Source: Vulgatibacter incomptus (lineage in GTDB: Bacteria > Myxococcota > Myxococcia > Myxococcales > Vulgatibacteraceae). Taken from it: a stretch of 64,000 bases of DNA. The translations under genes were made by a program, and so were the position numbers. A model generated the notes under the pieces. That model had not been told where the DNA came from. It saw only the letters and a list, made by a program, of their open reading frames with translations, and did not search any database. This document shows, piece after piece, positions 1 to 64,000 of the stretch (its first letter is position 1; each line of letters opens with the position of its first letter). The DNA is taken from the NCBI RefSeq assembly GCF_001263175.1, contig NZ_CP012332.1, forward strand, positions 1,299,501 through 1,363,500, written 5' to 3'.

Positions 1-1
1 G

Positions 2-1466
<1,465 letters not shown>

Positions 1467-1477
<11 letters not shown>

Positions 1478-2018
1478 GGCCGTGTCGAACGACTGGGTGG
1501 CGCTCGCAATCGAGGCGGAGGCCGTCGAGGGGATCCTCGACGAGCTCGACTACTTCCAGATCCTGAAGATTGGCAGGGACGCCCCCCTCGCCGACGTGAA
1601 GGCGGCCTATTACCGCGAGTCCCGGTCGTTCCACCCGGACCGGATCCATCACCTCGCCGACCCCGGCCTCCACGGCCGCGTGCTCCGGATCTACAAGCGG
1701 ATCACCGAGGCCTACTCGGTGCTGCGCGACGAGGTCCGCCGCGCGAAGTACCTCGTCGACGTCTCCGGACCCCAGCGCGCCGGCAAGCTCCGCTATGACG
1801 AGCAGAGCGAGCAGGAGCGGAAGAAGGCGCGGGAGGAGGAGCTCGGGACCACGCCCAACGGCCGCAAGCTCTTCACGGCGGGCCTGGCCGAGCAGCAGGC
1901 GGGCCGCCTCGAGGCCGCCGAGCGCAGCTTCAAGATGGCGCTCCTCTACGAGCCCTCGAACGCGCGCTTCAAGGAGAAGGTCGAAGAGGTCGCGCGGGAA
2001 AGGGCGGCGAAGCGGTAG
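1467..2018 (+). CDS. J-domain cochaperone with C-terminal TPR-like segment
   Basis: 183 aa. A J domain spans about residues 28-92, with the diagnostic HPD triad at 56-58 inside SRSFHPDRI. The HPD loop stimulates Hsp70 ATP hydrolysis. There is no Gly/Phe or zinc-finger region, so this is not canonical DnaJ. The C-terminus (about 128-175: [19 protein letters not shown], then FKMALLYEP) resembles one or two TPR helices, perhaps for client or partner binding. GTG at 1467 overlaps the upstream Hsp70 gene; GTG at 1482 is an alternative start. Translational coupling to the Hsp70 suggests the two act as a pair. Confidence 0.88.
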
Positions 2019-2468
2019 ATGGAGTTCGACCTGGGCGCGGTCGCCCTCGTGGCGGTGCTCGCCTCCTTGGGAGCCTTCTCAGGCGCACTACGGCAGCTCG
2101 TCCGCCTCGCGGCCTTTGCCATCGCGCTCCTCGGGGCGGCGCCCCTGGGCTCCTGGCTCGCGGCCACCGTCGCCGGCTCCGGCGACCCGTCCGCAGGAGC
2201 CGCCTTCGTCGGCACCGGCGCCACCTTTCTCGTCACCTATCTCCTGGTCGCGGTCGTCGGCGGCTTCGTCGCGCGACGGCTGACCGAGGGCGACGAGGCG
2301 AGGGCGGTCGACCGCGGCACCGGCGCGATCCTCGGCGCGCTCAAGGGCCTGATCGCCGCGTGGGCGATCGCCGCCGCGGCGCTGCGCCTCCACGAGCTCG
2401 GCCTCGTCGGCTGGACCGGGGAGTCGAGCGTGGTCGCGGCGCTGGCGCGGGCCCTGCCTCTTTTCTAG
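2019..2468 (+). CDS. CvpA-family integral membrane protein
   Basis: 149 aa. The ATG directly abuts the stop codon of the J-protein gene, so it is probably in the same transcript. About four hydrophobic segments are visible (residues 5-25, 30-55, 68-90, 103-125). The layout, including the RQLVRL and RRLTEG stretches between helices, matches CvpA-type (colicin V production) proteins. That family has envelope-related roles that are poorly defined biochemically. The family call rests on overall pattern, not on catalytic residues. Its stop overlaps the stop of the convergent ClpX-like gene by four bases. Confidence 0.6.
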   Translation: MEFDLGAVALVAVLASLGAFSGALRQLVRLAAFAIALLGAAPLGSWLAATVAGSGDPSAGAAFVGTGATFLVTYLLVAVVGGFVARRLTEGDEARAVDRGTGAILGALKGLIAAWAIAAAALRLHELGLVGWTGESSVVAALARALPLF

Positions 2469-3511
2469 GCGAGCGAGCGGGCCACGTAGTCCTCGTCGAT
2501 CTCCCAGGGCTGGCCCCTGCGCTCGGGGGCGAGGAAGAGCACCTCCTCGAGGACCTCCTCGACCACGCCGCGGAGGGCCCGGGCCCCGAGGTGCAGACCC
2601 GATGCCCGCTGGACGATCGCCCGGAGCGCGCCTTCCGTGAGCCGGAGCTCGATCCCCTCGGTGGCCAGCAGCTCGACGAACTCCCGCACCACGGCGTCCG
2701 GGGGCTCGGTGAGGACCCGCAGGAGCTCGTCCGGCCCCAGCTCGTCGAGCTCCACGATCACCGGCAGCCTGCCCACGAACTCGGCGAGGAGACCGTATTC
2801 GAGGAGCTGCTTCGGCCGGACCCGCCGCGAACCTCGCCGCGGTTCACGCTCGTCGCCTCCTCCGAAGCCGATCGCAGCGGCGCCGGCATAGAGGTCGGAG
2901 AAGGTCCCGGCGCAGATGAAGAGGATCTCGCTCGTGTCCATCTGGACGAGCTCCTTCTTCGACCAGTGCTGGCCGGGGTTTAGGGGGACGGAGACCTTTC
3001 GGCCCTCGAGGAGCTTGAGGAGCGCCTGCTGGACGCCTTCGCCGCCGATGTCACGGTCGCCCGCCCCGGTCCGCTGGCCGTGGGTGCGTCGGGCGATCTT
3101 GTCGACCTCGTCGATGAAGACGATCCCCTCCTCCGCCCGGTGCAGGTCGTGGCTGGCCTGTACCAGGAGCTCGCCGACCATCGCCTCGACGTCCTTCCCG
3201 TAGTAGCCGGCCTCCGTGTACTCGGTGGCGTCCACCACCGCGAAGGGCACGTCCAGGGCACAGGCGAGGCGCCGGGCGATCTGCGTCTTGCCGGAGCCCG
3301 TCGGGCCGATCAGGAGGACGTTGGACTTCTTCAGCAGCGACCCGCTCTCCTTCTTGCGGAGCGCGATCCGCCGCTGGTGGTTGTAGGCCGCGATCGAGAC
3401 GGCTCGCTTGGCGCGCTCCTGCCCGATCACGAAGGGATCGATCCGCCCGTAGACCTCCCTGGGCGTGAGGACGGCCCGCACCTCGTCGAGCTCTGCGGGC
3501 GTTGGCACCAT
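2465..3511 (-). CDS. ClpX-like AAA+ unfoldase without zinc-binding domain
   Basis: 348 aa, against about 420 for canonical ClpX. Seen: Walker A GPTGSGKT (69-76), Walker B VFIDEVDK (131-138), the ClpX signature GEGVQQALLKLLEG, sensor region EILFICAGTF, an IGFG loop (214-217), and FVGRLPV of the small domain. In ClpX the IGF loop docks ClpP, so protease partnership is plausible. The N-terminal Cys4 zinc domain that recruits adaptors and substrates is absent; the protein starts almost directly at the TPREVYGRIDPFVIGQ segment. The pore-1 loop reads GYYG (102-105) instead of GYVG. This is probably a ClpX paralogue with altered substrate choice. ATG start. Confidence 0.85.
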   Translation of the reverse strand: MVPTPAELDEVRAVLTPREVYGRIDPFVIGQERAKRAVSIAAYNHQRRIALRKKESGSLLKKSNVLLIGPTGSGKTQIARRLACALDVPFAVVDATEYTEAGYYGKDVEAMVGELLVQASHDLHRAEEGIVFIDEVDKIARRTHGQRTGAGDRDIGGEGVQQALLKLLEGRKVSVPLNPGQHWSKKELVQMDTSEILFICAGTFSDLYAGAAAIGFGGGDEREPRRGSRRVRPKQLLEYGLLAEFVGRLPVIVELDELGPDELLRVLTEPPDAVVREFVELLATEGIELRLTEGALRAIVQRASGLHLGARALRGVVEEVLEEVLFLAPERRGQPWEIDEDYVARSLA

Positions 3512-3606
3512 CGCCTCCCGAAGCGAGATCCCCTCCGGGTTTCAAGTTGAGGGCGCGCCTCGGGATCGTCCACGGCCCGCGCCTCTCGATCTGTGGTGGG
3601 CCCTGG

Positions 3607-4062
3607 TCAGTCGTCCGTCGGGACGAGGAGGCTCGACCACCGGACCTGGATCGCGAGCTCGTGGATCACGCCGCCGCGCAGGAGGAAGCTGGGACGCCAG
3701 CCGACCGACAGGAACCAGGGCTCCTTCCCGATGGGGACGGGGAGGGCCAGGAGCCCGTCGATCGAGGGCCCACCGCGCTGGAAGCCCACGCCCAAACCGA
3801 GGATGCCCGCCAGCCCCGCCTCGACGCCGCCGGCCGGGTCGAAGCCGCCGTCCAGGGCCGCACCGCGAAGGTGGGCCCCCGCCGACCAGAGGCCGAAGAG
3901 GAGGTTGGCCTCCGCCGTGGCTCCGCCGCCGACCCGCCCGTCCCGCGTCACGACCGCAGGGCCGATCCCGACGGAGAGATCTCCCAGCTGCGCGGGGGAG
4001 GGGAGCTGGGCCCTGGCCGCGAAGGGCAGGAGCACGAGCAGGAGTATCGGCCAGCGGCGCAC
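3607..4062 (-). CDS. Exported protein of unknown function, possibly outer-membrane-associated
   Basis: 151 aa with a GTG start. A clear signal peptide (RRWPILLLVLLPFAARA, cleavage near residue 18) is followed by alternating Gly-rich amphipathic stretches (VGIGPAVV, LRGAALDGGF, LGLGVGF, FLSVGWRPSF). These look like beta-strands of a small outer-membrane or periplasmic beta-barrel. No family was recognised. It is divergent from the anchor-D lipoprotein gene, with a 150-base shared upstream region. Confidence 0.6.
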   Translation of the reverse strand: MRRWPILLLVLLPFAARAQLPSPAQLGDLSVGIGPAVVTRDGRVGGGATAEANLLFGLWSAGAHLRGAALDGGFDPAGGVEAGLAGILGLGVGFQRGGPSIDGLLALPVPIGKEPWFLSVGWRPSFLLRGGVIHELAIQVRWSSLLVPTDD

Positions 4063-4212
4063 GGAGCGGTTCTACCGGGAGTGCTCCGTCCGGGAAAGCA
4101 AATCCGCGCGTGGGTGCCCGGTCGTCTGGGGCAGTTTCCTCGCCTCGGGTGCTTTACGGCGGCCCACCTCTCTCGTAAGCTGCCCAACCCAGCCGATTTG
4201 GAGGAGGCAGCC

Positions 4213-6390
4213 TTGAAGAAGGGTCTACGTTACGCCGCGGTCGCGGCCCTGTTTTCGCTCCCGTTCGCGGGCTGCAATTGTTCGACTCCCAAATCGGTCG
4301 CCTCCCCGGGCGTGCTCGACGTCGAGGAGCCGATTGAACCCGCCTACGGCCTGGTGTGCAACGAGTCGAAGACGGCGAAGACCTACCTGGTGCGGAACCT
4401 AGGTCGCTCGTCCCTGAGCGGCGACGTGAAGATCGAGGGCCCGGACGCCGCCTTCTTCAACGCCGACCCCGATACCTTCTCCGTGGGCCCGTCGGGATCG
4501 GCCAGCGTGGTGGTCACCTACTCGCCGACGGGGAACGTGTCGGGCAAGAAGCACCGCGCCTCGATCGTCTTCACCTCCACCGGCGGGAACAAGGACTTCC
4601 CGCTCGGCGGAGAGGTCTCCACCGTCCCCGTGGCACCGGCCCTCTCCTTCAACTGCGGCGATAGCCTCGACATCTGCGAGTCGGCGGGGATCGGCGTATC
4701 CTGCTGCCAGGCCGCGAAGCCCGAGGACAAGCCGGCCACCAAGCACCTGAACTTCGGCAAGATCGCCCTCGGGCAGGTCCGGACGGCCGCGGCCAAGGTC
4801 GCGAACCTCGGCTGCGACGACCTCCAGGTCACCAACGTCAAGATCGAGAAGCTTCCCGGCGACAACTGCGGCGACGACGAGGTCAAGGTGAAGGGCTTCT
4901 CGAGCTTCACGCTCGTGGGCTCGCCCAAGCCGGAGAGCGTCGCCACGCGGGACGTCGTATTCGAGTTCGCGCCGAACGCGAAGGCGTGCCAGGTGAACCG
5001 CAAGTACGTGATCACGACGAACGATCCGGCCGCCCCGGCCGATTCCGCAGCTGCCTCGGGGGTCCTCTCGGGCTCCGCCACTGCGCCCGACCTCGTGATC
5101 ACGCCCGATCCCGCCGATTTCGGTGGCGTGAGTCAGGGGCAGAGCAAGGACCTCGACCTCCTCGTGCGGAACTCCGGGTCTGAGTCGCTCACGATCTCGA
5201 GCATGGAGATCATCGAAGACCCCGCGAACGAGTTTTCGATCGAAGGAATCCATCGCTGCACCACCGATCTCCCCGCGACGAACAACGTGCTGGCTCCGGC
5301 CACCGCGGACCCGGATCGGTGCCTCACGGACAAGGTCGAGGTGAAGGTCCGCTACGCGCCCTCCCTCTCCCACTCGGCGAACGCGAAGCTCCGGGTGAAC
5401 CACCCCGGCGTCGGCAACGGTGCTACCACGGCCGATCTCCTCGGCAAGTCCACTCCCAAGCTCACCACCCATCCCAGCGACATGGTGCTCTTTGCCGCCC
5501 CGGGCAACCCGCTGCTGGGCTGCGGCGCCGGCGACGGCATCCACTGCACGGCGCCCAACTGCGCGGACGCCTGCACCACCGACGGCGAATGCGCACCCGG
5601 ACGCTGCCTCGACGGCGTGTGTGACTTCGGGGCCATGTGCGTGCCGGCCTGCGGCGTCGCCACCCGCACGGTCGCCATCTGCAACGGGGCGAGCGCCGTG
5701 GCCGACCTCGTGATCCAGCCGCCGCGGATTCGGAGCAACGTCGGCGACCCCAATCCGCCTGTCGACGGCGACGATCCGGCCAAGCTTCTTTTCACGCTCA
5801 CCAACAACTGCCCGGGGCGCGCAATCCAGCCCGGCACCTGCTGCAACGAGACGCTGACCTACAACGACTCGCGCTTCGGCGGCACGGTCGCCGCGGAGCT
5901 CGTCATCGACAGCAACGACGGGACCGCTGGGGGCCCGGACGGAGGCCCATACGTCCTCCTGCTCCAGGCCCAGTCGCTGGGCAGCAGCCGGATCCCGGTG
6001 CCGGACGTGACCGCCCCCTCGAATCCGCAGAAGGACACCTGGGTGAGGCTCGACGGCAGCCCCTCGTCTGTGGGCCTCGGGACGATCACGCAGTACCACT
6101 GGCGGCTGATCAAGATCGACAAGACCACCACGTCGCGGCTGCCGATCGGGGGCATCGACCCGAATGATCCGAACCGCAACTGCCCTCCGGACTATAACGG
6201 CGGCCAGTGCTTCCGCTTCACCGACGGGAGCCACAAGGCCCTCGAGTTCTTCGCCGACATGCCGGGGCCCGTCCAGTACACCTTCGGCCTCATGGTTGAT
6301 GGCAGCATCTGCGATCCGGTCTGGACGTCGTTGGACAACGAGGCACGGGTCATCGTGACGATGGCCGCCGCCCCCATCGGCGACAACTGA
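4213..6390 (+). CDS. Secreted lipoprotein with choice-of-anchor-D Ig-like repeats
   Basis: 725 aa from TTG at 4213, chosen because GAGGAGG lies just upstream and a type II signal follows at once: a KKGLRYAAV n-region, a hydrophobic core, and the lipobox PFAGC. At least two choice-of-anchor-D (HYDIN-like) Ig folds are visible, for example around YLVRNLGRSSL and LLVRNSGSESL, where NxG-type strands recur. A Cys-rich segment near residues 435-480 (CGAGDGIHC, then ACTTDGECAPGRC) is probably disulphide-bonded. The C-terminal part looks like a PKD/Ig-type domain. Role unknown; likely a surface lipoprotein. The same frame is open upstream to 3502, but that stretch lacks protein-like composition. Confidence 0.8.
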   Translation: MKKGLRYAAVAALFSLPFAGCNCSTPKSVASPGVLDVEEPIEPAYGLVCNESKTAKTYLVRNLGRSSLSGDVKIEGPDAAFFNADPDTFSVGPSGSASVVVTYSPTGNVSGKKHRASIVFTSTGGNKDFPLGGEVSTVPVAPALSFNCGDSLDICESAGIGVSCCQAAKPEDKPATKHLNFGKIALGQVRTAAAKVANLGCDDLQVTNVKIEKLPGDNCGDDEVKVKGFSSFTLVGSPKPESVATRDVVFEFAPNAKACQVNRKYVITTNDPAAPADSAAASGVLSGSATAPDLVITPDPADFGGVSQGQSKDLDLLVRNSGSESLTISSMEIIEDPANEFSIEGIHRCTTDLPATNNVLAPATADPDRCLTDKVEVKVRYAPSLSHSANAKLRVNHPGVGNGATTADLLGKSTPKLTTHPSDMVLFAAPGNPLLGCGAGDGIHCTAPNCADACTTDGECAPGRCLDGVCDFGAMCVPACGVATRTVAICNGASAVADLVIQPPRIRSNVGDPNPPVDGDDPAKLLFTLTNNCPGRAIQPGTCCNETLTYNDSRFGGTVAAELVIDSNDGTAGGPDGGPYVLLLQAQSLGSSRIPVPDVTAPSNPQKDTWVRLDGSPSSVGLGTITQYHWRLIKIDKTTTSRLPIGGIDPNDPNRNCPPDYNGGQCFRFTDGSHKALEFFADMPGPVQYTFGLMVDGSICDPVWTSLDNEARVIVTMAAAPIGDN

Positions 6391-6418
6391 TCCGGGTCAC
6401 CCCGGCCACGACTCGCTC

Positions 6419-7249
6419 TTGATCGACCTCCACGCCCACACCACCGCTTCGGACGGCTCCCTCTCTCCGGGGGAGCTGGTCCGCCGGGCGGTGGCGGCTG
6501 GTGTCGGAGTCCTCGCGATCACCGATCACGACACCGTGGACGGCGTGGCCGCCGCATCGTCCGCTGCCGCGACGATGGGCCTGCGGATCGTCCCCGGCGT
6601 CGAGATCTCCTGCCGCCTGGGCGCCAGAGAGCTCCACATCCTGGGACACTTCCTGGACCCGCAGGATCCGGTCCTCCTCGGCTCCCTCGAGGGCTTCCGC
6701 CGCGTGCGGGAGTCCCGGGCGAGGGCGATGATCGATCGGCTCCGGGAGGCAGGCCTCGACCTCCGCTACGAGGAGCTCCTGGCGATCCCCGGGGCCGACG
6801 AGGGCAGCCTCGGCAGGCCCCACGTCGCCCGTCTGCTGCTGACCAAGGGGCTGGTCCGGGACTTTCAAGAAGCCTTCGACCGTTGGCTCGTCGAGGGAGC
6901 GCCCGGGTGGGTGGAGCGCCCGCTCCCCGAAGCGACCGAGGCGATCGGCCTGATCCGCAGGGCGGGTGGGGCGGCGAGCCTCGCCCATCCGGCGCTCTCG
7001 GGCGTCACGGGAGCCGAGCTGATGCAGCTCGCCAGCTTGGGCCTCGCCGGCCTGGAGGTCGATCATCCGCGCCAGGGTACCGAGATCCGCCGGAGCTTGC
7101 GGGCGATCGCCGCCTCGCTCGGCCTCGTCGCCACGGCCGGATCCGACTTCCACGGCGAGGGCGGCCGGCCGGGCCAGGAGACGATGTCGAAGGCCGACTT
7201 CCGGGCCTACGAACGGGCGGCCGGCGAGCCGGAGGCGAGCAAACGATAA
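6419..7249 (+). CDS. PHP-domain phosphoesterase (nucleoside-3',5'-bisphosphate phosphatase-like)
   Basis: 276 aa with a TTG start. All PHP metal-binding motifs are present in order: DLHAHTTASDG at the N-terminus, ITDHDTVDG, PGVEISC, LHILGHF, GRPHVARLL, SLAHPALSG and GSDFHGEG. This matches the YciV/RnaAM-type branch, which hydrolyses 3',5'-bisphosphonucleotides or short 5'-phosphorylated RNA. The exact substrate cannot be read from sequence. It is 28 bases downstream of the lipoprotein gene, but no functional link is evident. A terminator hairpin follows at 7281-7311. Confidence 0.82.
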   Translation: MIDLHAHTTASDGSLSPGELVRRAVAAGVGVLAITDHDTVDGVAAASSAAATMGLRIVPGVEISCRLGARELHILGHFLDPQDPVLLGSLEGFRRVRESRARAMIDRLREAGLDLRYEELLAIPGADEGSLGRPHVARLLLTKGLVRDFQEAFDRWLVEGAPGWVERPLPEATEAIGLIRRAGGAASLAHPALSGVTGAELMQLASLGLAGLEVDHPRQGTEIRRSLRAIAASLGLVATAGSDFHGEGGRPGQETMSKADFRAYERAAGEPEASKR

Positions 7250-7280
7250 AAGGAGCGTGCCCGCGCGGAGCGCGGCTGAA

Positions 7281-7311
7281 GAAATGGTCCCGCTTCAGCG
7301 GGACCGATTTC
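7281..7311 (+). terminator. Hairpin between PHP gene and nuo operon
   Basis: GGTCCCGC and GCGGGACC form a perfect 8-bp stem with a TTCA loop, extended by GAAAT on the left and GATTTC on the right. It lies about 30 bases after the PHP stop and well before the nuo promoter, consistent with a factor-independent terminator. The T-tract is short. Confidence 0.65.
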
Positions 7312-7370
7312 TTCACTCGCTCGGAGGGGCTGGAGAGCGTCCAACCCCTTAGTCCGAAAATGGATTTTCG

Positions 7371-7399
7371 TTGACAGGCATACGGCCCATTTCTATCCT
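7371..7399 (+). promoter_or_regulatory. Sigma-70-type promoter of the nuo operon
   Basis: TTGACA (7371-7376), a 17-base spacer, then TATCCT (7394-7399). The -35 box is a perfect consensus match and the -10 matches 4 of 6. It lies 41 bases before the nuoA start codon and downstream of the hairpin terminator. Confidence 0.75.
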
Positions 7400-7440
7400 C
7401 CGCGCCTCGCAACAGGCCAAGGGTTCGACGCGAGCTAAGG

Positions 7441-7812
7441 GTGGCTGACGTGGTGCATCTCTCCAGTTGGTTTCCAGTTCTTCTCGTTCTCGCGATCTCC
7501 GTGGGGATGGTGGTTCTCCTCACCTTCCTCTCGTGGCTGCTCGGGCCCAAGCGCATGACGGCCATCAAGGCGGAGGCCTTCGAGTGCGGCTCGGAGAGCT
7601 CGGGATCCGCACGGCAGCGCTTCGGCGTGAAGTTCTACGTGGTGGCGCTCCTCTTCGTCGTCTTCGACGTCGAGGCCGTCTTCCTCTACCCGTGGGCGGT
7701 GCAGTTCAAGGAGCTGTCGTGGTACGGCCTCGCGACGATGAGCGGCTTCCTGTTCACGCTGGCCATGGGTCTGATCTACGTCTGGAAGAAGGGCGCGCTC
7801 GAGTGGGAGTAG
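7441..7812 (+). CDS. nuoA: NADH-quinone oxidoreductase subunit A
   Basis: 123 aa with a GTG start. Membrane-arm subunit of complex I at the junction with the Q-module. Three transmembrane helices are evident. The family-diagnostic loop [21 protein letters not shown] carries the conserved Cys, and [12 protein letters not shown] follows. First gene of nuoABCDGHI, in the order expected for complex I, and read from the promoter at 7371-7399. Confidence 0.96.
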
Positions 7813-7846
7813 AGCTTCCCGTCTCCTCGTCCAAGGTGAGCTAGAG

Positions 7847-8407
7847 ATGTCCTCGAATTTCGGCATGGTGACCACCCGCCGCGAGGAGGCCGAGGGCTTC
7901 CTGCAGCGGATGGTGTCTCGCGGCCTCGGCTGGGCCCGCAAGTATTCGCTCTTCCAGTACCCGTTCGTGACCGCCTGCTGCGGCATGGAATACATGGCGA
8001 TCTCGGGCGCGCGCTACGACGTGGCCCGCTTCGGCGCCGAGTTTCCGCGCTTCTCGCCCAGGCAGGCCGACCTGCTCATGGTCGTGGGTACGATCAACCA
8101 GAAGCAGGCGCCGATCCTGAAGCGCGTCTACGACCAGATGGCGGAGCCCAAGTGGGTGATCGCCTTCGGCGTCTGCGCCTCGTCCGGCGGCTTCTACGAC
8201 AACTACGCGGTGCTGCAGGGCATCGACCGGATCATCCCGGTGGACGTCTACATCCCGGGTTGCCCGCCGCGGCCGGAGCAGGTCCTCGACGGCCTGATCC
8301 TCCTGCAGGAGAAGATCTCCGCGCAGACCCACAAGCTGATCGACCACGCGCCGCCGGAGATGACCGTCGACGGAAAGCGCGACCTGCTGGCCGGAGGCAT
8401 GAAGTGA
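7847..8407 (+). CDS. nuoB: NADH-quinone oxidoreductase subunit B
   Basis: 186 aa. Carries the terminal [4Fe-4S] cluster N2, which hands electrons to quinone. The ligands are visible: adjacent cysteines in TACCGMEYM, one in GVCASSGG, and one in the [10 protein letters not shown] motif. It begins 34 bases after nuoA. Its stop overlaps the nuoC start (GTGA), implying translational coupling. Confidence 0.97.
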
Positions 8408-8982
8408 GCGAGAAGGCCCTGCAGCGCGTCGCCGAGAAGTTCCCCGACGCGATCGTCCACGGCTACGCCCAGCACGGCGACGAGACCCTCGTCGTCAAGC
8501 GGGAGAGCCTGGTCGACGTGATGCGCTTCTGCCACGACGATCCGGAGCTCGAGCTGAAGATGCCCAGCTCGCTCACCTGCGTCGATTACATCGACGAGAA
8601 GCCCCGGTTCGAGCTGGTCTACTCCCTGTACTCGATCACCCTGAAGCACCGCCTTCGGATCAAGGTCCGGGTAGGGGAGGACGATCCCACGGTGCCCAGC
8701 GTGATCTCGGTCTACCGGGGGATGAACTTCTGGGAGCGGTACTGCTGGGACATGTACGGCATCCGGTTCACGGACCGTGAAGCCGACATGAAGCGGCTCT
8801 GGCTCTACGAGGAGTTCGAGGGCCACCCCCTCCGCAAGGACTATCCCCTCCGCGGACGCCAGGGGCTGATCCCGGAGCTGGACGTCCGCGACATCACCCG
8901 CGGCCCCGGACCCGGTCCTGGCTCGGGCCCTGCCGCCCGCGCGGCGGTGGCGCGTCCCTCCCAGCTCCCGATCCTCAAGTAG
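8404..8982 (+). CDS. nuoC: NADH-quinone oxidoreductase subunit C (30 kDa)
   Basis: 192 aa from GTG at 8404, which shares GTGA with the nuoB stop. The 30-kDa signature is present: [16 protein letters not shown] and then [14 protein letters not shown]. The tail after that motif is Pro/Gly-rich (GPGPGPGSG) and appears lineage-specific. NuoC is a separate gene here, not fused to NuoD as in enterobacteria. It is part of the Q-module. Confidence 0.95.
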
Positions 8983-9021
8983 GCGGCTCGTCCCTCGGAT
9001 TCCGAAGAGGCATAGAGACTC

Positions 9022-10248
9022 ATGGCGAAGCAGCACGACATTCCGGTGGAGGCGCGCCCCGACATGCTCGAGGCGAAGCTGCCCACCAAGACGATGACCC
9101 TGAACATGGGTCCGTCTCATCCGGCGTCCCACGGGACCGTCCGGTTCAACATCGAGCTCGACGGCGAGAACATCGTCAACCTCGATCCCGAGATCGGCTT
9201 CCTCCACCGCGGCTTCGAGAAGAGCTGCGAGAACGTGAGCTGGACGCAGTGCCTGCCCTACACGGACCGGCTCAACTACGTCTCCGCGCTCTGCAACAAC
9301 TTCGGCTTCCTGAGCGCCGTGGAGAAGCTCGCGCAGATCGAGATCCCCGAGCGTGCGAAGTACATCCGCACCCTGGGCGCCGAGCTACACCGGATCTGTG
9401 ATCACCTCACGGCCACCGGCGCCACCGCCATGGAGCTCGGCGGCTTCTCGGTCTTCTTCTACGCCATCGAGGCCCGCGACCTCCTCTGGGATCGGATCGC
9501 GGAGCTGACGGGTGCGCGTCTCACCACCTCCTTCGGCCGCATCGGCGGGGTGGAGCGCGACCTGCCCGAGGGCTGGATCCAGAAGGTGAAGGACACCCTC
9601 GACCGGGTGGCCGAGCTCCGCGACGAGGTCGCGTCGATGCTCGTGCACAACCGGATCTTCCTGGATCGCATGAAGGGCACCGGCGTGATCACCGCCGAGG
9701 ACGCGGTGAACTTCGGCTTCAGCGGCCCCTGCCTGCGCGCCACCGGCATCGACTGGGACATCCGCAAGTCCCAGCCGTACTGGGTCTACGACCGGATGGA
9801 CTTCAAGGTCCCGCTCGGCACCCACGGTGACAACTTCGACCGCTTCTACCTGCGCATCGACGAGATGAAGGAGTCCGACTCCATCGTCCGCCAGTGCTTC
9901 GAGCAGATGCAGCCCGGCCCGACGATGATCGAGGACTGGCGCTATGCGCTGCCCCCGAAGCCGCAGGTCTACTCGACAATCGAGGGCGTGATCGGCCACT
10001 TCAAGATCGTCATGGAGGGGATCAAGATCCCCAAGGGCGAGTGCTACGCCTACACCGAGTCGCCGAACGGTGAGCTCGGCTGGTACCTGGTGAGCGACGG
10101 CTCGGGCCGTCCGTACAAGGTGCATTGCCGCGCGCCCGGGATCCCGCTCCTCGGCGGCGTCGAGCACATGGTGAAGGGGGCGATCCTCCCCGATCTCATC
10201 CCGACCTTCGACACGATCAACATGATCGGCGGAGAGGTGGAGCAGTGA
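9022..10248 (+). CDS. nuoD: NADH-quinone oxidoreductase subunit D (49 kDa)
   Basis: 408 aa. Forms the quinone-binding cavity with NuoB. Seen: MGPSHPASHGTVRF (the conserved quinone-site His loop), IGFLHRGFEK, and a typical C-terminal HCRAPG segment. The ATG lies 39 bases after nuoC. The stop overlaps the next start (GTGA). The frame after it is nuoG, not the usual nuoE. Confidence 0.97.
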   Translation: MAKQHDIPVEARPDMLEAKLPTKTMTLNMGPSHPASHGTVRFNIELDGENIVNLDPEIGFLHRGFEKSCENVSWTQCLPYTDRLNYVSALCNNFGFLSAVEKLAQIEIPERAKYIRTLGAELHRICDHLTATGATAMELGGFSVFFYAIEARDLLWDRIAELTGARLTTSFGRIGGVERDLPEGWIQKVKDTLDRVAELRDEVASMLVHNRIFLDRMKGTGVITAEDAVNFGFSGPCLRATGIDWDIRKSQPYWVYDRMDFKVPLGTHGDNFDRFYLRIDEMKESDSIVRQCFEQMQPGPTMIEDWRYALPPKPQVYSTIEGVIGHFKIVMEGIKIPKGECYAYTESPNGELGWYLVSDGSGRPYKVHCRAPGIPLLGGVEHMVKGAILPDLIPTFDTINMIGGEVEQ

Positions 10249-11912
10249 GCGACGAGAAGAAGCCCGTCCAGATGGTGAACGTCACCGTCGACGGCAAGGC
10301 CACCAGCGTCCCGGCCGGCACGAACCTCATCGAGGCGGCGAAGACCGTCGGCGTCGAGATCCCGCACTACTGCTACCACGCGGGCCTCTCCATCGCCGCG
10401 AACTGCCGCATGTGCATGGTCGAGGTGTCGAACGCGCCTCCGGGCAAGCTCGTCCCCGGCTGCCAGATCCCGGTGGCCGAGGGGCAGAAGATCACCACCG
10501 ACTCGCCGCGGGTGAAGGATCAGCAGCGGGCGGTGCAGGAGTTCCTCCTCCTCCACCACCCGGTGGACTGCGCCATCTGCGACCAGGCCGGCGAGTGCCG
10601 TCTCCAGGACTACTACCAGGAGTACGACTTCAAGCCCTCGCGCCTCGACAGCGCCAAGTGGCTCAAGAACAAGAGGAAGGACCTCGGTCCCCTCATCGTC
10701 CTCGACCAGGAGCGGTGCATCATGTGCACCCGCTGCGTGCGCTTCATGGCCGAGGTGGCCGAGGAGCCCGTGCTCGGCGTGTTCGGCCGCGGCACCCGCG
10801 AGGTGATCGACACCTTCCCGGGCAAGGTCCTGGACAGCAACTACTCGGGCAACGTGGTCGACCTCTGCCCCGTGGGAGCGCTCCTCAACAAGGACAACCG
10901 CTTCCGCGCCCGCTCGTACTTCCTCACGGCGACTCCGTCCCTCTGCTCGGGCTGCTCCCGCGGCTGCAACACCTTCCTGGATCACTTCCAGGGGGTGCCG
11001 TACCGCTACCGCCCGCGCGAGAACCAGGACGTCAACCAGTTCTGGATGTGCGATACCGGCCGGCTGAGCTACCACGGCCTCTACGAGAACCGGGTCCACG
11101 AGGCCTCGGTCGGCGGCAAGGTCCGTCCGGCTGGCGAGGCGCTCGACGCTGCCGCCCGGCAGCTGGGGGAGCTCGCCGGCTCGAAGCAGCTCACGGTCGT
11201 GGTCTCGCCCGTGCTCTCCCTCGAGGACGCGCTGGCCGTGATGCTCCTCGCCAAGGAGGGGCTCAAGGTCTCCGAGGTCTTCGTCTCGGGCCGCGCGAAC
11301 GACGCTGGCGACGACTTCCTCCTCCGCGAGGATCGCAACCCGAACCGCAAGGGTGTCGAGCTGGCCGCCGCCGCCTTCGGCCTCGCGCTCCGCTCCTTCG
11401 CCGACCTCACGAAGACCAGGCCCCAGGGCGTGCTCCTCGCCGGCGTGGACGTCCCCGCCGACGAGGCCTCCGTCGCCTCGTGGCTCGCCGGTGCCAAGAC
11501 GGTGGTGGCCCTCGCCGCCAACGACACCCCGGTGGCCAAGGCCGCCGGCGTGGTCCTTCCGCTCGCCACCCACGCGGAAGGGGACGGCACCTTCGTGAGC
11601 TTCGAGGGACGCGCCCAGCGCTTCCTCCCCGCGATCCCCGCCGTGGGCGCCTCGCGGGCGGCCTGGCATTGGGCCGCTGCGCTCCTCGGCGAGCTCGGCT
11701 TCTCGCATCGCTTCGCCTCCGCCGGCGAGGCCTTCGCGGAGCTCTCCAAGAGGCTCCCCGCTGGCGCTCTCGGCGACTTCGATTGGACCAAGGTTCCCCG
11801 CACGATGACCAAGGGCGTGACCCCGCTCACCGGCGGCACCGTCGACGGCCGCCCGCCGGGATGGCGGGAGCTCATTCCGCTTCGCACCCCCGCCGGCACG
11901 TCGGCTGCCTAG
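10245..11912 (+). CDS. nuoG: NADH-quinone oxidoreductase subunit G (short form)
   Basis: 555 aa from GTG at 10245. An N-terminal [2Fe-2S] domain (PHYCYHAGLSIAANCRMCMV, about 40-60) is followed by the His/Cys cluster (HHPVDCAICDQAGECRLQD) and two [4Fe-4S] motifs (CIMCTRCVRF, and VDLCPVGAL). Then comes a molybdopterin-oxidoreductase-type region with CSGCSRGCN. It is shorter than the roughly 900-aa enterobacterial form because the C-terminal domain is reduced. It is expected to work with NuoE/NuoF, neither of which is in this operon. Confidence 0.93.
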   Translation: MSDEKKPVQMVNVTVDGKATSVPAGTNLIEAAKTVGVEIPHYCYHAGLSIAANCRMCMVEVSNAPPGKLVPGCQIPVAEGQKITTDSPRVKDQQRAVQEFLLLHHPVDCAICDQAGECRLQDYYQEYDFKPSRLDSAKWLKNKRKDLGPLIVLDQERCIMCTRCVRFMAEVAEEPVLGVFGRGTREVIDTFPGKVLDSNYSGNVVDLCPVGALLNKDNRFRARSYFLTATPSLCSGCSRGCNTFLDHFQGVPYRYRPRENQDVNQFWMCDTGRLSYHGLYENRVHEASVGGKVRPAGEALDAAARQLGELAGSKQLTVVVSPVLSLEDALAVMLLAKEGLKVSEVFVSGRANDAGDDFLLREDRNPNRKGVELAAAAFGLALRSFADLTKTRPQGVLLAGVDVPADEASVASWLAGAKTVVALAANDTPVAKAAGVVLPLATHAEGDGTFVSFEGRAQRFLPAIPAVGASRAAWHWAAALLGELGFSHRFASAGEAFAELSKRLPAGALGDFDWTKVPRTMTKGVTPLTGGTVDGRPPGWRELIPLRTPAGTSAA

Positions 11913-11931
11913 GTAGAAGGACTCGGATCTC

Positions 11932-13347
<1,416 letters not shown>

Positions 13348-13375
13348 TTCGTTTTTCCCTGGAGACGGTCTAGAG

Positions 13376-14113
13376 ATGGCCCACGATCCTCACCACGACC
13401 AGCAGCCGGAGACGACGTTCGCCGACTCCGCTGGGCTCACGTGGTACCAGCGGCTCTTCGTGCCCGAGCTGCTTCGCGGCCTCGCCGTGACGAGCCGGCA
13501 CTTCATCAAGAACCTCTTCGGCGCCCGCGACGCGAGCCCCGAGGTGGTCTACCGGAAGCGCGAGCTCGGCAACACGGTCGCCACGGTGCAGTACCCGGAG
13601 GAGCGGATCCCGTATCCCCCCGGCTACCGCGGCCTCCATCGCCTGGTCCCCCGGGACGACGGCAAGCCCCGCTGCGTCGCCTGCTACATGTGCGCGACGG
13701 TCTGCCCGGCGCAGTGCATCTACATCGAGGCGTCCGAGTACAGCGACGATCCGATCGAGAAGTTCCCGACCTCGTTCGTGATCGACGAGCTCCGCTGCAT
13801 CGTCTGCGGACTCTGCGTGGAGGCGTGCCCCAAGGACGCCATCCGCATGGACACCTACGTCCACACGCCGCCCGAGTACTCGCGCGAGGGCTTCATCTAC
13901 CCGATCGAGCGCCTCCTCAAGGGGCCGGCGGTGTCGTACCCCTCGGATCCCTGGGTGAAGCGCGAGGACTCCTCGCAGCCCAAGGACGCGCACTTCCCGC
14001 TCCACGGCCTGGCCGAGCACTCGACCGAGGCCGTCTCGGCGAAGGCGAAAGTTCAGCAGGGCGAGAACCACCCGCAGCAGCCGCAGTTCGCCGAGAGCGA
14101 CTTCCGCAAGTAG
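13376..14113 (+). CDS. nuoI: NADH-quinone oxidoreductase subunit I
   Basis: 245 aa. Two [4Fe-4S] ferredoxin motifs ([15 protein letters not shown] and [15 protein letters not shown], about residues 101-160) carry clusters N6a and N6b, linking NuoG to NuoB. The C-terminal extension of about 75 residues is polar and lineage-specific. Last gene of the operon; nuoJ-N are not adjacent. Confidence 0.95.
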
Positions 14114-14328
14114 GCGTGCGGAGCACATCGAGTCCGCTTCGCTCGGGCTCGACCTTCTGCGCATCGACGGGCCCTTCGGGGCCCGTTGTCGTTCCGGCGA
14201 CCGCGCTGGGGGGATTGTGGCGCGCGGCTGCGACCAAATCCGGGGCCGCGCATCCAAGGCGCCGGTTTACTGCTCCATCCCCCGAACGCCCCTTCCGCCC
14301 CGGCGGAGGAGCAAGAAAGGATCCCCCG

Positions 14329-14943
14329 ATGTCGAAGATCCTCACCAGCGTGCTGGCCGCCGCGGCGATGTCCCTCCCCGCTCTCGCGATGGCCGCCGAC
14401 TACCAGATCGACACCTCGCACTCGAACGCGAGCTTCAAGGTCCGCCACATGATGGTGTCGACCGTCCAGGGCGAGTTCGGCAAGCTGACCGGGACCGCGA
14501 GCTACGACCCCAAGAACCCCGAGAAGATCGCCATCGACGCGGTGATCGACGCGACGACCATCAACACCCGCGAGCCGAAGCGGGACGCCCACCTCAAGAG
14601 CCCCGACTTCTTCGACGTCGAGAAGCACCCCACGCTCACCTTCAAGTCGAAGAGCGCCAAGGCCAAGGGGCCTGGCAAGCTCGAGGTGACCGGCGATCTC
14701 ACCATGCACGGCGTCACCAAGCCGGTGACCTTCCTCGTGGAGGGCCTCGATCAGGAGGTCACGGATCCCTGGGGCGGCTCCCGGCTCGGCGGGACAGCGA
14801 CGACCAAGATCAACCGCAAGGACTTCGGCCTCAATTGGAACAAGGCCCTCGAGGCGGGCGGCGTGATGGTCAGCGACGAGGTCTCCATCACCGTGGACGT
14901 CGAGCTCGTGAAGCAGGCTCCCGCCAAGTCCGCGGAGAAGTAG
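14329..14943 (+). CDS. YceI-family periplasmic lipocalin-like protein
   Basis: 204 aa. An Ala-rich signal peptide (cleavage near ALAMA, residue 22) precedes the YceI domain: YQIDTSHSNASFKVRHMMVS, DATTINTREPKRDAHLKSPDF, FDVEKHPTLTFKS, GDLTMHGVTKPVTF, and DFGLNWN. YceI proteins bind isoprenoid-type lipids in a beta-barrel; some are acid- or base-induced. ATG at 14329 follows GGAGGAGC-type purines. Monocistronic as far as visible, 215 bases after nuoI. Confidence 0.93.
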   Translation: MSKILTSVLAAAAMSLPALAMAADYQIDTSHSNASFKVRHMMVSTVQGEFGKLTGTASYDPKNPEKIAIDAVIDATTINTREPKRDAHLKSPDFFDVEKHPTLTFKSKSAKAKGPGKLEVTGDLTMHGVTKPVTFLVEGLDQEVTDPWGGSRLGGTATTKINRKDFGLNWNKALEAGGVMVSDEVSITVDVELVKQAPAKSAEK

Positions 14944-15046
14944 GCGCGTTCCACAACCATCGAATCGACGGCGGCGGCTCGCGAACGGGCCGCCGTTCGT
15001 CGTCTCGGGCCTCGAGACTGGCGCGAGACGCCGACCTCCTGGCAGC

Positions 15047-16362
15047 ATGGCGTCCATGATCGAACAGGCGGCGCCCCTCGGGACCTGGAGAACACGCCTC
15101 GCCGCTGTAAGCGACGCCCTCGCCCGGCAGCGCCACCTCGCGGCGGCGCGCGACGGCGTGGTGGCGACGCTGCCGCTGGTGCTCATCGGCTCGGCCTTCC
15201 TCCTCCTCGCCCAGGCGCCGTTCCCCGCGCTGCAGGAGCGGCTGGCGCCGATGCAGGGCACGCTCCTCGCTCCCTATCGGATGCTGGCGGGCCTCGTTTC
15301 CGTCTTCGTCTGCTTCGGCACCGCGCGATCGCTCGCGAGGAGCCTGGGCCTGGACGAGCTCGGCGCCGCCCTCGTCGCGGTCGCGTCCTTCTTCGTCGCC
15401 GTGGGCGCCGCGCCCCTCGAGGCCGGCGGCTGGGGCCTCGCGGCCGATCGCCTCGGCGCAGGTGGACTCTTCGCGGCGCTGGCGATCGCCATGGGCTCGG
15501 TCGAGCTGCAGCGGTTCGTCGCAGGGCGGAGCTGGACCATCCGGCTGCCGCCCTCGGTGCCCGAGGCGATCGGGAAGAGCTTCGCCTCCATCGTGCCCGG
15601 CTTCGCGAGCGTGACCGCCATGTGGCTCGTGGTCCACGTGGCGGGCGTCGACCTCGTCGGCATCCTCGCGGGCCTGGTCCAGCCCCTCATCGGCGCCACC
15701 GACTCGCTCCCGGGCGTGCTCGCGCTCTGCCTGGTGGACAGCGCCATGTGGCTCATCGGCGTCCATCCCCTCGCGATCCTGGCCGCGGTGAAGCCGCTCT
15801 GGCTCTCGATGCTCACCGAGAACATGTCCGCCGCGGCCGCTGGCGCACCGCTCCCGCACGTGGCCACCCGCGAGCTCTTCGTCTGGTTCGTGTGGCAGGG
15901 GGATCCGGCGGCACGCTCGCCGCGGCGCTGCTGCTGCTTCGCGCGAAGAGCGCCTCGCTGCGAGCGGTGGGGCGCCTGGGGATCGTCCCGTCCCTCTTCA
16001 ACGTGAACGAGCCGATCTTGTTTGGGCTCCCGATCGTGCTGAACCCGCGGCTGGCGATCCCCTTCGTGCTCACGCCGATCCTCGGCGCGACCGTCGCCTT
16101 CACCGCCATGAGCGCCGGCCTGGTGGCCAGGCCGAGGCTCGACGTCCTCTGGACCCTCCCGGCCCCGGTGGGCGCCTTCCTCTCCACCGGAGGCGATCCG
16201 GCGGCGCTGATCCTCCAGCTCGTGAACCTGGCGATCGGCGCCGTGGTCTGGTGGCCCTTCCTCCGGCGCTACGACGCTTCGCTGCTCGCTCGGGAAGGCG
16301 GGATCCCGCCGGAAGCCGCGGAGACGGAAGCGGTCGGTCCGTCGATCGCGCTCCAGCCCTGA
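15047..16362 (+). pseudogene. PTS EIIC (lactose/cellobiose-type) with a -1 frameshift
   Basis: Sugar permease component of a phosphotransferase system. The first frame (15047 to about 15898) encodes membrane helices, PLVLIGSAFLLLA and LWLSMLTENM, up to FVWFVW. The family sequence then continues only in the -1 frame as GGSGGTLAAALLLL, FNVNEPILFGLPIVLNP and FLSTGGDPAALILQLVN, to 16362. The shift lies in a run of five G (15898-15902); one more G would restore one frame of about 438 codons. It is either a real inactivating deletion or a homopolymer sequencing error. No EIIA, EIIB, HPr or EI gene is adjacent, so it is an orphan. Confidence 0.8.
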
Positions 16363-16381
16363 TCGATCCGCGTCCGGGGCG

Positions 16382-16729
16382 TCACGCCGGGCGGACCTTC
16401 CGGTGATGGCCGAGGACGCCGGGGTGGCGACGGCCCTCTGCCACCAGCGAGAAGAGGAAGATCAGGATCGCGACCACAGCGTTGTTCCACTGGGTCCCCG
16501 ACGTGGCGCCGGGCAGCACCCACACCGAGATGAAGAGCCAGATGGCCAACGCGGTGTTGACGTATTTCGCGCCTGGCACCGCGAGGGCGATCGAGGCGAC
16601 GACGACGGTGGCGATACCGATGATCCACGTGTTGCTGAGCTGCGCCGGGCCGTGCGGCCAGATGAAGGCCGAGATGAACAGCCAGATTCCAAGGACGATG
16701 TTCGCGATGCGCGCGCCGATCGGCGACAT
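16382..16729 (-). CDS. SPW-repeat membrane protein
   Basis: 115 aa. Two repeats of the same two-helix unit: residues 8-55 (NIVLGIWLFISAFIWPHG, TWIIGIATVVVASIAL) and 58-105 (NTALAIWLFISVWVLPGA, WNNAVVAILIFLFSL), each with the Ser-x-W/F-Pro-type turn of SPW family proteins. Function unknown. ATG at 16729 chosen because GGAGGG sits 6-7 bases upstream; a longer upstream reading lacks membrane character. Divergent from the Rieske gene. Confidence 0.85.
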   Translation of the reverse strand: MSPIGARIANIVLGIWLFISAFIWPHGPAQLSNTWIIGIATVVVASIALAVPGAKYVNTALAIWLFISVWVLPGATSGTQWNNAVVAILIFLFSLVAEGRRHPGVLGHHRKVRPA

Positions 16730-16889
16730 GGCAATCCCTCCGATTCCCCCAGCACCCGAAAGATGACCTCGATCGGGCAGGGGTGGAAGTCGGCGAGGGG
16801 CCAGACCGGCTCGGGAGCGAGCGGGGCCTCGGCCTTCCATCGGCCAGAATTGGACGGAGAAGTCCGGGTTCCACGGCTACAATGTCCGG

Positions 16890-17240
16890 ATGGCAACGAA
16901 TTCGACGCTCGTACGGCTGGGAACGCCCGACCTCGCGGAGGGTGAGCTGAGAGGCTACGAGCCGGAAGGCGGGCGGCTCGTCTGCCTGGCGAAGGTGGAC
17001 GGCGCCTACCTGGCGGTCGACGATTGGTGCAACCACGCCGGCTGCCTGCTCTCCGCCGGATGGATCGAGCGCCGGGAGGGGCGGCCCATGGTCGTCTGCC
17101 CCTGCCACGAGATCGGCTTCGATCTGGAGACCGGAAAGAACCTCGTCGCCCCGGAGATCTGCGGCGACCAGCAGGCGTTCCGGGTGGTGGAGGAGGGCGG
17201 GATCCTCTTCGCCGAGATCGCGGAGCGCGAGGAGCGATAG
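16890..17240 (+). CDS. Rieske-type [2Fe-2S] ferredoxin
   Basis: 116 aa. A soluble single-domain Rieske protein: the ligands are CNHAG (C47, H49) and CPCHE (C70, H73). No signal or membrane anchor, so it is cytosolic, as in ferredoxins of NirD/BphF type. The redox partner is not identifiable. Its stop directly abuts the ATG of the TIGR02757 gene (TAG then ATG), indicating co-transcription. Confidence 0.9.
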   Translation: MATNSTLVRLGTPDLAEGELRGYEPEGGRLVCLAKVDGAYLAVDDWCNHAGCLLSAGWIERREGRPMVVCPCHEIGFDLETGKNLVAPEICGDQQAFRVVEEGGILFAEIAEREER

Positions 17241-18131
17241 ATGCTCTCCGCCTCCCGCGCACCACGGCTCAAGGCCGTCCTCGATCCCTACCTGGACGCT
17301 TTCGACGGGAAGGCGCGCGTGGGCTTCGATCCGGTCGAGCTCCCGAGGCGCTTCTCCGATCCGGCCGATCAGGAGGTGGTCGGCCTCGTCTCCGCGGGCC
17401 TGGCCTACGGCAGGGCCGATCTCTTCCGGCCCAAGCTCTTCGGGATCCTCGAGATCCTGGGCGGCTCGCCCGCCGCCTTCGTCCGCGACTTCGATCCGGC
17501 CAGGGACGGCCACCTCTTCGCGGGCTTCTCCTACCGTTTCAACCTCCCCGCCGACCTCGGCGCGCTGCTCGCCGGCGCCGGCGCCTTCGTCCGGCGGCAC
17601 GGCTCCCTCGGCCGCTTCTTCGCCGGAGAGCTCGCGCGATCCGGGGGCGAGCTCCGTCCCGCGCTCTCGGCATTCTCTCTGGCGATTCGGGAGGAGGGGG
17701 CGGCGCGGGTCGCCGGGCACATGGGGCCCACCCGCGCCCTCGAGCACCTCCTCGCCCATCCCGCGAAGGGCGGCGCGTGCAAGAGGCTCCTGCTCTACCT
17801 CCGGTGGATGGTCCGCCGCGACGACGTGGACCTCGGCGCGTGGGAGGGTCTCGTGCCTCGCTCCGCGCTCCTGATGCCGGTCGACACCCACATCATGCGG
17901 ATCGCGCGACTGCTCGGGCTCACCTCGCGAAACGATCTCTCGTGGCGCACCTCGGAGGAGATCACCGCGTCGCTGCGCCTCGTCGATCCCGACGATCCGG
18001 TCCGCTACGACTTCGCCCTCTGCCACCTCGGGATGAGCGGAGCCTGTCCCGCCCGTCGCGTGACCGAGCACTGCCTGCGCTGCCCGCTCCGGAAGGAGTG
18101 CTCCGCCGGCCGTCGACTTCGGGTCGCCTAG
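17241..18131 (+). CDS. TIGR02757 family (DUF2400) protein
   Basis: 296 aa. Recognised by FSDPADQEVVGLVSAGLAYG near residue 40, CKRLLLYLRWMVRRDDVDLG near 180, the PVDTHIMRIARLLGL segment, and a C-terminal Cys cluster (CPARRVTEHCLRCPLRKEC). The last resembles the iron-sulphur loop of HhH-GPD/endonuclease III-type proteins. Family function is not established; a DNA-repair-like fold is an inference. Tight coupling to a Rieske protein hints at a redox link. Confidence 0.82.
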   Translation: MLSASRAPRLKAVLDPYLDAFDGKARVGFDPVELPRRFSDPADQEVVGLVSAGLAYGRADLFRPKLFGILEILGGSPAAFVRDFDPARDGHLFAGFSYRFNLPADLGALLAGAGAFVRRHGSLGRFFAGELARSGGELRPALSAFSLAIREEGAARVAGHMGPTRALEHLLAHPAKGGACKRLLLYLRWMVRRDDVDLGAWEGLVPRSALLMPVDTHIMRIARLLGLTSRNDLSWRTSEEITASLRLVDPDDPVRYDFALCHLGMSGACPARRVTEHCLRCPLRKECSAGRRLRVA

Positions 18132-18158
18132 GCCTTCACTTTCGGTTGGGGGTCGAGC

Positions 18159-19970
18159 TCAGCGCCGATTCGTCTCGGTGGGCCGATTCGCCGCGGCGCC
18201 ATGCGCGGGCTTCCGAGAGGCCTCCTGCCCGGCGTGAGCGCCCGCCCACAAGCCGGAGAAGAACCGCCTCGCGTTCGTCCCGAGCACGCGGGTGTCGTAG
18301 CCGCCCTCCTGGACGACCACGGTGGGGATGCCCAGCACGCCGATCATCCTGCCGTTCGCCTCGAAGTCCTTGGCGCCCAGCGCCCAGGAGCCGGTGGGAT
18401 CGCCCTTCGCCGTGTCGAGGCCGAGCGCCACCACGAGGAACGCAGGCCGATGGCCGCGGATCCGCCGGAGCGCCCGCTCCAGGACCAGCCGGAATCCCGT
18501 CCCGTCCACCGTCTCGCGGAGGGCGTAGTTCACATTGTAGCCGAGGCCGTCGCCCCGGCCGCGCTCCTCGGGGAAGCCGCTGAAGTAGGGATACGCCTCC
18601 CGCGGGTGGGCGTGGATCGAGAGGGTCAGCACGTCCGGCCTCTCGTAGAAGATGTCCTGCTGGCCGTTGCCGTGGTGGTAGTCGACGTCGAGGATCGCCA
18701 CCTTGCCGTGGTGCGACAGGTACTCGGCGGCGATCGCCGTCGAGTTCAGGTAGCAGAAGCCGCCGAACGACCGCCGCTCCGCGTGATGCCCCGGGGGGCG
18801 CACCAGCGCGTAGGAGAGCCGCCGTCCCCGAAGGAGCTCGTCGGCGGCGCTGAGCGCACAGTCCACGGCGCGGCGCGAGGCGAGCCACGCGGCCCGGGCC
18901 AGGGGCGTGAAGGTGTCGATGCAGTAGTAGCCCGCGCGGACGGCGAGGTCGCGGGGCGGGCGCGCCGCGTTCCGGATCGGGAAGACGTACGGGTAGATCG
19001 GCTGGTCGCTCAGCTTCAGGCAGACCCGGCGCAGATATTCGAGGAAGTCGCGGTCGTGGACCGCCTCCACGTGGCGATCGCCGAAGTGGCGGACCGACAT
19101 CGGCTCGAAGAGGCCGGAGGCGTCGAGCTGCCGGCGGATCGAGCGGATCCGAACCGGGGACTCCACGTAGCCCCGCTCGCGCACGTGGTGGATCGAGTGC
19201 TCCTCGTTCACGAGGAGGGCGATCCGCTCGTCCGCCGGGATCGCCGGCTCCGGCCGGATCGCCGGCGCGACGCTCACGTAGCGGGGTGGCCGCAGCCGCA
19301 CCGGGTCGTCGCGAAAGGAGGCGACCACCATCTCGACGTATTCGCGGGGGCAGAGCGCGCCGTACTTCCGCTCCAGGATCGCCCGGACCACGGACCGCGC
19401 CGTCGAGGCGGCCAGGGGCTTGCCGCTGCCGAGGTCGTCGAAGACGAGGTAGGGCGGGTCGGTGTCACCGGGCGTGAGCGGCGTCTCGTACGCCGTCTCC
19501 GTGAGGGGCCTCGCGCCGAAGCGCTCGTAGAAGCGGAGCCTCCGCACGTTCTCGGCGCGGGTCACCGGATTCGGGGAGAGGGCGGGCTCGTCGGGCAGGC
19601 ACTCGAAGAAGAGGCCGTCGCATCCGAGAGCGAGCGCCTCCTCCCGCAGGCGCTGGTAGAGCGCGCCGCCGATCCCGCTCCCGGTCCGATGCGCCGCCGC
19701 CGAGATGAAGTCCAGGAAGCAGAAGCCGAGGTCCGGCGCGTGGAGGAGGAGCCCGAAGCCCTTCACCCGGCCGCGGGAGTCGTCCGCCACGAAGAGGATC
19801 GAGCGGAATCGGTATTTCAGGGGATTGCGCAGCATCTCCGGCAGGCTCTCCGAGTCCGAGGCCGGCGCGGAGGGGAACTGCGCCCGGAGGATGTGCTGGA
19901 CCTGCGCAATCGCGTTCCGGTTGCTCTGGAGGACATCGTCGTGGATGCGGCGGATCCGGAACATGGGCAT
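18159..19970 (-). CDS. GNAT acetyltransferase fused to class II histone-deacetylase-fold enzyme
   Basis: 603 aa. Residues about 45-165 are a GNAT domain with the acetyl-CoA loop RTGSGIGGAL (95-104). Residues about 245-585 are a deacetylase domain with PPGHHAERRSFGGFCYLN (catalytic H395/H396), DVDYHHGNGQQDIFY (zinc ligands D430 and H432), and ALGLDTAKGDPTGSW (third ligand). The partnership suggests reversible acetylation of a protein lysine or polyamine by one polypeptide. ATG at 19970 was chosen because upstream codons in this frame lack family similarity and cover the neighbouring gene. Convergent with the TIGR02757 gene. Confidence 0.9.
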   Translation of the reverse strand: MPMFRIRRIHDDVLQSNRNAIAQVQHILRAQFPSAPASDSESLPEMLRNPLKYRFRSILFVADDSRGRVKGFGLLLHAPDLGFCFLDFISAAAHRTGSGIGGALYQRLREEALALGCDGLFFECLPDEPALSPNPVTRAENVRRLRFYERFGARPLTETAYETPLTPGDTDPPYLVFDDLGSGKPLAASTARSVVRAILERKYGALCPREYVEMVVASFRDDPVRLRPPRYVSVAPAIRPEPAIPADERIALLVNEEHSIHHVRERGYVESPVRIRSIRRQLDASGLFEPMSVRHFGDRHVEAVHDRDFLEYLRRVCLKLSDQPIYPYVFPIRNAARPPRDLAVRAGYYCIDTFTPLARAAWLASRRAVDCALSAADELLRGRRLSYALVRPPGHHAERRSFGGFCYLNSTAIAAEYLSHHGKVAILDVDYHHGNGQQDIFYERPDVLTLSIHAHPREAYPYFSGFPEERGRGDGLGYNVNYALRETVDGTGFRLVLERALRRIRGHRPAFLVVALGLDTAKGDPTGSWALGAKDFEANGRMIGVLGIPTVVVQEGGYDTRVLGTNARRFFSGLWAGAHAGQEASRKPAHGAAANRPTETNRR

Positions 19971-20035
19971 AGGCAAGTCCGAAACATCGCACGGTCCCGC
20001 GCGCCTTCCGGTTCCGTGGAAAGATCCGTCGAGAT

Positions 20036-20917
20036 TCAGATCCGCCGGTGGGACTGATGGACCTCGAAGATGATCTCGCCGCCCCGGAAGATCCGCACGC
20101 TCCCGGAAGTCTGGGACACGACCACCGCGACCGCCTTCGTGGTGGCGGTCGTGATCGCGGCGGCGGCGTGTCGGGCCCCGAGGCCCAGGGGGATCCGCGT
20201 CTCCTCGCCGGCGGACTGGAGGTAGCGGCCGGCGGCGAGGACCACGCCGTCCTCCCGGATCACGAAGGCCCCGTCCAGCACCGAGAAGTTCTTCACCGCC
20301 TCGTGAATTCTCGGATCGAGGATGTTCCGCTCGGCCTCGCTCAGGCCCTGGAAGGGGTTGATCGTGAGCTGCTTCGACTTCTCGAGCACGGCGATGGAGT
20401 CGCCCATCACGAAGATGCTCCCCACCGGATGGCCCTCGAATCCCTCCTGGCCCACGGCCAGGGCGAGGGAGATCACGGCCTCGACCACCTGGGGGTCGAA
20501 CTCGGGAGGCAACCGCAGGGACTCGAGCGGGACGGCGTCGTCCTCCTCCGCGCCGACCTTGATCCGCACCAGGGTATCGATGGAACGCTTGTGGCCGGTG
20601 AGGCAGAGGACCATGTCGCCGTCGTGCAGGAAGTTGCCGGCTGCCACCAGCGCGACCTTCAGCTTCTCCATCCGCGAGTATTCGTAGGGCGGGATGTGGA
20701 CCGCCCGGAAGCCTTCCTCCACCAGATCCGCCACGAGCGGGGTGCTCGTCACCGCGTAGATCAGCTTCCGCTTCAGCGACTTGCTCCGGAGCTCCTCCGC
20801 GGGGAGCGGATAGTCCGACACGAAGAGCAGGTGATCGACCTCGCTCTTGGACGCCAGGGTCAGGACCGCCCGCAGGAGCTCCTTGTCGAAGCGGGAGATG
20901 GGGTCGGGAGAGGGCAC
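20036..20917 (-). CDS. DisA/CdaA-type diadenylate cyclase domain protein
   Basis: 293 aa, GTG start. The C-terminal third is a DAC domain: VLDGAFVIREDG (DGA, 215-217), GLGARHAAAAIT (248-258), then AVAVVVSQTSGSVRIFRGG. DAC enzymes make cyclic di-AMP from two ATP. The second motif reads RHA (249-251) rather than RHR, so activity is uncertain. The N-terminal about 160 residues (LLFVSDYPLP, VTSTPLVADLVEEGFRAV, and DGDMVLCLTGHKRSIDT) resemble a pyruvate-kinase-C-like ligand domain; no membrane helices or DisA HhH module. It lies 65 bases upstream of the GNAT-deacetylase gene on the same strand. Confidence 0.82.
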   Translation of the reverse strand: MPSPDPISRFDKELLRAVLTLASKSEVDHLLFVSDYPLPAEELRSKSLKRKLIYAVTSTPLVADLVEEGFRAVHIPPYEYSRMEKLKVALVAAGNFLHDGDMVLCLTGHKRSIDTLVRIKVGAEEDDAVPLESLRLPPEFDPQVVEAVISLALAVGQEGFEGHPVGSIFVMGDSIAVLEKSKQLTINPFQGLSEAERNILDPRIHEAVKNFSVLDGAFVIREDGVVLAAGRYLQSAGEETRIPLGLGARHAAAAITTATTKAVAVVVSQTSGSVRIFRGGEIIFEVHQSHRRI

Positions 20918-21029
20918 TTCTTTTCGTTCCTTTGGATCGCCACGATCCGTCGCCTGCTGGCCAGCCGAGCAGGATAGAGGATGCTGGGCCCGGCCGCAAA
21001 AACCTCGTCCTTCCCGACACCTGCGTCGC

Positions 21030-21056
21030 TTGACGAGGTAGGGTGGCGCTGATAAT
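21030..21056 (+). promoter_or_regulatory. Candidate promoter of the DksA/TraR gene
   Basis: TTGACG (21030-21035) and GATAAT (21051-21056), each 5 of 6 to consensus, with a short 15-base spacer. About 83 bases before the GTG start. Confidence 0.45.
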
Positions 21057-21138
21057 GAAACGGGCCTTTTTCTCGGGGAAGGCCCGGGAGTAGGAAGGCC
21101 CTATCGAACTTTGCCCCTAAGGGGGCGGGGGAGACCCG

Positions 21139-21501
21139 GTGAACCAGAAGGACCTGAAGCGCTTCAAGACCATGCTCGAAGAGTCGCGGACCAGCCTCCT
21201 GCAGTCCGCGAAGCGGACCCTCATGGAGGAGTCCAACTTCGATACCGACGACTTGCCCGACGAGATCGATCTGGCGTCTTCCGAGTACAACCAGTCGATG
21301 GTCTTCCGCCTCCGGGACCGCGAGAAGTTCCTGCTCAAGAAGATCGAGAAGGCGCTGACCCGGATCGACGACGGCTCGTTCGGCGTCTGCGAGCGGTGCG
21401 AGGAGGACATCAGCATCAAGCGGCTGGAGGCCCGCCCGGTCACCACGCTCTGCATCCGCTGCAAGGAAGAGCAGGAGAAGAAAGAGAAGTCGTACGGCTA
21501 A
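21139..21501 (+). CDS. DksA/TraR-family RNA polymerase-binding protein
   Basis: 120 aa. An N-terminal coiled-coil with the acidic tip motif DEIDLA (DxxDxA, about residues 34-39) is followed by a C4 zinc finger: CERCEEDIS, then CIRCKEEQ. DksA proteins insert into the RNA polymerase secondary channel and work with ppGpp to retune transcription; a RelA/SpoT gene lies 5 kb away. GTG at 21139 is preceded by GGGGGAG. Length is slightly shorter than E. coli DksA. Myxobacterial-type genomes often have several paralogues, so the specific symbol is not assigned. Confidence 0.9.
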   Translation: MNQKDLKRFKTMLEESRTSLLQSAKRTLMEESNFDTDDLPDEIDLASSEYNQSMVFRLRDREKFLLKKIEKALTRIDDGSFGVCERCEEDISIKRLEARPVTTLCIRCKEEQEKKEKSYG

Positions 21502-21591
21502 TCGCCGGCGGCATTCTCCATTGGCACCTTCCGGCCCGGCCGCGTAATCGTCCAGGCCGGAAGGCGCCCGAGCGGAGGCGCTTTCCCGGGA

Positions 21592-22500
21592 TCAGGCGGA
21601 CCGCAGCTCCACTCGGAGCAGACGGCCGCCCAGGAGGAGAGCGTCTCCCGAATCGAGAGGGGTCGCGGCCGTGAGGCGGACAAAGGTCCCGTTCGACGAG
21701 CCCAGATCCCGGATCCGCACGCCGTCCGGCGCCACCGAGATCACCGCGTGGCGGCTGGAGACGAAGCGATCGCCCGGAAACGCGATGTCGCCCTGCTCCC
21801 GGCCGACCAGGTTGTCGCCGGTCTCCAGGGGAAAGACCTCGCCGACGCCGCCCCCCTCGAGGAGCTGGATCAACCGCGCGCGATAGCCCGGATCCGGCGA
21901 GCCCCACATCCGCGTTCCTTCGGGCGTCAGCCGCGGCGCCGGCTCCATCGGCTCGATTCGGAGGAGCTGGCGGCCCAAGCGGAGGTGGTCGCCGGGGTTC
22001 AGCGTGATGTCGCCGCGAACCCGCCTGTAGACGCCATTCAGCGAGTCGAGGTCCTGCACGTGGAGCCGCTCTCCCATGTAGAAGAAGCGGCAGTGCCTGG
22101 GGCTCACGTACTCGTCCTCGGAGAGCCGCACGGGGCCGACGCTCCGGCCCGCGAGGAACTCGTCGCCGTCGAGGTGCCAGCTCGCCCCTTCGGATCCGTC
22201 GGGCTCGATCCCCACCAGGCGAGCCCGAAGGCGCGACGGGCGGCCGGATGCCGTCCCGTGGCTTCCCGAGGGGACCGACGCGCCGCAGCTCCCGCAGTAG
22301 GCGAATCCCGGGGGCACCAAGGCGGCGCAGGCCGGGCAGGTGCGCTCGTCGGGCCCCGGACCGAAGGCGAAGCCGGGCGATGCGCTCCGCACGATCTCCA
22401 CCCGCCGCGGGCCGCGCGAGGTGCGCAGCTCGTGTCCGCACGATCGGCAGAAGGGGGCTTCGCCGGCGTTCTCCTTGCCGCAGGTGGCACAGAGGATCAT
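21592..22500 (-). CDS. Double zinc-ribbon, double FHA-domain protein
   Basis: 302 aa. Two CxxC zinc ribbons (CATCGKENAGEAPFCRSCG at 4-22, then CPACAALVPPGFAYCGSCG at 54-72). Two FHA domains follow, about 95-190 (SPRHCRFFY, LDSLNGVYRRV) and 205-300 (VSSRHAVISV, LGSSNGTFVRL). FHA domains bind phosphothreonine peptides, so this is a reader in Ser/Thr-kinase signalling, abundant in myxobacteria. No membrane segment. ATG at 22500 follows a GAGG on the minus strand. Same strand and architecture as the next gene; likely paralogues. Confidence 0.88.
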   Translation of the reverse strand: MILCATCGKENAGEAPFCRSCGHELRTSRGPRRVEIVRSASPGFAFGPGPDERTCPACAALVPPGFAYCGSCGASVPSGSHGTASGRPSRLRARLVGIEPDGSEGASWHLDGDEFLAGRSVGPVRLSEDEYVSPRHCRFFYMGERLHVQDLDSLNGVYRRVRGDITLNPGDHLRLGRQLLRIEPMEPAPRLTPEGTRMWGSPDPGYRARLIQLLEGGGVGEVFPLETGDNLVGREQGDIAFPGDRFVSSRHAVISVAPDGVRIRDLGSSNGTFVRLTAATPLDSGDALLLGGRLLRVELRSA

Positions 22501-22613
22501 GGGTGGCCTCGGACGATGGCGGTTGGCTTTCAGCCATAGCTGGCCGGCCGCCGCGCCGTCAACGCGCGCTGGTTCCCGCTGCGCACATTGGTTCGATTCT
22601 GCGCACGCTGACC

Positions 22614-23780
22614 TCACTCCACGCGGAGGATGTTCCTCCCCAGACGCACGGTGTCGCCGGGGTAGAGCTCCCGCTCTCCGTTCGGAGGCAGCCGGAGGAA
22701 CGAGCCGTTCGAGCTCCCGAGATCCCGGAGGATCGCACCCGAGGGATCGTGGTCGAGCTCACAGTGCCGCGCCGAGATGAAGGGATCGTCGGTCAGGAGG
22801 ATCTCGCCGAGCGCACGGCCGATCCGGACCGGCGCGGGGCGCGAGAAGATCCGACCGGGGATGCCGCCCAGGTGGACGAGCTGGATCCGGAGCAGCGTCC
22901 CCGCCGGGCGCGCGCTGCCGAGCAGGCGGGGCGCCGGATGGCTCGGCTGGGGCGGGGGGACCCGATCGAGGAAGCGGAGGAGCTTGTCGCCGATCGAGAA
23001 CCACGCGCCTTCCCGGAGGACCTCCGGGAGGAGGAGCCGGATGAAGACCCCCGACGGCCCGCCTTCGTCCCGGACGAAGAGCCGCCCGCCGCGGTAGCTG
23101 AAGGTGGCCGCGAGCGGTGAGAGGGTGTCGTCCGAGGGGAAGCGAAGCGCGCCCACCGTGCGGCCTGCCTCGGTGTGCTCCTCGCGGAGCGGGAACGCGG
23201 TTCCGGACGCTCCCAGGCCGCGGAGGAGGACGAGCTTCACGCTTCCGGGCGCGAGCAGCCCTGCAGGCGGGCGTCTCGTGGCGCGGCCGGCATCGCTCCC
23301 GAGCCTCATGCCGCAGGACGGGCAGAAGTGGAGCCTCGCCGGGTGGGAGCGGCCGCAGCGCGGACAGTTCCCGGGCACCGAGGGGAGATCGACGCCGTCC
23401 ACCGGTCCGAGGGTGTGGAGGGGAGCGGGGCGGGCCAGGATCCGGTCGGGCGCTTCGATCTGCGGCGCCTCCCGGAAGGCTGTCTGCTCGCCGAAGCCGC
23501 GGAAGACCGTCCGTTCACCGGGAGTGGATGGACCGGGGGTGGCGAGCCGCCCGGGATCGCCCGCCGCCGTCGGCCCCGGCGTCGCGCTCCGAGTCGACGC
23601 AGACCTCTCGGCCGTCTCCATCGGCCCGGGCGTGGAGGAAGCGGGCCCGTCGAAGGAGGGCGAGGCCAGCCAGAGGGCGGCCGTCAGCGTCTCGCCGCAC
23701 GAGCGACAAGCCGTCACGCCGGGGTCGTTGTAGACCTCGCAGCGACAGACCGAACCGAGCCCAGCAAGCAGAGACGCCAC
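22614..23780 (-). CDS. Zinc-ribbon/FHA-domain protein
   Basis: 388 aa from GTG at 23780. An N-terminal Cys pair region (VCRCEVYNDPGVTACRSCG) is followed by a Pro/Ser/Thr-rich linker (about 45-100), a second ribbon (CPRCGRSHPARLHFCPSCG), a degenerate FHA-like region (about 185-280) and a C-terminal canonical FHA (ISARHCELDHD, LGSSNGSFLRL). It ends similarly to its neighbour (LRVE). The start is uncertain: the frame stays open to 23936, but upstream residues look non-coding. Likely a phosphothreonine-dependent adaptor. Confidence 0.82.
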   Translation of the reverse strand: MASLLAGLGSVCRCEVYNDPGVTACRSCGETLTAALWLASPSFDGPASSTPGPMETAERSASTRSATPGPTAAGDPGRLATPGPSTPGERTVFRGFGEQTAFREAPQIEAPDRILARPAPLHTLGPVDGVDLPSVPGNCPRCGRSHPARLHFCPSCGMRLGSDAGRATRRPPAGLLAPGSVKLVLLRGLGASGTAFPLREEHTEAGRTVGALRFPSDDTLSPLAATFSYRGGRLFVRDEGGPSGVFIRLLLPEVLREGAWFSIGDKLLRFLDRVPPPQPSHPAPRLLGSARPAGTLLRIQLVHLGGIPGRIFSRPAPVRIGRALGEILLTDDPFISARHCELDHDPSGAILRDLGSSNGSFLRLPPNGERELYPGDTVRLGRNILRVE

Positions 23781-23989
23781 GGCGCGGACGATACCATCCG
23801 CCGACCGTCGGGGGGCGCGCAAAGGCTGCCCGCCCCGCTGGAAACCGGAGGAGCCCGCCGCTTCCCCGCGGGTCCTCCCGCGCGAACTGCCCGACATGCC
23901 CCGTGCCGGTGCCGGATCCCATCCGCAACCCGGCAAACCGGCCCCGGGCCTCGTTGCTCGCGCCTTCCCGCTGTCCCTAGCTTGGCCGG

Positions 23990-25579
23990 GTGCAGATCGA
24001 GCTGAACGTCATCATCGGGCTCCTGGTCGCGGCCACCTCCCTGGCCATCGCCGCGAAGTGGATCAACGTCCCGTACAACGTCGCGCTCGTTGTGGGCGGC
24101 ATGCTCATCGCGGTCAGCGGGATCCTCCCTGGTGTCCCGCGGTTCCGGCCGGAGATCGTCTTCCTGATCTGCCTGCCGGTCCTCCTCTTCGAGGGCGGCA
24201 TCACATCCGACATCCGCTCGATTCGGCTCAACAGCCTGCAGGTCGGCCTCCTGGCGAGCCTGGGCATGCTCCTCGCGGTGGGCGTCTCCGCGGTGGCGTT
24301 CCACTTCGCGCTCCGCCTCCCCTGGGGCCCCGCCGTGTTGCTCGCCACGATCCTCGCCGGAACGGACACCGTCTCGGTGCTCTACGCCTTCCGGCGGGTC
24401 CCCGCGCCGCCCAGGCTCTCCGGGATCATGGAGGCCGAGGCCCTCTTCAGCGACGGCGTCACGCTGGTCTTCTACACCACGTTCTCAGCCGTGGTCCTCG
24501 GCACCGAGCCGCTGTCGATCCCCCGCATCGGCGTCGAGATCCTCTTCACCATGTTCGGCGGCGCCAGCGTCGGGCTGGCGGTGGGCATGACCGGCTCGTT
24601 CGTCATCCGTCGGATGAAGGATCCGCTCGCGGAGATCATGGCGAGCACCGCCGTCGCCTACGGCGCCTACACCCTCGGCGACGCCCTCCACGTCTCGGGT
24701 GCCATCGCCGCGGTCACGGCGGGCCTGTCGATCGGCGCGATCATGCGCGAGGCGCTCACGCCCAGGAGCCTGATCGGCCTCGGCTCGTTCTGGGAATACG
24801 CGTCCTTCGGCGTGAACACCTTCCTCTTCCTCTCCGTCGGGCTCTCCACCAGCCCCTCCTCCCTGGGCGGCCACGTCATCGAGATCCTGATCGGCTTCGC
24901 CGGCGTCACGCTGGGCAGGTTGGCGGCCGTGTACATCCCGTTCTTCCTCCTGCGCATGGTCCGGTTGACCTTGACGGTCCCGCTGCGCTGGCAGCACGTC
25001 TTCGTGGCGGGGAACATCAAGGGCGCCCTCTCGATCGCCCTCGCCCTCGGCCTCTCGGAAGGCATCCCCTACCGGCACGTGCTCATCGACGTGACCTTCG
25101 GTGTCACCTTCGTCTCGCTGGTGGGCCAGGGCTTCCTGCTTCCGGGCGTAGTCAGGTGGCTGGGGCTCGCCCATCGGGATCCGGTCGCCGAGGCGATCGA
25201 CGAGGAGCAGGGCAGGCTGATCGCGGCGAGGGCGGCCCAGGCCGAGCTCGAGTCGCTCCGGCAGGTGGGGCTCGTGCCGCGACAGGCCTACGACGTCCTC
25301 CGCAGCGACACCCAGGTCACGATCGCCGGCGCCGAGCGCTCGCTTCGCGGGATCTACCAGCGGAACCTCGCCCAGAGCGCGACCCAGCTCCTCGCCAACC
25401 GGCGCCGGCTGATCGACGCCGAGCGCACGGCGCTCGTGGGAGCGCGGCGCTCCGGGATCATCGCGGAGCCGGTGGCGGAGCGTCTGCTCGACGAGGTCGA
25501 CGAGCGCCTGCTCGACATCTCGAGGACGCTCTCCGGCGAGGAGGAGCTCGAGGAGGGGCAGCGGGGAGAGACGGCGTGA
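23990..25579 (+). CDS. CPA1-family cation/proton antiporter (NhaP-like)
   Basis: 529 aa, GTG start. About 12 membrane segments. Motifs: LPVLLFEGGITSDI, ILAGTDTVSVLYAFRRVP, EAEALFSDGVTLVFY, and GNIKGALSIALALGLSEG match the CPA1 core with the ion-binding Asp residues. A cytosolic tail of about 140 residues is charged and helical (AARAAQAELESLRQVG, LLDEVDERLLDISR). Na+ or K+ for H+ exchange is expected; ion choice cannot be read. Shares GTGA with the next gene, a nucleotide-binding regulator. Confidence 0.88.
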   Translation: MQIELNVIIGLLVAATSLAIAAKWINVPYNVALVVGGMLIAVSGILPGVPRFRPEIVFLICLPVLLFEGGITSDIRSIRLNSLQVGLLASLGMLLAVGVSAVAFHFALRLPWGPAVLLATILAGTDTVSVLYAFRRVPAPPRLSGIMEAEALFSDGVTLVFYTTFSAVVLGTEPLSIPRIGVEILFTMFGGASVGLAVGMTGSFVIRRMKDPLAEIMASTAVAYGAYTLGDALHVSGAIAAVTAGLSIGAIMREALTPRSLIGLGSFWEYASFGVNTFLFLSVGLSTSPSSLGGHVIEILIGFAGVTLGRLAAVYIPFFLLRMVRLTLTVPLRWQHVFVAGNIKGALSIALALGLSEGIPYRHVLIDVTFGVTFVSLVGQGFLLPGVVRWLGLAHRDPVAEAIDEEQGRLIAARAAQAELESLRQVGLVPRQAYDVLRSDTQVTIAGAERSLRGIYQRNLAQSATQLLANRRRLIDAERTALVGARRSGIIAEPVAERLLDEVDERLLDISRTLSGEEELEEGQRGETA

Positions 25580-26694
25580 AGATCGTGATCGCCGGAGGCG
25601 GCCGCCTGGGCCGGACCCTCGCCGCCCAGCTCGTGGCCGAGCGCCACAGCGTCACCGTGATCGACCGGAGCCGGGAGGTCTGCGAGCGCCTCTTCGAGGA
25701 CGTCGGCGTCGTGACGATCCAGGGGGATACCAGCGACGTGCGGGTCCTCGAGCAGGCCGCCATCCACAGCGCCGACATCGCCGCCGGGCTCCTGCCCAGG
25801 GACGCCGAGAACCTGGCCTTCGCGATGCTCACCCGGTCGCTCTCCAACGCCCGGGTCATGGTGCGGATGCTGGACGACTCCTATCGGGAAGCCTTCATCC
25901 TCGCCGGCGTGCGGGACGTGATCGCCGAGGCGCAGCTGGTGGTCGCCAAGATGACGACTGCCATCGAGTTTCCGCAGCTCGGGGGATCCCTTCCCCTCGT
26001 CGGCGGCGAGGTCGTGCTCTTCGAGATCACGATCGCGAGCAACGCCTGGGTGGTGAACCGGACCGTCGGCCAGCTCCGGGCGGATCCCGAGTTTCCGGTG
26101 GACTGCGTCTTCGTGGGCTTCGTCGACCCGGAAGGGAACTTCGAGCTCCCCGCCGGGAGCTCCGTGCTGCGGGCGGGCCACACCGCGGTGGTCGCGTCTC
26201 GCCGGGAGCACCTCGAGAAGGCGGTCGAGTACCTCGGCGCGGCGCCGACCGCCGACGCCGAGACCCGCTCGATGATCGAGAGCCTCAGGAAGGTCGACTT
26301 CCTCGAGCCCCTCAGCGATGCAGAGCTGGCCGAGCTGGCGTCCGAGCTCAGCCTCGTTCGCAAGGAGGAGGGCGATCACCTCTTCCGTCGGGGAGACCAG
26401 GGGGAGGAGTTCTTCATCGTCCTCTCGGGCGAGGTGGTCCTCACCGGCATCGAGGGCGTCGAGCACGCCGTCGGGCCGGGCGGGTTCTTCGGAGAGATCT
26501 CGCTGCTCACCGGCTCGCCCCGCTCGACCGACGCCAAGGCGACGCGAAACTGCGAGCTCCTGGCGATCGGACGCGAGGCCTTCGCACAGGTGGTCATGGC
26601 CAACCCCACCATCGCCCTCGAGATGAGCCGGATCCTGGGGCGACGCCTCGCCCGCGGCGCGCGGACCGTTTTCGAGAAAGGCCAGCCGCGGTAG
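25576..26694 (+). CDS. TrkA-N (RCK) plus cyclic-nucleotide-binding regulator
   Basis: 372 aa from GTG at 25576, overlapping the antiporter stop by four bases. An N-terminal Rossmann RCK domain (KIVIAGGGRLGRTLA, then TVIDRSREVCERL) is followed by a TrkA-C-like domain (about 140-215) and a cNMP-binding fold (about 245-350) with HLFRRGDQGEEFFIVLSGEV and GGFFGEISLLTGSPRSTDA. The phosphate-binding cassette Gly-Glu-(x)-Ser is intact in GEIS; the usual cAMP-contacting Arg is matched by R of SPRS. It probably gates the antiporter in response to NAD(H)/ATP-type ligands and a cyclic nucleotide. Confidence 0.85.
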   Translation: MKIVIAGGGRLGRTLAAQLVAERHSVTVIDRSREVCERLFEDVGVVTIQGDTSDVRVLEQAAIHSADIAAGLLPRDAENLAFAMLTRSLSNARVMVRMLDDSYREAFILAGVRDVIAEAQLVVAKMTTAIEFPQLGGSLPLVGGEVVLFEITIASNAWVVNRTVGQLRADPEFPVDCVFVGFVDPEGNFELPAGSSVLRAGHTAVVASRREHLEKAVEYLGAAPTADAETRSMIESLRKVDFLEPLSDAELAELASELSLVRKEEGDHLFRRGDQGEEFFIVLSGEVVLTGIEGVEHAVGPGGFFGEISLLTGSPRSTDAKATRNCELLAIGREAFAQVVMANPTIALEMSRILGRRLARGARTVFEKGQPR

Positions 26695-26711
26695 CCTTTC
26701 GGGTTATCCGC

Positions 26712-26739
26712 TTGCCAACGTACGGGGCCATCGTACGAT
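26712..26739 (+). promoter_or_regulatory. Candidate relA/spoT promoter with overlapping palindrome
   Basis: TTGCCA (26712-26717), a 16-base spacer, TACGAT (26734-26739). CGTACG occurs twice (26719-26724 and 26732-26737), placing a dyad across the spacer and the -10 box. This is a layout suited to repression. Confidence 0.45.
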
Positions 26740-26834
26740 AGAGACGCGCCGCGTCGTGAATGGACGGGCAGGTCCGAAGCGTTGCCACCTATTGGGGGGG
26801 TGATAGGCTCCCTCTTCGAGTCGTCCGCCAACGA

Positions 26835-29003
26835 ATGCTCCGCCTCAACGACATCCTCCAGCGGATCGCGGCCTACCATCCGGACCCCGATCTCGACATC
26901 ATCAAGAAGGCCTACGTCTACTCGGCGAAGGTCCACCAGGGGCAGATCCGCAAATCGGGTGAGCCCTACCTCGTCCACCCCCTCGCCGTGGCCGGGATCC
27001 TGACGGAGCTCAAGCTCGACGAGGCCTCGGTTGTCACCGGCCTCCTCCACGACACCATCGAGGACACCCTCGCCACGATGGAGGAGCTCGAGGATCTCTT
27101 CGGCAAGGAGATCGCAGCGCTCGTCGACGGCGTCACCAAGCTCTCCCAGTTCCAGATCTCAAAGGAGGCCTCGGCGGAGGAGAAGCAGGCCGAGAACTTT
27201 CGCAAGATGATCGTGGCGATGGCGAAGGACATCCGGGTCATCCTGGTGAAGCTCGCCGACCGCACGCACAACATGAGGACCCTGGAGCACATGGCGCCGG
27301 CCAAGCAGGCGCGCATCGCCCAGGAGACCCTCGACATCTACGCGCCCCTGGCGAACCGCCTGGGCATCAGCTGGATCAAGACCGAGCTCGAGGATCTCTC
27401 CTTCCGATACATCCGCCCCCAGGAGTTCGAAGAGCTCGCGGGGAAGGTGGACCAGCGCAAGGCCGAGCGCGAGCGCTTCATCGACGAGACCTGCGAGATC
27501 GTCGTCCGGAAGATGCGCGAGAACGACCTCGAGGTGGATGTCTCCGGCCGCTGGAAGCATCTGTATTCGATTTGGAAGAAGATGCGCGCCCAGGGCATCG
27601 AGTTCGACGGCGTCCACGACATCCTCGCCTTCCGGATCCTCGCGCCGACGATCCCCAACTGCTACGAGGCCCTCGGCCTCATCCACTCGATGTGGAAGCC
27701 CGTTCCCGGGAGGTTCAAGGACTTCATCGCGATGCCGAAGCCCAACATGTACCAGTCGCTCCACACGACGGTCATCGGGCCCTTCGGCGAGCGGATCGAG
27801 GTCCAGATCCGCACCCGCGATATGCACAAGGTGGCCGAAGAGGGCATCGCCGCCCACTGGGCCTACAAGGAAGGCCGCACCGGCTACGGCAGGGACAGCG
27901 GCAAGTTCGCCTGGCTGCGGCAGCTCATGGAGTGGCAGCAGGATCTCAAGGATCCCAAGGAGTTCCTCGAGACGGTGAAGGTCGACCTCTTCACCGACGA
28001 GGTCTTCGTCTTCACGCCCATGGGCGAGGTGAAGGATCTGCCCCAGGGCGCCACCCCGGTCGACTTCGCCTACGCCATCCACTCCAAGATCGGCGACCAC
28101 TGCGTCGGCGCCAAGGTCGACGGCCGGATCGTGCCCCTCCGCTACAAGCTGAAAAATGGAGACACGGTCGAGATCCTCACCAGCAACGCGGCGAACCCGT
28201 CCAAGGACTGGCTGACCTACGTCAAGACCAGCCGCGCGCAGACCAAGATCCGCGCCTACATCCGGGCGCAGCAGCGGGAGAAGTCGGTCTCCCTCGGCCG
28301 CGAGCTCCTCGAGAGGGAGTTCAAGCGCTTCGGGGTGAACCTCAACAAGACGCTCAAGGGCGACGCCGCCCCCAAGATCCTCCAGGAGCTCGGCGTCCGC
28401 GCCTCCGACGACCTGCTCTCAGCGGTCGGCTACGGCAAGGTCAGCCCGTCCCAGGTGCTCCAGCGCGTGCTGCCACCCGAGCGCCTCGCCGCCCCCGCCG
28501 AGGCCGAGGTGAGCGCCCCGGTGGCTCGCCTCACCGAGATCTTCCGGAAGGTCGCGGGCCGCGGCGCCCGGACCGGCGTGCGCATCAACGGCATCGACGA
28601 CGTGATGGTGCGCTTCGGCCGCTGCTGCAACCCCGTCCCCGGCGATCGGATCCTCGGCTTCATCACCCGCGGCCGCGGCGTCACGGTCCACACCGAGGGC
28701 TGCGACAAGGTCCTCTCCACCGACGAGGAGCGCCGCGTCGACGTGCAGTGGGACGTCAGGGGCGAGTACAAGCGGCCCGTCACCGTGCGCGTGATGACCG
28801 CCGACCGCCCGGGCCTCCTCGCCGACATCTCGCAGAAGTTCTCGGCCGCCGGCGTGAACATCTCCCAGGCCAATTGCCGCTCCACCGGCGACGACCGGGC
28901 GGTCAACACCTTCGAGGTCGCGATTACCGACCTCAAGCAGCTCCAGGGCGTGATGACCGCCATCGAGCGCATCAAGGGAGTGTTCTCGGTCGAACGCGTC
29001 TAA
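26835..29003 (+). CDS. Bifunctional (p)ppGpp synthetase/hydrolase (RelA/SpoT, Rsh)
   Basis: 722 aa from ATG at 26835. Complete long-RSH architecture: HD hydrolase domain (GEPYLVHPLAVAGIL, LLHDTIEDT, LVKLADRTHNMRTL), synthetase domain (YSIWKKMRAQGIEFDGVHDI, FKDFIAMPKPNMYQSLHT, AEEGIAAHWAYKEG), TGS domain (PQGATPVDFAYAIHS), a helical/zinc-finger region with CCNPVPGDRILGF, and ACT (MTADRPGLLADISQKFS). The intact HDxxED supports hydrolase activity as well as synthesis. A longer reading from 26760 is possible, but its first 25 residues lack family similarity. It is likely the main stringent-response enzyme, and works with DksA-type proteins. Confidence 0.96.
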   Translation: MLRLNDILQRIAAYHPDPDLDIIKKAYVYSAKVHQGQIRKSGEPYLVHPLAVAGILTELKLDEASVVTGLLHDTIEDTLATMEELEDLFGKEIAALVDGVTKLSQFQISKEASAEEKQAENFRKMIVAMAKDIRVILVKLADRTHNMRTLEHMAPAKQARIAQETLDIYAPLANRLGISWIKTELEDLSFRYIRPQEFEELAGKVDQRKAERERFIDETCEIVVRKMRENDLEVDVSGRWKHLYSIWKKMRAQGIEFDGVHDILAFRILAPTIPNCYEALGLIHSMWKPVPGRFKDFIAMPKPNMYQSLHTTVIGPFGERIEVQIRTRDMHKVAEEGIAAHWAYKEGRTGYGRDSGKFAWLRQLMEWQQDLKDPKEFLETVKVDLFTDEVFVFTPMGEVKDLPQGATPVDFAYAIHSKIGDHCVGAKVDGRIVPLRYKLKNGDTVEILTSNAANPSKDWLTYVKTSRAQTKIRAYIRAQQREKSVSLGRELLEREFKRFGVNLNKTLKGDAAPKILQELGVRASDDLLSAVGYGKVSPSQVLQRVLPPERLAAPAEAEVSAPVARLTEIFRKVAGRGARTGVRINGIDDVMVRFGRCCNPVPGDRILGFITRGRGVTVHTEGCDKVLSTDEERRVDVQWDVRGEYKRPVTVRVMTADRPGLLADISQKFSAAGVNISQANCRSTGDDRAVNTFEVAITDLKQLQGVMTAIERIKGVFSVERV

Positions 29004-29077
29004 CGTCGCGCCGAGGAGCTCGAACGCAGTGTGACGCGCTCTGGACCCGGGCGCGTCAACGGTGGCAGAAGGGCGGC

Positions 29078-30301
29078 GTGACGGCCGCCCTCATCGTTTT
29101 CGCGATCACCTATCTCTTCATCCTCGGCCAGCCGCTTCCGTTCATCCGGCTGGAGCGGCCGGCGGCGGCCCTCGTCGGCGCAGTCGCGATGGTGGTCGTG
29201 GGCGCGGTCTCGCCTGCCGAGGCCTACCGGGACGCGATCGACTACCAGACCCTCGCGCTCCTCCTCGGGATGATGATCCTCACCGGCTATCTGCAAGCGG
29301 CGGGGTTCTTCCGCTGGGCGAGCCATGCGGTGATCCGGGGGGCCCGGACGCCCAGGCGTCTCCTGGCCGGGATCACCGTGATCTGCGCGGCGCTCTCGGC
29401 ACTCCTGGTGAACGACACCGTGTGCCTGATGGTGACGCCGCTGGTGGTGCAGGTGATCGACGACTCGGATCTGCCCCCGCTGCCGTTCCTCCTGGCGATC
29501 GCCTTCGGGGCGAACGCGGGCTCGGCAGCGACACCCACGGGCAACCCACAGAACATGCTGATCGCGAGCCTCTCGGGTCTCTCGTTCCAGGAGTTCGTCG
29601 GCTCCCTCGGGCCGGCGGCGGTCGCCGCGACCGCGGTCGTGCTGCTGCTGCTCTTCGTCTTCTTCGGAAGGCAGCTCCCCGAGCGGCCCTTGGTCGGCGC
29701 GGAGCGCGAGCCTCCGGCCACGGATCGCGTCCTCCTGGCCAAGTCCCTCGTCGCCATCGTCGGCGTGGTGATCGCCTTCATCGCCGGCGCCAACCTCGCC
29801 TGGAGCGCTCTCGCCGGCGCTGCCTTCCTGCTCCTGGTGGCCGGGAACATGGGAGGGGAGGTGCTCCGCGAGGTCAACTGGCTGCTCCTCCTCTTCTTCG
29901 CCGGCCTCTTCATCGTCGTCTACGGGGTAGGGCAGACGGGCGTCGCCGAGAGGCTCTTCGACGTGGCGCCCTTGGCCGGGGCGGGCGAGGCGCGACAGGC
30001 GATCGCCTTCTCGGCGATCTCGATCGTCGGGTCGAACCTCTTCTCGAACGTGCCCTTCGTGATCCTGGCGGCCAAGTGGATCCCGGCGTTCGCCGATCCG
30101 TTGCTGGCCTGGAAGACGCTGGCGCTCGCCTCGACGCTCGCCGGCAACCTGACGATCGTGGGCTCCGTGGCGAACCTGATCGTCTTCGAGATCGCAGGGG
30201 CCCGGGGGAGGGTCTCGTTCTGGAGATTCCTCGGCTACGGGCTGCCGATCACGCTGGGAAGCACGGCCGCAGGCGTCGTCCTGCTGCTCCTCTTTCGGTG
30301 A
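29078..30301 (+). CDS. SLC13/ArsB-type anion permease
   Basis: 407 aa from GTG at 29078. About 10-11 membrane helices; NDTVCLMVTPLVVQV and TPTGNPQNMLIASLSG match the ion-transporter (CitMHS/ArsB/NhaD) superfamily, including the paired SNT/TPxGNPQN-type hairpins. Substrate is unclear (dicarboxylate, sulphate, arsenite or Na+/H+ are all represented). GSVANLIVFEIAGARG near the C-terminus is the second repeat's counterpart. 74 bases after the RelA/SpoT gene; co-transcription is possible but not required. Confidence 0.82.
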   Translation: MTAALIVFAITYLFILGQPLPFIRLERPAAALVGAVAMVVVGAVSPAEAYRDAIDYQTLALLLGMMILTGYLQAAGFFRWASHAVIRGARTPRRLLAGITVICAALSALLVNDTVCLMVTPLVVQVIDDSDLPPLPFLLAIAFGANAGSAATPTGNPQNMLIASLSGLSFQEFVGSLGPAAVAATAVVLLLLFVFFGRQLPERPLVGAEREPPATDRVLLAKSLVAIVGVVIAFIAGANLAWSALAGAAFLLLVAGNMGGEVLREVNWLLLLFFAGLFIVVYGVGQTGVAERLFDVAPLAGAGEARQAIAFSAISIVGSNLFSNVPFVILAAKWIPAFADPLLAWKTLALASTLAGNLTIVGSVANLIVFEIAGARGRVSFWRFLGYGLPITLGSTAAGVVLLLLFR

Positions 30302-30358
30302 GCGGGGGGCGGTGATCGCCCAACCAGGATCCGGGCGTCGGCTGCAGTCCACCTCAGC

Positions 30359-30372
30359 GTTCGAAATCGAAC
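30359..30372 (+). promoter_or_regulatory. 14-bp palindrome GTTCGA-AA-TCGAAC
   Basis: GTTCGAAATCGAAC is a perfect dyad with an AA centre, 147 bases before the RCC1/di-heme lipoprotein gene. Its left ten bases equal the core of the element found upstream of the hydrolase array genes. The function is inferred only. Confidence 0.35.
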
Positions 30373-30505
30373 CTTGCGTCGAAGGGCTCGCTTGGCTAGG
30401 TTGCGCGCTGAATTTGAGAGTGCTTTTCAAGATCAACGAACACCATCGGTGAGGGGTTGCGCTGCCGATCGTCGGCCGGGGCGCACCTGGGCTTGGAGAA
30501 TGAGA

Positions 30506-33505
30506 ATGGTTCGCGGAATCAACATGGGTCGGAACGTGGGGGGAACGCTTCGGCTCCTCCTGATCCTGGCCCTGGCGTCCCTCGTGGGGTTGGGCACGGT
30601 GGCCTGCGGGACGGATCGCCATTCGCCGAAGGACGATTGGACGGACCCCGATCCGAACGGCCCAGGTCCAGAGCCCGAGCCCGAGCCGGAGCCGGAACCT
30701 GAGCCGGAACCTGAGCCGGAACCCGAGCCGGAACCCGAGCCGGAACCTGAGCCCGAGCCGGAACCTGAGCCCGAGCCGGAACCTGAGCCCGAGCCAGAAC
30801 CTGAGCCGGAGCCCGTGCTCCCCACCGTCATGCTCGCTCTCCGGTCATCGGAGCCGGTCCTGACGATCCGCCGGGCGATCGTCGACGTGCAGGTCTCTGG
30901 CGAGCCGGCCACCAAGTTGACCTACGTGGTGAACGACGGTCCCGAGATCGACGCCGACGGGCTCGACGCCGATGGCCACGCCGTGATCGACGCGACGCCC
31001 TCGCTCGGCGAGAACCGCCTCGAGGTCCGCGCGTACGGCGCCGGCGCCGCCTACTCCTCCGAGTCCGTCTCGTTCACCTACGGCCAGATCGCCGCCGCAG
31101 GCGCCGCCCACAGCGGCGTGATCCGAGGCGGGCGTGTCTACGTCTGGGGCCGGAACACCAACGGCCAGGCGGGCACCGGCGCCGACGTGAACGCCGACCA
31201 GCTCACGCCCTTCCTCCTCGACACCCCCCGCGACGCGGCCTGGATCTCCTTCGCGCAGAACCAGTCCCTGGTGATCCAGCGCGACGGGTCGGTGTGGACC
31301 TTCGGCCAGAACGCGGACGGGCAGCTCGGTCAGGCAACGCCGGAGGCGCCGACCGTCGCCGCCACCTATCCCACGCCCACCCGGATCCCCTCGATCACCG
31401 ACGCGGTCTCGGCCTCCATGGGCCTCCGCCACGCCCTCGTGCTCCTGGCGGACGGCAGCGTCGTCGGCTTCGGCCTCAACGCCATGGGCCAGCTAGGGGA
31501 CGGCACCACCGCGTCGCGCAACCATCCGGTGGCGGTCCAAGGGCTCTCCGACATCATCAAGCTCGCGGCCGGCTCGGAGACCTCCTTCGCCCTCGACCGG
31601 AGCGGAACCGTCTGGGCCTGGGGGCGAAACCAGTTCGGCAACCTCGGGCAGGGCGTCGTCGACACGCAGCCGCATCCCCTGCCGGCGCCGGTTCCGGGCC
31701 TCGCGGACATCGTCGACATCGCCGCCGGCCGCGATCACCTCCTGGCCGTGCGGGCCGACGGCCTCGTCTTCGGCTGGGGCCTCTGCGCCAGCGCGCAGTG
31801 TGGGAACGGAATCGACGGCTCGGCCCCGGTCCCCACGCCGATCCAGGTCGCGGGCCTCGTGGACGCCACCGCCGTCTGGGCCAGCGGGAACTTCAGCCTG
31901 GCCCGCACCGCCGACGGAGCGCTCTGGGGTTGGGGCCAGAACTTCAACGGACAGCTCGGCCAGGGGGTCGACGGCCCCAACGCGGGGAACGGCGGCGGAC
32001 ATCCCAACACCGTGATCCCCACCCGCGCGGTCGAGGAGCTCGAGGGCGTGATCTCGCTGGCCCCCGGCGCCACCCACGTGATCGCGGTGCGCCGGGACGG
32101 GCGGGTCTTCGCCTGGGGGTGGAGCTTCCGCGGCACCCTGGGTCGAAGCGACGTTCGCAGCCAGTGGAGCTACGCCGCTCCCGTGGAGGTCGACTTCGAG
32201 ACGGCGGCGGTAGAGGAGGGCGAGGCTCGGCCCGGCGGTCTCACCTCCGTGGACAATCGCTCGGCGCAGGCGTTCAACCAGCCCGCCGCCAACCTCGTCT
32301 TCGATCGGCGTACGCCCTTCGTCACCGGCAAGGAGCTCTTTCGGATGCAGTGGCTCCCCCGGGTCGATCCGGGGGAGGGCGGCGCCCGGGGCGGGCTGGG
32401 GCCCCTCTTCCATGAAAACTCCTGCGTGGCCTGTCACCAGGGCAACGGAAGGGGGGCGCCGGCGCGGGAGGGCGAAGCGCCGATCTCCCTCCTGGTCCGG
32501 ATCGGCACGCCCGCCGATCCCGATCCGGTCTACGGCGATCAGCTCCAGCCGAGGGGAATCGACGGCGTGCCCGCCGAGGGCCGGGTCGTCGTCTCCTACC
32601 TGGAGCGGCGCGGCCAATACGCCGACGGCGAGGCCTACACGCTCTACGAGCCCCTCGTCGATGTCGTCGACCTCGCGTACGGCCCGCTCCACCCCGACGC
32701 GAGGCTCTCGGCCCGGATCGCCCAGCCGATGATCGGCCTCGGGCTGCTCGAGGCGGTCCCGGACTCGGCGCTCGACGCCTTGCTCCGGCGGAACCGCGAG
32801 GCGGGGAGGGGGATCGACGGTCGGACCAACCGCGTGTGGAGCGTGCGGCACCAGGCCTTTCGCACGGGCCGCTTCGGATGGAAGGCGAACCAGCCCGACC
32901 TCGAGCAGCAGAACGCCGCGGCATTCCTCGGCGATCTGGGCGTCACGAGCCCGCTCTTTCCGACAGAGCCGTGCACGCCCAGCCAGACCGCGTGTCTGGC
33001 GGCCCGCCACGGCGGCGCGCCCGAGCTCTCGCGGTCGGAGCTCGACGCGATCACCTTTTTCAGTCGCTTCGTCGCCGTGCCCGCCCGGGTCGGCGTCGAC
33101 GATCCCGTGGTCCTGCGCGGGAAGGCGCTCTTTCACCGGATCGAATGCTCCACCTGCCACAATCCGACGTTCACCACGGCAGAGGTAGCCGGCACTCCCG
33201 AGCTCTCCGGCCAGACGATCTGGCCGTACACCGACCTGCTCCTGCACGACATGGGCGACGACCTCGCCGACGGCCGCCCCGACTTCGACGCCACCGGGCG
33301 CGAGTGGCGCACGCCGCCGCTCTGGGGCATCGGCCTCACCGCCACCGTCGGGGGCACGGCGCGCTTCCTCCACGACGGCCGCGCCCGCTCGATCGCCGAG
33401 GCGATCCTCTGGCACGGCGGCGAGGCGGAATCCGCCAGGGAGGCCTTCCGGAGCCTGCCCCGCTCGGACCGGCAGGCGCTCCTGGCCTTCGTGGAAAATC
33501 TGTAG
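30506..33505 (+). CDS. Lipoprotein with RCC1 repeats fused to a di-heme oxidoreductase domain
   Basis: 999 aa from ATG at 30506 (GGAG seven bases upstream; ATG at 30500 is too close). Signal peptide with probable lipid Cys34 (GTVACGTD), then a Glu-Pro repeat linker (about 55-102), an Ig-like segment, and several RCC1 repeats ([60 protein letters not shown]), i.e. a beta-propeller. From about 590 on is a di-heme thiol-oxidoreductase/DUF1111-like domain with heme motifs CVACH (640-644) and CSTCH (881-885). Heme attachment implies periplasmic or surface electron transfer. No RCC1-cytochrome precedent is known to me. Confidence 0.85.
30666..30814 (+). repeat. Hexanucleotide repeat encoding (Glu-Pro)n
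   Basis: About 25 tandem six-base units of the type GAGCCG/GAGCCC/GAACCT, encoding alternating Glu and Pro. It is in frame within the lipoprotein, between the lipid anchor and the folded part, so it acts as a stiff extended spacer. Such repeats can expand or contract. Confidence 0.9.
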
Positions 33506-33550
33506 GTCAGCGGTAGCGGTTCCCGCGAGCGGCGGTGTTATGGCTTCCCG

Positions 33551-33580
33551 TTGACGGGGCGCGAAGCCCCGCGTTAGCTA
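33551..33580 (+). promoter_or_regulatory. Candidate promoter of the RidA gene
   Basis: TTGACG (33551-33556), then TAGCTA (33575-33580) with an 18-base spacer. The spacer contains an inverted repeat (GGGGC, GCGAA, GCCCC) that could also be the stem of a terminator for the upstream gene; a run of five T occurs at 33590-33594. Confidence 0.35.
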
Positions 33581-33609
33581 GGCCGGCCCTTTTTCCGAGG
33601 AGAACCAAG

Positions 33610-33996
33610 ATGGCGCGCGACGTGATCCACTCCGACCAGGCACCCAAGGCGATCGGCCCCTATTCGCAGGCGATCCGAGTCGACGCCGGCAAGATGGTCT
33701 TCTGCTCCGGGCAGATCCCCCTCGACCCGGCGACCGGCGAGCTAGTGAAGGGCGACATCGTCGAGCAGACCCAGCGGGTGATGGAGAACCTCCGCGCCGT
33801 CCTGGCCGCCTCTGGCGCGGGCTTCGAGCACGTGGTCCGCTGCAACATCTTCCTCGCGGACCTCAATGATTTCGCCAAGGTGAACGAGACCTACGGCCGC
33901 TACTTCACCGCGAACCCGCCCTCCCGGGCGACCGTTCAGGTGGCGCGCCTCCCCCGCGACTCGCGCGTCGAGATCGACTGCATCGCGGTAATTTGA
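33610..33996 (+). CDS. RidA-family enamine/imine deaminase
   Basis: 128 aa. Full YjgF/RidA domain: APKAIGPYSQAIRV (with the conserved Gly-Pro-Tyr), VFCSGQIPLDPATGEL, VRCNIFLADLNDF, and PPSRATVQVARLPRDSRVEID with the catalytic-site Arg and Glu. Hydrolyses reactive 2-aminoacrylate-type enamines made by PLP enzymes, preventing their damage to other PLP enzymes. ATG at 33610 follows GAGGAG. Standing alone between two large secreted-protein genes. Confidence 0.94.
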   Translation: MARDVIHSDQAPKAIGPYSQAIRVDAGKMVFCSGQIPLDPATGELVKGDIVEQTQRVMENLRAVLAASGAGFEHVVRCNIFLADLNDFAKVNETYGRYFTANPPSRATVQVARLPRDSRVEIDCIAVI

Positions 33997-34055
33997 ATCT
34001 CTAGCGCCTGCGGCCCGTCTCGTGCGGGTCTCCCCGCAACGTCGAGGGCCGTCCC

Positions 34056-36956
34056 TTGAGAAATCTCGCCGCTCTGGCCGCAGGCCTGCTTCTGATCGTC
34101 TCCGGCACCGCCTCGGCGGATGAGACCCTCTATTACGGAGGGTCGATCTTCACCGGAGAGGGCGAGGCCCCTTCTGCACGATGGTTCGTCGTGCGGGACG
34201 GTGCCTTCGCCGCAGTGGGCGACGACCCGGGCGTGCCGGAGGCCTGGGCCCACCTCGAGAGCCAGGTCGATCTAGGGGGCGCCTTCGTGGCGCCCGGCTT
34301 CGTCGACGCCCACATCCACTTCGTGGACGGCGGCCTCGGACTCCTCCACACCGACCTCGCCGGCCTGCACACCGAGGCCGACCTGAGCCGGGCGCTCGCG
34401 GAGGCGGAAGCCCGGGCCCAGGAGCGGGGCTGGATCCTTGCGCGAGGCCTCGTGGAAGGCGGCGCCGGCGCCGGTGAGGCGCTGGGGCACGTCCGCAGGC
34501 TCCTGGCCGACAAGGGCCCCGCCTTCGTGACCCTCGCGGGCGGCCACCACGTCTTCGTCAATCCGGCGGGCCTGGCGCGCCTGGGCATCGACGCCGGTAC
34601 CCCGGATCCCGAGGGCGGCCGAATCGAGCGGGGACCGGACGGCACTCCGACCGGCCTCCTCGTCGACGCCGCGGCCTGGAGCGCCCAGCGCGCGGTGTAC
34701 GAGACCTTCTCCCCGGGCCTGATCGCCCGCGCCATGCTGCGCGCCCAGCGCCGCGCGCTGGCCTTCGGCATCACCGCCATCGGCGACAACACCTTCTTCC
34801 CCGTCCATCTCGCCCTGTACGAGCGCCTCGCGGCGGCGGGCCACCTTCACCTCCGGGTGTCGGCGCGCTCCCTCGGGGCCGAGCCGATGACGCGCTTGCT
34901 GATGTCAGCGGCCGTTGGCCCGCGTGTCCGCTACTTCGGCGAGAAGCACTTCGTCGACGAGTCGCTCTCGCAGCCCGCGTTGGACGCGCCCGCGAAGCCC
35001 CCCGCGATGCCCCCCGCGATGCCTGGTGGCGAGCCGCACCTCACCCAGGCCCAGCTCGAGGAGACCCTCCTCTTCGCCGCCGGCGCGGGGACCGCCTTCC
35101 ACACCCAGGGCCGCGAGGGAGCCGAGCGCCTCGCCGCCGCGCGCCTGGCGGTCGCGTCCCGGCGGCCTCCCGGCAAGGTCGACGTGATCGATCACTGCGG
35201 GAGCTGCGGGGGCGACCTCCCCGCCAAGCTGAAGCAGGCCGGCCTCCGGGTGACGGTGCTGCCCTCCCAGCTCTACGAGCTCCCCGCCTTCGAGAAGCGC
35301 TATGGCGCCGAGGCCACGCGGGACCTCCTGCCGCTGCGCGCGCTCTACGACGCGGGCCTGGAGCCCGCCCTCACCAGCGACTGGCCCCACGGCTACGCCG
35401 CCGATGGCACGCGGGAAGCGCTCGCGCCCCTCTCCCAGGTCGCCGTGGCGGTCTCGGGCCGCACCCCCGCCGGCAACGAGATCCCAGGCGCTGCGTCCCG
35501 CACGATCCCGCTGGCCGGCGCGCTCCGCGGCGTCACCGCGTCGGCCGCAGACACGATCGGCTGGAGTGACCTCGGCCGGATCGGGGAGGGTGCTGCCGCC
35601 GACTTCGTGATCCTCGATCGCTCGCCCTTCGGCATTCCTGCCGCGGAGCTCCACCGGCTGGAGGTCGACGCCACCTTCATCGACGGGATCCCCGTCTTCC
35701 GCCGCACGGACTCTCGTGAGGGCAGGGCGATGCGCGAGGCCATGTCGCGGGCGGAGGCCCTCTCCGCTTCGATCGCGTCGAATCCCGAGGACGTCGTGGA
35801 CGATCCGCTCGGCGACGCAGAGCCGGTCGTCGCGCGGGGATCCGCGGATGGCCCGGGCGCGGCTCGGAACGCGGGCGCGACCCCCGAAGGCGCCCGGTTC
35901 GAAGATGGCCGGGGCGAGATGGACGCGGAGGCGACGCTCGACGCGGAGATCGCCTCGGCGTTCGATTCGAAGCCCCACTCGTGGAATCTGTCGCCGATCA
36001 TCGGCTACGACCCCACCCTCGGCCTGTTCCTCGGAGCCTCCCTCTTCGTTCATTCCTTCGAGGACGAGGGTTGGAATGGGGGCGGCTCGGCCATGTACGC
36101 GGCCAGGCAGGAGTCCGCCCAGGTCTTGGGCAACATCCAGCGGCGCCGTGCCTTCGGCCCGGTCGCCGCCCACCTCGCCTTCCGCTTCGAGACGCTCCAT
36201 ACGAGCTTCTTCGGGCTTGGAAGCGACACCTCCGTCGACGACTCCGTCGAGACCCGGCCGACCTGGGTCGAGCTCCGTCCCGGCCTGAGGCTCCCGCTGG
36301 GGCGGCGCTGGGAGGCCGGCGTCTACGCTTCCTACGCCTGGCTGCGCGAGCGTTCCGCCGATCGGATCATCGAGCTCCAGGGGCAGAACGCCGGCGTGGT
36401 GAACGGGAACTACTTCGGCCCGCGTTTCGAGCTCGTCTGGGACGGCCGCGACAATCCCTTGTCCGCGCGCAAGGGCAGCTTGTTCTCGGCGTGGACCAAC
36501 ACCTGGCTCGTCCAGGGAGGCCAGGACGCGCCGCGTCTGACGATGGGTGCAACGATCGCTCACTTCGTTCCGCTGCGGGCCCCGGACTGGATCCTCGCCC
36601 TCCGCCTCGAGGGAGGCACCAGCGTCGGCGACCGCGGCTATCTCACCGACTTCACCCTCGGCGGCCAGGATCGGCTCCGCGGCTACTCGATCAGCCGCTT
36701 CCGAGGCGACCACGTCGTCGATGGCACCGCCGAGCTCCGCTTCCCGATCTGGCGCTTGATCTCCGGAGCCGCCTTCGCCGACGCCGGCCGCGTTTGGGCA
36801 AAGGGCGTCCCCGAGCCCGATCGCCCGCTCGTTATCTCCGGGGGCGGCGGCCTTCGCTTTGGCCTTCCTCCTGAGGGCCTGGCGAGGCTGCGCTTGGACG
36901 CCGGCTTCGGCCGCGACGAGTGGGGCATCTTCTTCACCTTCGGCGAAGCCTTCTGA
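34056..36956 (+). CDS. Exported amidohydrolase fused to an Omp85/BamA-like beta-barrel
   Basis: 966 aa in one uninterrupted frame, TTG start. Signal peptide 1-20 (SGTASAD). Residues about 24-560 form a YtcJ-like amidohydrolase: metal site DAHIHF (H86, H88), GGHHVFV, an AFHTQG His, VIDHCGSCGG, and the catalytic Asp in LTSDWPHG. A 75-residue acidic/Gly/Ala linker follows. Residues about 641-966 are an Omp85-type barrel: opening strand IIGYDPTLGLFLGASLF, the L6 signature LGGQDRLRGYSISRF, and a C-terminal beta-signal ending FFTFGEAF. The expected layout is a passenger enzyme tethered to, or presented by, its own outer-membrane barrel. Substrate unknown. Confidence 0.85.
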   Translation: MRNLAALAAGLLLIVSGTASADETLYYGGSIFTGEGEAPSARWFVVRDGAFAAVGDDPGVPEAWAHLESQVDLGGAFVAPGFVDAHIHFVDGGLGLLHTDLAGLHTEADLSRALAEAEARAQERGWILARGLVEGGAGAGEALGHVRRLLADKGPAFVTLAGGHHVFVNPAGLARLGIDAGTPDPEGGRIERGPDGTPTGLLVDAAAWSAQRAVYETFSPGLIARAMLRAQRRALAFGITAIGDNTFFPVHLALYERLAAAGHLHLRVSARSLGAEPMTRLLMSAAVGPRVRYFGEKHFVDESLSQPALDAPAKPPAMPPAMPGGEPHLTQAQLEETLLFAAGAGTAFHTQGREGAERLAAARLAVASRRPPGKVDVIDHCGSCGGDLPAKLKQAGLRVTVLPSQLYELPAFEKRYGAEATRDLLPLRALYDAGLEPALTSDWPHGYAADGTREALAPLSQVAVAVSGRTPAGNEIPGAASRTIPLAGALRGVTASAADTIGWSDLGRIGEGAAADFVILDRSPFGIPAAELHRLEVDATFIDGIPVFRRTDSREGRAMREAMSRAEALSASIASNPEDVVDDPLGDAEPVVARGSADGPGAARNAGATPEGARFEDGRGEMDAEATLDAEIASAFDSKPHSWNLSPIIGYDPTLGLFLGASLFVHSFEDEGWNGGGSAMYAARQESAQVLGNIQRRRAFGPVAAHLAFRFETLHTSFFGLGSDTSVDDSVETRPTWVELRPGLRLPLGRRWEAGVYASYAWLRERSADRIIELQGQNAGVVNGNYFGPRFELVWDGRDNPLSARKGSLFSAWTNTWLVQGGQDAPRLTMGATIAHFVPLRAPDWILALRLEGGTSVGDRGYLTDFTLGGQDRLRGYSISRFRGDHVVDGTAELRFPIWRLISGAAFADAGRVWAKGVPEPDRPLVISGGGGLRFGLPPEGLARLRLDAGFGRDEWGIFFTFGEAF

Positions 36957-37001
36957 GCCGGGGCGCCGCGCAGGCGCGGCAATGGAGCGGATGGAAACGA
37001 T

Positions 37002-37036
37002 GAAGGGCCGCTCGGCTTGCTCGCCGGCGGCCCTTC
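37002..37036 (+). terminator. First tandem terminator hairpin (uninterrupted)
   Basis: GAAGGGCCGC(T)CGGC pairs with GCCGGCGGCCCTTC around a six-base loop, followed by GTCGTTGGCG. It is 45 bases after the amidohydrolase-barrel stop. It is the uninvaded copy of a repeat whose second copy carries the group II intron. Confidence 0.7.
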
Positions 37037-37069
37037 GTCGTTGGCGTTCCACGAGGCGCTGAAACGAGA

Positions 37070-37100
37070 AAGGGCCGCGCGGCGTGTGCCGGCGGCCCTT
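37070..37100 (+). terminator. Second tandem terminator hairpin, split from its 3' flank by a group II intron
   Basis: AAGGGCCGC(G)CGGC pairs with GCCGGCGGCCCTT. It is followed by CGTCGT and then the intron. Removing the intron gives CGTCGT then TGGCGC, matching the flank of the first hairpin. Confidence 0.7.
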
Positions 37101-37106
37101 CGTCGT

Positions 37107-38954
37107 GTGCGCCCAGCATGGGCGCTGTCTTGTCGGTGTAAGTCCGACCGAGAGGAGGTCATCCCGATCGAAGCGAACCGCAACTGCGGGAGGGTGACCG
37201 ACCGTGGGGAGGAAGCGGGGAGCGAAACCGCGGGCCGATTTACAAGAACTGGATCCGAGGCGTCGCCGAGCGGGACGAGCGGGCACGAGACCGCGAAGTT
37301 CCGATGACCAAGTCTCAGGCGGCGTAAATCCAGCGGTCGTGCGGTGAAGGACAGCGTTCTTACCTGGGGAGATCTCGCCTCACGCCTGAAAGGGCGACGC
37401 CGCGAGGCGGAGCGAGAAGTCAGCAGAGGCCGTAGTAGCGCCTTCGCACAAGGCGTGAAGGGCCGAACGGTAGGAAGGGTGAAACGCCCGTGAGTCTTGA
37501 AGACGCAACGCCTCAGATGTCCAGGCAACTGGAGCTCCCGCTGGAGGATAGGGGTGAAGCCCCGAGAGCCGAGCGGAGCGAGGAAGCGTCGTCGGCGGCG
37601 AACGGAAACGAGCGCCCAGGAGCGAGCGACCTGATGGCGAAGGTGCTGGAGCGCCAGAACCTTCAGGCCGCGCTGAAGCGAGTCAGGAACAACAAGGGCA
37701 GCCCAGGCATCGACGGGATGACGGTGGACGAGCTGCCGGATTACCTGCGGGCGAACTGGCTCCGGCTCCGCGAGGAGATCCTCTCGGGCCGATACCAGCC
37801 GCAGCCGGTACGACGGCACGCGATCCCAAAGAGCGGCGGTGGGGAGCGACAATTAGGCATCCCCACGGTTCTCGACCGATTCATCCAGCAAGCGCTATTG
37901 CAGGTCTTGCAGCCCCTGTTCGACCCGACCTTCTCGGAGCACAGCCACGGCTTCCGGCCCAGGCGGAGCGCGCACAACGCGGTGCGTGAAGCCCAGGGTT
38001 ACGTGCAGCAAGGGAAGCGGTGGGTCGTGGACGTCGATCTGGAGAGCTTTTTCGATCGAGTGAATCACGACGTGCTGATGGGGCGGTTGGCGAGACGGAT
38101 CGGCGACAAGTCGGTGTTGCGGCTCATCCGCCGCTACCTGAACGCCGGCATCATGGCGAATGGGGTGGTGGTGGAGCGGTACGAAGGGACTCCGCAGGGA
38201 GGCCCCCTCTCACCGCTACTTGCGAACGTGCTTCTCGACGAGGTCGACAAGGACCTGGAGTCCCGCGGCCTCTCTTTCGTGCGCTACGCCGACGACTGCA
38301 ACGTCTACGTGCGGTCGCGGCGAGCGGGCGAACGGGTGATGGAGACGCTTCGGCGGCTCTACTCGGGACTCCGGCTCCGCATCAACGAGACGAAGAGCGC
38401 TGTGGCCAGGGTGTGGGATCGAAAGTTCCTCGGGTTCACCTTCTGGGTGGCCAAGGGAAAGGAGGTCCGACCCAAGGTCGCACGCAAGGCCCTCGACGCG
38501 ATGAAGGATCGGGTTCGGCAGATCACCAGCCGGTCCGGAGGACGGAGCCTCCCGCAGATCGCGGCGGAGCTCCGGGCGTATCTGGTGGGATGGAAGGGAT
38601 ACTTCCGCCTCGCCGTCACGCCCGGCGTCTTCCGGGATCTCGACGAGTGGATCCGACACCGCCTACGAGCCGTACAACTCCGTCAGTGGAAACGGGGACA
38701 GACCATCTATCGGGAGCTGCGCGCGCGGGGCATGTCCGAGCACGCAGCGGCCCGGGTGGCCGCCAACGGACGCCGCTGGTGGAGGAACTCGGCCATGGCG
38801 ATCCACATCGCGCTTCCCAACTCGCACTTCGACGAACTTGGAGTCCCAAGGCTCGCCGCGTAACCTCAACCTACCGAACCGCCGGATGCGGACCCGCTTG
38901 TCCGGTGGTGTGGGAGGGGATCGACGGGGCAAAGCCCGTCGCCCCTATCCCGAT
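37107..38954 (+). mobile_element. Group IIC intron, complete
   Basis: 1848 bases. The 5' end GTGCGCCCAGC is the typical group II start (GUGYG) and the 3' end CCCGAT gives the expected AY. The ends are fixed by comparison with the uninvaded tandem repeat: CGTCGT then TGGCG occurs uninterrupted at 37037-37047. The 383 bases before the ORF (37107-37489) hold ribozyme domains I-III and no other gene. Domain V lies at about 38877-38917 (CCGCCGGATGCGGACCCGC, then GTCCGGTGG). Domain VI follows at about 38918-38950 with stem CGACGGG/CCCGTCG. Insertion just after an intrinsic terminator stem is typical of class C. Confidence 0.93.
37490..38863 (+). CDS. ltrA: Group II intron reverse transcriptase/maturase
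   Basis: 457 aa, GTG start after AGGAAGGG. Reverse-transcriptase blocks: NNKGSPGIDGMTVDEL, RPLG-type segment RQLGIPTVLDRFIQQALL, SHGFRPRRSAHNAV, YEGTPQGGPLSPLLAN, and the catalytic YADD (266-269). A maturase X domain (GWKGYFRLA, LDEWIRHRLRAVQLRQWKR) completes it. No HNH endonuclease motif at the C-terminus, as usual for class C introns. Needed for splicing and for retrohoming of the surrounding intron. The frame is intact, so the element may be active. Confidence 0.96.
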   Translation: MSLEDATPQMSRQLELPLEDRGEAPRAERSEEASSAANGNERPGASDLMAKVLERQNLQAALKRVRNNKGSPGIDGMTVDELPDYLRANWLRLREEILSGRYQPQPVRRHAIPKSGGGERQLGIPTVLDRFIQQALLQVLQPLFDPTFSEHSHGFRPRRSAHNAVREAQGYVQQGKRWVVDVDLESFFDRVNHDVLMGRLARRIGDKSVLRLIRRYLNAGIMANGVVVERYEGTPQGGPLSPLLANVLLDEVDKDLESRGLSFVRYADDCNVYVRSRRAGERVMETLRRLYSGLRLRINETKSAVARVWDRKFLGFTFWVAKGKEVRPKVARKALDAMKDRVRQITSRSGGRSLPQIAAELRAYLVGWKGYFRLAVTPGVFRDLDEWIRHRLRAVQLRQWKRGQTIYRELRARGMSEHAAARVAANGRRWWRNSAMAIHIALPNSHFDELGVPRLAA

Positions 38955-38973
38955 TGGCGCTCTACGCCGGAGC

Positions 38974-40218
38974 CTACGGCTCCTCGTAGACGAACTGCTT
39001 GTGCTCGAAGTTGCGGAGCGTGACCTGCTTGCCCTCGCGCTTCACCAGGTACTCGGGGAGGAGCGGGATCTTGCCGCCGCCGCCCGGGGCGTCGACCACA
39101 AAGTGGGGAACCGCGAGGCCCGAGGTGTGGCCGCGGAGCGACTCGATGATCTCGAGGCCCTTCTCGATCGGCGTGCGGAAGTGCGAGATGCCCTGCGAGA
39201 GGTCGCACTGGTAGATGTAGTAGGGGCGCACCCGCATCATGAGGAGCTTGTGGTTGAGCTCCTTCACGATCTTCGGATCGTCGTTCACGCCCTTGAGGAG
39301 CACCATCTGGTTGCCGAGGACCGCTCCCGCGTCGGCGAGCTTGCGGCAGGCCTCGAAGGCCTCGGCGGTGCACTCCTTGGGGTGGTTGAAGTGCGTGTTC
39401 ACGAAGACCGGCGCGTGCTTGCGGAGCATGTACGCGAAGTCGTCGGTCACGCGCTGGGGCAGGGTGACGAGGTTGCGCGTGCCCAGCCGGAACATCTCGA
39501 CGTGGGGAATCGCACGGAGCCGGCCCAGGATGTAGTCGAGGCGGTCGTCCGAGAGCGAGAGCGGGTCGCCGCCGGAGATCACGATGTCCCGGATCTCGGG
39601 GTGCGCCGCGATGTACGCGAGGCCGTCCTCGAGCTGCTTCTTCGCCGCGGCGGTGGAGGGGTCGGAGACCTTCCGCTTCCGGGTGCAGTGGCGGCAGTAT
39701 ACCGGGCAGTTGTGCGTGGTGTAGAAGAGGACGCGGTCGGGGTAGCGGTGCGTGATGCCCGGCACCGGCATGTCCCGCTCCTCGGCGAGGGGATCCTCGA
39801 GGTCCGTGGGGAGCACGAGGAGCTCGCCCTGGGCCGGCACGCTCTGGAGGCGGATGGGGCAGTTCGGGTTGCCCGGCTCCATCAGCGCCGCGTAGTACGG
39901 CGTGATGCCCATGTGGAACATCGCGTGGGACTTCTCGAAGGCGGTGCGCTCTTCGGCGCTCACGTCGATCACCTTCTCGAGGGACTCGAGGGAGGTGACG
40001 CGGTTGCGCTGCTGCCACTGCCAGTCGTTCCAATCCTCGTCCGGCGTCTCGGTCCAGGCCCTGCCGCGGCCGCCGGTGGGGAAGCGGTCGCGGATGTGCT
40101 GCACGGGGCGCGGATCGCCGCTGCCGGCCTTGGTGTCCACGCAGGTCTGGCGCACCTTGGGCTTGTTGAGCTGGACGACCGGGGCGTCCGGCCCGGGCCC
40201 ATTGGCGGTGATGCTCAT
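38974..40218 (-). CDS. kamA: Lysine 2,3-aminomutase family radical-SAM enzyme
   Basis: 414 aa. Converts L-lysine to beta-lysine using a SAM radical and PLP. The cluster motif CPVYCRHC (C171, C175, C178) is followed by ISGGDPLSLSD (SAM), THFNHPKECT and the PLP-lysine loop PGGGGKIPLLP. Length matches clostridial-type KamA. The group II intron ends 19 bases beyond its stop codon, so the coding region is untouched. The stop-proximal sequence GGAGCC-TAC-GGCTCC forms a small dyad. Divergent from a second family member with 189 bases between starts. Confidence 0.93.
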   Translation of the reverse strand: MSITANGPGPDAPVVQLNKPKVRQTCVDTKAGSGDPRPVQHIRDRFPTGGRGRAWTETPDEDWNDWQWQQRNRVTSLESLEKVIDVSAEERTAFEKSHAMFHMGITPYYAALMEPGNPNCPIRLQSVPAQGELLVLPTDLEDPLAEERDMPVPGITHRYPDRVLFYTTHNCPVYCRHCTRKRKVSDPSTAAAKKQLEDGLAYIAAHPEIRDIVISGGDPLSLSDDRLDYILGRLRAIPHVEMFRLGTRNLVTLPQRVTDDFAYMLRKHAPVFVNTHFNHPKECTAEAFEACRKLADAGAVLGNQMVLLKGVNDDPKIVKELNHKLLMMRVRPYYIYQCDLSQGISHFRTPIEKGLEIIESLRGHTSGLAVPHFVVDAPGGGGKIPLLPEYLVKREGKQVTLRNFEHKQFVYEEP

Positions 40219-40407
40219 CGTCGATCTCTCCTCTCGACAGGACGCGACCTAGGCGCGCCGGAAGGGGCGCAAGCTACGGAAGGAAGCCCCAAGGGTCAAG
40301 CGCCGGGCGCATCTCGTGTTATAGGGGGCCCGGCCGCTCCCTGCCAAGGCGCGGCCCGTCATCGGCGAACCGACGTCCGCTGGACTCGACTCGCCCAGGA
40401 GCGCCGC

Positions 40408-41715
40408 TTGAGCCCGCCCAAGCCCGCCGCGCCGGGCACCGCCCGAGGCGCGGCCGATGGTCCCCTCGCCGCCGAGCCTCTCCCTATCCTGGGGAGTATC
40501 CTCGGGGCGCGCGAGGCCCGCCGCCCGCCACTCACCGTTCCCCCGAGGGGACGCGCCGAGCCCCGGCCGTGGCGCGAGCTCTTTCCCGACGCCACCGAGG
40601 CGGAGTGGAACGACTGGCGCTGGCAGGCGCGCCGCTCCATCCGAACGCTGGAGGAGCTCGAGCGCTTCGTCTCCCTCACGGAGGACGAGCGGGCGGGCGT
40701 CGTCGAGACCGCCTCGATCTTCAAGCTCGCGATCACGCCGTACTACCTGACCCTGATCGATCCCGAGCACCCCTTCTGCCCGGTGCGCCGGCAGGCGATC
40801 CCGTCGAGCGCCGAGGCCAGGGTCGCGCCGGGCGAGCTCGCGGATCCGCTGGGGGAGGATCTCCACCGGCCGGTGACGAGCATCGTCCACAAGTATCCCG
40901 ACCGCGTGCTCCTCCTCGCGCTCGACCGCTGCTCGGTCTACTGCCGCCACTGCACCCGGCGCCGGATCACCGGCCAGCCAGAGACGGAGATCGACCGCTC
41001 CACCATCGCCGAGGCGGTCGACTACCTCCACGCGCACCCGGAGGTGCGCGACGTGCTGATCTCCGGGGGGGATCCCTTCCTCCTCGCGACTTCGCGCCTC
41101 GACGAGCTGCTCGGCGCGATCCGTGCCGTCCCCCACGTGCAGATGATCCGCATCGGCACCCGCGTCCCCGTGTGCACGCCGATGCGCGTGGACGACGAGC
41201 TCTGCCGGGTGCTCCGCAAGCACGCGCCGGTCTTCGTCGTCACCCACTTCAACCACCCGAAGGAGCTCACGGCCGACTCGGGTGCAGCCTGCGAGCGGCT
41301 GGTCGACCACGGTGTGCCAGTGGAGAACCAGGCGGTGCTCATGCGCCGGATCAACTCCGACGCCCGGATCCTCACCGACCTCTCCCACCGCCTCCTGGAG
41401 CGACGGGTGCGCCCCTACTACCTCCACCAGATGGACGTGGCGGAGGGCCTCGAGCACCTGCGTACGCCGATCCGCACCGGCGTGGACATCCTCGAGAAGA
41501 TGCGCGGCTGGACCACCGGCCTCGCGATCCCGCACCTGGCGGTCGACCTGCCCGGCGGCGGCGGCAAGGTCACGCTCTCGCCGCAGTACGCCGTCGAGTT
41601 CACCGAGCGCGAGACGACGTTCCGCAATTACCGCGGCGAGCGCTACCGCTACCCGGAGCCGGTCGAGCAGGACGTCTCCTGCCCCTACGACGAGGTCTTC
41701 TACTCGGGGTCGTAG
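40408..41715 (+). CDS. Second KamA-family radical-SAM aminomutase
   Basis: 435 aa from TTG at 40408 (AGGAG upstream). Radical-SAM motif CSVYCRHC (C175, C179, C182), ISGGDPFLLATSRL, THFNHPKELT and the PLP loop PGGGGKVTLSP are intact. It has a different N-terminal extension (about 50 Pro/Ala-rich residues) and a longer C-terminus (DVSCPYDEVFYSGS). Could be a glutamate-2,3-aminomutase, an EpmB-like enzyme or a second lysine mutase; substrate-contacting residues were not resolved. The shared divergent upstream region suggests joint regulation with kamA. Confidence 0.88.
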   Translation: MSPPKPAAPGTARGAADGPLAAEPLPILGSILGAREARRPPLTVPPRGRAEPRPWRELFPDATEAEWNDWRWQARRSIRTLEELERFVSLTEDERAGVVETASIFKLAITPYYLTLIDPEHPFCPVRRQAIPSSAEARVAPGELADPLGEDLHRPVTSIVHKYPDRVLLLALDRCSVYCRHCTRRRITGQPETEIDRSTIAEAVDYLHAHPEVRDVLISGGDPFLLATSRLDELLGAIRAVPHVQMIRIGTRVPVCTPMRVDDELCRVLRKHAPVFVVTHFNHPKELTADSGAACERLVDHGVPVENQAVLMRRINSDARILTDLSHRLLERRVRPYYLHQMDVAEGLEHLRTPIRTGVDILEKMRGWTTGLAIPHLAVDLPGGGGKVTLSPQYAVEFTERETTFRNYRGERYRYPEPVEQDVSCPYDEVFYSGS

Positions 41716-41736
41716 TTGACTGGCTCCCGGTCCCTT

Positions 41737-41756
41737 CGGTTCGCTTTTGCGAACCG
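41737..41756 (+). promoter_or_regulatory. 20-bp perfect palindrome upstream of hydrolase gene 1
   Basis: CGGTTCGC-TTTT-GCGAACCG, 22 bases past the second aminomutase stop and about 170 before the gene 1 start. Its 18-base core differs at only two positions from palindromes upstream of genes 4 and 5. The T run is in the loop, not after the stem, so an operator is likelier than a terminator. Confidence 0.5.
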
Positions 41757-41822
41757 ATCACGGCGCTGTTAGCCGCGTGCTCGCAAAATTCGCCGCCATG
41801 CGATTCCTGTGCGGCGAGCGGC

Positions 41823-41872
41823 AGTTCGATTTTCCGGTCCGCCCTTGTTGTCGGCTCGACGCCATGACCTCC
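41823..41872 (+). promoter_or_regulatory. Conserved upstream element, hydrolase gene 1
   Basis: Contains GTTCGATTTTCCGGTCC at 41824, exactly 100 bases before the ATG, then GCCCTTGTTGTCGGCTCGACG. Same block as in front of the five other array genes. Confidence 0.55.
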
Positions 41873-41923
41873 TTTCCGTGCTTGATGCACGGCGGGAGAG
41901 TCGTTCTCCCAAGTGGGGGCGGT

Positions 41924-43663
41924 ATGGATTCGAGACGTTGGGCGAGGTTCATGTTGGTCGCTGCAGCCTTGGCTGCGCTGTCCTTCGGCGCCGGATGCGG
42001 CGACGACGAGCGCGCCGGCGGCTCGGGGACGGCTGGCGCTGGGGGCGGGACCGCTGGCGCCGGCGGATCGGATGATCCGGGTGGCTCCGGTGGCGATGGG
42101 GGCAGCGCCGGTCAGGACGGAGGGCAGGGCGGAGCGGGCGGACAGGGTGGCGAAGGCGGAGGCGGCCAGCCAGACGTGACCTGGACCTCCTGCAACCGCC
42201 AGGGGCTCCCGCTGCTCTGCACGACGCTCGAGGTTCCCCTCGACTGGTCGCGGCCCGAAGGGCAGCGGATCCCGTACTTCGTCCAGAAGGCGACCACCAC
42301 GAAGAGCCCCAAGCTCGGGCAGATCTGGCTGCTGGTCGGCGGCCCCGGGTACTCGGGTGACGGCATCCTCGGGGGAGCGCAGTGGTTCACGTCGCTGGGC
42401 TTCGACGTCTACGTGCCCGACTACCGCGGAACCGGTCGGTCGGCCCCGCTCGGCTGCGACGGCGAGTCCGCATCGTCGACGTCGCAGCGCTGCCTCGCCG
42501 AGCTCGCCCAGATCTGGGGCGACGACCTCGCGAGCTTCTCGACGACGGGTGCCGCCCTCGACCTCGGGAAGACGATCGAGCGCTTCCGTGAGCCCGGCGG
42601 GAAGGTCTTCGTCTTCGGCGCCTCCTACGGCACGTACCTCGCCAACCGGTACATGAACCTCTTCCCCGAGCGGGCCGATGGAGTGGTCCTCGCAGGCATC
42701 TGTCCCCCCACTGGTTGCAGCGTTCGAGCCGATCGGACCATCGACCTCGTGGCCCGGGATACCTTCGCCGCCTGCTCCTCCGACGCCTTCTGCACCTCCA
42801 AGCTCGGCTCCGACCCGTGGCAGACCCTCGAGGCGGTCTACGAGAAGCTGCGCCACGGTCACTGCTCGGCGCTCGCTGGGGCCCAGAGCGACGTGGCACT
42901 CTCGGGAATTCTTGGTGGTACCCTGGGTGAGCGATCGCTCGCGCCCGTCGCGCTGGCCGCAGCGTATCGGGCCGACCGATGCGATCCCAAGGATGTCACG
43001 GCGCTGAAGGCGCTCGGTCGCCAGGTCGCACCCTGGATCTTTGGCCTCACCACGTCGAATCAGCCGTTCTCCGAGTATCTCTACATGCACATCGTGATGT
43101 CGGAGTTCTTCGACGGGATCACGCCGGACGACCTCCGGGACGAGGCCGCCCGACTCACGGTCGCGCCCGGCTATGAGGAGTCCATGGCCCGCGCTCGCGA
43201 GAACTGGCCTTGGCCGCTGTACGAGACGCCCTCCGAGCTCAAGCGCTGGGCCCCGGTGTCGACGCCGATGCTGATGATCAACGGCACCCTGGATTCGGCG
43301 ACGCCGATCGTGGACCTCGCCGGGATCGAGGAGGCCTTCCCGGGCGCCACCCAGACCTTCGTCCGGGTGCCGAACGAGGGCCACGGGGCCTTTCAGCAGA
43401 GCTGTCCTCTCGCGATCGTCGCGGACTTCGTACAGGACCCGTCTGCGCCGCTGGATCTCGGATGCCTGTCCGCCCTCGAGACCCTCGACCTTCGCGGCAG
43501 CAGCGACCTCGCGCGGCAGGCGTTCGGCACCGGCGACCTCTGGGAGAACACCGCGCAGGCCGCGATGGCCGAAGGGCCCGCCGAGTCCATGGAGGAGCCG
43601 ACCGATCCGGGCCTCCTGCGGGCGATCGAGAACGCCCGGTCGGCGATTCGGCCGCGCTGGTAG
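41924..43663 (+). CDS. TAP-like alpha/beta-hydrolase lipoprotein, array copy 1
   Basis: 579 aa from ATG at 41924. Type II signal peptide with lipobox GAGC, a Gly/Ser/Ala-rich linker of about 65 residues, then an alpha/beta-hydrolase with a TAP-like C-terminal domain, as in Streptomyces tripeptidyl aminopeptidases. Triad: nucleophile Ser in GASYGTY (about residue 234), Asp in NGTLDSATP, His in NEGHGAF. Oxyanion region LVGGPGYSG; VPDYRGTGRS follows. Conserved Cys pairs suggest disulphides outside the cytoplasm. Likely a surface-anchored peptidase or esterase; substrate unknown. Closest to copy 2. Confidence 0.88.
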   Translation: MDSRRWARFMLVAAALAALSFGAGCGDDERAGGSGTAGAGGGTAGAGGSDDPGGSGGDGGSAGQDGGQGGAGGQGGEGGGGQPDVTWTSCNRQGLPLLCTTLEVPLDWSRPEGQRIPYFVQKATTTKSPKLGQIWLLVGGPGYSGDGILGGAQWFTSLGFDVYVPDYRGTGRSAPLGCDGESASSTSQRCLAELAQIWGDDLASFSTTGAALDLGKTIERFREPGGKVFVFGASYGTYLANRYMNLFPERADGVVLAGICPPTGCSVRADRTIDLVARDTFAACSSDAFCTSKLGSDPWQTLEAVYEKLRHGHCSALAGAQSDVALSGILGGTLGERSLAPVALAAAYRADRCDPKDVTALKALGRQVAPWIFGLTTSNQPFSEYLYMHIVMSEFFDGITPDDLRDEAARLTVAPGYEESMARARENWPWPLYETPSELKRWAPVSTPMLMINGTLDSATPIVDLAGIEEAFPGATQTFVRVPNEGHGAFQQSCPLAIVADFVQDPSAPLDLGCLSALETLDLRGSSDLARQAFGTGDLWENTAQAAMAEGPAESMEEPTDPGLLRAIENARSAIRPRW

Positions 43664-43687
43664 GGCGAATCCCGCGCGGGATCGAGG

Positions 43688-43737
43688 GTTCGAATTCCCG
43701 GTCCGCCCTTGTGGCCGGCTCGACGGCGTGTCTTGCT
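43688..43737 (+). promoter_or_regulatory. Conserved upstream element, hydrolase gene 2
   Basis: GTTCGAATTCCCGGTCC at 43688, exactly 100 bases before the ATG of copy 2. A 14-bp palindrome ATCCCGCGCGGGAT (43669-43682) lies just before it and may end transcription of copy 1. Confidence 0.55.
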
Positions 43738-43787
43738 GTCGGTGCTTGGTTCACCAAGGGAGAGTCGATCTCCCGGAAGAGGGCGGA

Positions 43788-45530
43788 ATGGTTTCGAGTT
43801 TTCGGGCGAAGTTCATGGTCGTCGCTGCCGCGTTGTCTGCGCTCTCCTTCGCGGCTGGATGCGGCGACGACGAGCCCGCTGGCGACAGGGGTACGGCCGG
43901 CTCCGGTGGTGGCTCCGCGGGCACCGGCGGTTCGGAGGAACCGGGCGGCGACGGCGGGCAGGGCGGTGGAGGAGCCGGAAGTGGCGGTCAGGACGGGGGA
44001 ACCGGTGGGTCCGGAGGAGACCATGAGCCCGAGGTGACCTGGTCCGCCTGCAGTCTTCCCGGGATCCCGCTGGTCTGCACGACCCTCGACGTTCCCCTCG
44101 ACTGGTCGCGGCCCGAAGGAGCGCGAATCCCGTACTTCATCCGGAAGTCGAAGGCAGCGAAGAGCCCCAAGCTCGGGCAGATCTGGCTGCTGGTCGGCGG
44201 CCCCGGACACTCGGGAGAGGACATCATCGGCGTGGCGCCCTACTTCACGTCGATGGGCTTCGACGTCTACGCCCCCGACTACCGCGGAACCGGTCGCTCG
44301 GCCCCGCTCGGCTGCGAGGGCCAGGACGCATCGTCGGTTTCGAAGCGCTGCCTCACCGATCTCGCCCAGATCTGGGGCGACGATCTCGCGAGCTTCTCGA
44401 CGACGGGTGCAGCCCTCGACCTCGGGAACACGATCGAGCGCTTGCGTGAGCCCGACGAGAAGGTCTTCGTCTTCGGCACCTCCTACGGCACTTTCCTCGC
44501 CAACCGATACATGAACCTCTTCCCGGAGCGGGCCGATGGGGTGATCCTCGGAGGCATCTGCCCCGCCACCGGCTGCAGCGTCCGAGTCGACCGCAGCATC
44601 GATCTCGTGGCTCAGGAGACGTTCGCCGCCTGCTCCGCGGACGCCTTCTGCCGCTCCAAGCTCGGCGACGACCCTTGGCAGACCCTCGAGACGATCTACT
44701 CGAAGCTTCGACGCGGCCACTGCTCGGAGCTCGCCGGAGAGTGGAGCGACGCGGCTCTCTCGGCAATCCTCGGCGGCACCCTGGGGGAGCGGTCTCTGGC
44801 ACCCGTCGCGCTTGCAACGGCGTACCGGGCTGACCGATGCGATCCCGAGGACGTCGTTGCGCTGAAGGCGCTAGGGCGCCAGGTCGCGCCGTGGATCTTC
44901 GGCCTCACCAAGGCGAACCAGCCGTACTCCGAGTATCTCTACCTGAACATCGTGATGTCGGAGTTCTTCGACGGGATCACGCCGAACGACCTCCGGGACG
45001 AGATCGATCGGCTCACGGTCGCGCCGGGCTACGGATTGGGTTACGCCGACGAGCGCGAATCCTGGCCCTGGCCGCTGTACGAGACGCCGTCCGAGCTCAA
45101 GCGCTGGGCCCCGGTGTCGACGCCGGTGCTGATGGTCAACGGCACCCTGGATTCGGCCACGCCGATCGCGGACCTGGCCGGGATCGCGGACGCCTTCTCC
45201 GGCCCCGCGCAGACCTTCGTCCGGGTGCCGAACGAGGGCCACGGCGCCGTCCTCGAGAGCTGTCCTCTCGGGATCGTGAAGGCCTTCGTGCGAGATCCGT
45301 CGGCGGAGCCGAACCTGTCCTGCCTCTTCTCCCTCCAGACCCTCGATCTTCGGGGAAGCAGCAACCTCGCGCGGCAGACCTTCGGCTCCCGCGACCTCTG
45401 GGAGAACTCCGTGCCGGCCGCGATGAGCTCCGCTCCCGCAGAGCCCGCCGAGTCCGGGGAGGAGCCGACCGACCCGGGCCTCCTGCGTGCGATCGCGAAG
45501 GGCCAGTCGGCGATCCAGCCGCGCTGGTAG
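43788..45530 (+). CDS. TAP-like alpha/beta-hydrolase lipoprotein, array copy 2
   Basis: 580 aa from ATG at 43788. Same build as copy 1: lipobox FAAGC, Gly-rich linker, LVGGPGHSG, VPDYRG-equivalent APDYRGTGRS, nucleophile motif GTSYGTF, Asp in NGTLDSATP, His in NEGHGAV, and tail EEPTDPGLLRAI ending in PRW. Long stretches are identical to copy 1 (SPKLGQIWLLVGGPG; WGDDLASFSTTGAALDLG), so the two are a recent duplication. The linker differs most, as expected for a low-constraint spacer. Catalytic triad intact. Confidence 0.88.
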   Translation: MVSSFRAKFMVVAAALSALSFAAGCGDDEPAGDRGTAGSGGGSAGTGGSEEPGGDGGQGGGGAGSGGQDGGTGGSGGDHEPEVTWSACSLPGIPLVCTTLDVPLDWSRPEGARIPYFIRKSKAAKSPKLGQIWLLVGGPGHSGEDIIGVAPYFTSMGFDVYAPDYRGTGRSAPLGCEGQDASSVSKRCLTDLAQIWGDDLASFSTTGAALDLGNTIERLREPDEKVFVFGTSYGTFLANRYMNLFPERADGVILGGICPATGCSVRVDRSIDLVAQETFAACSADAFCRSKLGDDPWQTLETIYSKLRRGHCSELAGEWSDAALSAILGGTLGERSLAPVALATAYRADRCDPEDVVALKALGRQVAPWIFGLTKANQPYSEYLYLNIVMSEFFDGITPNDLRDEIDRLTVAPGYGLGYADERESWPWPLYETPSELKRWAPVSTPVLMVNGTLDSATPIADLAGIADAFSGPAQTFVRVPNEGHGAVLESCPLGIVKAFVRDPSAEPNLSCLFSLQTLDLRGSSNLARQTFGSRDLWENSVPAAMSSAPAEPAESGEEPTDPGLLRAIAKGQSAIQPRW

Positions 45531-45562
45531 CCGATCGGTCCGTTCGCGACAACGGAACGCCG

Positions 45563-45600
45563 ACCGCGGCGCCCTCTCTCAACCGAGGGGGCGCCGCGGT
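45563..45600 (+). terminator. Strong hairpin after hydrolase gene 2
   Basis: ACCGCGGCGCCCTC pairs with GAGGGGGCGCCGCGGT (two unpaired bases) around an eight-base loop. A T-rich stretch occurs 12 bases later. The right arm runs into the gene 3 upstream element. Confidence 0.55.
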
Positions 45601-45650
45601 CGAAATCACGGTCCTCTCTTTTTTTCACTCTGAGTGTCGTATCCTGCTTC
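45599..45650 (+). promoter_or_regulatory. Conserved upstream element, hydrolase gene 3
   Basis: GTCGAAATCACGGTCC at 45599 (one T shorter than the others), 101 bases before the ATG of copy 3. Confidence 0.5.
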
Positions 45651-45699
45651 CCGAATGCGGTTCATTTGGGGGGGAGGCCTGCCTCCCCTGGAGGTAGGA

Positions 45700-47517
45700 A
45701 TGTCGAGAGTAGGAGCGAGGTTCGCGGTCGCGGCATTGGCTGTCTTGTCGCTTTCCCTCGGGATCGGCTGCGGTGACGACCCGAGTGGCGGCGGCGGAGC
45801 CGCAGGCGAGCTCGGGCCCGGAGGAGCCCCTGGCCACGCCGGATCCGGCGGCGGTGGCGCCGGCCAGGGAGGCGGCGACGCGGGCGGAGCGGGAGAGGGC
45901 GGCAGCGGTGGCAACGCAGGCCAGGGAGGCGCGGGCGGAGGCGGAGGAGCAGGCGGGAGCAGCGGTCATGGCGGCGACACCGGGACCGGAGGCGCAGGTG
46001 GCGGCGACGGCGGTAGCGGAGGAGGCGGTGGCCAGCCCGCGGTGAGCTGGGTTCCCTGCAACAAGAATGGCATCCGCATCGAATGCGGCACCTTCGATGT
46101 GCCGCTCGACTGGTCGAAACCCGAGGAGAGACGAATTTCGTTCTTCGTCCGGAGGGTCCCCGCGACCAGGAGCCCCAACGTTGGACAAATCTGGCTCCTG
46201 ACCGGGGGACCCGGCTATTCCGGAGAGGGCATTCTCGACGCTGCGCCGTACTTTGCCTCGCTTGGTTTTGACGCCTATGTACCCGATTACCGCGGTGTAG
46301 GCGCATCGACCCTGCTCGGCTGCGAGGGCGAGTTCCCGTCCGAGATCAGCATGACCTGCCTCTCGTCGCTGGCTCGGAAGTGGGGAGACGGTCTCGCCCA
46401 ATTCTCGACCACCGGCGCCGCCCTCGACATCGGGAACGCGATCGAATCGCTCCGCGAACCGGGAACGAAGGTCGTGGTCTTCGCCACCTCCTACGGGACC
46501 TTCCTCGGGAACCGCTATCTGAACCTCTTCCCGGGCCAGGCGGATGCCGCGGTCTTCGGCGGAATCTGTCCGGCGACGGGATGCAGCATCCGTCACGACC
46601 GGAGCACCGATCTGGTGGCACAGGAGACCTTCCGCGTCTGCTCGACCGATCCTTTCTGCCGCTCCAAGCTCTCCGCCGACCCTTGGGGAAAGCTCGAGGA
46701 GATCTACCAGAGGGTTCGACGTGGGCACTGCAACGACCTCTACGGACGAGATACCGAGTATTTCCTTTCGGCGCTCCTCGACGCAGCCCTGGGTGAGCGG
46801 ACGTTGGTTCCGGTTGCGTTGGCCACGGCCTATCGAATCGATCGCTGCTCTCCCGCCGACGTCTCGGCCGTCATGAACCTGGCTCGCGTCATGATGCCGT
46901 GGGCCTTCCCGGTTACGAGTCGAGATGGGATCTCTGCCTATCTCTATGAAAACATCGTCGAATCGGAATTCTGGGACGGCATCACGCCCGATCAGCTCCG
47001 CTACGAGTACTTCGATTATCTCGTCTCGCCGGGATACGGATTCTCCATGGCAGACCAACACGAGGCGTGGCCTTGGCCTCTGTATTCGACGCCGTCCGAG
47101 CTCAAGCGATGGGCGCCCGTCTCGACGCCGATGCTCCTTGTAAACGGAACCCTGGATCTGCCCACACCAATCGCCGATCTCCAGGGGATCGAAGCGGCCT
47201 TCCCTGGGCCGACGCAGACCGTTGTCCGCGTCCCGAACGAGGGCCATGGCGCCATCCTCGAGGACTGCCCCCTCTCGATCGTTCGAGCGTTCGTCGAGAA
47301 TCCGTCGATTCGTCCGAACATCTCGTGCCTCTCCGCGATGGAGGCGATCGATCTTCGGGGAAGCAGCAGCCTGTCTCGACAGGTCTTCGGCACCAATGAC
47401 TTGTGGGAGAACGCCGGACAGTCGGCGGCGCCCGCGTTCCTAGCGGACACTCCGACCGATCCGGGGCTCCTCCGGGCGATCGATCGGGCCCGGGAAGGGC
47501 TCAAGCATCGCTGGTAG
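45700..47517 (+). CDS. TAP-like alpha/beta-hydrolase lipoprotein, array copy 3
   Basis: 605 aa from ATG at 45700 (GGAGGTAGGA upstream). Lipobox GIGC, the longest Gly-rich linker of the set (about 90 residues), LTGGPGYSG, VPDYRGVGAS. The nucleophile motif reads ATSYGTF, so the first Gly of GxSxG is Ala; Ser and triad partners (NGTLDLPTP, NEGHGAI) remain. The signal peptide (RVGARFAVAALAVLSLSLG) is nearly the same as in copies 4 and 5, grouping 3-4-5 as one branch. Third-position bases appear less GC-biased than in copies 1-2. Confidence 0.88.
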   Translation: MSRVGARFAVAALAVLSLSLGIGCGDDPSGGGGAAGELGPGGAPGHAGSGGGGAGQGGGDAGGAGEGGSGGNAGQGGAGGGGGAGGSSGHGGDTGTGGAGGGDGGSGGGGGQPAVSWVPCNKNGIRIECGTFDVPLDWSKPEERRISFFVRRVPATRSPNVGQIWLLTGGPGYSGEGILDAAPYFASLGFDAYVPDYRGVGASTLLGCEGEFPSEISMTCLSSLARKWGDGLAQFSTTGAALDIGNAIESLREPGTKVVVFATSYGTFLGNRYLNLFPGQADAAVFGGICPATGCSIRHDRSTDLVAQETFRVCSTDPFCRSKLSADPWGKLEEIYQRVRRGHCNDLYGRDTEYFLSALLDAALGERTLVPVALATAYRIDRCSPADVSAVMNLARVMMPWAFPVTSRDGISAYLYENIVESEFWDGITPDQLRYEYFDYLVSPGYGFSMADQHEAWPWPLYSTPSELKRWAPVSTPMLLVNGTLDLPTPIADLQGIEAAFPGPTQTVVRVPNEGHGAILEDCPLSIVRAFVENPSIRPNISCLSAMEAIDLRGSSSLSRQVFGTNDLWENAGQSAAPAFLADTPTDPGLLRAIDRAREGLKHRW

Positions 47518-47527
47518 AGCGAGCCGG

Positions 47528-47554
47528 GAGCGCTCCCGAAGGACGGGGGCGCTC
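47528..47554 (+). terminator. Hairpin after hydrolase gene 3
   Basis: GAGCGCTCCCG pairs with CGGGGGCGCTC (one wobble) around AAGGA, 11 bases past the stop. Related hairpins follow genes 4 and 5. Confidence 0.55.
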
Positions 47555-47605
47555 CTCCATACCTGTTGAACGATCGAGCAGGGGTCGCTCGTGGTTGTGC
47601 GCAAT

Positions 47606-47623
47606 GGTTCTCTTTTCCGAACC
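47606..47623 (+). promoter_or_regulatory. 18-bp imperfect palindrome upstream of hydrolase gene 4
   Basis: GGTTCTCTTTTCCGAACC, identical to the site before gene 5 and two bases different from the core before gene 1. Confidence 0.5.
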
Positions 47624-47692
47624 ACCGCGCCCTGCGAAACCCGGAACCGCGTGAAAATCCGTTGGTTTGCAGCGCCACCGTTGGTTTCGATG

Positions 47693-47742
47693 GTTCGAAA
47701 TCACGGTCCATTCTTGTCGTCACTCTTGGTGTCATGGCCTGC
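47693..47742 (+). promoter_or_regulatory. Conserved upstream element, hydrolase gene 4
   Basis: GTTCGAAATCACGGTCC at 47693, 97 bases before the ATG; followed by ATTCTTGTCGTCACTC and TGGCCTGC. Confidence 0.55.
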
Positions 47743-47789
47743 TTCACGGGTCGACGAGGCGGGCGTTCCCGCCGCTCCGGGAGGTAGCC

Positions 47790-49556
47790 ATGGCGAGGGT
47801 ACGAGCGAGGTTCGCGGTCGCTGCTGTAGCTGTCTTGTCGTTGTCCCTTGGAATCGGCTGTGGTGACGACCCGGACGCAGACCGAGGTGGCTCAGGCGGC
47901 GAAATCGGGACGGGAGGGGGCGGTCACGCCGGAGCCGGCGGAGGAGGAGCCGGCAAGGGTGGCGGCGCAGGTGAGGGCGGCAGTGCAGGGGGAGGCGCTG
48001 GCGGGAGCGCAGGCGACGCCGGGACCGGAGGCTCGGGCGGCAGCGGAGGGGACGACAAGCCCGCGGTGAGCTGGGAACCCTGCGACGACTTCGGCGTGCG
48101 CATGGATTGCGCCACCCTCGATGTGCCGCTCGACTGGTCGAAGCCCGAGGGGAGGAGGATCCCGTACTTCGTGCGGCGGGTTCCCTCTGCCACCGGAGTC
48201 CCGAAGCGTGGCCAGATCTGGCTCCTGGTCGGCGGACCCGGCTATGCCGGGGAATGGACCCTCGACCTGGCGCCGACCTTCGCTTCGCTCGGATTCGACT
48301 CCTACGCTCCGGACTACCGAGGCGTCGGCCGATCGGCTCCGCTGGGCTGCGAGGGAGAGCCCCCCTCCAACTCCGAGGTCACCTCCACCTGCCTCGCAGA
48401 GCTGGCCCAGGAGTGGGGAGACGGACTCGCCCAATTTTCGACCACCGGCGCCGCCCTCGACCTCGGAAACGCGATCGAGTGGCTCCGTGAGCCGGGCAAG
48501 CAGGTCGTTGTCCTCGGCACCTCTTACGGGACCTTCCTCGGGAACCGCTACCTGCACCTCTTCCCGACGCAGGCGGACGCCGCGATCTTCGGCGGCATCT
48601 GCCCTGGGAATGCCTGCAGCGTCCACCAGGATCGCGCCACCGATCTCATCGCAAAAGAGACCTTCCGGCTCTGCGCGGCCGATTCCTTTTGCCGCTCCAA
48701 GCTCTCCGACGACCCCTGGGGAAAGCTCGAGGAGCTGTACCAGAAGGTGCGCAGCGGGCACTGCGACCAACTCGCCGGATGGCAGACCGAGCGTCTCATC
48801 TCGAATCTCTTCGTCTCGGTCCTGGGAGAGCGGTCACTGGCCCCGGTGGCGCTCGCCATGGCGTACCGCATCGACCGCTGCGATCCCGCCGACGTGTCGG
48901 CGGTGATGACGCTGGCTCGATTGGCGATGCCGTGGTTGTTCGCGGTCACGACGGACGAGGCGCCGTACTCCGCGTATCTCAGGAGGCAGATCACCAACTC
49001 CGAGTTCTGGGAGGACGGTTTGACCCCCGAGATGCTCCGCGACGAGGTGCTCGATCACCTCGTCGCTCCGGGCCTCGGCTACGCGTTCGCCGAATGGTAC
49101 GAGACCTGGCCCTGGCCCCTGTACTCGACTCCGGCCGAGCTCAAGCGGTGGGCGCCGGTCTCGATCCCGATGTTGTTGATCAACGGGACCCTGGATCTGC
49201 CCACGCCCCTCGCGGACATCGCGGGGATCGAGGCGGCTTATCCGGGGCCGGCTCAGACCTTCGTCCGCGTCCCGAACGAAGGCCACGGCGCCATGGACAC
49301 GGCCTGCCCCATGTCGATCGTCCGAGCCTTCGTCCAGGACCCATCGGCACGGCCCGACCTCTCGTGCCTCGCCAGGATGGAGACGATCGATCTTCGGGGA
49401 ACCAGCAGCATCGCCCGCCAGGTCTTCGGTACCACCGACATGTGGGAGAACTCCGGAGCGTCGGCGGCTCCCACGTTCCTCCCGGACGAGCCGACCGATC
49501 CGGGCCTCCTCCGGGCGATCGAACGGGCCAAGGACGGACCTCGTCCACGCTGGTAG
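47790..49556 (+). CDS. TAP-like alpha/beta-hydrolase lipoprotein, array copy 4
   Basis: 588 aa from ATG at 47790 (GGGAGGTAG upstream). Lipobox GIGC; Gly/Ala linker; LVGGPGYAG; GTSYGTF nucleophile; NGTLDLPTP; NEGHGAM; tail DEPTDPGLLRAIERAK. Very close to copy 5 throughout, including signal peptide, upstream region and downstream hairpin, so one is a recent duplicate of the other. Triad intact. Presumed surface-exposed peptidase or esterase. Confidence 0.88.
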   Translation: MARVRARFAVAAVAVLSLSLGIGCGDDPDADRGGSGGEIGTGGGGHAGAGGGGAGKGGGAGEGGSAGGGAGGSAGDAGTGGSGGSGGDDKPAVSWEPCDDFGVRMDCATLDVPLDWSKPEGRRIPYFVRRVPSATGVPKRGQIWLLVGGPGYAGEWTLDLAPTFASLGFDSYAPDYRGVGRSAPLGCEGEPPSNSEVTSTCLAELAQEWGDGLAQFSTTGAALDLGNAIEWLREPGKQVVVLGTSYGTFLGNRYLHLFPTQADAAIFGGICPGNACSVHQDRATDLIAKETFRLCAADSFCRSKLSDDPWGKLEELYQKVRSGHCDQLAGWQTERLISNLFVSVLGERSLAPVALAMAYRIDRCDPADVSAVMTLARLAMPWLFAVTTDEAPYSAYLRRQITNSEFWEDGLTPEMLRDEVLDHLVAPGLGYAFAEWYETWPWPLYSTPAELKRWAPVSIPMLLINGTLDLPTPLADIAGIEAAYPGPAQTFVRVPNEGHGAMDTACPMSIVRAFVQDPSARPDLSCLARMETIDLRGTSSIARQVFGTTDMWENSGASAAPTFLPDEPTDPGLLRAIERAKDGPRPRW

Positions 49557-49565
49557 CCCAGACCT

Positions 49566-49600
49566 GGAGCGCTCCCGATCCGCTGAGGCGGGAGCGCTCC
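49566..49600 (+). terminator. Hairpin after hydrolase gene 4
   Basis: GGAGCGCTCCCG pairs perfectly with CGGGAGCGCTCC (12 bp) nine bases after the stop; no long T-tract. Confidence 0.6.
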
Positions 49601-49644
49601 TCCATCCGTGTCGAACGGTCGAGCCGGGGTCGGCCCCGCGGAAT

Positions 49645-49662
49645 GGTTCTCTTTTCCGAACC
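49645..49662 (+). promoter_or_regulatory. 18-bp imperfect palindrome upstream of hydrolase gene 5
   Basis: GGTTCTCTTTTCCGAACC, exact copy of the site at 47606-47623. Confidence 0.5.
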
Positions 49663-49739
49663 ACCGCGCCCTGCGAATCGCGGAAGCGCGTGAAACTTCT
49701 GTGATTCCGAGATTTGCAGCAGCCGAGTAAGTTTCGATG

Positions 49740-49789
49740 GTTCGAAATCCCGGTCCATTCTTGTCGTCACTTCGTGTGTCGTGGCCTGC
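49740..49789 (+). promoter_or_regulatory. Conserved upstream element, hydrolase gene 5
   Basis: GTTCGAAATCCCGGTCC at 49740, 97 bases before the ATG. Confidence 0.55.
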
Positions 49790-49836
49790 TCCTCGGGTCG
49801 ACGAGGCGGGCGTTCCCGCCTCCCCGGGAGGTAAAT

Positions 49837-51606
49837 ATGGCGAGGGTAGGAGCGAGGTTCGCGGTCGCTGCTGTAGCTGTCTTGTCGTTGTCCCTTGGGA
49901 TCGGCTGCGGCGACGACCCGAGTTCGGACCGAGGCGGAACCGGGGGCGGAGGATCGGGTCAGGCCGGATCCGGCGGAGGTGGAGCCGGAAAGGGTGGCGG
50001 CGACGCCGGCGGCGCAGGTGAGGGCGGAAGCGGCGGAGGAGCTGGCGGGAGCGCCGGCGACGCTGGGACCGGAGGCGTGGGCGGCGGCGACGGTGGCAGC
50101 GGAGGGGACGACAAGCCCGTGGTCGGCTGGGAGCCTTGCAACGCCTTCGGCATGCGCATGGATTGCGCCAACCTCGATGTGCCGCTCGACTGGTCGAGGC
50201 CCGAGGGGAGGCGGATCCCGTACTTCGTGCGGAAGGTTCCCGCGACCGGCATCCCGAAGCGCGGCCAAATCTGGCTTCTGGTCGGAGGACCCGGTCTTTC
50301 GGGGGAGGCGACCCTCGACATGGCGCCGTTCTTTGCCTCGCTCGGCTTCGACGCCTACGTGCCTGACTACCGCGGCGTCGGCCGTTCGGCTCCGCTGGCC
50401 TGCGAGGGAGAGCCCGATTCCAACGACGAGGTCAGCTCGACCTGCCTCGCGGAGCTGGCCCAAGAGTGGGGAGACGATCTCGCCCATTTTTCGGCCACCG
50501 GCGCCGCCCTTGACCTCGGAAACGCGATCGAGTGGCTCCGCGAGCCGGGCAAACAGGTCATCGTCCTCGGCACGTCCTACGGGACCTTCCTCGGGAACCG
50601 CTACTTGAACCTCTTCCCGACACAGGCGGACGCCGCGATCCTCGGCGGCATCTGCCCTGGGAATGCCTGCAGCCTCCATTACGATCGCGCCACCGATCGC
50701 ACCGCACAAGAGACCTTCCGACTCTGCTCGGCCGATTCCTTCTGCCGCTCCAAGCTCTCCGCCGACCCATGGGGAAAACTCGAGGAGGTGTACCGGAAGC
50801 TGCAGCGCGGCCACTGCAGAGAGCTCGGGGGACTACAGACCGACTTTGTGTTTTCGTATCTCCTCTACACGGTTCTGGGAGAGCGATCGCTGGCCCCGGT
50901 TGCCCTCGCCACCGCGTACCGCATCGACCGTTGCGATCCAGCCGACGTGTCGGCAGTGACGAACCTGGCTCGCTTGACGATGCCGGGGATGTTCGCGGTC
51001 ACCGCAGACGATGCGCCGGAGTCCGCGTATCTCAGAAGGCAAATCACCAACTCGGAGTTCTGGGAGGACGGGTTGACCCCCGACATGCTCCGAAACGAGT
51101 GGTCCGATCACCTCGTCGCCCCGGGCTTCGGCTTCACGCTCGCCAGTCAGTACGAGACCTGGCCCTGGCCCCTGTACACGGTCCCGGCCGAGCTCAAGCG
51201 GTGGGCGCCGGTCACGATGCCGATGTTGATGATCAACGGAACGCTGGATATCCCCACGCCCATGGAGGACATCGAGGGGATCGAGGCGGTTTTTACGGGG
51301 CCGGCGCAGACGTTCGTCCGCGTCCCGAATGAAGGTCACAGCGCCATCATGGCGACCTGCCCCCTCTCGATCGTCAAAGCCTTCGTCCAGAATCCGTCGG
51401 TGCGGCCGGACCTCTCTTGCCTCTCCGGGCTGGAAACCATCAACCTTCGGGGAACCAGCAGCCTGGCTCGGCAGGCCTTCGGTACCACCGACATGTGGGA
51501 GAACCCAGGGGCGGCGGCTCCAACGGTCCTCCCGGACGAACCGACCGATCCGGGCCTCCTCCGGGCGATCGAACGGGCCAAGTACGGCCCCCGGCCGCGC
51601 TGGTAA
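49837..51606 (+). CDS. TAP-like alpha/beta-hydrolase lipoprotein, array copy 5
   Basis: 589 aa from ATG at 49837 (GGGAGG upstream). Same architecture as copy 4: lipobox GIGC, Gly-rich linker, LVGGPGLSG, GTSYGTF, NGTLDIPTP, and NEGHSAI carrying the catalytic His. Differences from copy 4 concentrate in the linker and around residues 365-440 (YTVLGERS, MFAVTADDAP), which sit over the expected substrate-lid region. This is consistent with divergence in specificity after duplication. Confidence 0.88.
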   Translation: MARVGARFAVAAVAVLSLSLGIGCGDDPSSDRGGTGGGGSGQAGSGGGGAGKGGGDAGGAGEGGSGGGAGGSAGDAGTGGVGGGDGGSGGDDKPVVGWEPCNAFGMRMDCANLDVPLDWSRPEGRRIPYFVRKVPATGIPKRGQIWLLVGGPGLSGEATLDMAPFFASLGFDAYVPDYRGVGRSAPLACEGEPDSNDEVSSTCLAELAQEWGDDLAHFSATGAALDLGNAIEWLREPGKQVIVLGTSYGTFLGNRYLNLFPTQADAAILGGICPGNACSLHYDRATDRTAQETFRLCSADSFCRSKLSADPWGKLEEVYRKLQRGHCRELGGLQTDFVFSYLLYTVLGERSLAPVALATAYRIDRCDPADVSAVTNLARLTMPGMFAVTADDAPESAYLRRQITNSEFWEDGLTPDMLRNEWSDHLVAPGFGFTLASQYETWPWPLYTVPAELKRWAPVTMPMLMINGTLDIPTPMEDIEGIEAVFTGPAQTFVRVPNEGHSAIMATCPLSIVKAFVQNPSVRPDLSCLSGLETINLRGTSSLARQAFGTTDMWENPGAAAPTVLPDEPTDPGLLRAIERAKYGPRPRW

Positions 51607-51617
51607 TCGATACGTGT

Positions 51618-51649
51618 AGCGCTCCCCGATCCCCTGAGGCGGGAGCGCT
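51618..51649 (+). terminator. Hairpin after hydrolase gene 5
   Basis: AGCGCTCCC pairs with GGGAGCGCT, 12 bases after the stop; homologous in position to the hairpins after genes 3 and 4. Confidence 0.5.
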
Positions 51650-51776
51650 CCTCGATCCCCTCGCACACGTAAATCGGATCTCGACCATTTGTCGGTATGT
51701 GTTCTGCTCGCTGCCTTGCGAGATGATTTTCTGTTCTGGGTATCGTCGCCCCTATTGCGCATCGAGGACGCCATTG

Positions 51777-51826
51777 GTTCGAAATTCCGGACCCGTCTTG
51801 CGTTCATCATCTGAAAGTGAATTATT
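51777..51826 (+). promoter_or_regulatory. Conserved upstream element, hydrolase gene 6
   Basis: GTTCGAAATTCCGGACC at 51777, 84-87 bases before the two possible ATG starts. The flanking sequence has diverged from the other copies. Confidence 0.45.
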
Positions 51827-51863
51827 CGTGAACCCAGTGTGGGTTCGAACCGATGGAGAGATG

Positions 51864-53522
51864 ATGAGACGGAGTTCGAAGAGGATCCGCCACGCCGTTG
51901 CTGCGCTCCTTGCGATCGTGCTCGGGGCAGGATGCGGTGAGGTCGAGGAGAGGCGCCCCGGAGGATCGGGCGGCGTGGACCTCGGGGCGGGCGGCCGGGG
52001 CAGTGTCGGAGACGGTGGCTCGGGCGGGACGGCGGGGGCGGGTGGTGGCGCCGGAAGTGAGGAGCCGGGCGGAAGCGGTGGGGGCGGATCGGGAGAGGAG
52101 CCCGGCCCGTCGCTCGGTCCCGTTGTCTGGACGACCTGCACCGAGAGCGGCGTCCGGATGAAGTGCGCCGAGATTGACGTGCCACTGGATTGGTCCGAAC
52201 GGGACGGAGAGCGGATCTCCTTCTTCGTTCGGAAGATCCCCGCGGCAGGGCCGAACCAGAACGGCCAGCTTTGGTTCTTCGTCGGCGGCCCGGGCTACAG
52301 CGCGAGCGATGCAGTGGAGTGGGGCGGGTACCTGGCGGTCTTCGGCTACGACGTCTACCTCCCCGACTATCGGGGGGTCGGCTCGTCGACCCCGCTCGCC
52401 TGCGAGGGCGAGGCGGAAGGGACCACCTCGGTGGCCTGCTACGCGGAGCTCCTCCGGCGGTGGGGGGATGGGCTCCGGCAGTTTTCGACCACCAGCACGG
52501 CCATGGACATCGGGAAGACCATCGAGGCAATCCGTGAGCCCGGAGAGAAGGTCTTCGTCCTGGGCGGCTCGTACGGGAGCTTCCTGGCGAACCGGTACAT
52601 GTCGCTCTTTCCTGATCAGGCGGACGCGGTGTCGTTGGAAGGGATCTGCCCCGCGACCGGCTGCGCCGTTCATCAGGCGCTCAACGCGAACCGCGCGGCG
52701 CACGTCGCCCTCGACGCGTGTGGAGGAGACGCGAAGTGCAGCGAAAAGCTCTCGAGCAATCCCTGGTCGCGGCTGGAGGGACTGCGCGAGAGGCTCCGCG
52801 AGGGCCATTGCCCGGAGTACGCCGGCGAGGCGGCGTGGTCCTCCTTTTCCAAGATCCTGGTGGCGACCCTCGCCGACCGCTCCCGCCTCCCGGTCGGTCT
52901 CGCCGCGATCTACCGGCTCGATCGATGCGATCCCGAAGACGTGACGGCGCTTCGCCGGCTGGAGGCGCTCTACGCCTCGCGGAGCTTCGGCCCTGCGAGC
53001 GTGAGCGAATCCGAGTACCTCTTCCTCCACATCGTGCTCTCCGAGTTCTGGGAGGAGGGTCTCACCCCCGCGGCGCTGCGGGCGGAGAGCGAAGCCCTGC
53101 TCCTGCGGCTCGACTCGGCCGATGACATCACGACGGCACGGGAGCTGTGGACCTGGCCGCTCTACGAGACCCCTGCCGAGCTGCGGAGCTGGGCGCCGGT
53201 GACGACGCCGGTCGCGCTGTTCAACGGCGCCATCGACCGCCTCACGCCCACCTGGGATCTCGGCGGCATCGAAGAGGCCTTCCCCCATCCCGGCCAGTCG
53301 TTCGTGGAGATCCCGCTCGCAGGTCACGGCGCCCTCTTCGAGGGAACCGACACGAAGGGCCGGATGCCTTGCGGCCTGTCGCTCGTGCTGGACTTCTTCG
53401 AGGATCCGCTCGCCCCCCTCGACCTGAGGTGTGTCGAGAAGCTGCGGACCTTCGACTTCCGCGGGAGCCGATCGCTCGCCCGACAGACGATGGGGACCGA
53501 CGACCTCTGGGAGAACCCGTGA
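51864..53522 (+). CDS. TAP-like alpha/beta-hydrolase lipoprotein, array copy 6 (divergent, C-terminally truncated)
   Basis: 552 aa from ATG at 51864 (GGAG five bases upstream; ATG 51861 also possible). Lipobox GAGC, Gly-rich linker, FVGGPGYSA, nucleophile GGSYGSF, Asp in NGAIDRLTP, His in LAGHGAL. It is the most distant member; the His segment differs from the NEGHG of the others. It stops at TDDLWENP, just where copies 1-5 continue for about 30 more residues. The missing tail is found in the -1 frame directly afterwards (53519-53626). The triad is intact, so activity is possible. Confidence 0.85.
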   Translation: MRRSSKRIRHAVAALLAIVLGAGCGEVEERRPGGSGGVDLGAGGRGSVGDGGSGGTAGAGGGAGSEEPGGSGGGGSGEEPGPSLGPVVWTTCTESGVRMKCAEIDVPLDWSERDGERISFFVRKIPAAGPNQNGQLWFFVGGPGYSASDAVEWGGYLAVFGYDVYLPDYRGVGSSTPLACEGEAEGTTSVACYAELLRRWGDGLRQFSTTSTAMDIGKTIEAIREPGEKVFVLGGSYGSFLANRYMSLFPDQADAVSLEGICPATGCAVHQALNANRAAHVALDACGGDAKCSEKLSSNPWSRLEGLRERLREGHCPEYAGEAAWSSFSKILVATLADRSRLPVGLAAIYRLDRCDPEDVTALRRLEALYASRSFGPASVSESEYLFLHIVLSEFWEEGLTPAALRAESEALLLRLDSADDITTARELWTWPLYETPAELRSWAPVTTPVALFNGAIDRLTPTWDLGGIEEAFPHPGQSFVEIPLAGHGALFEGTDTKGRMPCGLSLVLDFFEDPLAPLDLRCVEKLRTFDFRGSRSLARQTMGTDDLWENP

Positions 53523-53626
53523 GCGCACGGATGATGTCCGTGGCTCCGGACGAAGATGAGGTCGATCCGGATCTCGAGCGTGCGATCGAGAGGGCGAGGA
53601 GAGCGTTCGGATACCCGGCGTTCTGA
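53519..53626 (+). pseudogene. Frameshifted C-terminal tail of hydrolase copy 6
   Basis: 35 codons reading VSARMMSVAP, then EDEVDPDLERAIERARRAF. The second part aligns with DEPTDPGLLRAIERAK at the end of copies 3-5. It lies one frame back from the copy 6 stop and overlaps it as GTGA. Inserting one base near 53519 would rejoin the two. A separate coupled mini-gene is possible but less likely. Confidence 0.65.
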
Positions 53627-53631
53627 CGAAG

Positions 53632-53750
53632 CTAGCCGCGCTCCTTCTGCTCACGCAGGCGGAGGGAGCGCTCCTCGAGCCATGCCTTCGACCATGCGGC
53701 GTAGCGGCCTTCCTCGATGGCGGCGCGGACCTTGGCCATGAGGTCGGGAA
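53632..53750 (-). pseudogene. Duplicate 3' end of tgt
   Basis: Encodes the last about 36 residues of the tRNA-guanine transglycosylase ([20 protein letters not shown], then LREQKERG and stop). It matches the end of the intact tgt at 55123 at about 95% of bases over 53637-53750. No upstream part of tgt is present here. It marks the left border of a 1.4-kb cassette. Confidence 0.88.
53637..53750. repeat. 114-bp direct repeat, left copy (tgt 3' end)
   Basis: Matches 55128-55241 with six mismatches and no gaps, in the same orientation. The region between the two copies carries the nucleotidyltransferase/HTH gene pair. Confidence 0.9.
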
Positions 53751-53805
53751 CCTTGACGAAGGGGTGCCAGGCAACTAGGTTGGTATCGGAGTTGCCGATA
53801 CCGCC

Positions 53806-54345
53806 ATGCTCCCGCGCCCCACCATTCAAGCATTCGATCGCCACTTGTCGGTCCTCGGCCTGAGTTTCGAGGCTGTCGTCATCGGCGGCTCGGCCTTGGT
53901 GTTGATGGGCCTGACCCAGCGGGGGACACGCGACGTCGACGTGCTCGTGCCTGCACTGCCCGAGTCGATCGCGGCGGCTGCCTGCGATTTCGCCAGGCAG
54001 CAGCGACAAAATGGCGACGAACTTAACGACGACTGGCTCAACAACGGGCCGATTCAACTCGGCGACATCTTGCCCGAAGGTTGGCAGGACCGCGTCGAGC
54101 GGATCTTTGAGGGAGTGGCGCTGATCCTCAGCACGCTTGGTCGCCCCGACCTTCTCAAGACCAAGCTGTTTGCTCTCTGCGATCGCGGCACCGACATGCA
54201 GGATTGCATCGCCTTGGCGCCCAGCGCGGAGGAGCTGGCAGAGTGCCTTCCGTGGCTCGAGCTCCAGGACGGCAACGAGCGCTGGCCCGACCACGTCCGC
54301 GCCACGATCTCCGGGCTCGGCAGGAGGCTTGGCCATGCCATTTAG
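53806..54345 (+). CDS. Nucleotidyltransferase (AbiEii/DUF6036-like)
   Basis: 179 aa. The nucleotidyltransferase-fold core is visible: VVIGGSALVLMG (GGSA loop) and TRDVDVLVPAL carrying the DxD metal-binding pair (D43/D45 region), followed by a helical C-terminus (LLKTKLFALCDRGTDMQDCIAL). The KxxAxxDRxxxxDxxD-like stretch is typical of AbiEii/MenT-type toxins and DUF6036 relatives, which transfer nucleotides to RNA or protein targets. Overlaps the next gene by 11 bases, so an operon of two. Candidate toxin or effector; biochemical target unknown. Confidence 0.75.
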   Translation: MLPRPTIQAFDRHLSVLGLSFEAVVIGGSALVLMGLTQRGTRDVDVLVPALPESIAAAACDFARQQRQNGDELNDDWLNNGPIQLGDILPEGWQDRVERIFEGVALILSTLGRPDLLKTKLFALCDRGTDMQDCIALAPSAEELAECLPWLELQDGNERWPDHVRATISGLGRRLGHAI

Positions 54346-55021
54346 GCGGTCGCCGCTCCAAGAGCGAATGCCGACGCCGGACGTGCTCACGGCTCGCATG
54401 GTGGGCATCGGGCTGAACTTCGCAGCTGAGCCCGAGGTTGATGCCGACCTCGAGAGCACGCTCGTCTTCGCCTCGGTCGCGGGGATGGAAGAGGAGGATC
54501 TGCGCGTCCTCGCCGTGCTGACAACGTGGATTGGCGTGCATCACGCCTACGTCAATGTGGATCGCCTGGTTCGCCTCGTCTGCGATCAACCGTCCGAGCG
54601 CGTCCGAGCCTATTGGGCCGCCATCGCCGGGTGGCTTCACCGGGACCGTCGCTTTGCGCGACTTTCGCGTTGCTACGAGGGGCCGCCAGTCGAGATCTTG
54701 CCGACTGGAACGGAGTTCCAGATCGAGCGGCGTGGTGAGGACGAGCGGTTCGTCGGTTCGAAGCTCCGGGCACCGCGCGGGACGCTACGCGATCGCATCG
54801 AGGACGTGCTCGCTCCCGATGTGCTCGTGAGGCGCCACGCCGGCTACCGCAACCGCGTGCAGATGGGGCCGTCGTTCCGCGCCGACGTCTGGACCCTCCT
54901 CGAAAAGAGCCCGGGGCTGTCCGTTGCGGAGGTTGCGCGCCGCGCGGCATGCTCCTTCGCGACCGCATGGCAAGCGGTCCAGGACTTCCGGCTGCTCCGC
55001 GGTGCCCCGGAATCGACCTGA
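54335..55021 (+). CDS. HTH-containing partner of the nucleotidyltransferase
   Basis: 228 aa from ATG at 54335, with AGGAGG eight bases upstream. The N-terminal about 160 residues are helical with no recognised family (MVGIGLNFAAEPEVDADLES, LTTWIGVHHAYVNVDRLVRL). The last about 45 residues form a helix-turn-helix (PGLSVAEVARRAACSFATAW, then QAVQDFRLL). In AbiE-type modules the antitoxin is a winged-HTH repressor, so this may be the neutraliser/autorepressor, though gene order is toxin-first here. That role is inference. Confidence 0.65.
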   Translation: MPFRRSPLQERMPTPDVLTARMVGIGLNFAAEPEVDADLESTLVFASVAGMEEEDLRVLAVLTTWIGVHHAYVNVDRLVRLVCDQPSERVRAYWAAIAGWLHRDRRFARLSRCYEGPPVEILPTGTEFQIERRGEDERFVGSKLRAPRGTLRDRIEDVLAPDVLVRRHAGYRNRVQMGPSFRADVWTLLEKSPGLSVAEVARRAACSFATAWQAVQDFRLLRGAPEST

Positions 55022-55122
55022 GCCAGGAGGCGGTGAGACGGTCGCTAGCTAACGGGGGGTGAGGGCCTCGTGCGATCGCGGAGGCGAATGGGTCGAGGCT
55101 ATGCCATCGACGGACCGCGCTC

Positions 55123-57409
<2,287 letters not shown>

Positions 57410-57507
57410 CGGTGGGGGCCCTTTTCGGGGCGGCGCAGTGTAGACGAAACGCCTCCGGACGGGGCCGCTGTTCCAGGGCAGCTCGCGGACTGGCTCGAAC
57501 CAGGACG

Positions 57508-58602
57508 TCAGTACATCCGACGGAGCTCGGTCCCCGGGTAGTAGTGCTCGAGGATCCGCCGATACTCCCAGCCGCTCTTCGCGGCAGCGGCCGCGCCCCA
57601 CTGGCACATGCCGGCGCCGTGTCCGTTGCCCTTGCCGGTGAAGCGGAAGCCCGCCTTGGTTGCGGCCGCGTCGAAGGCCAGGCTCTTGATCTCCCCGTAG
57701 CCCACCCGTCGCCGCAGCGTCACCGCGTCGAGGCGCTGGCTGCCCTTGGCCGTCCGGAGCTCCACCGAGCGAACGCGGCCAGAGGCGGTCCGGGAGACGA
57801 CCGAGATCCCCTGAAGGGGAGCGAGCCCCAGCCGCCGCCCGAGCTCGGCGCCCGAGAGCTCGAGGCTCCAGCGGGCGCCAGGCGTGTCGCGTGCCTCCGG
57901 ACAAGAGTGCGAGGTCAAGTAGGGCAGGGAGCGCGAGAGCGCGTTGCCTCCGTCCTCCGTCGTCCCGCCGCAGGACGAGAAGAAATACGCCTCGATCGGC
58001 GCGTGCTCGAACACCAGCACCTCGCCCTCGGTGGCCTCCACCGCCGCATGCGTCCGCGGATCCTCGCGGTGGACCCCGCCGTAGACCTGCGAGAGCACCG
58101 AGGCCCCAAGGTGGTAGGGCTGGCCCTCCGCGGCGAGCTTCTTGCCGATCGCGTAGGTCCGGGCCGCGACGGCCTGGGCCTTGAGCGCCTCTGGCGGAAA
58201 GGCCGGGGGCATCTCGCTGCCGAGCACCGCCGCCAGGTAGACCTCCATCGGCAGCTCGTTCACCACCAGGAGGCCGCCGGGGGTGGCGAGCACCTCCACC
58301 GAGCCGCGCACCATCTTGTCGCCGACGGCGATCGGCCCATCGCCGCGAATCCGTATCGCTTCGACGCCGGGTCCGCCTCCGTCGACCGTCACCAGGCCCG
58401 ACGGATCCCGCTGGATGGAGGCCTTGCCGCCCTCGATCGCTCGGTACGTTCCCTCGTCCGTCAGTGGACGGATCCGAAGGCGCTCAGCGGACACCGCCAC
58501 CCCGGGGAGGTTCTCCGCCACTGCGATCCGGATCATCGCCTCGGCCAAGGCGGGCGAGGGGAGGAGCAGCGCGAGGACGACGAAGGCAAAGACACGGCGC
58601 AT
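57508..58602 (-). CDS. SpoIID/LytB-domain exported protein
   Basis: 364 aa. Signal peptide (FVVLALLLPSPALA, cleavage near 20), then a SpoIID/LytB fold: ELPMEVYLAAVLGSEMPPAF with the catalytic-type Glu, AQAVAARTYAI, VYGGV, YFFSSCGGTTED, and the C-terminal GKGNGHGAGMCQWGA. Family members are lytic transglycosylases that cut glycan strands lacking stem peptides. In a non-sporulating bacterium this suggests septal peptidoglycan remodelling. Same strand as queA, 99 bases upstream. Confidence 0.9.
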   Translation of the reverse strand: MRRVFAFVVLALLLPSPALAEAMIRIAVAENLPGVAVSAERLRIRPLTDEGTYRAIEGGKASIQRDPSGLVTVDGGGPGVEAIRIRGDGPIAVGDKMVRGSVEVLATPGGLLVVNELPMEVYLAAVLGSEMPPAFPPEALKAQAVAARTYAIGKKLAAEGQPYHLGASVLSQVYGGVHREDPRTHAAVEATEGEVLVFEHAPIEAYFFSSCGGTTEDGGNALSRSLPYLTSHSCPEARDTPGARWSLELSGAELGRRLGLAPLQGISVVSRTASGRVRSVELRTAKGSQRLDAVTLRRRVGYGEIKSLAFDAAATKAGFRFTGKGNGHGAGMCQWGAAAAAKSGWEYRRILEHYYPGTELRRMY

Positions 58603-58759
58603 TCGCCCGCGACCCTCTCATGGGATCGCCGGCGAATCCAGCTTCCCTATATCGGATTCCACAGGCCCTCCCGCGGGGGGATTCCGGCTGCTCCCGCTGC
58701 ACGCCCACTCGGGGAAGATCGCGTTTGGAGGATCCGCCATTCGTTGCCATCATCCCGGG

Positions 58760-59170
58760 ATGGACGGTGGGTGGAAGCTGATCGCCAAACCCGGGCGGAT
58801 CCTCCGAGGATCGGCCGTCTTCGGGCTCGTGGTCTGGCTGGTCGCCCTCGTGGTGGTGAGCCGGATCCCGGGCATCGGCTGGGGCACCTTCCTCTCCGCC
58901 CTGGCCATGACCCTCCTCTTCACGGCCCTCCTCGTGGGACACCTCTCGTCCGAGATCCAGGCCCAGGTCGACGGCCTTCGGGCCCGCACCTTCTTCCGCA
59001 AGCTCCAGTGCCGCTGGAACAACGTCCGCCACGTCGAGGTCCGGCCGTTCATGCCCGGCCTCACCATCTACCTGGTGTCGACGACGCGAGGACCCTTCGT
59101 GTTTACCTCGCTCTGGCGCAACCACCGCGAGCTCCTCGACGCCCTCCGCGAGCGAGTCGGCCACGGCTGA
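58760..59170 (+). CDS. Small membrane protein with PH-like C-terminal domain
   Basis: 136 aa from ATG at 58760. Two close membrane helices (FGLVVWLVALVVVSR and FLSALAMTLLFTALLVGHL, residues 21-60), then a basic soluble segment (FFRKLQCRWNNVRHVEVRPF) resembling bacterial PH-like domains of unknown role. Its last about 18 codons (RNHRELLDALRERVGHG) are duplicated at 63087-63140. Function unknown. Confidence 0.6.
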   Translation: MDGGWKLIAKPGRILRGSAVFGLVVWLVALVVVSRIPGIGWGTFLSALAMTLLFTALLVGHLSSEIQAQVDGLRARTFFRKLQCRWNNVRHVEVRPFMPGLTIYLVSTTRGPFVFTSLWRNHRELLDALRERVGHG

Positions 59171-59180
59171 AGCGTCGTTG
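59116..59180. repeat. 65-bp direct repeat, left copy (3' end of small membrane-protein gene)
   Basis: Covers the last 18 codons, the stop and 10 bases beyond. Matches 63086-63150 with three mismatches, same orientation, offset 3970. The enclosed segment carries two secreted-protein genes. Confidence 0.88.
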
Positions 59181-59344
59181 TTTCGCCGATAGGCGGTCCG
59201 CCTACCAACTGCGGCCTCTACAAATTGGTTCAACTGGTCATTGAACTATTTTTCATGACCGTGGCTGCCAAATATTCCCGTTGGAGCGGTCGGGTCAGCC
59301 GGAATTCGTCACTTTTACTCATTGTGTTGGAGAGTGGATAGATT

Positions 59345-59360
59345 CGCCAAAAAATTGGCG
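59345..59360 (+). promoter_or_regulatory. 16-bp palindrome in the AT-richer leader of the secreted propeller-like gene
   Basis: CGCCAA-AAAA-TTGGCG, 70 bases before the gap to the start codon at 59430. The surrounding 59171-59429 leader has no gene and looks less GC-rich than its neighbours. Possible operator. Confidence 0.35.
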
Positions 59361-59429
59361 CCATCCGACTGACGATCTATTCTTACTGTGAGAGAAGGCT
59401 CCTGCAACACCAACACTAAGGAGCGAGAA

Positions 59430-60590
59430 ATGCATCTTCGAAGCGAGAAGTTCGAGATGGGGCGTTTCGCGGCAAGGGGAGTGGCGGTGCTGGCTGCGAG
59501 CGTTCTCGCTGTTCTAACGGGGGCACGTGAAGCGAAAGCTGCGTCACCGACGCCGGACGCCCCGATGCTAACCCAGTGTCGAGTACTTCCCGGAGCGGCG
59601 TCGACGCGCAACTGGCGGGGCGTGACGGTGACGAAGGGGATTGATGGATTCGATCTCCCAGTTGTCAAGATGGCCTATATCGGGGCTGACGACCCAGGCT
59701 CCCCGAATTTCCAGAAGGTGGTCGTTCAGCTGATCTATGACAACGGATCCGTGTACCAGACGGGAATCGCGTCCTCTCCTGTTGGCGCGCAGCTGACCAC
59801 CTTCGACTACGATCACGTCAACGGTACGAAGTTCGCCTACTGGTCCAAGGGCTCTTCTGCGAGCGGATACGAGCTTCGCGTCGATTCCAACAACGCACCT
59901 TATTCGGTCTGGATTAGCTCCAGCCCGTTCACTAGTGTTCCGTCAATGTATGGCAACCGGATCGTGTGGGAAGCCGACGGCCAGGTCATGGGGTGGGTTG
60001 CGCCTTTTGGGCCGCCTCAGAATCTCGCCACAGGTTATCACCCGACCATCTGGAATGACAAATACGTTTTCGAGAAGGACCTCACTCTGGTAATGCGAAA
60101 TATGTCCGATCCGGGTTGGGAGAAGGTCTTTCAGCATGACGGCGATTACATCCTGGCTCCCTCGCTCGGAGGCAACGTCGTGGCATACGAGAAATGGGAC
60201 CATGAATCGACCAGAATCGCTTACCGGTACGTGGACGACCTCAACATCGCGACGAACGAGTTCACCATCAATGGTCCTTGTAAACGCCACCTGAAGCCCC
60301 GCGTCGATTCGACCGGTCGATTTGTCATTTACGCCGGTGTGGAGTGCGAGCAGTGGGACAACGACGACCCGTTTATTGAAGGCAACGATCCCCTCTACGT
60401 AACCGAGCTGCTGCACGGGCGGACCTACAAAATTACAAACGGGGTTGTTTTGCCCCTTGGCGTGAATGAGATGCTTCCCTACGCCGTTCACGGAGGTGCA
60501 ATTGGGCTTCTCAAGCCGGGGGGAGGGGTTGGCGACGTGGCCTCACCCTACGATGCCATTCTCTGCAAGATCGATACGGAAGCCCTTTAG
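59430..60590 (+). CDS. Secreted beta-propeller-like protein of unknown function
   Basis: 386 aa from ATG at 59430 (AAGGAG upstream). Signal peptide about 1-38 (VAVLAASVLAVLTGAREAKA). The mature part has repeated blocks of the type FAYWSKGS, RIVWEADGQVMGW, KYVFEKDLTLVM, VVAYEKWDHES, RFVIYAGVE, spaced 45-60 residues. This pattern suggests TolB-like or YVTN-like propeller blades. No enzymatic motif. Codon use is less GC-biased than neighbours, suggesting acquisition with the cassette. Confidence 0.65.
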   Translation: MHLRSEKFEMGRFAARGVAVLAASVLAVLTGAREAKAASPTPDAPMLTQCRVLPGAASTRNWRGVTVTKGIDGFDLPVVKMAYIGADDPGSPNFQKVVVQLIYDNGSVYQTGIASSPVGAQLTTFDYDHVNGTKFAYWSKGSSASGYELRVDSNNAPYSVWISSSPFTSVPSMYGNRIVWEADGQVMGWVAPFGPPQNLATGYHPTIWNDKYVFEKDLTLVMRNMSDPGWEKVFQHDGDYILAPSLGGNVVAYEKWDHESTRIAYRYVDDLNIATNEFTINGPCKRHLKPRVDSTGRFVIYAGVECEQWDNDDPFIEGNDPLYVTELLHGRTYKITNGVVLPLGVNEMLPYAVHGGAIGLLKPGGGVGDVASPYDAILCKIDTEAL

Positions 60591-60666
60591 TTCAATCTTT
60601 GCGGGCGTTTGGCTCGAGGCGGCAATCTTGCGGCTGGACAGCTGCGTCCATTAGTCTGATGAAGAT

Positions 60667-60691
60667 GGCCTCGGGCGATGAGCCCGAGGCC
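60667..60691 (+). terminator. 10-bp perfect hairpin between the two cassette genes
   Basis: GGCCTCGGGC, loop GATGA, GCCCGAGGCC; 77 bases after the propeller-like gene and 28 before the next start. No T-tract, so it may act as terminator or as a leader structure of the next gene. Confidence 0.45.
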
Positions 60692-60719
60692 GCAGACCCG
60701 TGAGAGAAGGGTAGTCGAG

Positions 60720-63020
60720 ATGAAGATGCGCGAACCTCGAGGCCCCGGTCGGGCGGCCCTTCCTGCGGTTTTTGCTCTTTGCATGGTGCTCGGGGCCTGC
60801 GGGACGGAGAGGAAGCCCGTAGTCGATCCTACAGACGATTGCCCCGATCCGAGCTCGTGTGTCGCGTTGGTGAAGATATCGCCGGCGACGTCGAGGGTTC
60901 GTGCCGGGGAAACCATCCGCCTCTCGGCCGAGGCTCTTTCGACCGCGGGAGACCCGATCACGGGCCGGCCGGTGGTCTGGTCCTCGAAGACCACCCCGAT
61001 CGCGACCGTCGACGATGAAGGAAACGTCCGCGGTGTTGTGCCGGGATTATCGAGAATCACCGCGACGGTCGACGGAATCCAGGGCATTGCTCAGGTGACT
61101 GTCCTTCAGATGGCCGAGGTTCGAGTGGAGATCGAGGGTTCGCGCACGATCGATCTCGAGGTCGGGCAATCGATCCAGCTCACGGCTCGGGCCGTTGACG
61201 AGGACGGCCGTGTACTCGACGACATCGCGATCGAATGGGAGTCGAATCATCCCGAAGCGGTTGAGGTGAACGAGACCGGCCGGATCGTAGCAATTGCCGT
61301 CGGGTCGGCCACGGTTCGAGCCGTGTTCGGAGAAGCGAGTGCATCGATTTCCGTTCGCGTGATTCCGCTTGGAGCCGAGTCGATACGCATCGGCGGAGCG
61401 CCCGAGTCGCTGGCGATTGGAGAGGAGGTCCGGCTCGTGGCGACGGTCACGGATGCGCAGGGCAGGACGATCCCCGACGCAGACGTCTCGTGGGCTGTTA
61501 CACCCGACGAGCGGGCCACGATCTCGGACGATGGTGTGCTGGTCGGCCGTCGCTCCGGACGCGTGCAGGTTCGTGCCTCCAGGGGAACCGTGAGCGACTC
61601 GGTCGACGTCGACGTCATTGGACGAGGCGTTTCGATCGCAATCGACGGCGATTCACCCGTCGAGCTCGAAATCGGCCAGTCGATTCAGCTTCGCGCCGCC
61701 GTGCTGGACATGAACGGAGACGAAGTCCCAGGTCGCGCATTCGTCTGGGAGTCCAACGACAATGGGGTGGCGGAGGTCGTTTCGGGCGGATTCGTGCGTG
61801 CCGTTGGCGGAGGGAAGGCGAGGATCATCGCTCTTTCGGGAGACCTCCGCTCCTCCGTCGAGATCCGGGTGAGGGTACCGAAGTTCGTTGAGTTGAGCGT
61901 CGGCAACAGGATTGCTTGCGGCGTGGCCTCGGACGGACGCGCATTTTGCTGGGGCGCGGTTCCCGACAGGCAGGAAAGCATTATACGACCCATGGCGTTG
62001 CTCCCAGAGCACTCGGTATCCGGGCTGTCGGTGTCTGCAATTAACTCCGCGCGTTTCATGGGAACGATCTGTGGCATGTCATCCGGCTCTCCCTTCTGCT
62101 TGGGAAGCAACTGGAATGGCCAAGTGGGGAATGGCACGTGGACGGACGCTCTGGAGCCGTACCTATTTGATCTCGAGTTGGTTTCCTTCGCCGTGGGACC
62201 TGAGCATTCATGCGGGATCCACGCCGACGGAAGGGGGTTTTGCTGGGGTTCCAACTGGTCTGGACAGCTCGGTGTGGGTTCTATTCCCCCGAACTACCTA
62301 CTCGACCCCGTAGAAGTCTCCGGCGGGATCCGCTTCTCGCAGATTCGCGCCTCCGACGCATCGGGGGGGGCGGCTGCCACATGTGGAGTCTCGATCTCCG
62401 GCGTGGGGTATTGCTGGGGGCAGGGCGCTCTCGGTCATGGCACCACGGAGAGCTCCGCAGTTCCTGTCGAAGTCGCGGGCGGCCTGCGATTCCGGAAGAT
62501 CGAGATCGCGCCTGGGGCAGCGCCTAGATGGCCGCCTGTGGGGCATGCTTGCGGGCTCGTGCTCAATGGGGACGTGTACTGCTGGGGATGGAACGACCAA
62601 GGTCAGCTCGGGAACGGAAGTTTCGAGCCGTCGCCTGTCCCGGTTCTCATCGCTGGGGACGATTCTTTTCTCGATGTCAAGGTTTCCTTCGTCCCAGACT
62701 TTTTGATCAAGGTTGCAGCCACCTGCGGGCTTCGAGCCGACGGCGTTGTTCTGTGCTGGGGCGACAATCGGTACTCGCAGCTCGGGTTCCCTGGCTGTAC
62801 GGCCTCCCCGAATGACCCAGAGTGTGTCGAGTATCACTCGACTCCGACGCCGATCCAAACTGAGGAGCGGTTCGTGCAGATCGGTATGGGCGGGGCCTAC
62901 AGCTGTGGCCTGACGGCCGAAGGAGTCGCGCTCTGCTGGGGAAGGTTCTTCGAAGGCAGTGCCGAGACCTTGACCGTTCCTTCGCCGATCCCCGGACACG
63001 AGGGGTGGCTCGAACGCTGA
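60720..63020 (+). CDS. Lipoprotein with BIG2 Ig-like domains and RCC1 repeats
   Basis: 766 aa from ATG at 60720. Lipobox VLGAC, then about four BIG2-type Ig domains (residues about 48-395; strands ending in ITATVDGIQG, VRAVFGEAS, VQVRASRG, IIALSGD). RCC1-type repeats follow (about 400-760: FCLGSNWNGQVGNG, FCWGSNWSGQLGVG, YCWGWNDQGQLGNG, LCWGDNRYSQLG), with a Cys in most blades. It is the second RCC1 lipoprotein in this window but shares no cytochrome domain with the first. Likely a surface adhesin or binding propeller on an Ig stalk. Confidence 0.85.
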   Translation: MKMREPRGPGRAALPAVFALCMVLGACGTERKPVVDPTDDCPDPSSCVALVKISPATSRVRAGETIRLSAEALSTAGDPITGRPVVWSSKTTPIATVDDEGNVRGVVPGLSRITATVDGIQGIAQVTVLQMAEVRVEIEGSRTIDLEVGQSIQLTARAVDEDGRVLDDIAIEWESNHPEAVEVNETGRIVAIAVGSATVRAVFGEASASISVRVIPLGAESIRIGGAPESLAIGEEVRLVATVTDAQGRTIPDADVSWAVTPDERATISDDGVLVGRRSGRVQVRASRGTVSDSVDVDVIGRGVSIAIDGDSPVELEIGQSIQLRAAVLDMNGDEVPGRAFVWESNDNGVAEVVSGGFVRAVGGGKARIIALSGDLRSSVEIRVRVPKFVELSVGNRIACGVASDGRAFCWGAVPDRQESIIRPMALLPEHSVSGLSVSAINSARFMGTICGMSSGSPFCLGSNWNGQVGNGTWTDALEPYLFDLELVSFAVGPEHSCGIHADGRGFCWGSNWSGQLGVGSIPPNYLLDPVEVSGGIRFSQIRASDASGGAAATCGVSISGVGYCWGQGALGHGTTESSAVPVEVAGGLRFRKIEIAPGAAPRWPPVGHACGLVLNGDVYCWGWNDQGQLGNGSFEPSPVPVLIAGDDSFLDVKVSFVPDFLIKVAATCGLRADGVVLCWGDNRYSQLGFPGCTASPNDPECVEYHSTPTPIQTEERFVQIGMGGAYSCGLTAEGVALCWGRFFEGSAETLTVPSPIPGHEGWLER

Positions 63021-63085
63021 TGGCGGACCGAGCGCTGGGAGCAGGCCGGAGGCGGCCTGGCCCACCGCGAGGAGGTAGATGACAA

Positions 63086-63150
63086 GCGCAACCACCGCGA
63101 GCTCCTCGCCGCCCTCCGCGAGCGCGTCGGCCACGGCTGAAGCGTCGCTG
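63086..63150. repeat. 65-bp direct repeat, right copy
   Basis: Partner of 59116-59180; three mismatches in 65 bases. Confidence 0.88.
63087..63140 (+). pseudogene. Duplicate 3' end of the small membrane-protein gene
   Basis: Encodes RNHRELLAALRERVGHG and stop, equal to the end of the protein at 58760-59170 except one residue. Upstream in-frame codons back to 63021 show no similarity to that gene. It marks the right border of the cassette. Confidence 0.82.
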
Positions 63151-63186
63151 TCCGGATGGCGGGAGTATGCTTGGCGCCCGCCGCGG

Positions 63187-64000
63187 TCAGGGGTAGAGGG
63201 CCCGGCGGATCACGTGGAGCGCCTCTTCGGCCATCGCCTGCTGACCCGGGACGACGGGGTGGACCCCGTCCCTGGTGAAGCCTGGGAGCCACTCGTTCGG
63301 ATCGTCGGCGCTGCGGAGGACCGCCTCGAAGTCGATCAGGTGCGCCACCGGCGCGTCATGCCGGAGCCACTCGTTCGTGGCGAGCCGGCGCGCCTGCACC
63401 TGCGGGGACACCCAGGGCGCGTCCTTCGGTGGCAGCGTCCCAGCCCAGACGGTGCAGAACGGCTCGAGGGCCCGGTATAGCTCCAGGTAGGCGGCGGACA
63501 TCGCCTGCACGTCGTGATCCCACAAGTTGTTGGTGCCGATCATCACGAGGCAGTCGGTGATCCCGGCGAGTGGGAACACCTCCTGTCCGAGCGCGTCCCG
63601 GGCCTCCTCGATCCCGGTCCCGGACACGGCAGCGTTGGCGACGGGCAGGCGGAGGCCCTCTTCCACCAGCGCCGGCCAGCTCTGCAGGTAGGGGTGCTGG
63701 GCCGGGTAGACAAACGCCTCTGTAATGCTGTCGCCGATGGCGACGAAGCCGCGGGTCGGCTCCCCCTCTACGTCGATTGTCGCGAGGCCGACTGCGCGCT
63801 CCTGCGGATCGCCCGCGATCGCGGTGTCGCCTGCATGCTGGCCCGGCAGCACGACGCTGCCCGGGAAGAGCTCGTTCTCGCCGGTGGCCAGAAAGCCCTC
63901 GGCCTCGAAGGAGACCCATACTTCCTGCCGGAACGCGACCGCGAACGGCAGCGCGTCGCTCGTCACCCGCTCGCGGGGGCTGGCGGAGAAGCCCTGTAGC
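63187..64000 (-). CDS. SGNH/GDSL-family hydrolase, 5'-truncated by window edge
   Basis: Open to the end of the window, about 270 residues visible. SGNH blocks: block I AIGDSITEAF (nucleophile Ser), block III IGTNNLWDH (Asn), block V DGVHPVVPGQQAM (Asp and His). An N-terminal portion (VWVSFEAEGFLATGENELFP) fits the accessory domain seen in extracellular SGNH esterases. GTG at 63966 is in frame, but the reading continues upstream as LQGFSASPRER, so the start is outside. Likely carbohydrate or lipid esterase. Confidence 0.85.
   Translation of the reverse strand, partial: LQGFSASPRERVTSDALPFAVAFRQEVWVSFEAEGFLATGENELFPGSVVLPGQHAGDTAIAGDPQERAVGLATIDVEGEPTRGFVAIGDSITEAFVYPAQHPYLQSWPALVEEGLRLPVANAAVSGTGIEEARDALGQEVFPLAGITDCLVMIGTNNLWDHDVQAMSAAYLELYRALEPFCTVWAGTLPPKDAPWVSPQVQARRLATNEWLRHDAPVAHLIDFEAVLRSADDPNEWLPGFTRDGVHPVVPGQQAMAEEALHVIRRALYP

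Follow-up and report, generated by a model that had tools for sequence, protein, structure and literature searches.

Predicted outer-membrane anchoring of a YtcJ-type amidohydrolase by a POTRA-less Omp85 barrel in Vulgatibacter incomptus

Fusion gene and its surroundings

The fusion gene lies in a window (the whole stretch of DNA that was analysed) of 64,000 nucleotides of the Vulgatibacter incomptus genome. It runs from a TTG start at 34056 to a stop codon at 36954-36956 and encodes 966 amino acids in a single frame without internal stop. The order of the parts in the protein is a Sec signal peptide, an Amidohydro_3 domain, a linker, an Omp85 barrel and a terminal phenylalanine (Table 1). The ridA-like gene placed upstream is a possible operon partner of the fusion gene and, by adjacency alone, is weakly compatible with the handling of small reactive or cyclic nitrogen compounds. 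Further upstream, at 30374-33505 of the window, the protein of a 1043-aa frame combines RCC1 repeats with a Pro-Glu repeat and with a di-haem oxidoreductase (DHOR) domain. The fusion gene is followed by a terminator-like hairpin (37109-37125) and, just past it, a group II intron (37188-38863) with Rfam D1-D4 matches at 37188-37358 and 37395-37463 and a reverse transcriptase/maturase at 37490-38863.

Table 1. Coordinates in the window of the fusion gene, its parts and the upstream gene
Feature	Position	Strand	Basis or remark
ridA-like gene (PF01042, Ribonuc_L-PSP)	33607..33996	+	Pfam E 3.8e-43; ends 59 bp upstream of the fusion gene
GAGGG, Shine-Dalgarno-like	34044..34048	+	sequence; 7 nt upstream of TTG
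Fusion gene, 966 codons and stop	34056..36956	+	ORF and sequence reading
Signal peptide, residues 1-21, MRNLAALAAGLLLIVSGTASA, predicted cut before D22, no lipobox	34056..34118	+	sequence, hydropathy
YtcJ-type amidohydrolase, residues 22-551	34119..35708	+	PF07969, model, match to 3igh
Metal ligands H86 and H88 (DAHIHF, motif at 84)	34311..34319	+	invariant in 57/57 relatives
K297, expected carboxylated bridging lysine	34944..34946	+	K in 53/57 relatives
Metal ligand H349	35100..35102	+	H in 55/57 relatives
Metal ligand H380 (DHCGSCGG)	35193..35195	+	invariant in 57/57 relatives
Catalytic Asp D442 (TSDWPHG)	35379..35381	+	invariant in 57/57 relatives
Linker, residues 552-640 (~90)	35709..35975	+	sequence, model
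Predicted Omp85 barrel, residues 641-966, POTRA-less ("noNterm") type, C-terminal Phe F966	35976..36953	+	PF01103, alignment
Omp85 L6 motif LRGY, residues 874-877 (R875)	36675..36686	+	R and G invariant in alignment

The original prediction, a reading of the same DNA, described a YtcJ-type amidohydrolase that shares its frame with an Omp85 barrel. This is borne out by the intact frame and by the two Pfam families that it had proposed for a domain search, both of which are matched: PF07969 (Amidohydro_3) at residues 71-548, covering profile positions 3-472 of 472 with E 4.8e-53, and PF01103 at residues 789-964 with E 2e-17 and 64.2 bits, against a gathering score of 24. The motifs that it listed (DAHIHF, DHCGSCGG, TSDWPHG, LRGY and the C-terminal Phe) are all present.

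In all relatives examined the two domains are separate genes, which is what a sequencing or assembly error that merged two adjacent genes would lead one to expect. The source genome, however, is a single contig of 4.35 Mb, rated 100% complete, and the location of the fusion gene on this sole contig rules out a contig-joining artefact. The coding composition is continuous across the joint: GC at third codon positions is 0.80-0.93 through the linker, unbroken and in the frame of the fusion gene, and the linker is thus coding in that frame. A misjoined barrel gene would also keep its signal peptide. Own signals occur in 6/6 of the free-standing barrel relatives checked (hydropathy 2.4-3.1), and the N-terminal signal of the fusion has a mean hydropathy of 2.9 over 12 residues, whereas no signal-peptide-like segment is found between the domains in any of the 3 frames, where the best 12-residue mean is 0.58. 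Consequently, the barrel can reach the envelope only as part of the fusion. A hidden second gene start ahead of the barrel was considered and ruled out, the signal peptide being absent from all frames there. The original prediction had allowed for an assembly fusion of two genes that are separate in close homologues; the separation in relatives holds, but the fusion itself is intact and its barrel lacks a signal peptide of its own. Of the explanations weighed here, an error merging two intact genes is the least probable, and very unlikely.

Amidohydrolase domain

The enzyme domain aligns with 57 full-length relatives at ~30% identity, nearly all of them myxobacterial. The frames of these relatives end at most 12 residues past the end of the match in 52/57 cases, and the longest tail has 48 residues; since they stop near the start of the linker, they are separate, free-standing proteins. 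The fusion departs from this pattern, with 415 further residues after the amidohydrolase, and is the only strong PF07969 protein of the source genome.

All 6 of the expected metal-site residues (H86, H88, K297, H349, H380 and D442) are kept in the alignment. Around the pocket, the fusion differs at positions where at least 95% of the relatives share one residue (R160L, D353R, R375V, G302E and G440T). The complete metal site together with the changed pocket surroundings suggests that the metal centre is active and that the substrate differs from that of the relatives.

In the AlphaFold2 model, calculated with nine sequences, residues 22-551 are mostly at pLDDT 70-94, except for 269-328 and a few short loops. 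The nearest solved fold to the enzyme model is 3igh (Z 31.1, rmsd 3.3, 453 residues), followed by 3icj (Z 30.2); both are archaeal metal-dependent hydrolases deposited as uncharacterized. Fold comparison of the full-length model, in which the barrel part is modelled at low pLDDT, returned amidohydrolase-type folds only.

The linker that follows begins with a helix (554-575) and continues as an acidic stretch rich in Ala, Gly and Pro, a low-confidence coil in the model. The original prediction saw no obvious POTRA, and indeed no POTRA family is matched by the fusion protein at E<=1 in Pfam.

Omp85 barrel

The best matches of the barrel are free-standing proteins of 370-430 aa from Acidobacteriota and Myxococcota. 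When it is compared by phmmer with 28 Omp85 barrels of differing architecture, the top ten are all POTRA-less, free-standing and from Acidobacteriota. An alignment across residues 641-966 of 20 sequences (the fusion and 19 free-standing proteins of ~370-430 aa) has 18 invariant columns, all 18 kept in the fusion, among them the R and G of LRGY and a D-x-R motif in a middle strand. The profile of this alignment matches 9ccg (2.7e-19), BamA (3e-6) and TamA (3.6e-5) in the PDB, and the barrel also matches NF047779 at E 5e-12, under the cut-off of that family. No match to the type Va barrel PF03797 is found in the fusion protein at E<=1.

The beta-alternation of hydropathy in the barrel columns is 0.930, versus 0.650 +/- 0.052 in shuffled columns, and ~16 strands can be drawn by eye in the sequence. 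AlphaFold2 gives a mean pLDDT of 31 for the barrel alone from a single sequence, and 21-32 over most of the barrel in the full-length model, where this part is likewise from a single sequence. A closed 16-stranded barrel after residue 640 is predicted by homology.

The other Omp85 proteins of the source genome are BamA and three more of POTRA type, plus the propeller type; no free-standing noNterm barrel was found in this genome beside the fusion. The propeller type is represented by two frames, L133:1551-4529 (-) of 993 aa and L134:1066-4755 (+) of 1230 aa, which combine a TolB-propeller (PD40) with Omp85. Both carry a HExxH region (HEYVH, HELTH) ahead of the propeller, where Pfam has no peptidase match, and from sequence the arrangement looks like a metallopeptidase-propeller-barrel architecture.

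The retention of every invariant alignment position, LRGY included, would suit a barrel that works as a BamA- or TamA-like assembly or translocation factor, with the amidohydrolase as a structural or regulatory substitute for POTRA and not mainly an enzyme. Heinz and Lithgow see a possible role for noNterm barrels in the assembly of membrane proteins (PMC4104836). On the other hand, the metal site is complete, which would not be required of a purely structural domain, and the POTRA-type proteins just listed, BamA among them, are already in the genome. Such a role is improbable.

Distribution of the fusion

The amidohydrolase and the Omp85 barrel are each common as separate genes in the genomes searched. 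The survey of genomes for the same fusion that the original prediction had proposed yielded no second amidohydrolase-Omp85 fusion in ~1,030 genomes of four phyla, among the matches listed for the top candidates per genome, the only ones scored in these large runs; diverged barrels could escape. The barrel query covered 195 Myxococcota, 396 Acidobacteriota and 398 Pseudomonadota genomes, with 40 more from a fourth phylum, and the full-length query 147 genomes of the source class and 247 Acidobacteriota. The fusion is absent from the other genome of the source's family (n=1). Among 72,556 plasmids searched by tblastn, 40 records have matches and none spans 80% of the query. Short peptide patterns, which find close relatives only, hit nine loci in 84,980 GTDB species genomes, none of them continuing past the amidohydrolase.

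The N-terminal domains of the characterised long barrel frames from other genomes are POTRA, TamB, PD40 or unassigned, or the frame is a read-through; no amidohydrolase stands ahead of the barrel in these frames (Pfam on a sample). This comparison excluded G043 (967 and 961 aa) and G025 (888 aa), whose barrels are too weak for phmmer. In the Acidobacteriota genome G413, a frame of 2,239 aa (L161:348-7064, +) joins TamB (PF04357), four POTRA repeats and an Omp85 barrel by Pfam. It is a natural TamB-TamA-type fusion in one polypeptide, of a kind that is apparently common in Acidobacteriota: L162:373-7041 (-) and many Acidobacteriota frames of 2,000-2,450 aa look similar, Pfam having been run on L161 only. 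Two further frames, L163:452-3115 (+) of 888 aa and L165:375-2918 (-) of 848 aa, carry Omp85 barrels behind N-terminal regions without Pfam match; barrels of this kind occur in Acidobacteriota and, judged solely on frame length, in Myxococcota (the 888-aa frame of G025). L163 is the neighbour of the fusion barrel in the tree, at a weakly supported position (0.42).

Comparison with known enzyme-Omp85 systems

Heinz and Lithgow (2014) distinguish ten Omp85/TpsB subfamilies, including patatin, Metallo (PF00149), WD40 and noNterm (PMC4104836). The word "amidohydrolase" is absent from the main text of that work (PMC4104836). The original prediction knew of no amidohydrolase passenger of this kind, and the literature search agrees: no published description of an amidohydrolase-Omp85 fusion was found, and in the single paper whose full text contains all of amidohydrolase, Omp85 and outer membrane, these appear as unrelated list entries.

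The patatin-Omp85 proteins of type Vd (PlpD of Pseudomonas aeruginosa, FplA) resemble the fusion in having a signal peptide, an N-terminal hydrolase and a C-terminal Omp85 barrel. The enzyme of the fusion, however, is an amidohydrolase, and patatin is absent from its Pfam matches at E<=1. Likewise, the PlpD enzyme is POTRA-bound, whereas the fusion has a long linker and no detected POTRA. By its sequence the protein would thus fall outside type Vd, having neither patatin nor POTRA, although the order of the parts is the same. In layout, too, the barrel differs from that of PlpD and is more like the POTRA-less noNterm Omp85 proteins. The latter are similar in barrel sequence but carry a signal peptide of their own and lack an enzyme at the N-terminus, whereas the fusion has the amidohydrolase in front. 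Heinz and Lithgow relate noNterm to another enzyme-Omp85 group, the PF00149 "Metallo" proteins (PMC4104836).

The Metallo-Omp85 (PF00149) and WD40-Omp85 (TolB-like propeller) proteins place, as the fusion does, a non-POTRA N-terminal domain before the barrel. In these groups that domain is either a propeller or a metallohydrolase of calcineurin type; in the fusion it is Amidohydro_3, and PF00149 is not among the fusion's matches at E<=1. The secreted YtcJ-type amidohydrolases (Amidohydro_3, COG1574-like) are ~30% identical to the enzyme of the fusion over their full length and share its metal ligands, but they end near residue 551, and the pocket surroundings conserved among them are altered in the fusion. 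The fusion is a new domain combination inside the known enzyme-Omp85 architecture.

Membrane topology and proposed function

The preferred reading, held with a probability of about 0.6, is that the fusion is an outer-membrane-anchored periplasmic amidohydrolase, held by a tether on the inner side of that membrane. The chain would be exported by Sec via the N-terminal signal peptide. BAM would recognise the beta-signal with the C-terminal Phe and, by homology, insert the last 326 residues, which would form an Omp85 barrel of 16 strands. With an even number of strands, such a barrel has its two ends on the periplasmic side, and by default the enzyme would sit at the outer membrane on the side of the periplasm. 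There the amidohydrolase would fold into two domains, as a TIM-barrel enzyme whose metal site is binuclear, and the flexible acidic linker would hold it to the inner face. As for its origin, a secreted YtcJ-type enzyme may have been placed before a free-standing POTRA-less Omp85 barrel whose signal peptide was lost.

Several observations speak for the anchor. Free-standing barrels equipped with their own signal peptides align with the whole length of the fusion barrel, and in the two proteins of 993 and 1230 aa from the source genome TolB-like propellers precede an Omp85 barrel. Heinz and Lithgow liken the propellers of such proteins to periplasmic TolB and BamB (PMC4104836). PlpD was long regarded as a surface-display system, and when it was re-examined in 2024 (Hanson et al.) its enzyme domain proved to be periplasmic (PMC11116518). 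PlpD is the sole biochemically tested enzyme-Omp85 protein, and by analogy its periplasmic enzyme would support the anchor. Counting against the anchor, the ~90-residue linker is long enough to thread through the barrel, and the fusion, unlike PlpD, is without POTRA to retain the enzyme in the periplasm.

The long linker and the missing POTRA leave room for surface display, in which the barrel, or an intermediate with the BAM barrel, hands the amidohydrolase to the cell surface as a type-V-like autotransporter with a new enzyme. The signal peptide, the N-terminal passenger, the C-terminal barrel and a flexible linker of barrel-crossing length would fit this, as would an extracellular hydrolase in a myxobacterium-like organism. 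The original prediction had advanced surface display by analogy with type Vd. In PlpD, the model for the idea, the enzyme stays in the periplasm (PMC11116518). In addition, export in the unfolded state suits a globular, metal-binding TIM barrel of ~530 residues poorly, and both termini are normally periplasmic in Omp85 barrels of such type. On the predicted 16-strand topology and the periplasmic enzyme domain of PlpD, the anchored periplasmic hydrolase is preferred and surface display is unlikely. That a POTRA-less Omp85 barrel exports a covalently attached globular metalloenzyme, by an autotransport route outside the type V classes described, is decidedly unlikely.

The anchored enzyme may hydrolyse a small compound of amide, formamide or cyclic-amide type that passes in or out through the outer membrane. 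The barrel itself could be a pore specific for the substrate and supply the tethered enzyme through it, so that one polypeptide serves nutrient scavenging. The coupling of an enzyme to a membrane entry point would account for the fusion, and an outer-membrane protein-enzyme fusion with a proposed transport role is recorded in TCDB (SpmT, PMC4827864). No sequence feature indicates an open lumen, however. Most Omp85 barrels studied to date are not nutrient pores, and a feeding pore is quite improbable.

The amidohydrolase of the fusion is the third hydrolase type on Omp85 barrels, after patatin and the calcineurin-like phosphoesterase, and its barrel appears to be POTRA-less. A new enzyme on such a barrel therefore offers a clean test of Omp85 as an anchor of periplasmic enzymes versus a carrier of enzymes, a question reopened by the 2024 result on PlpD.
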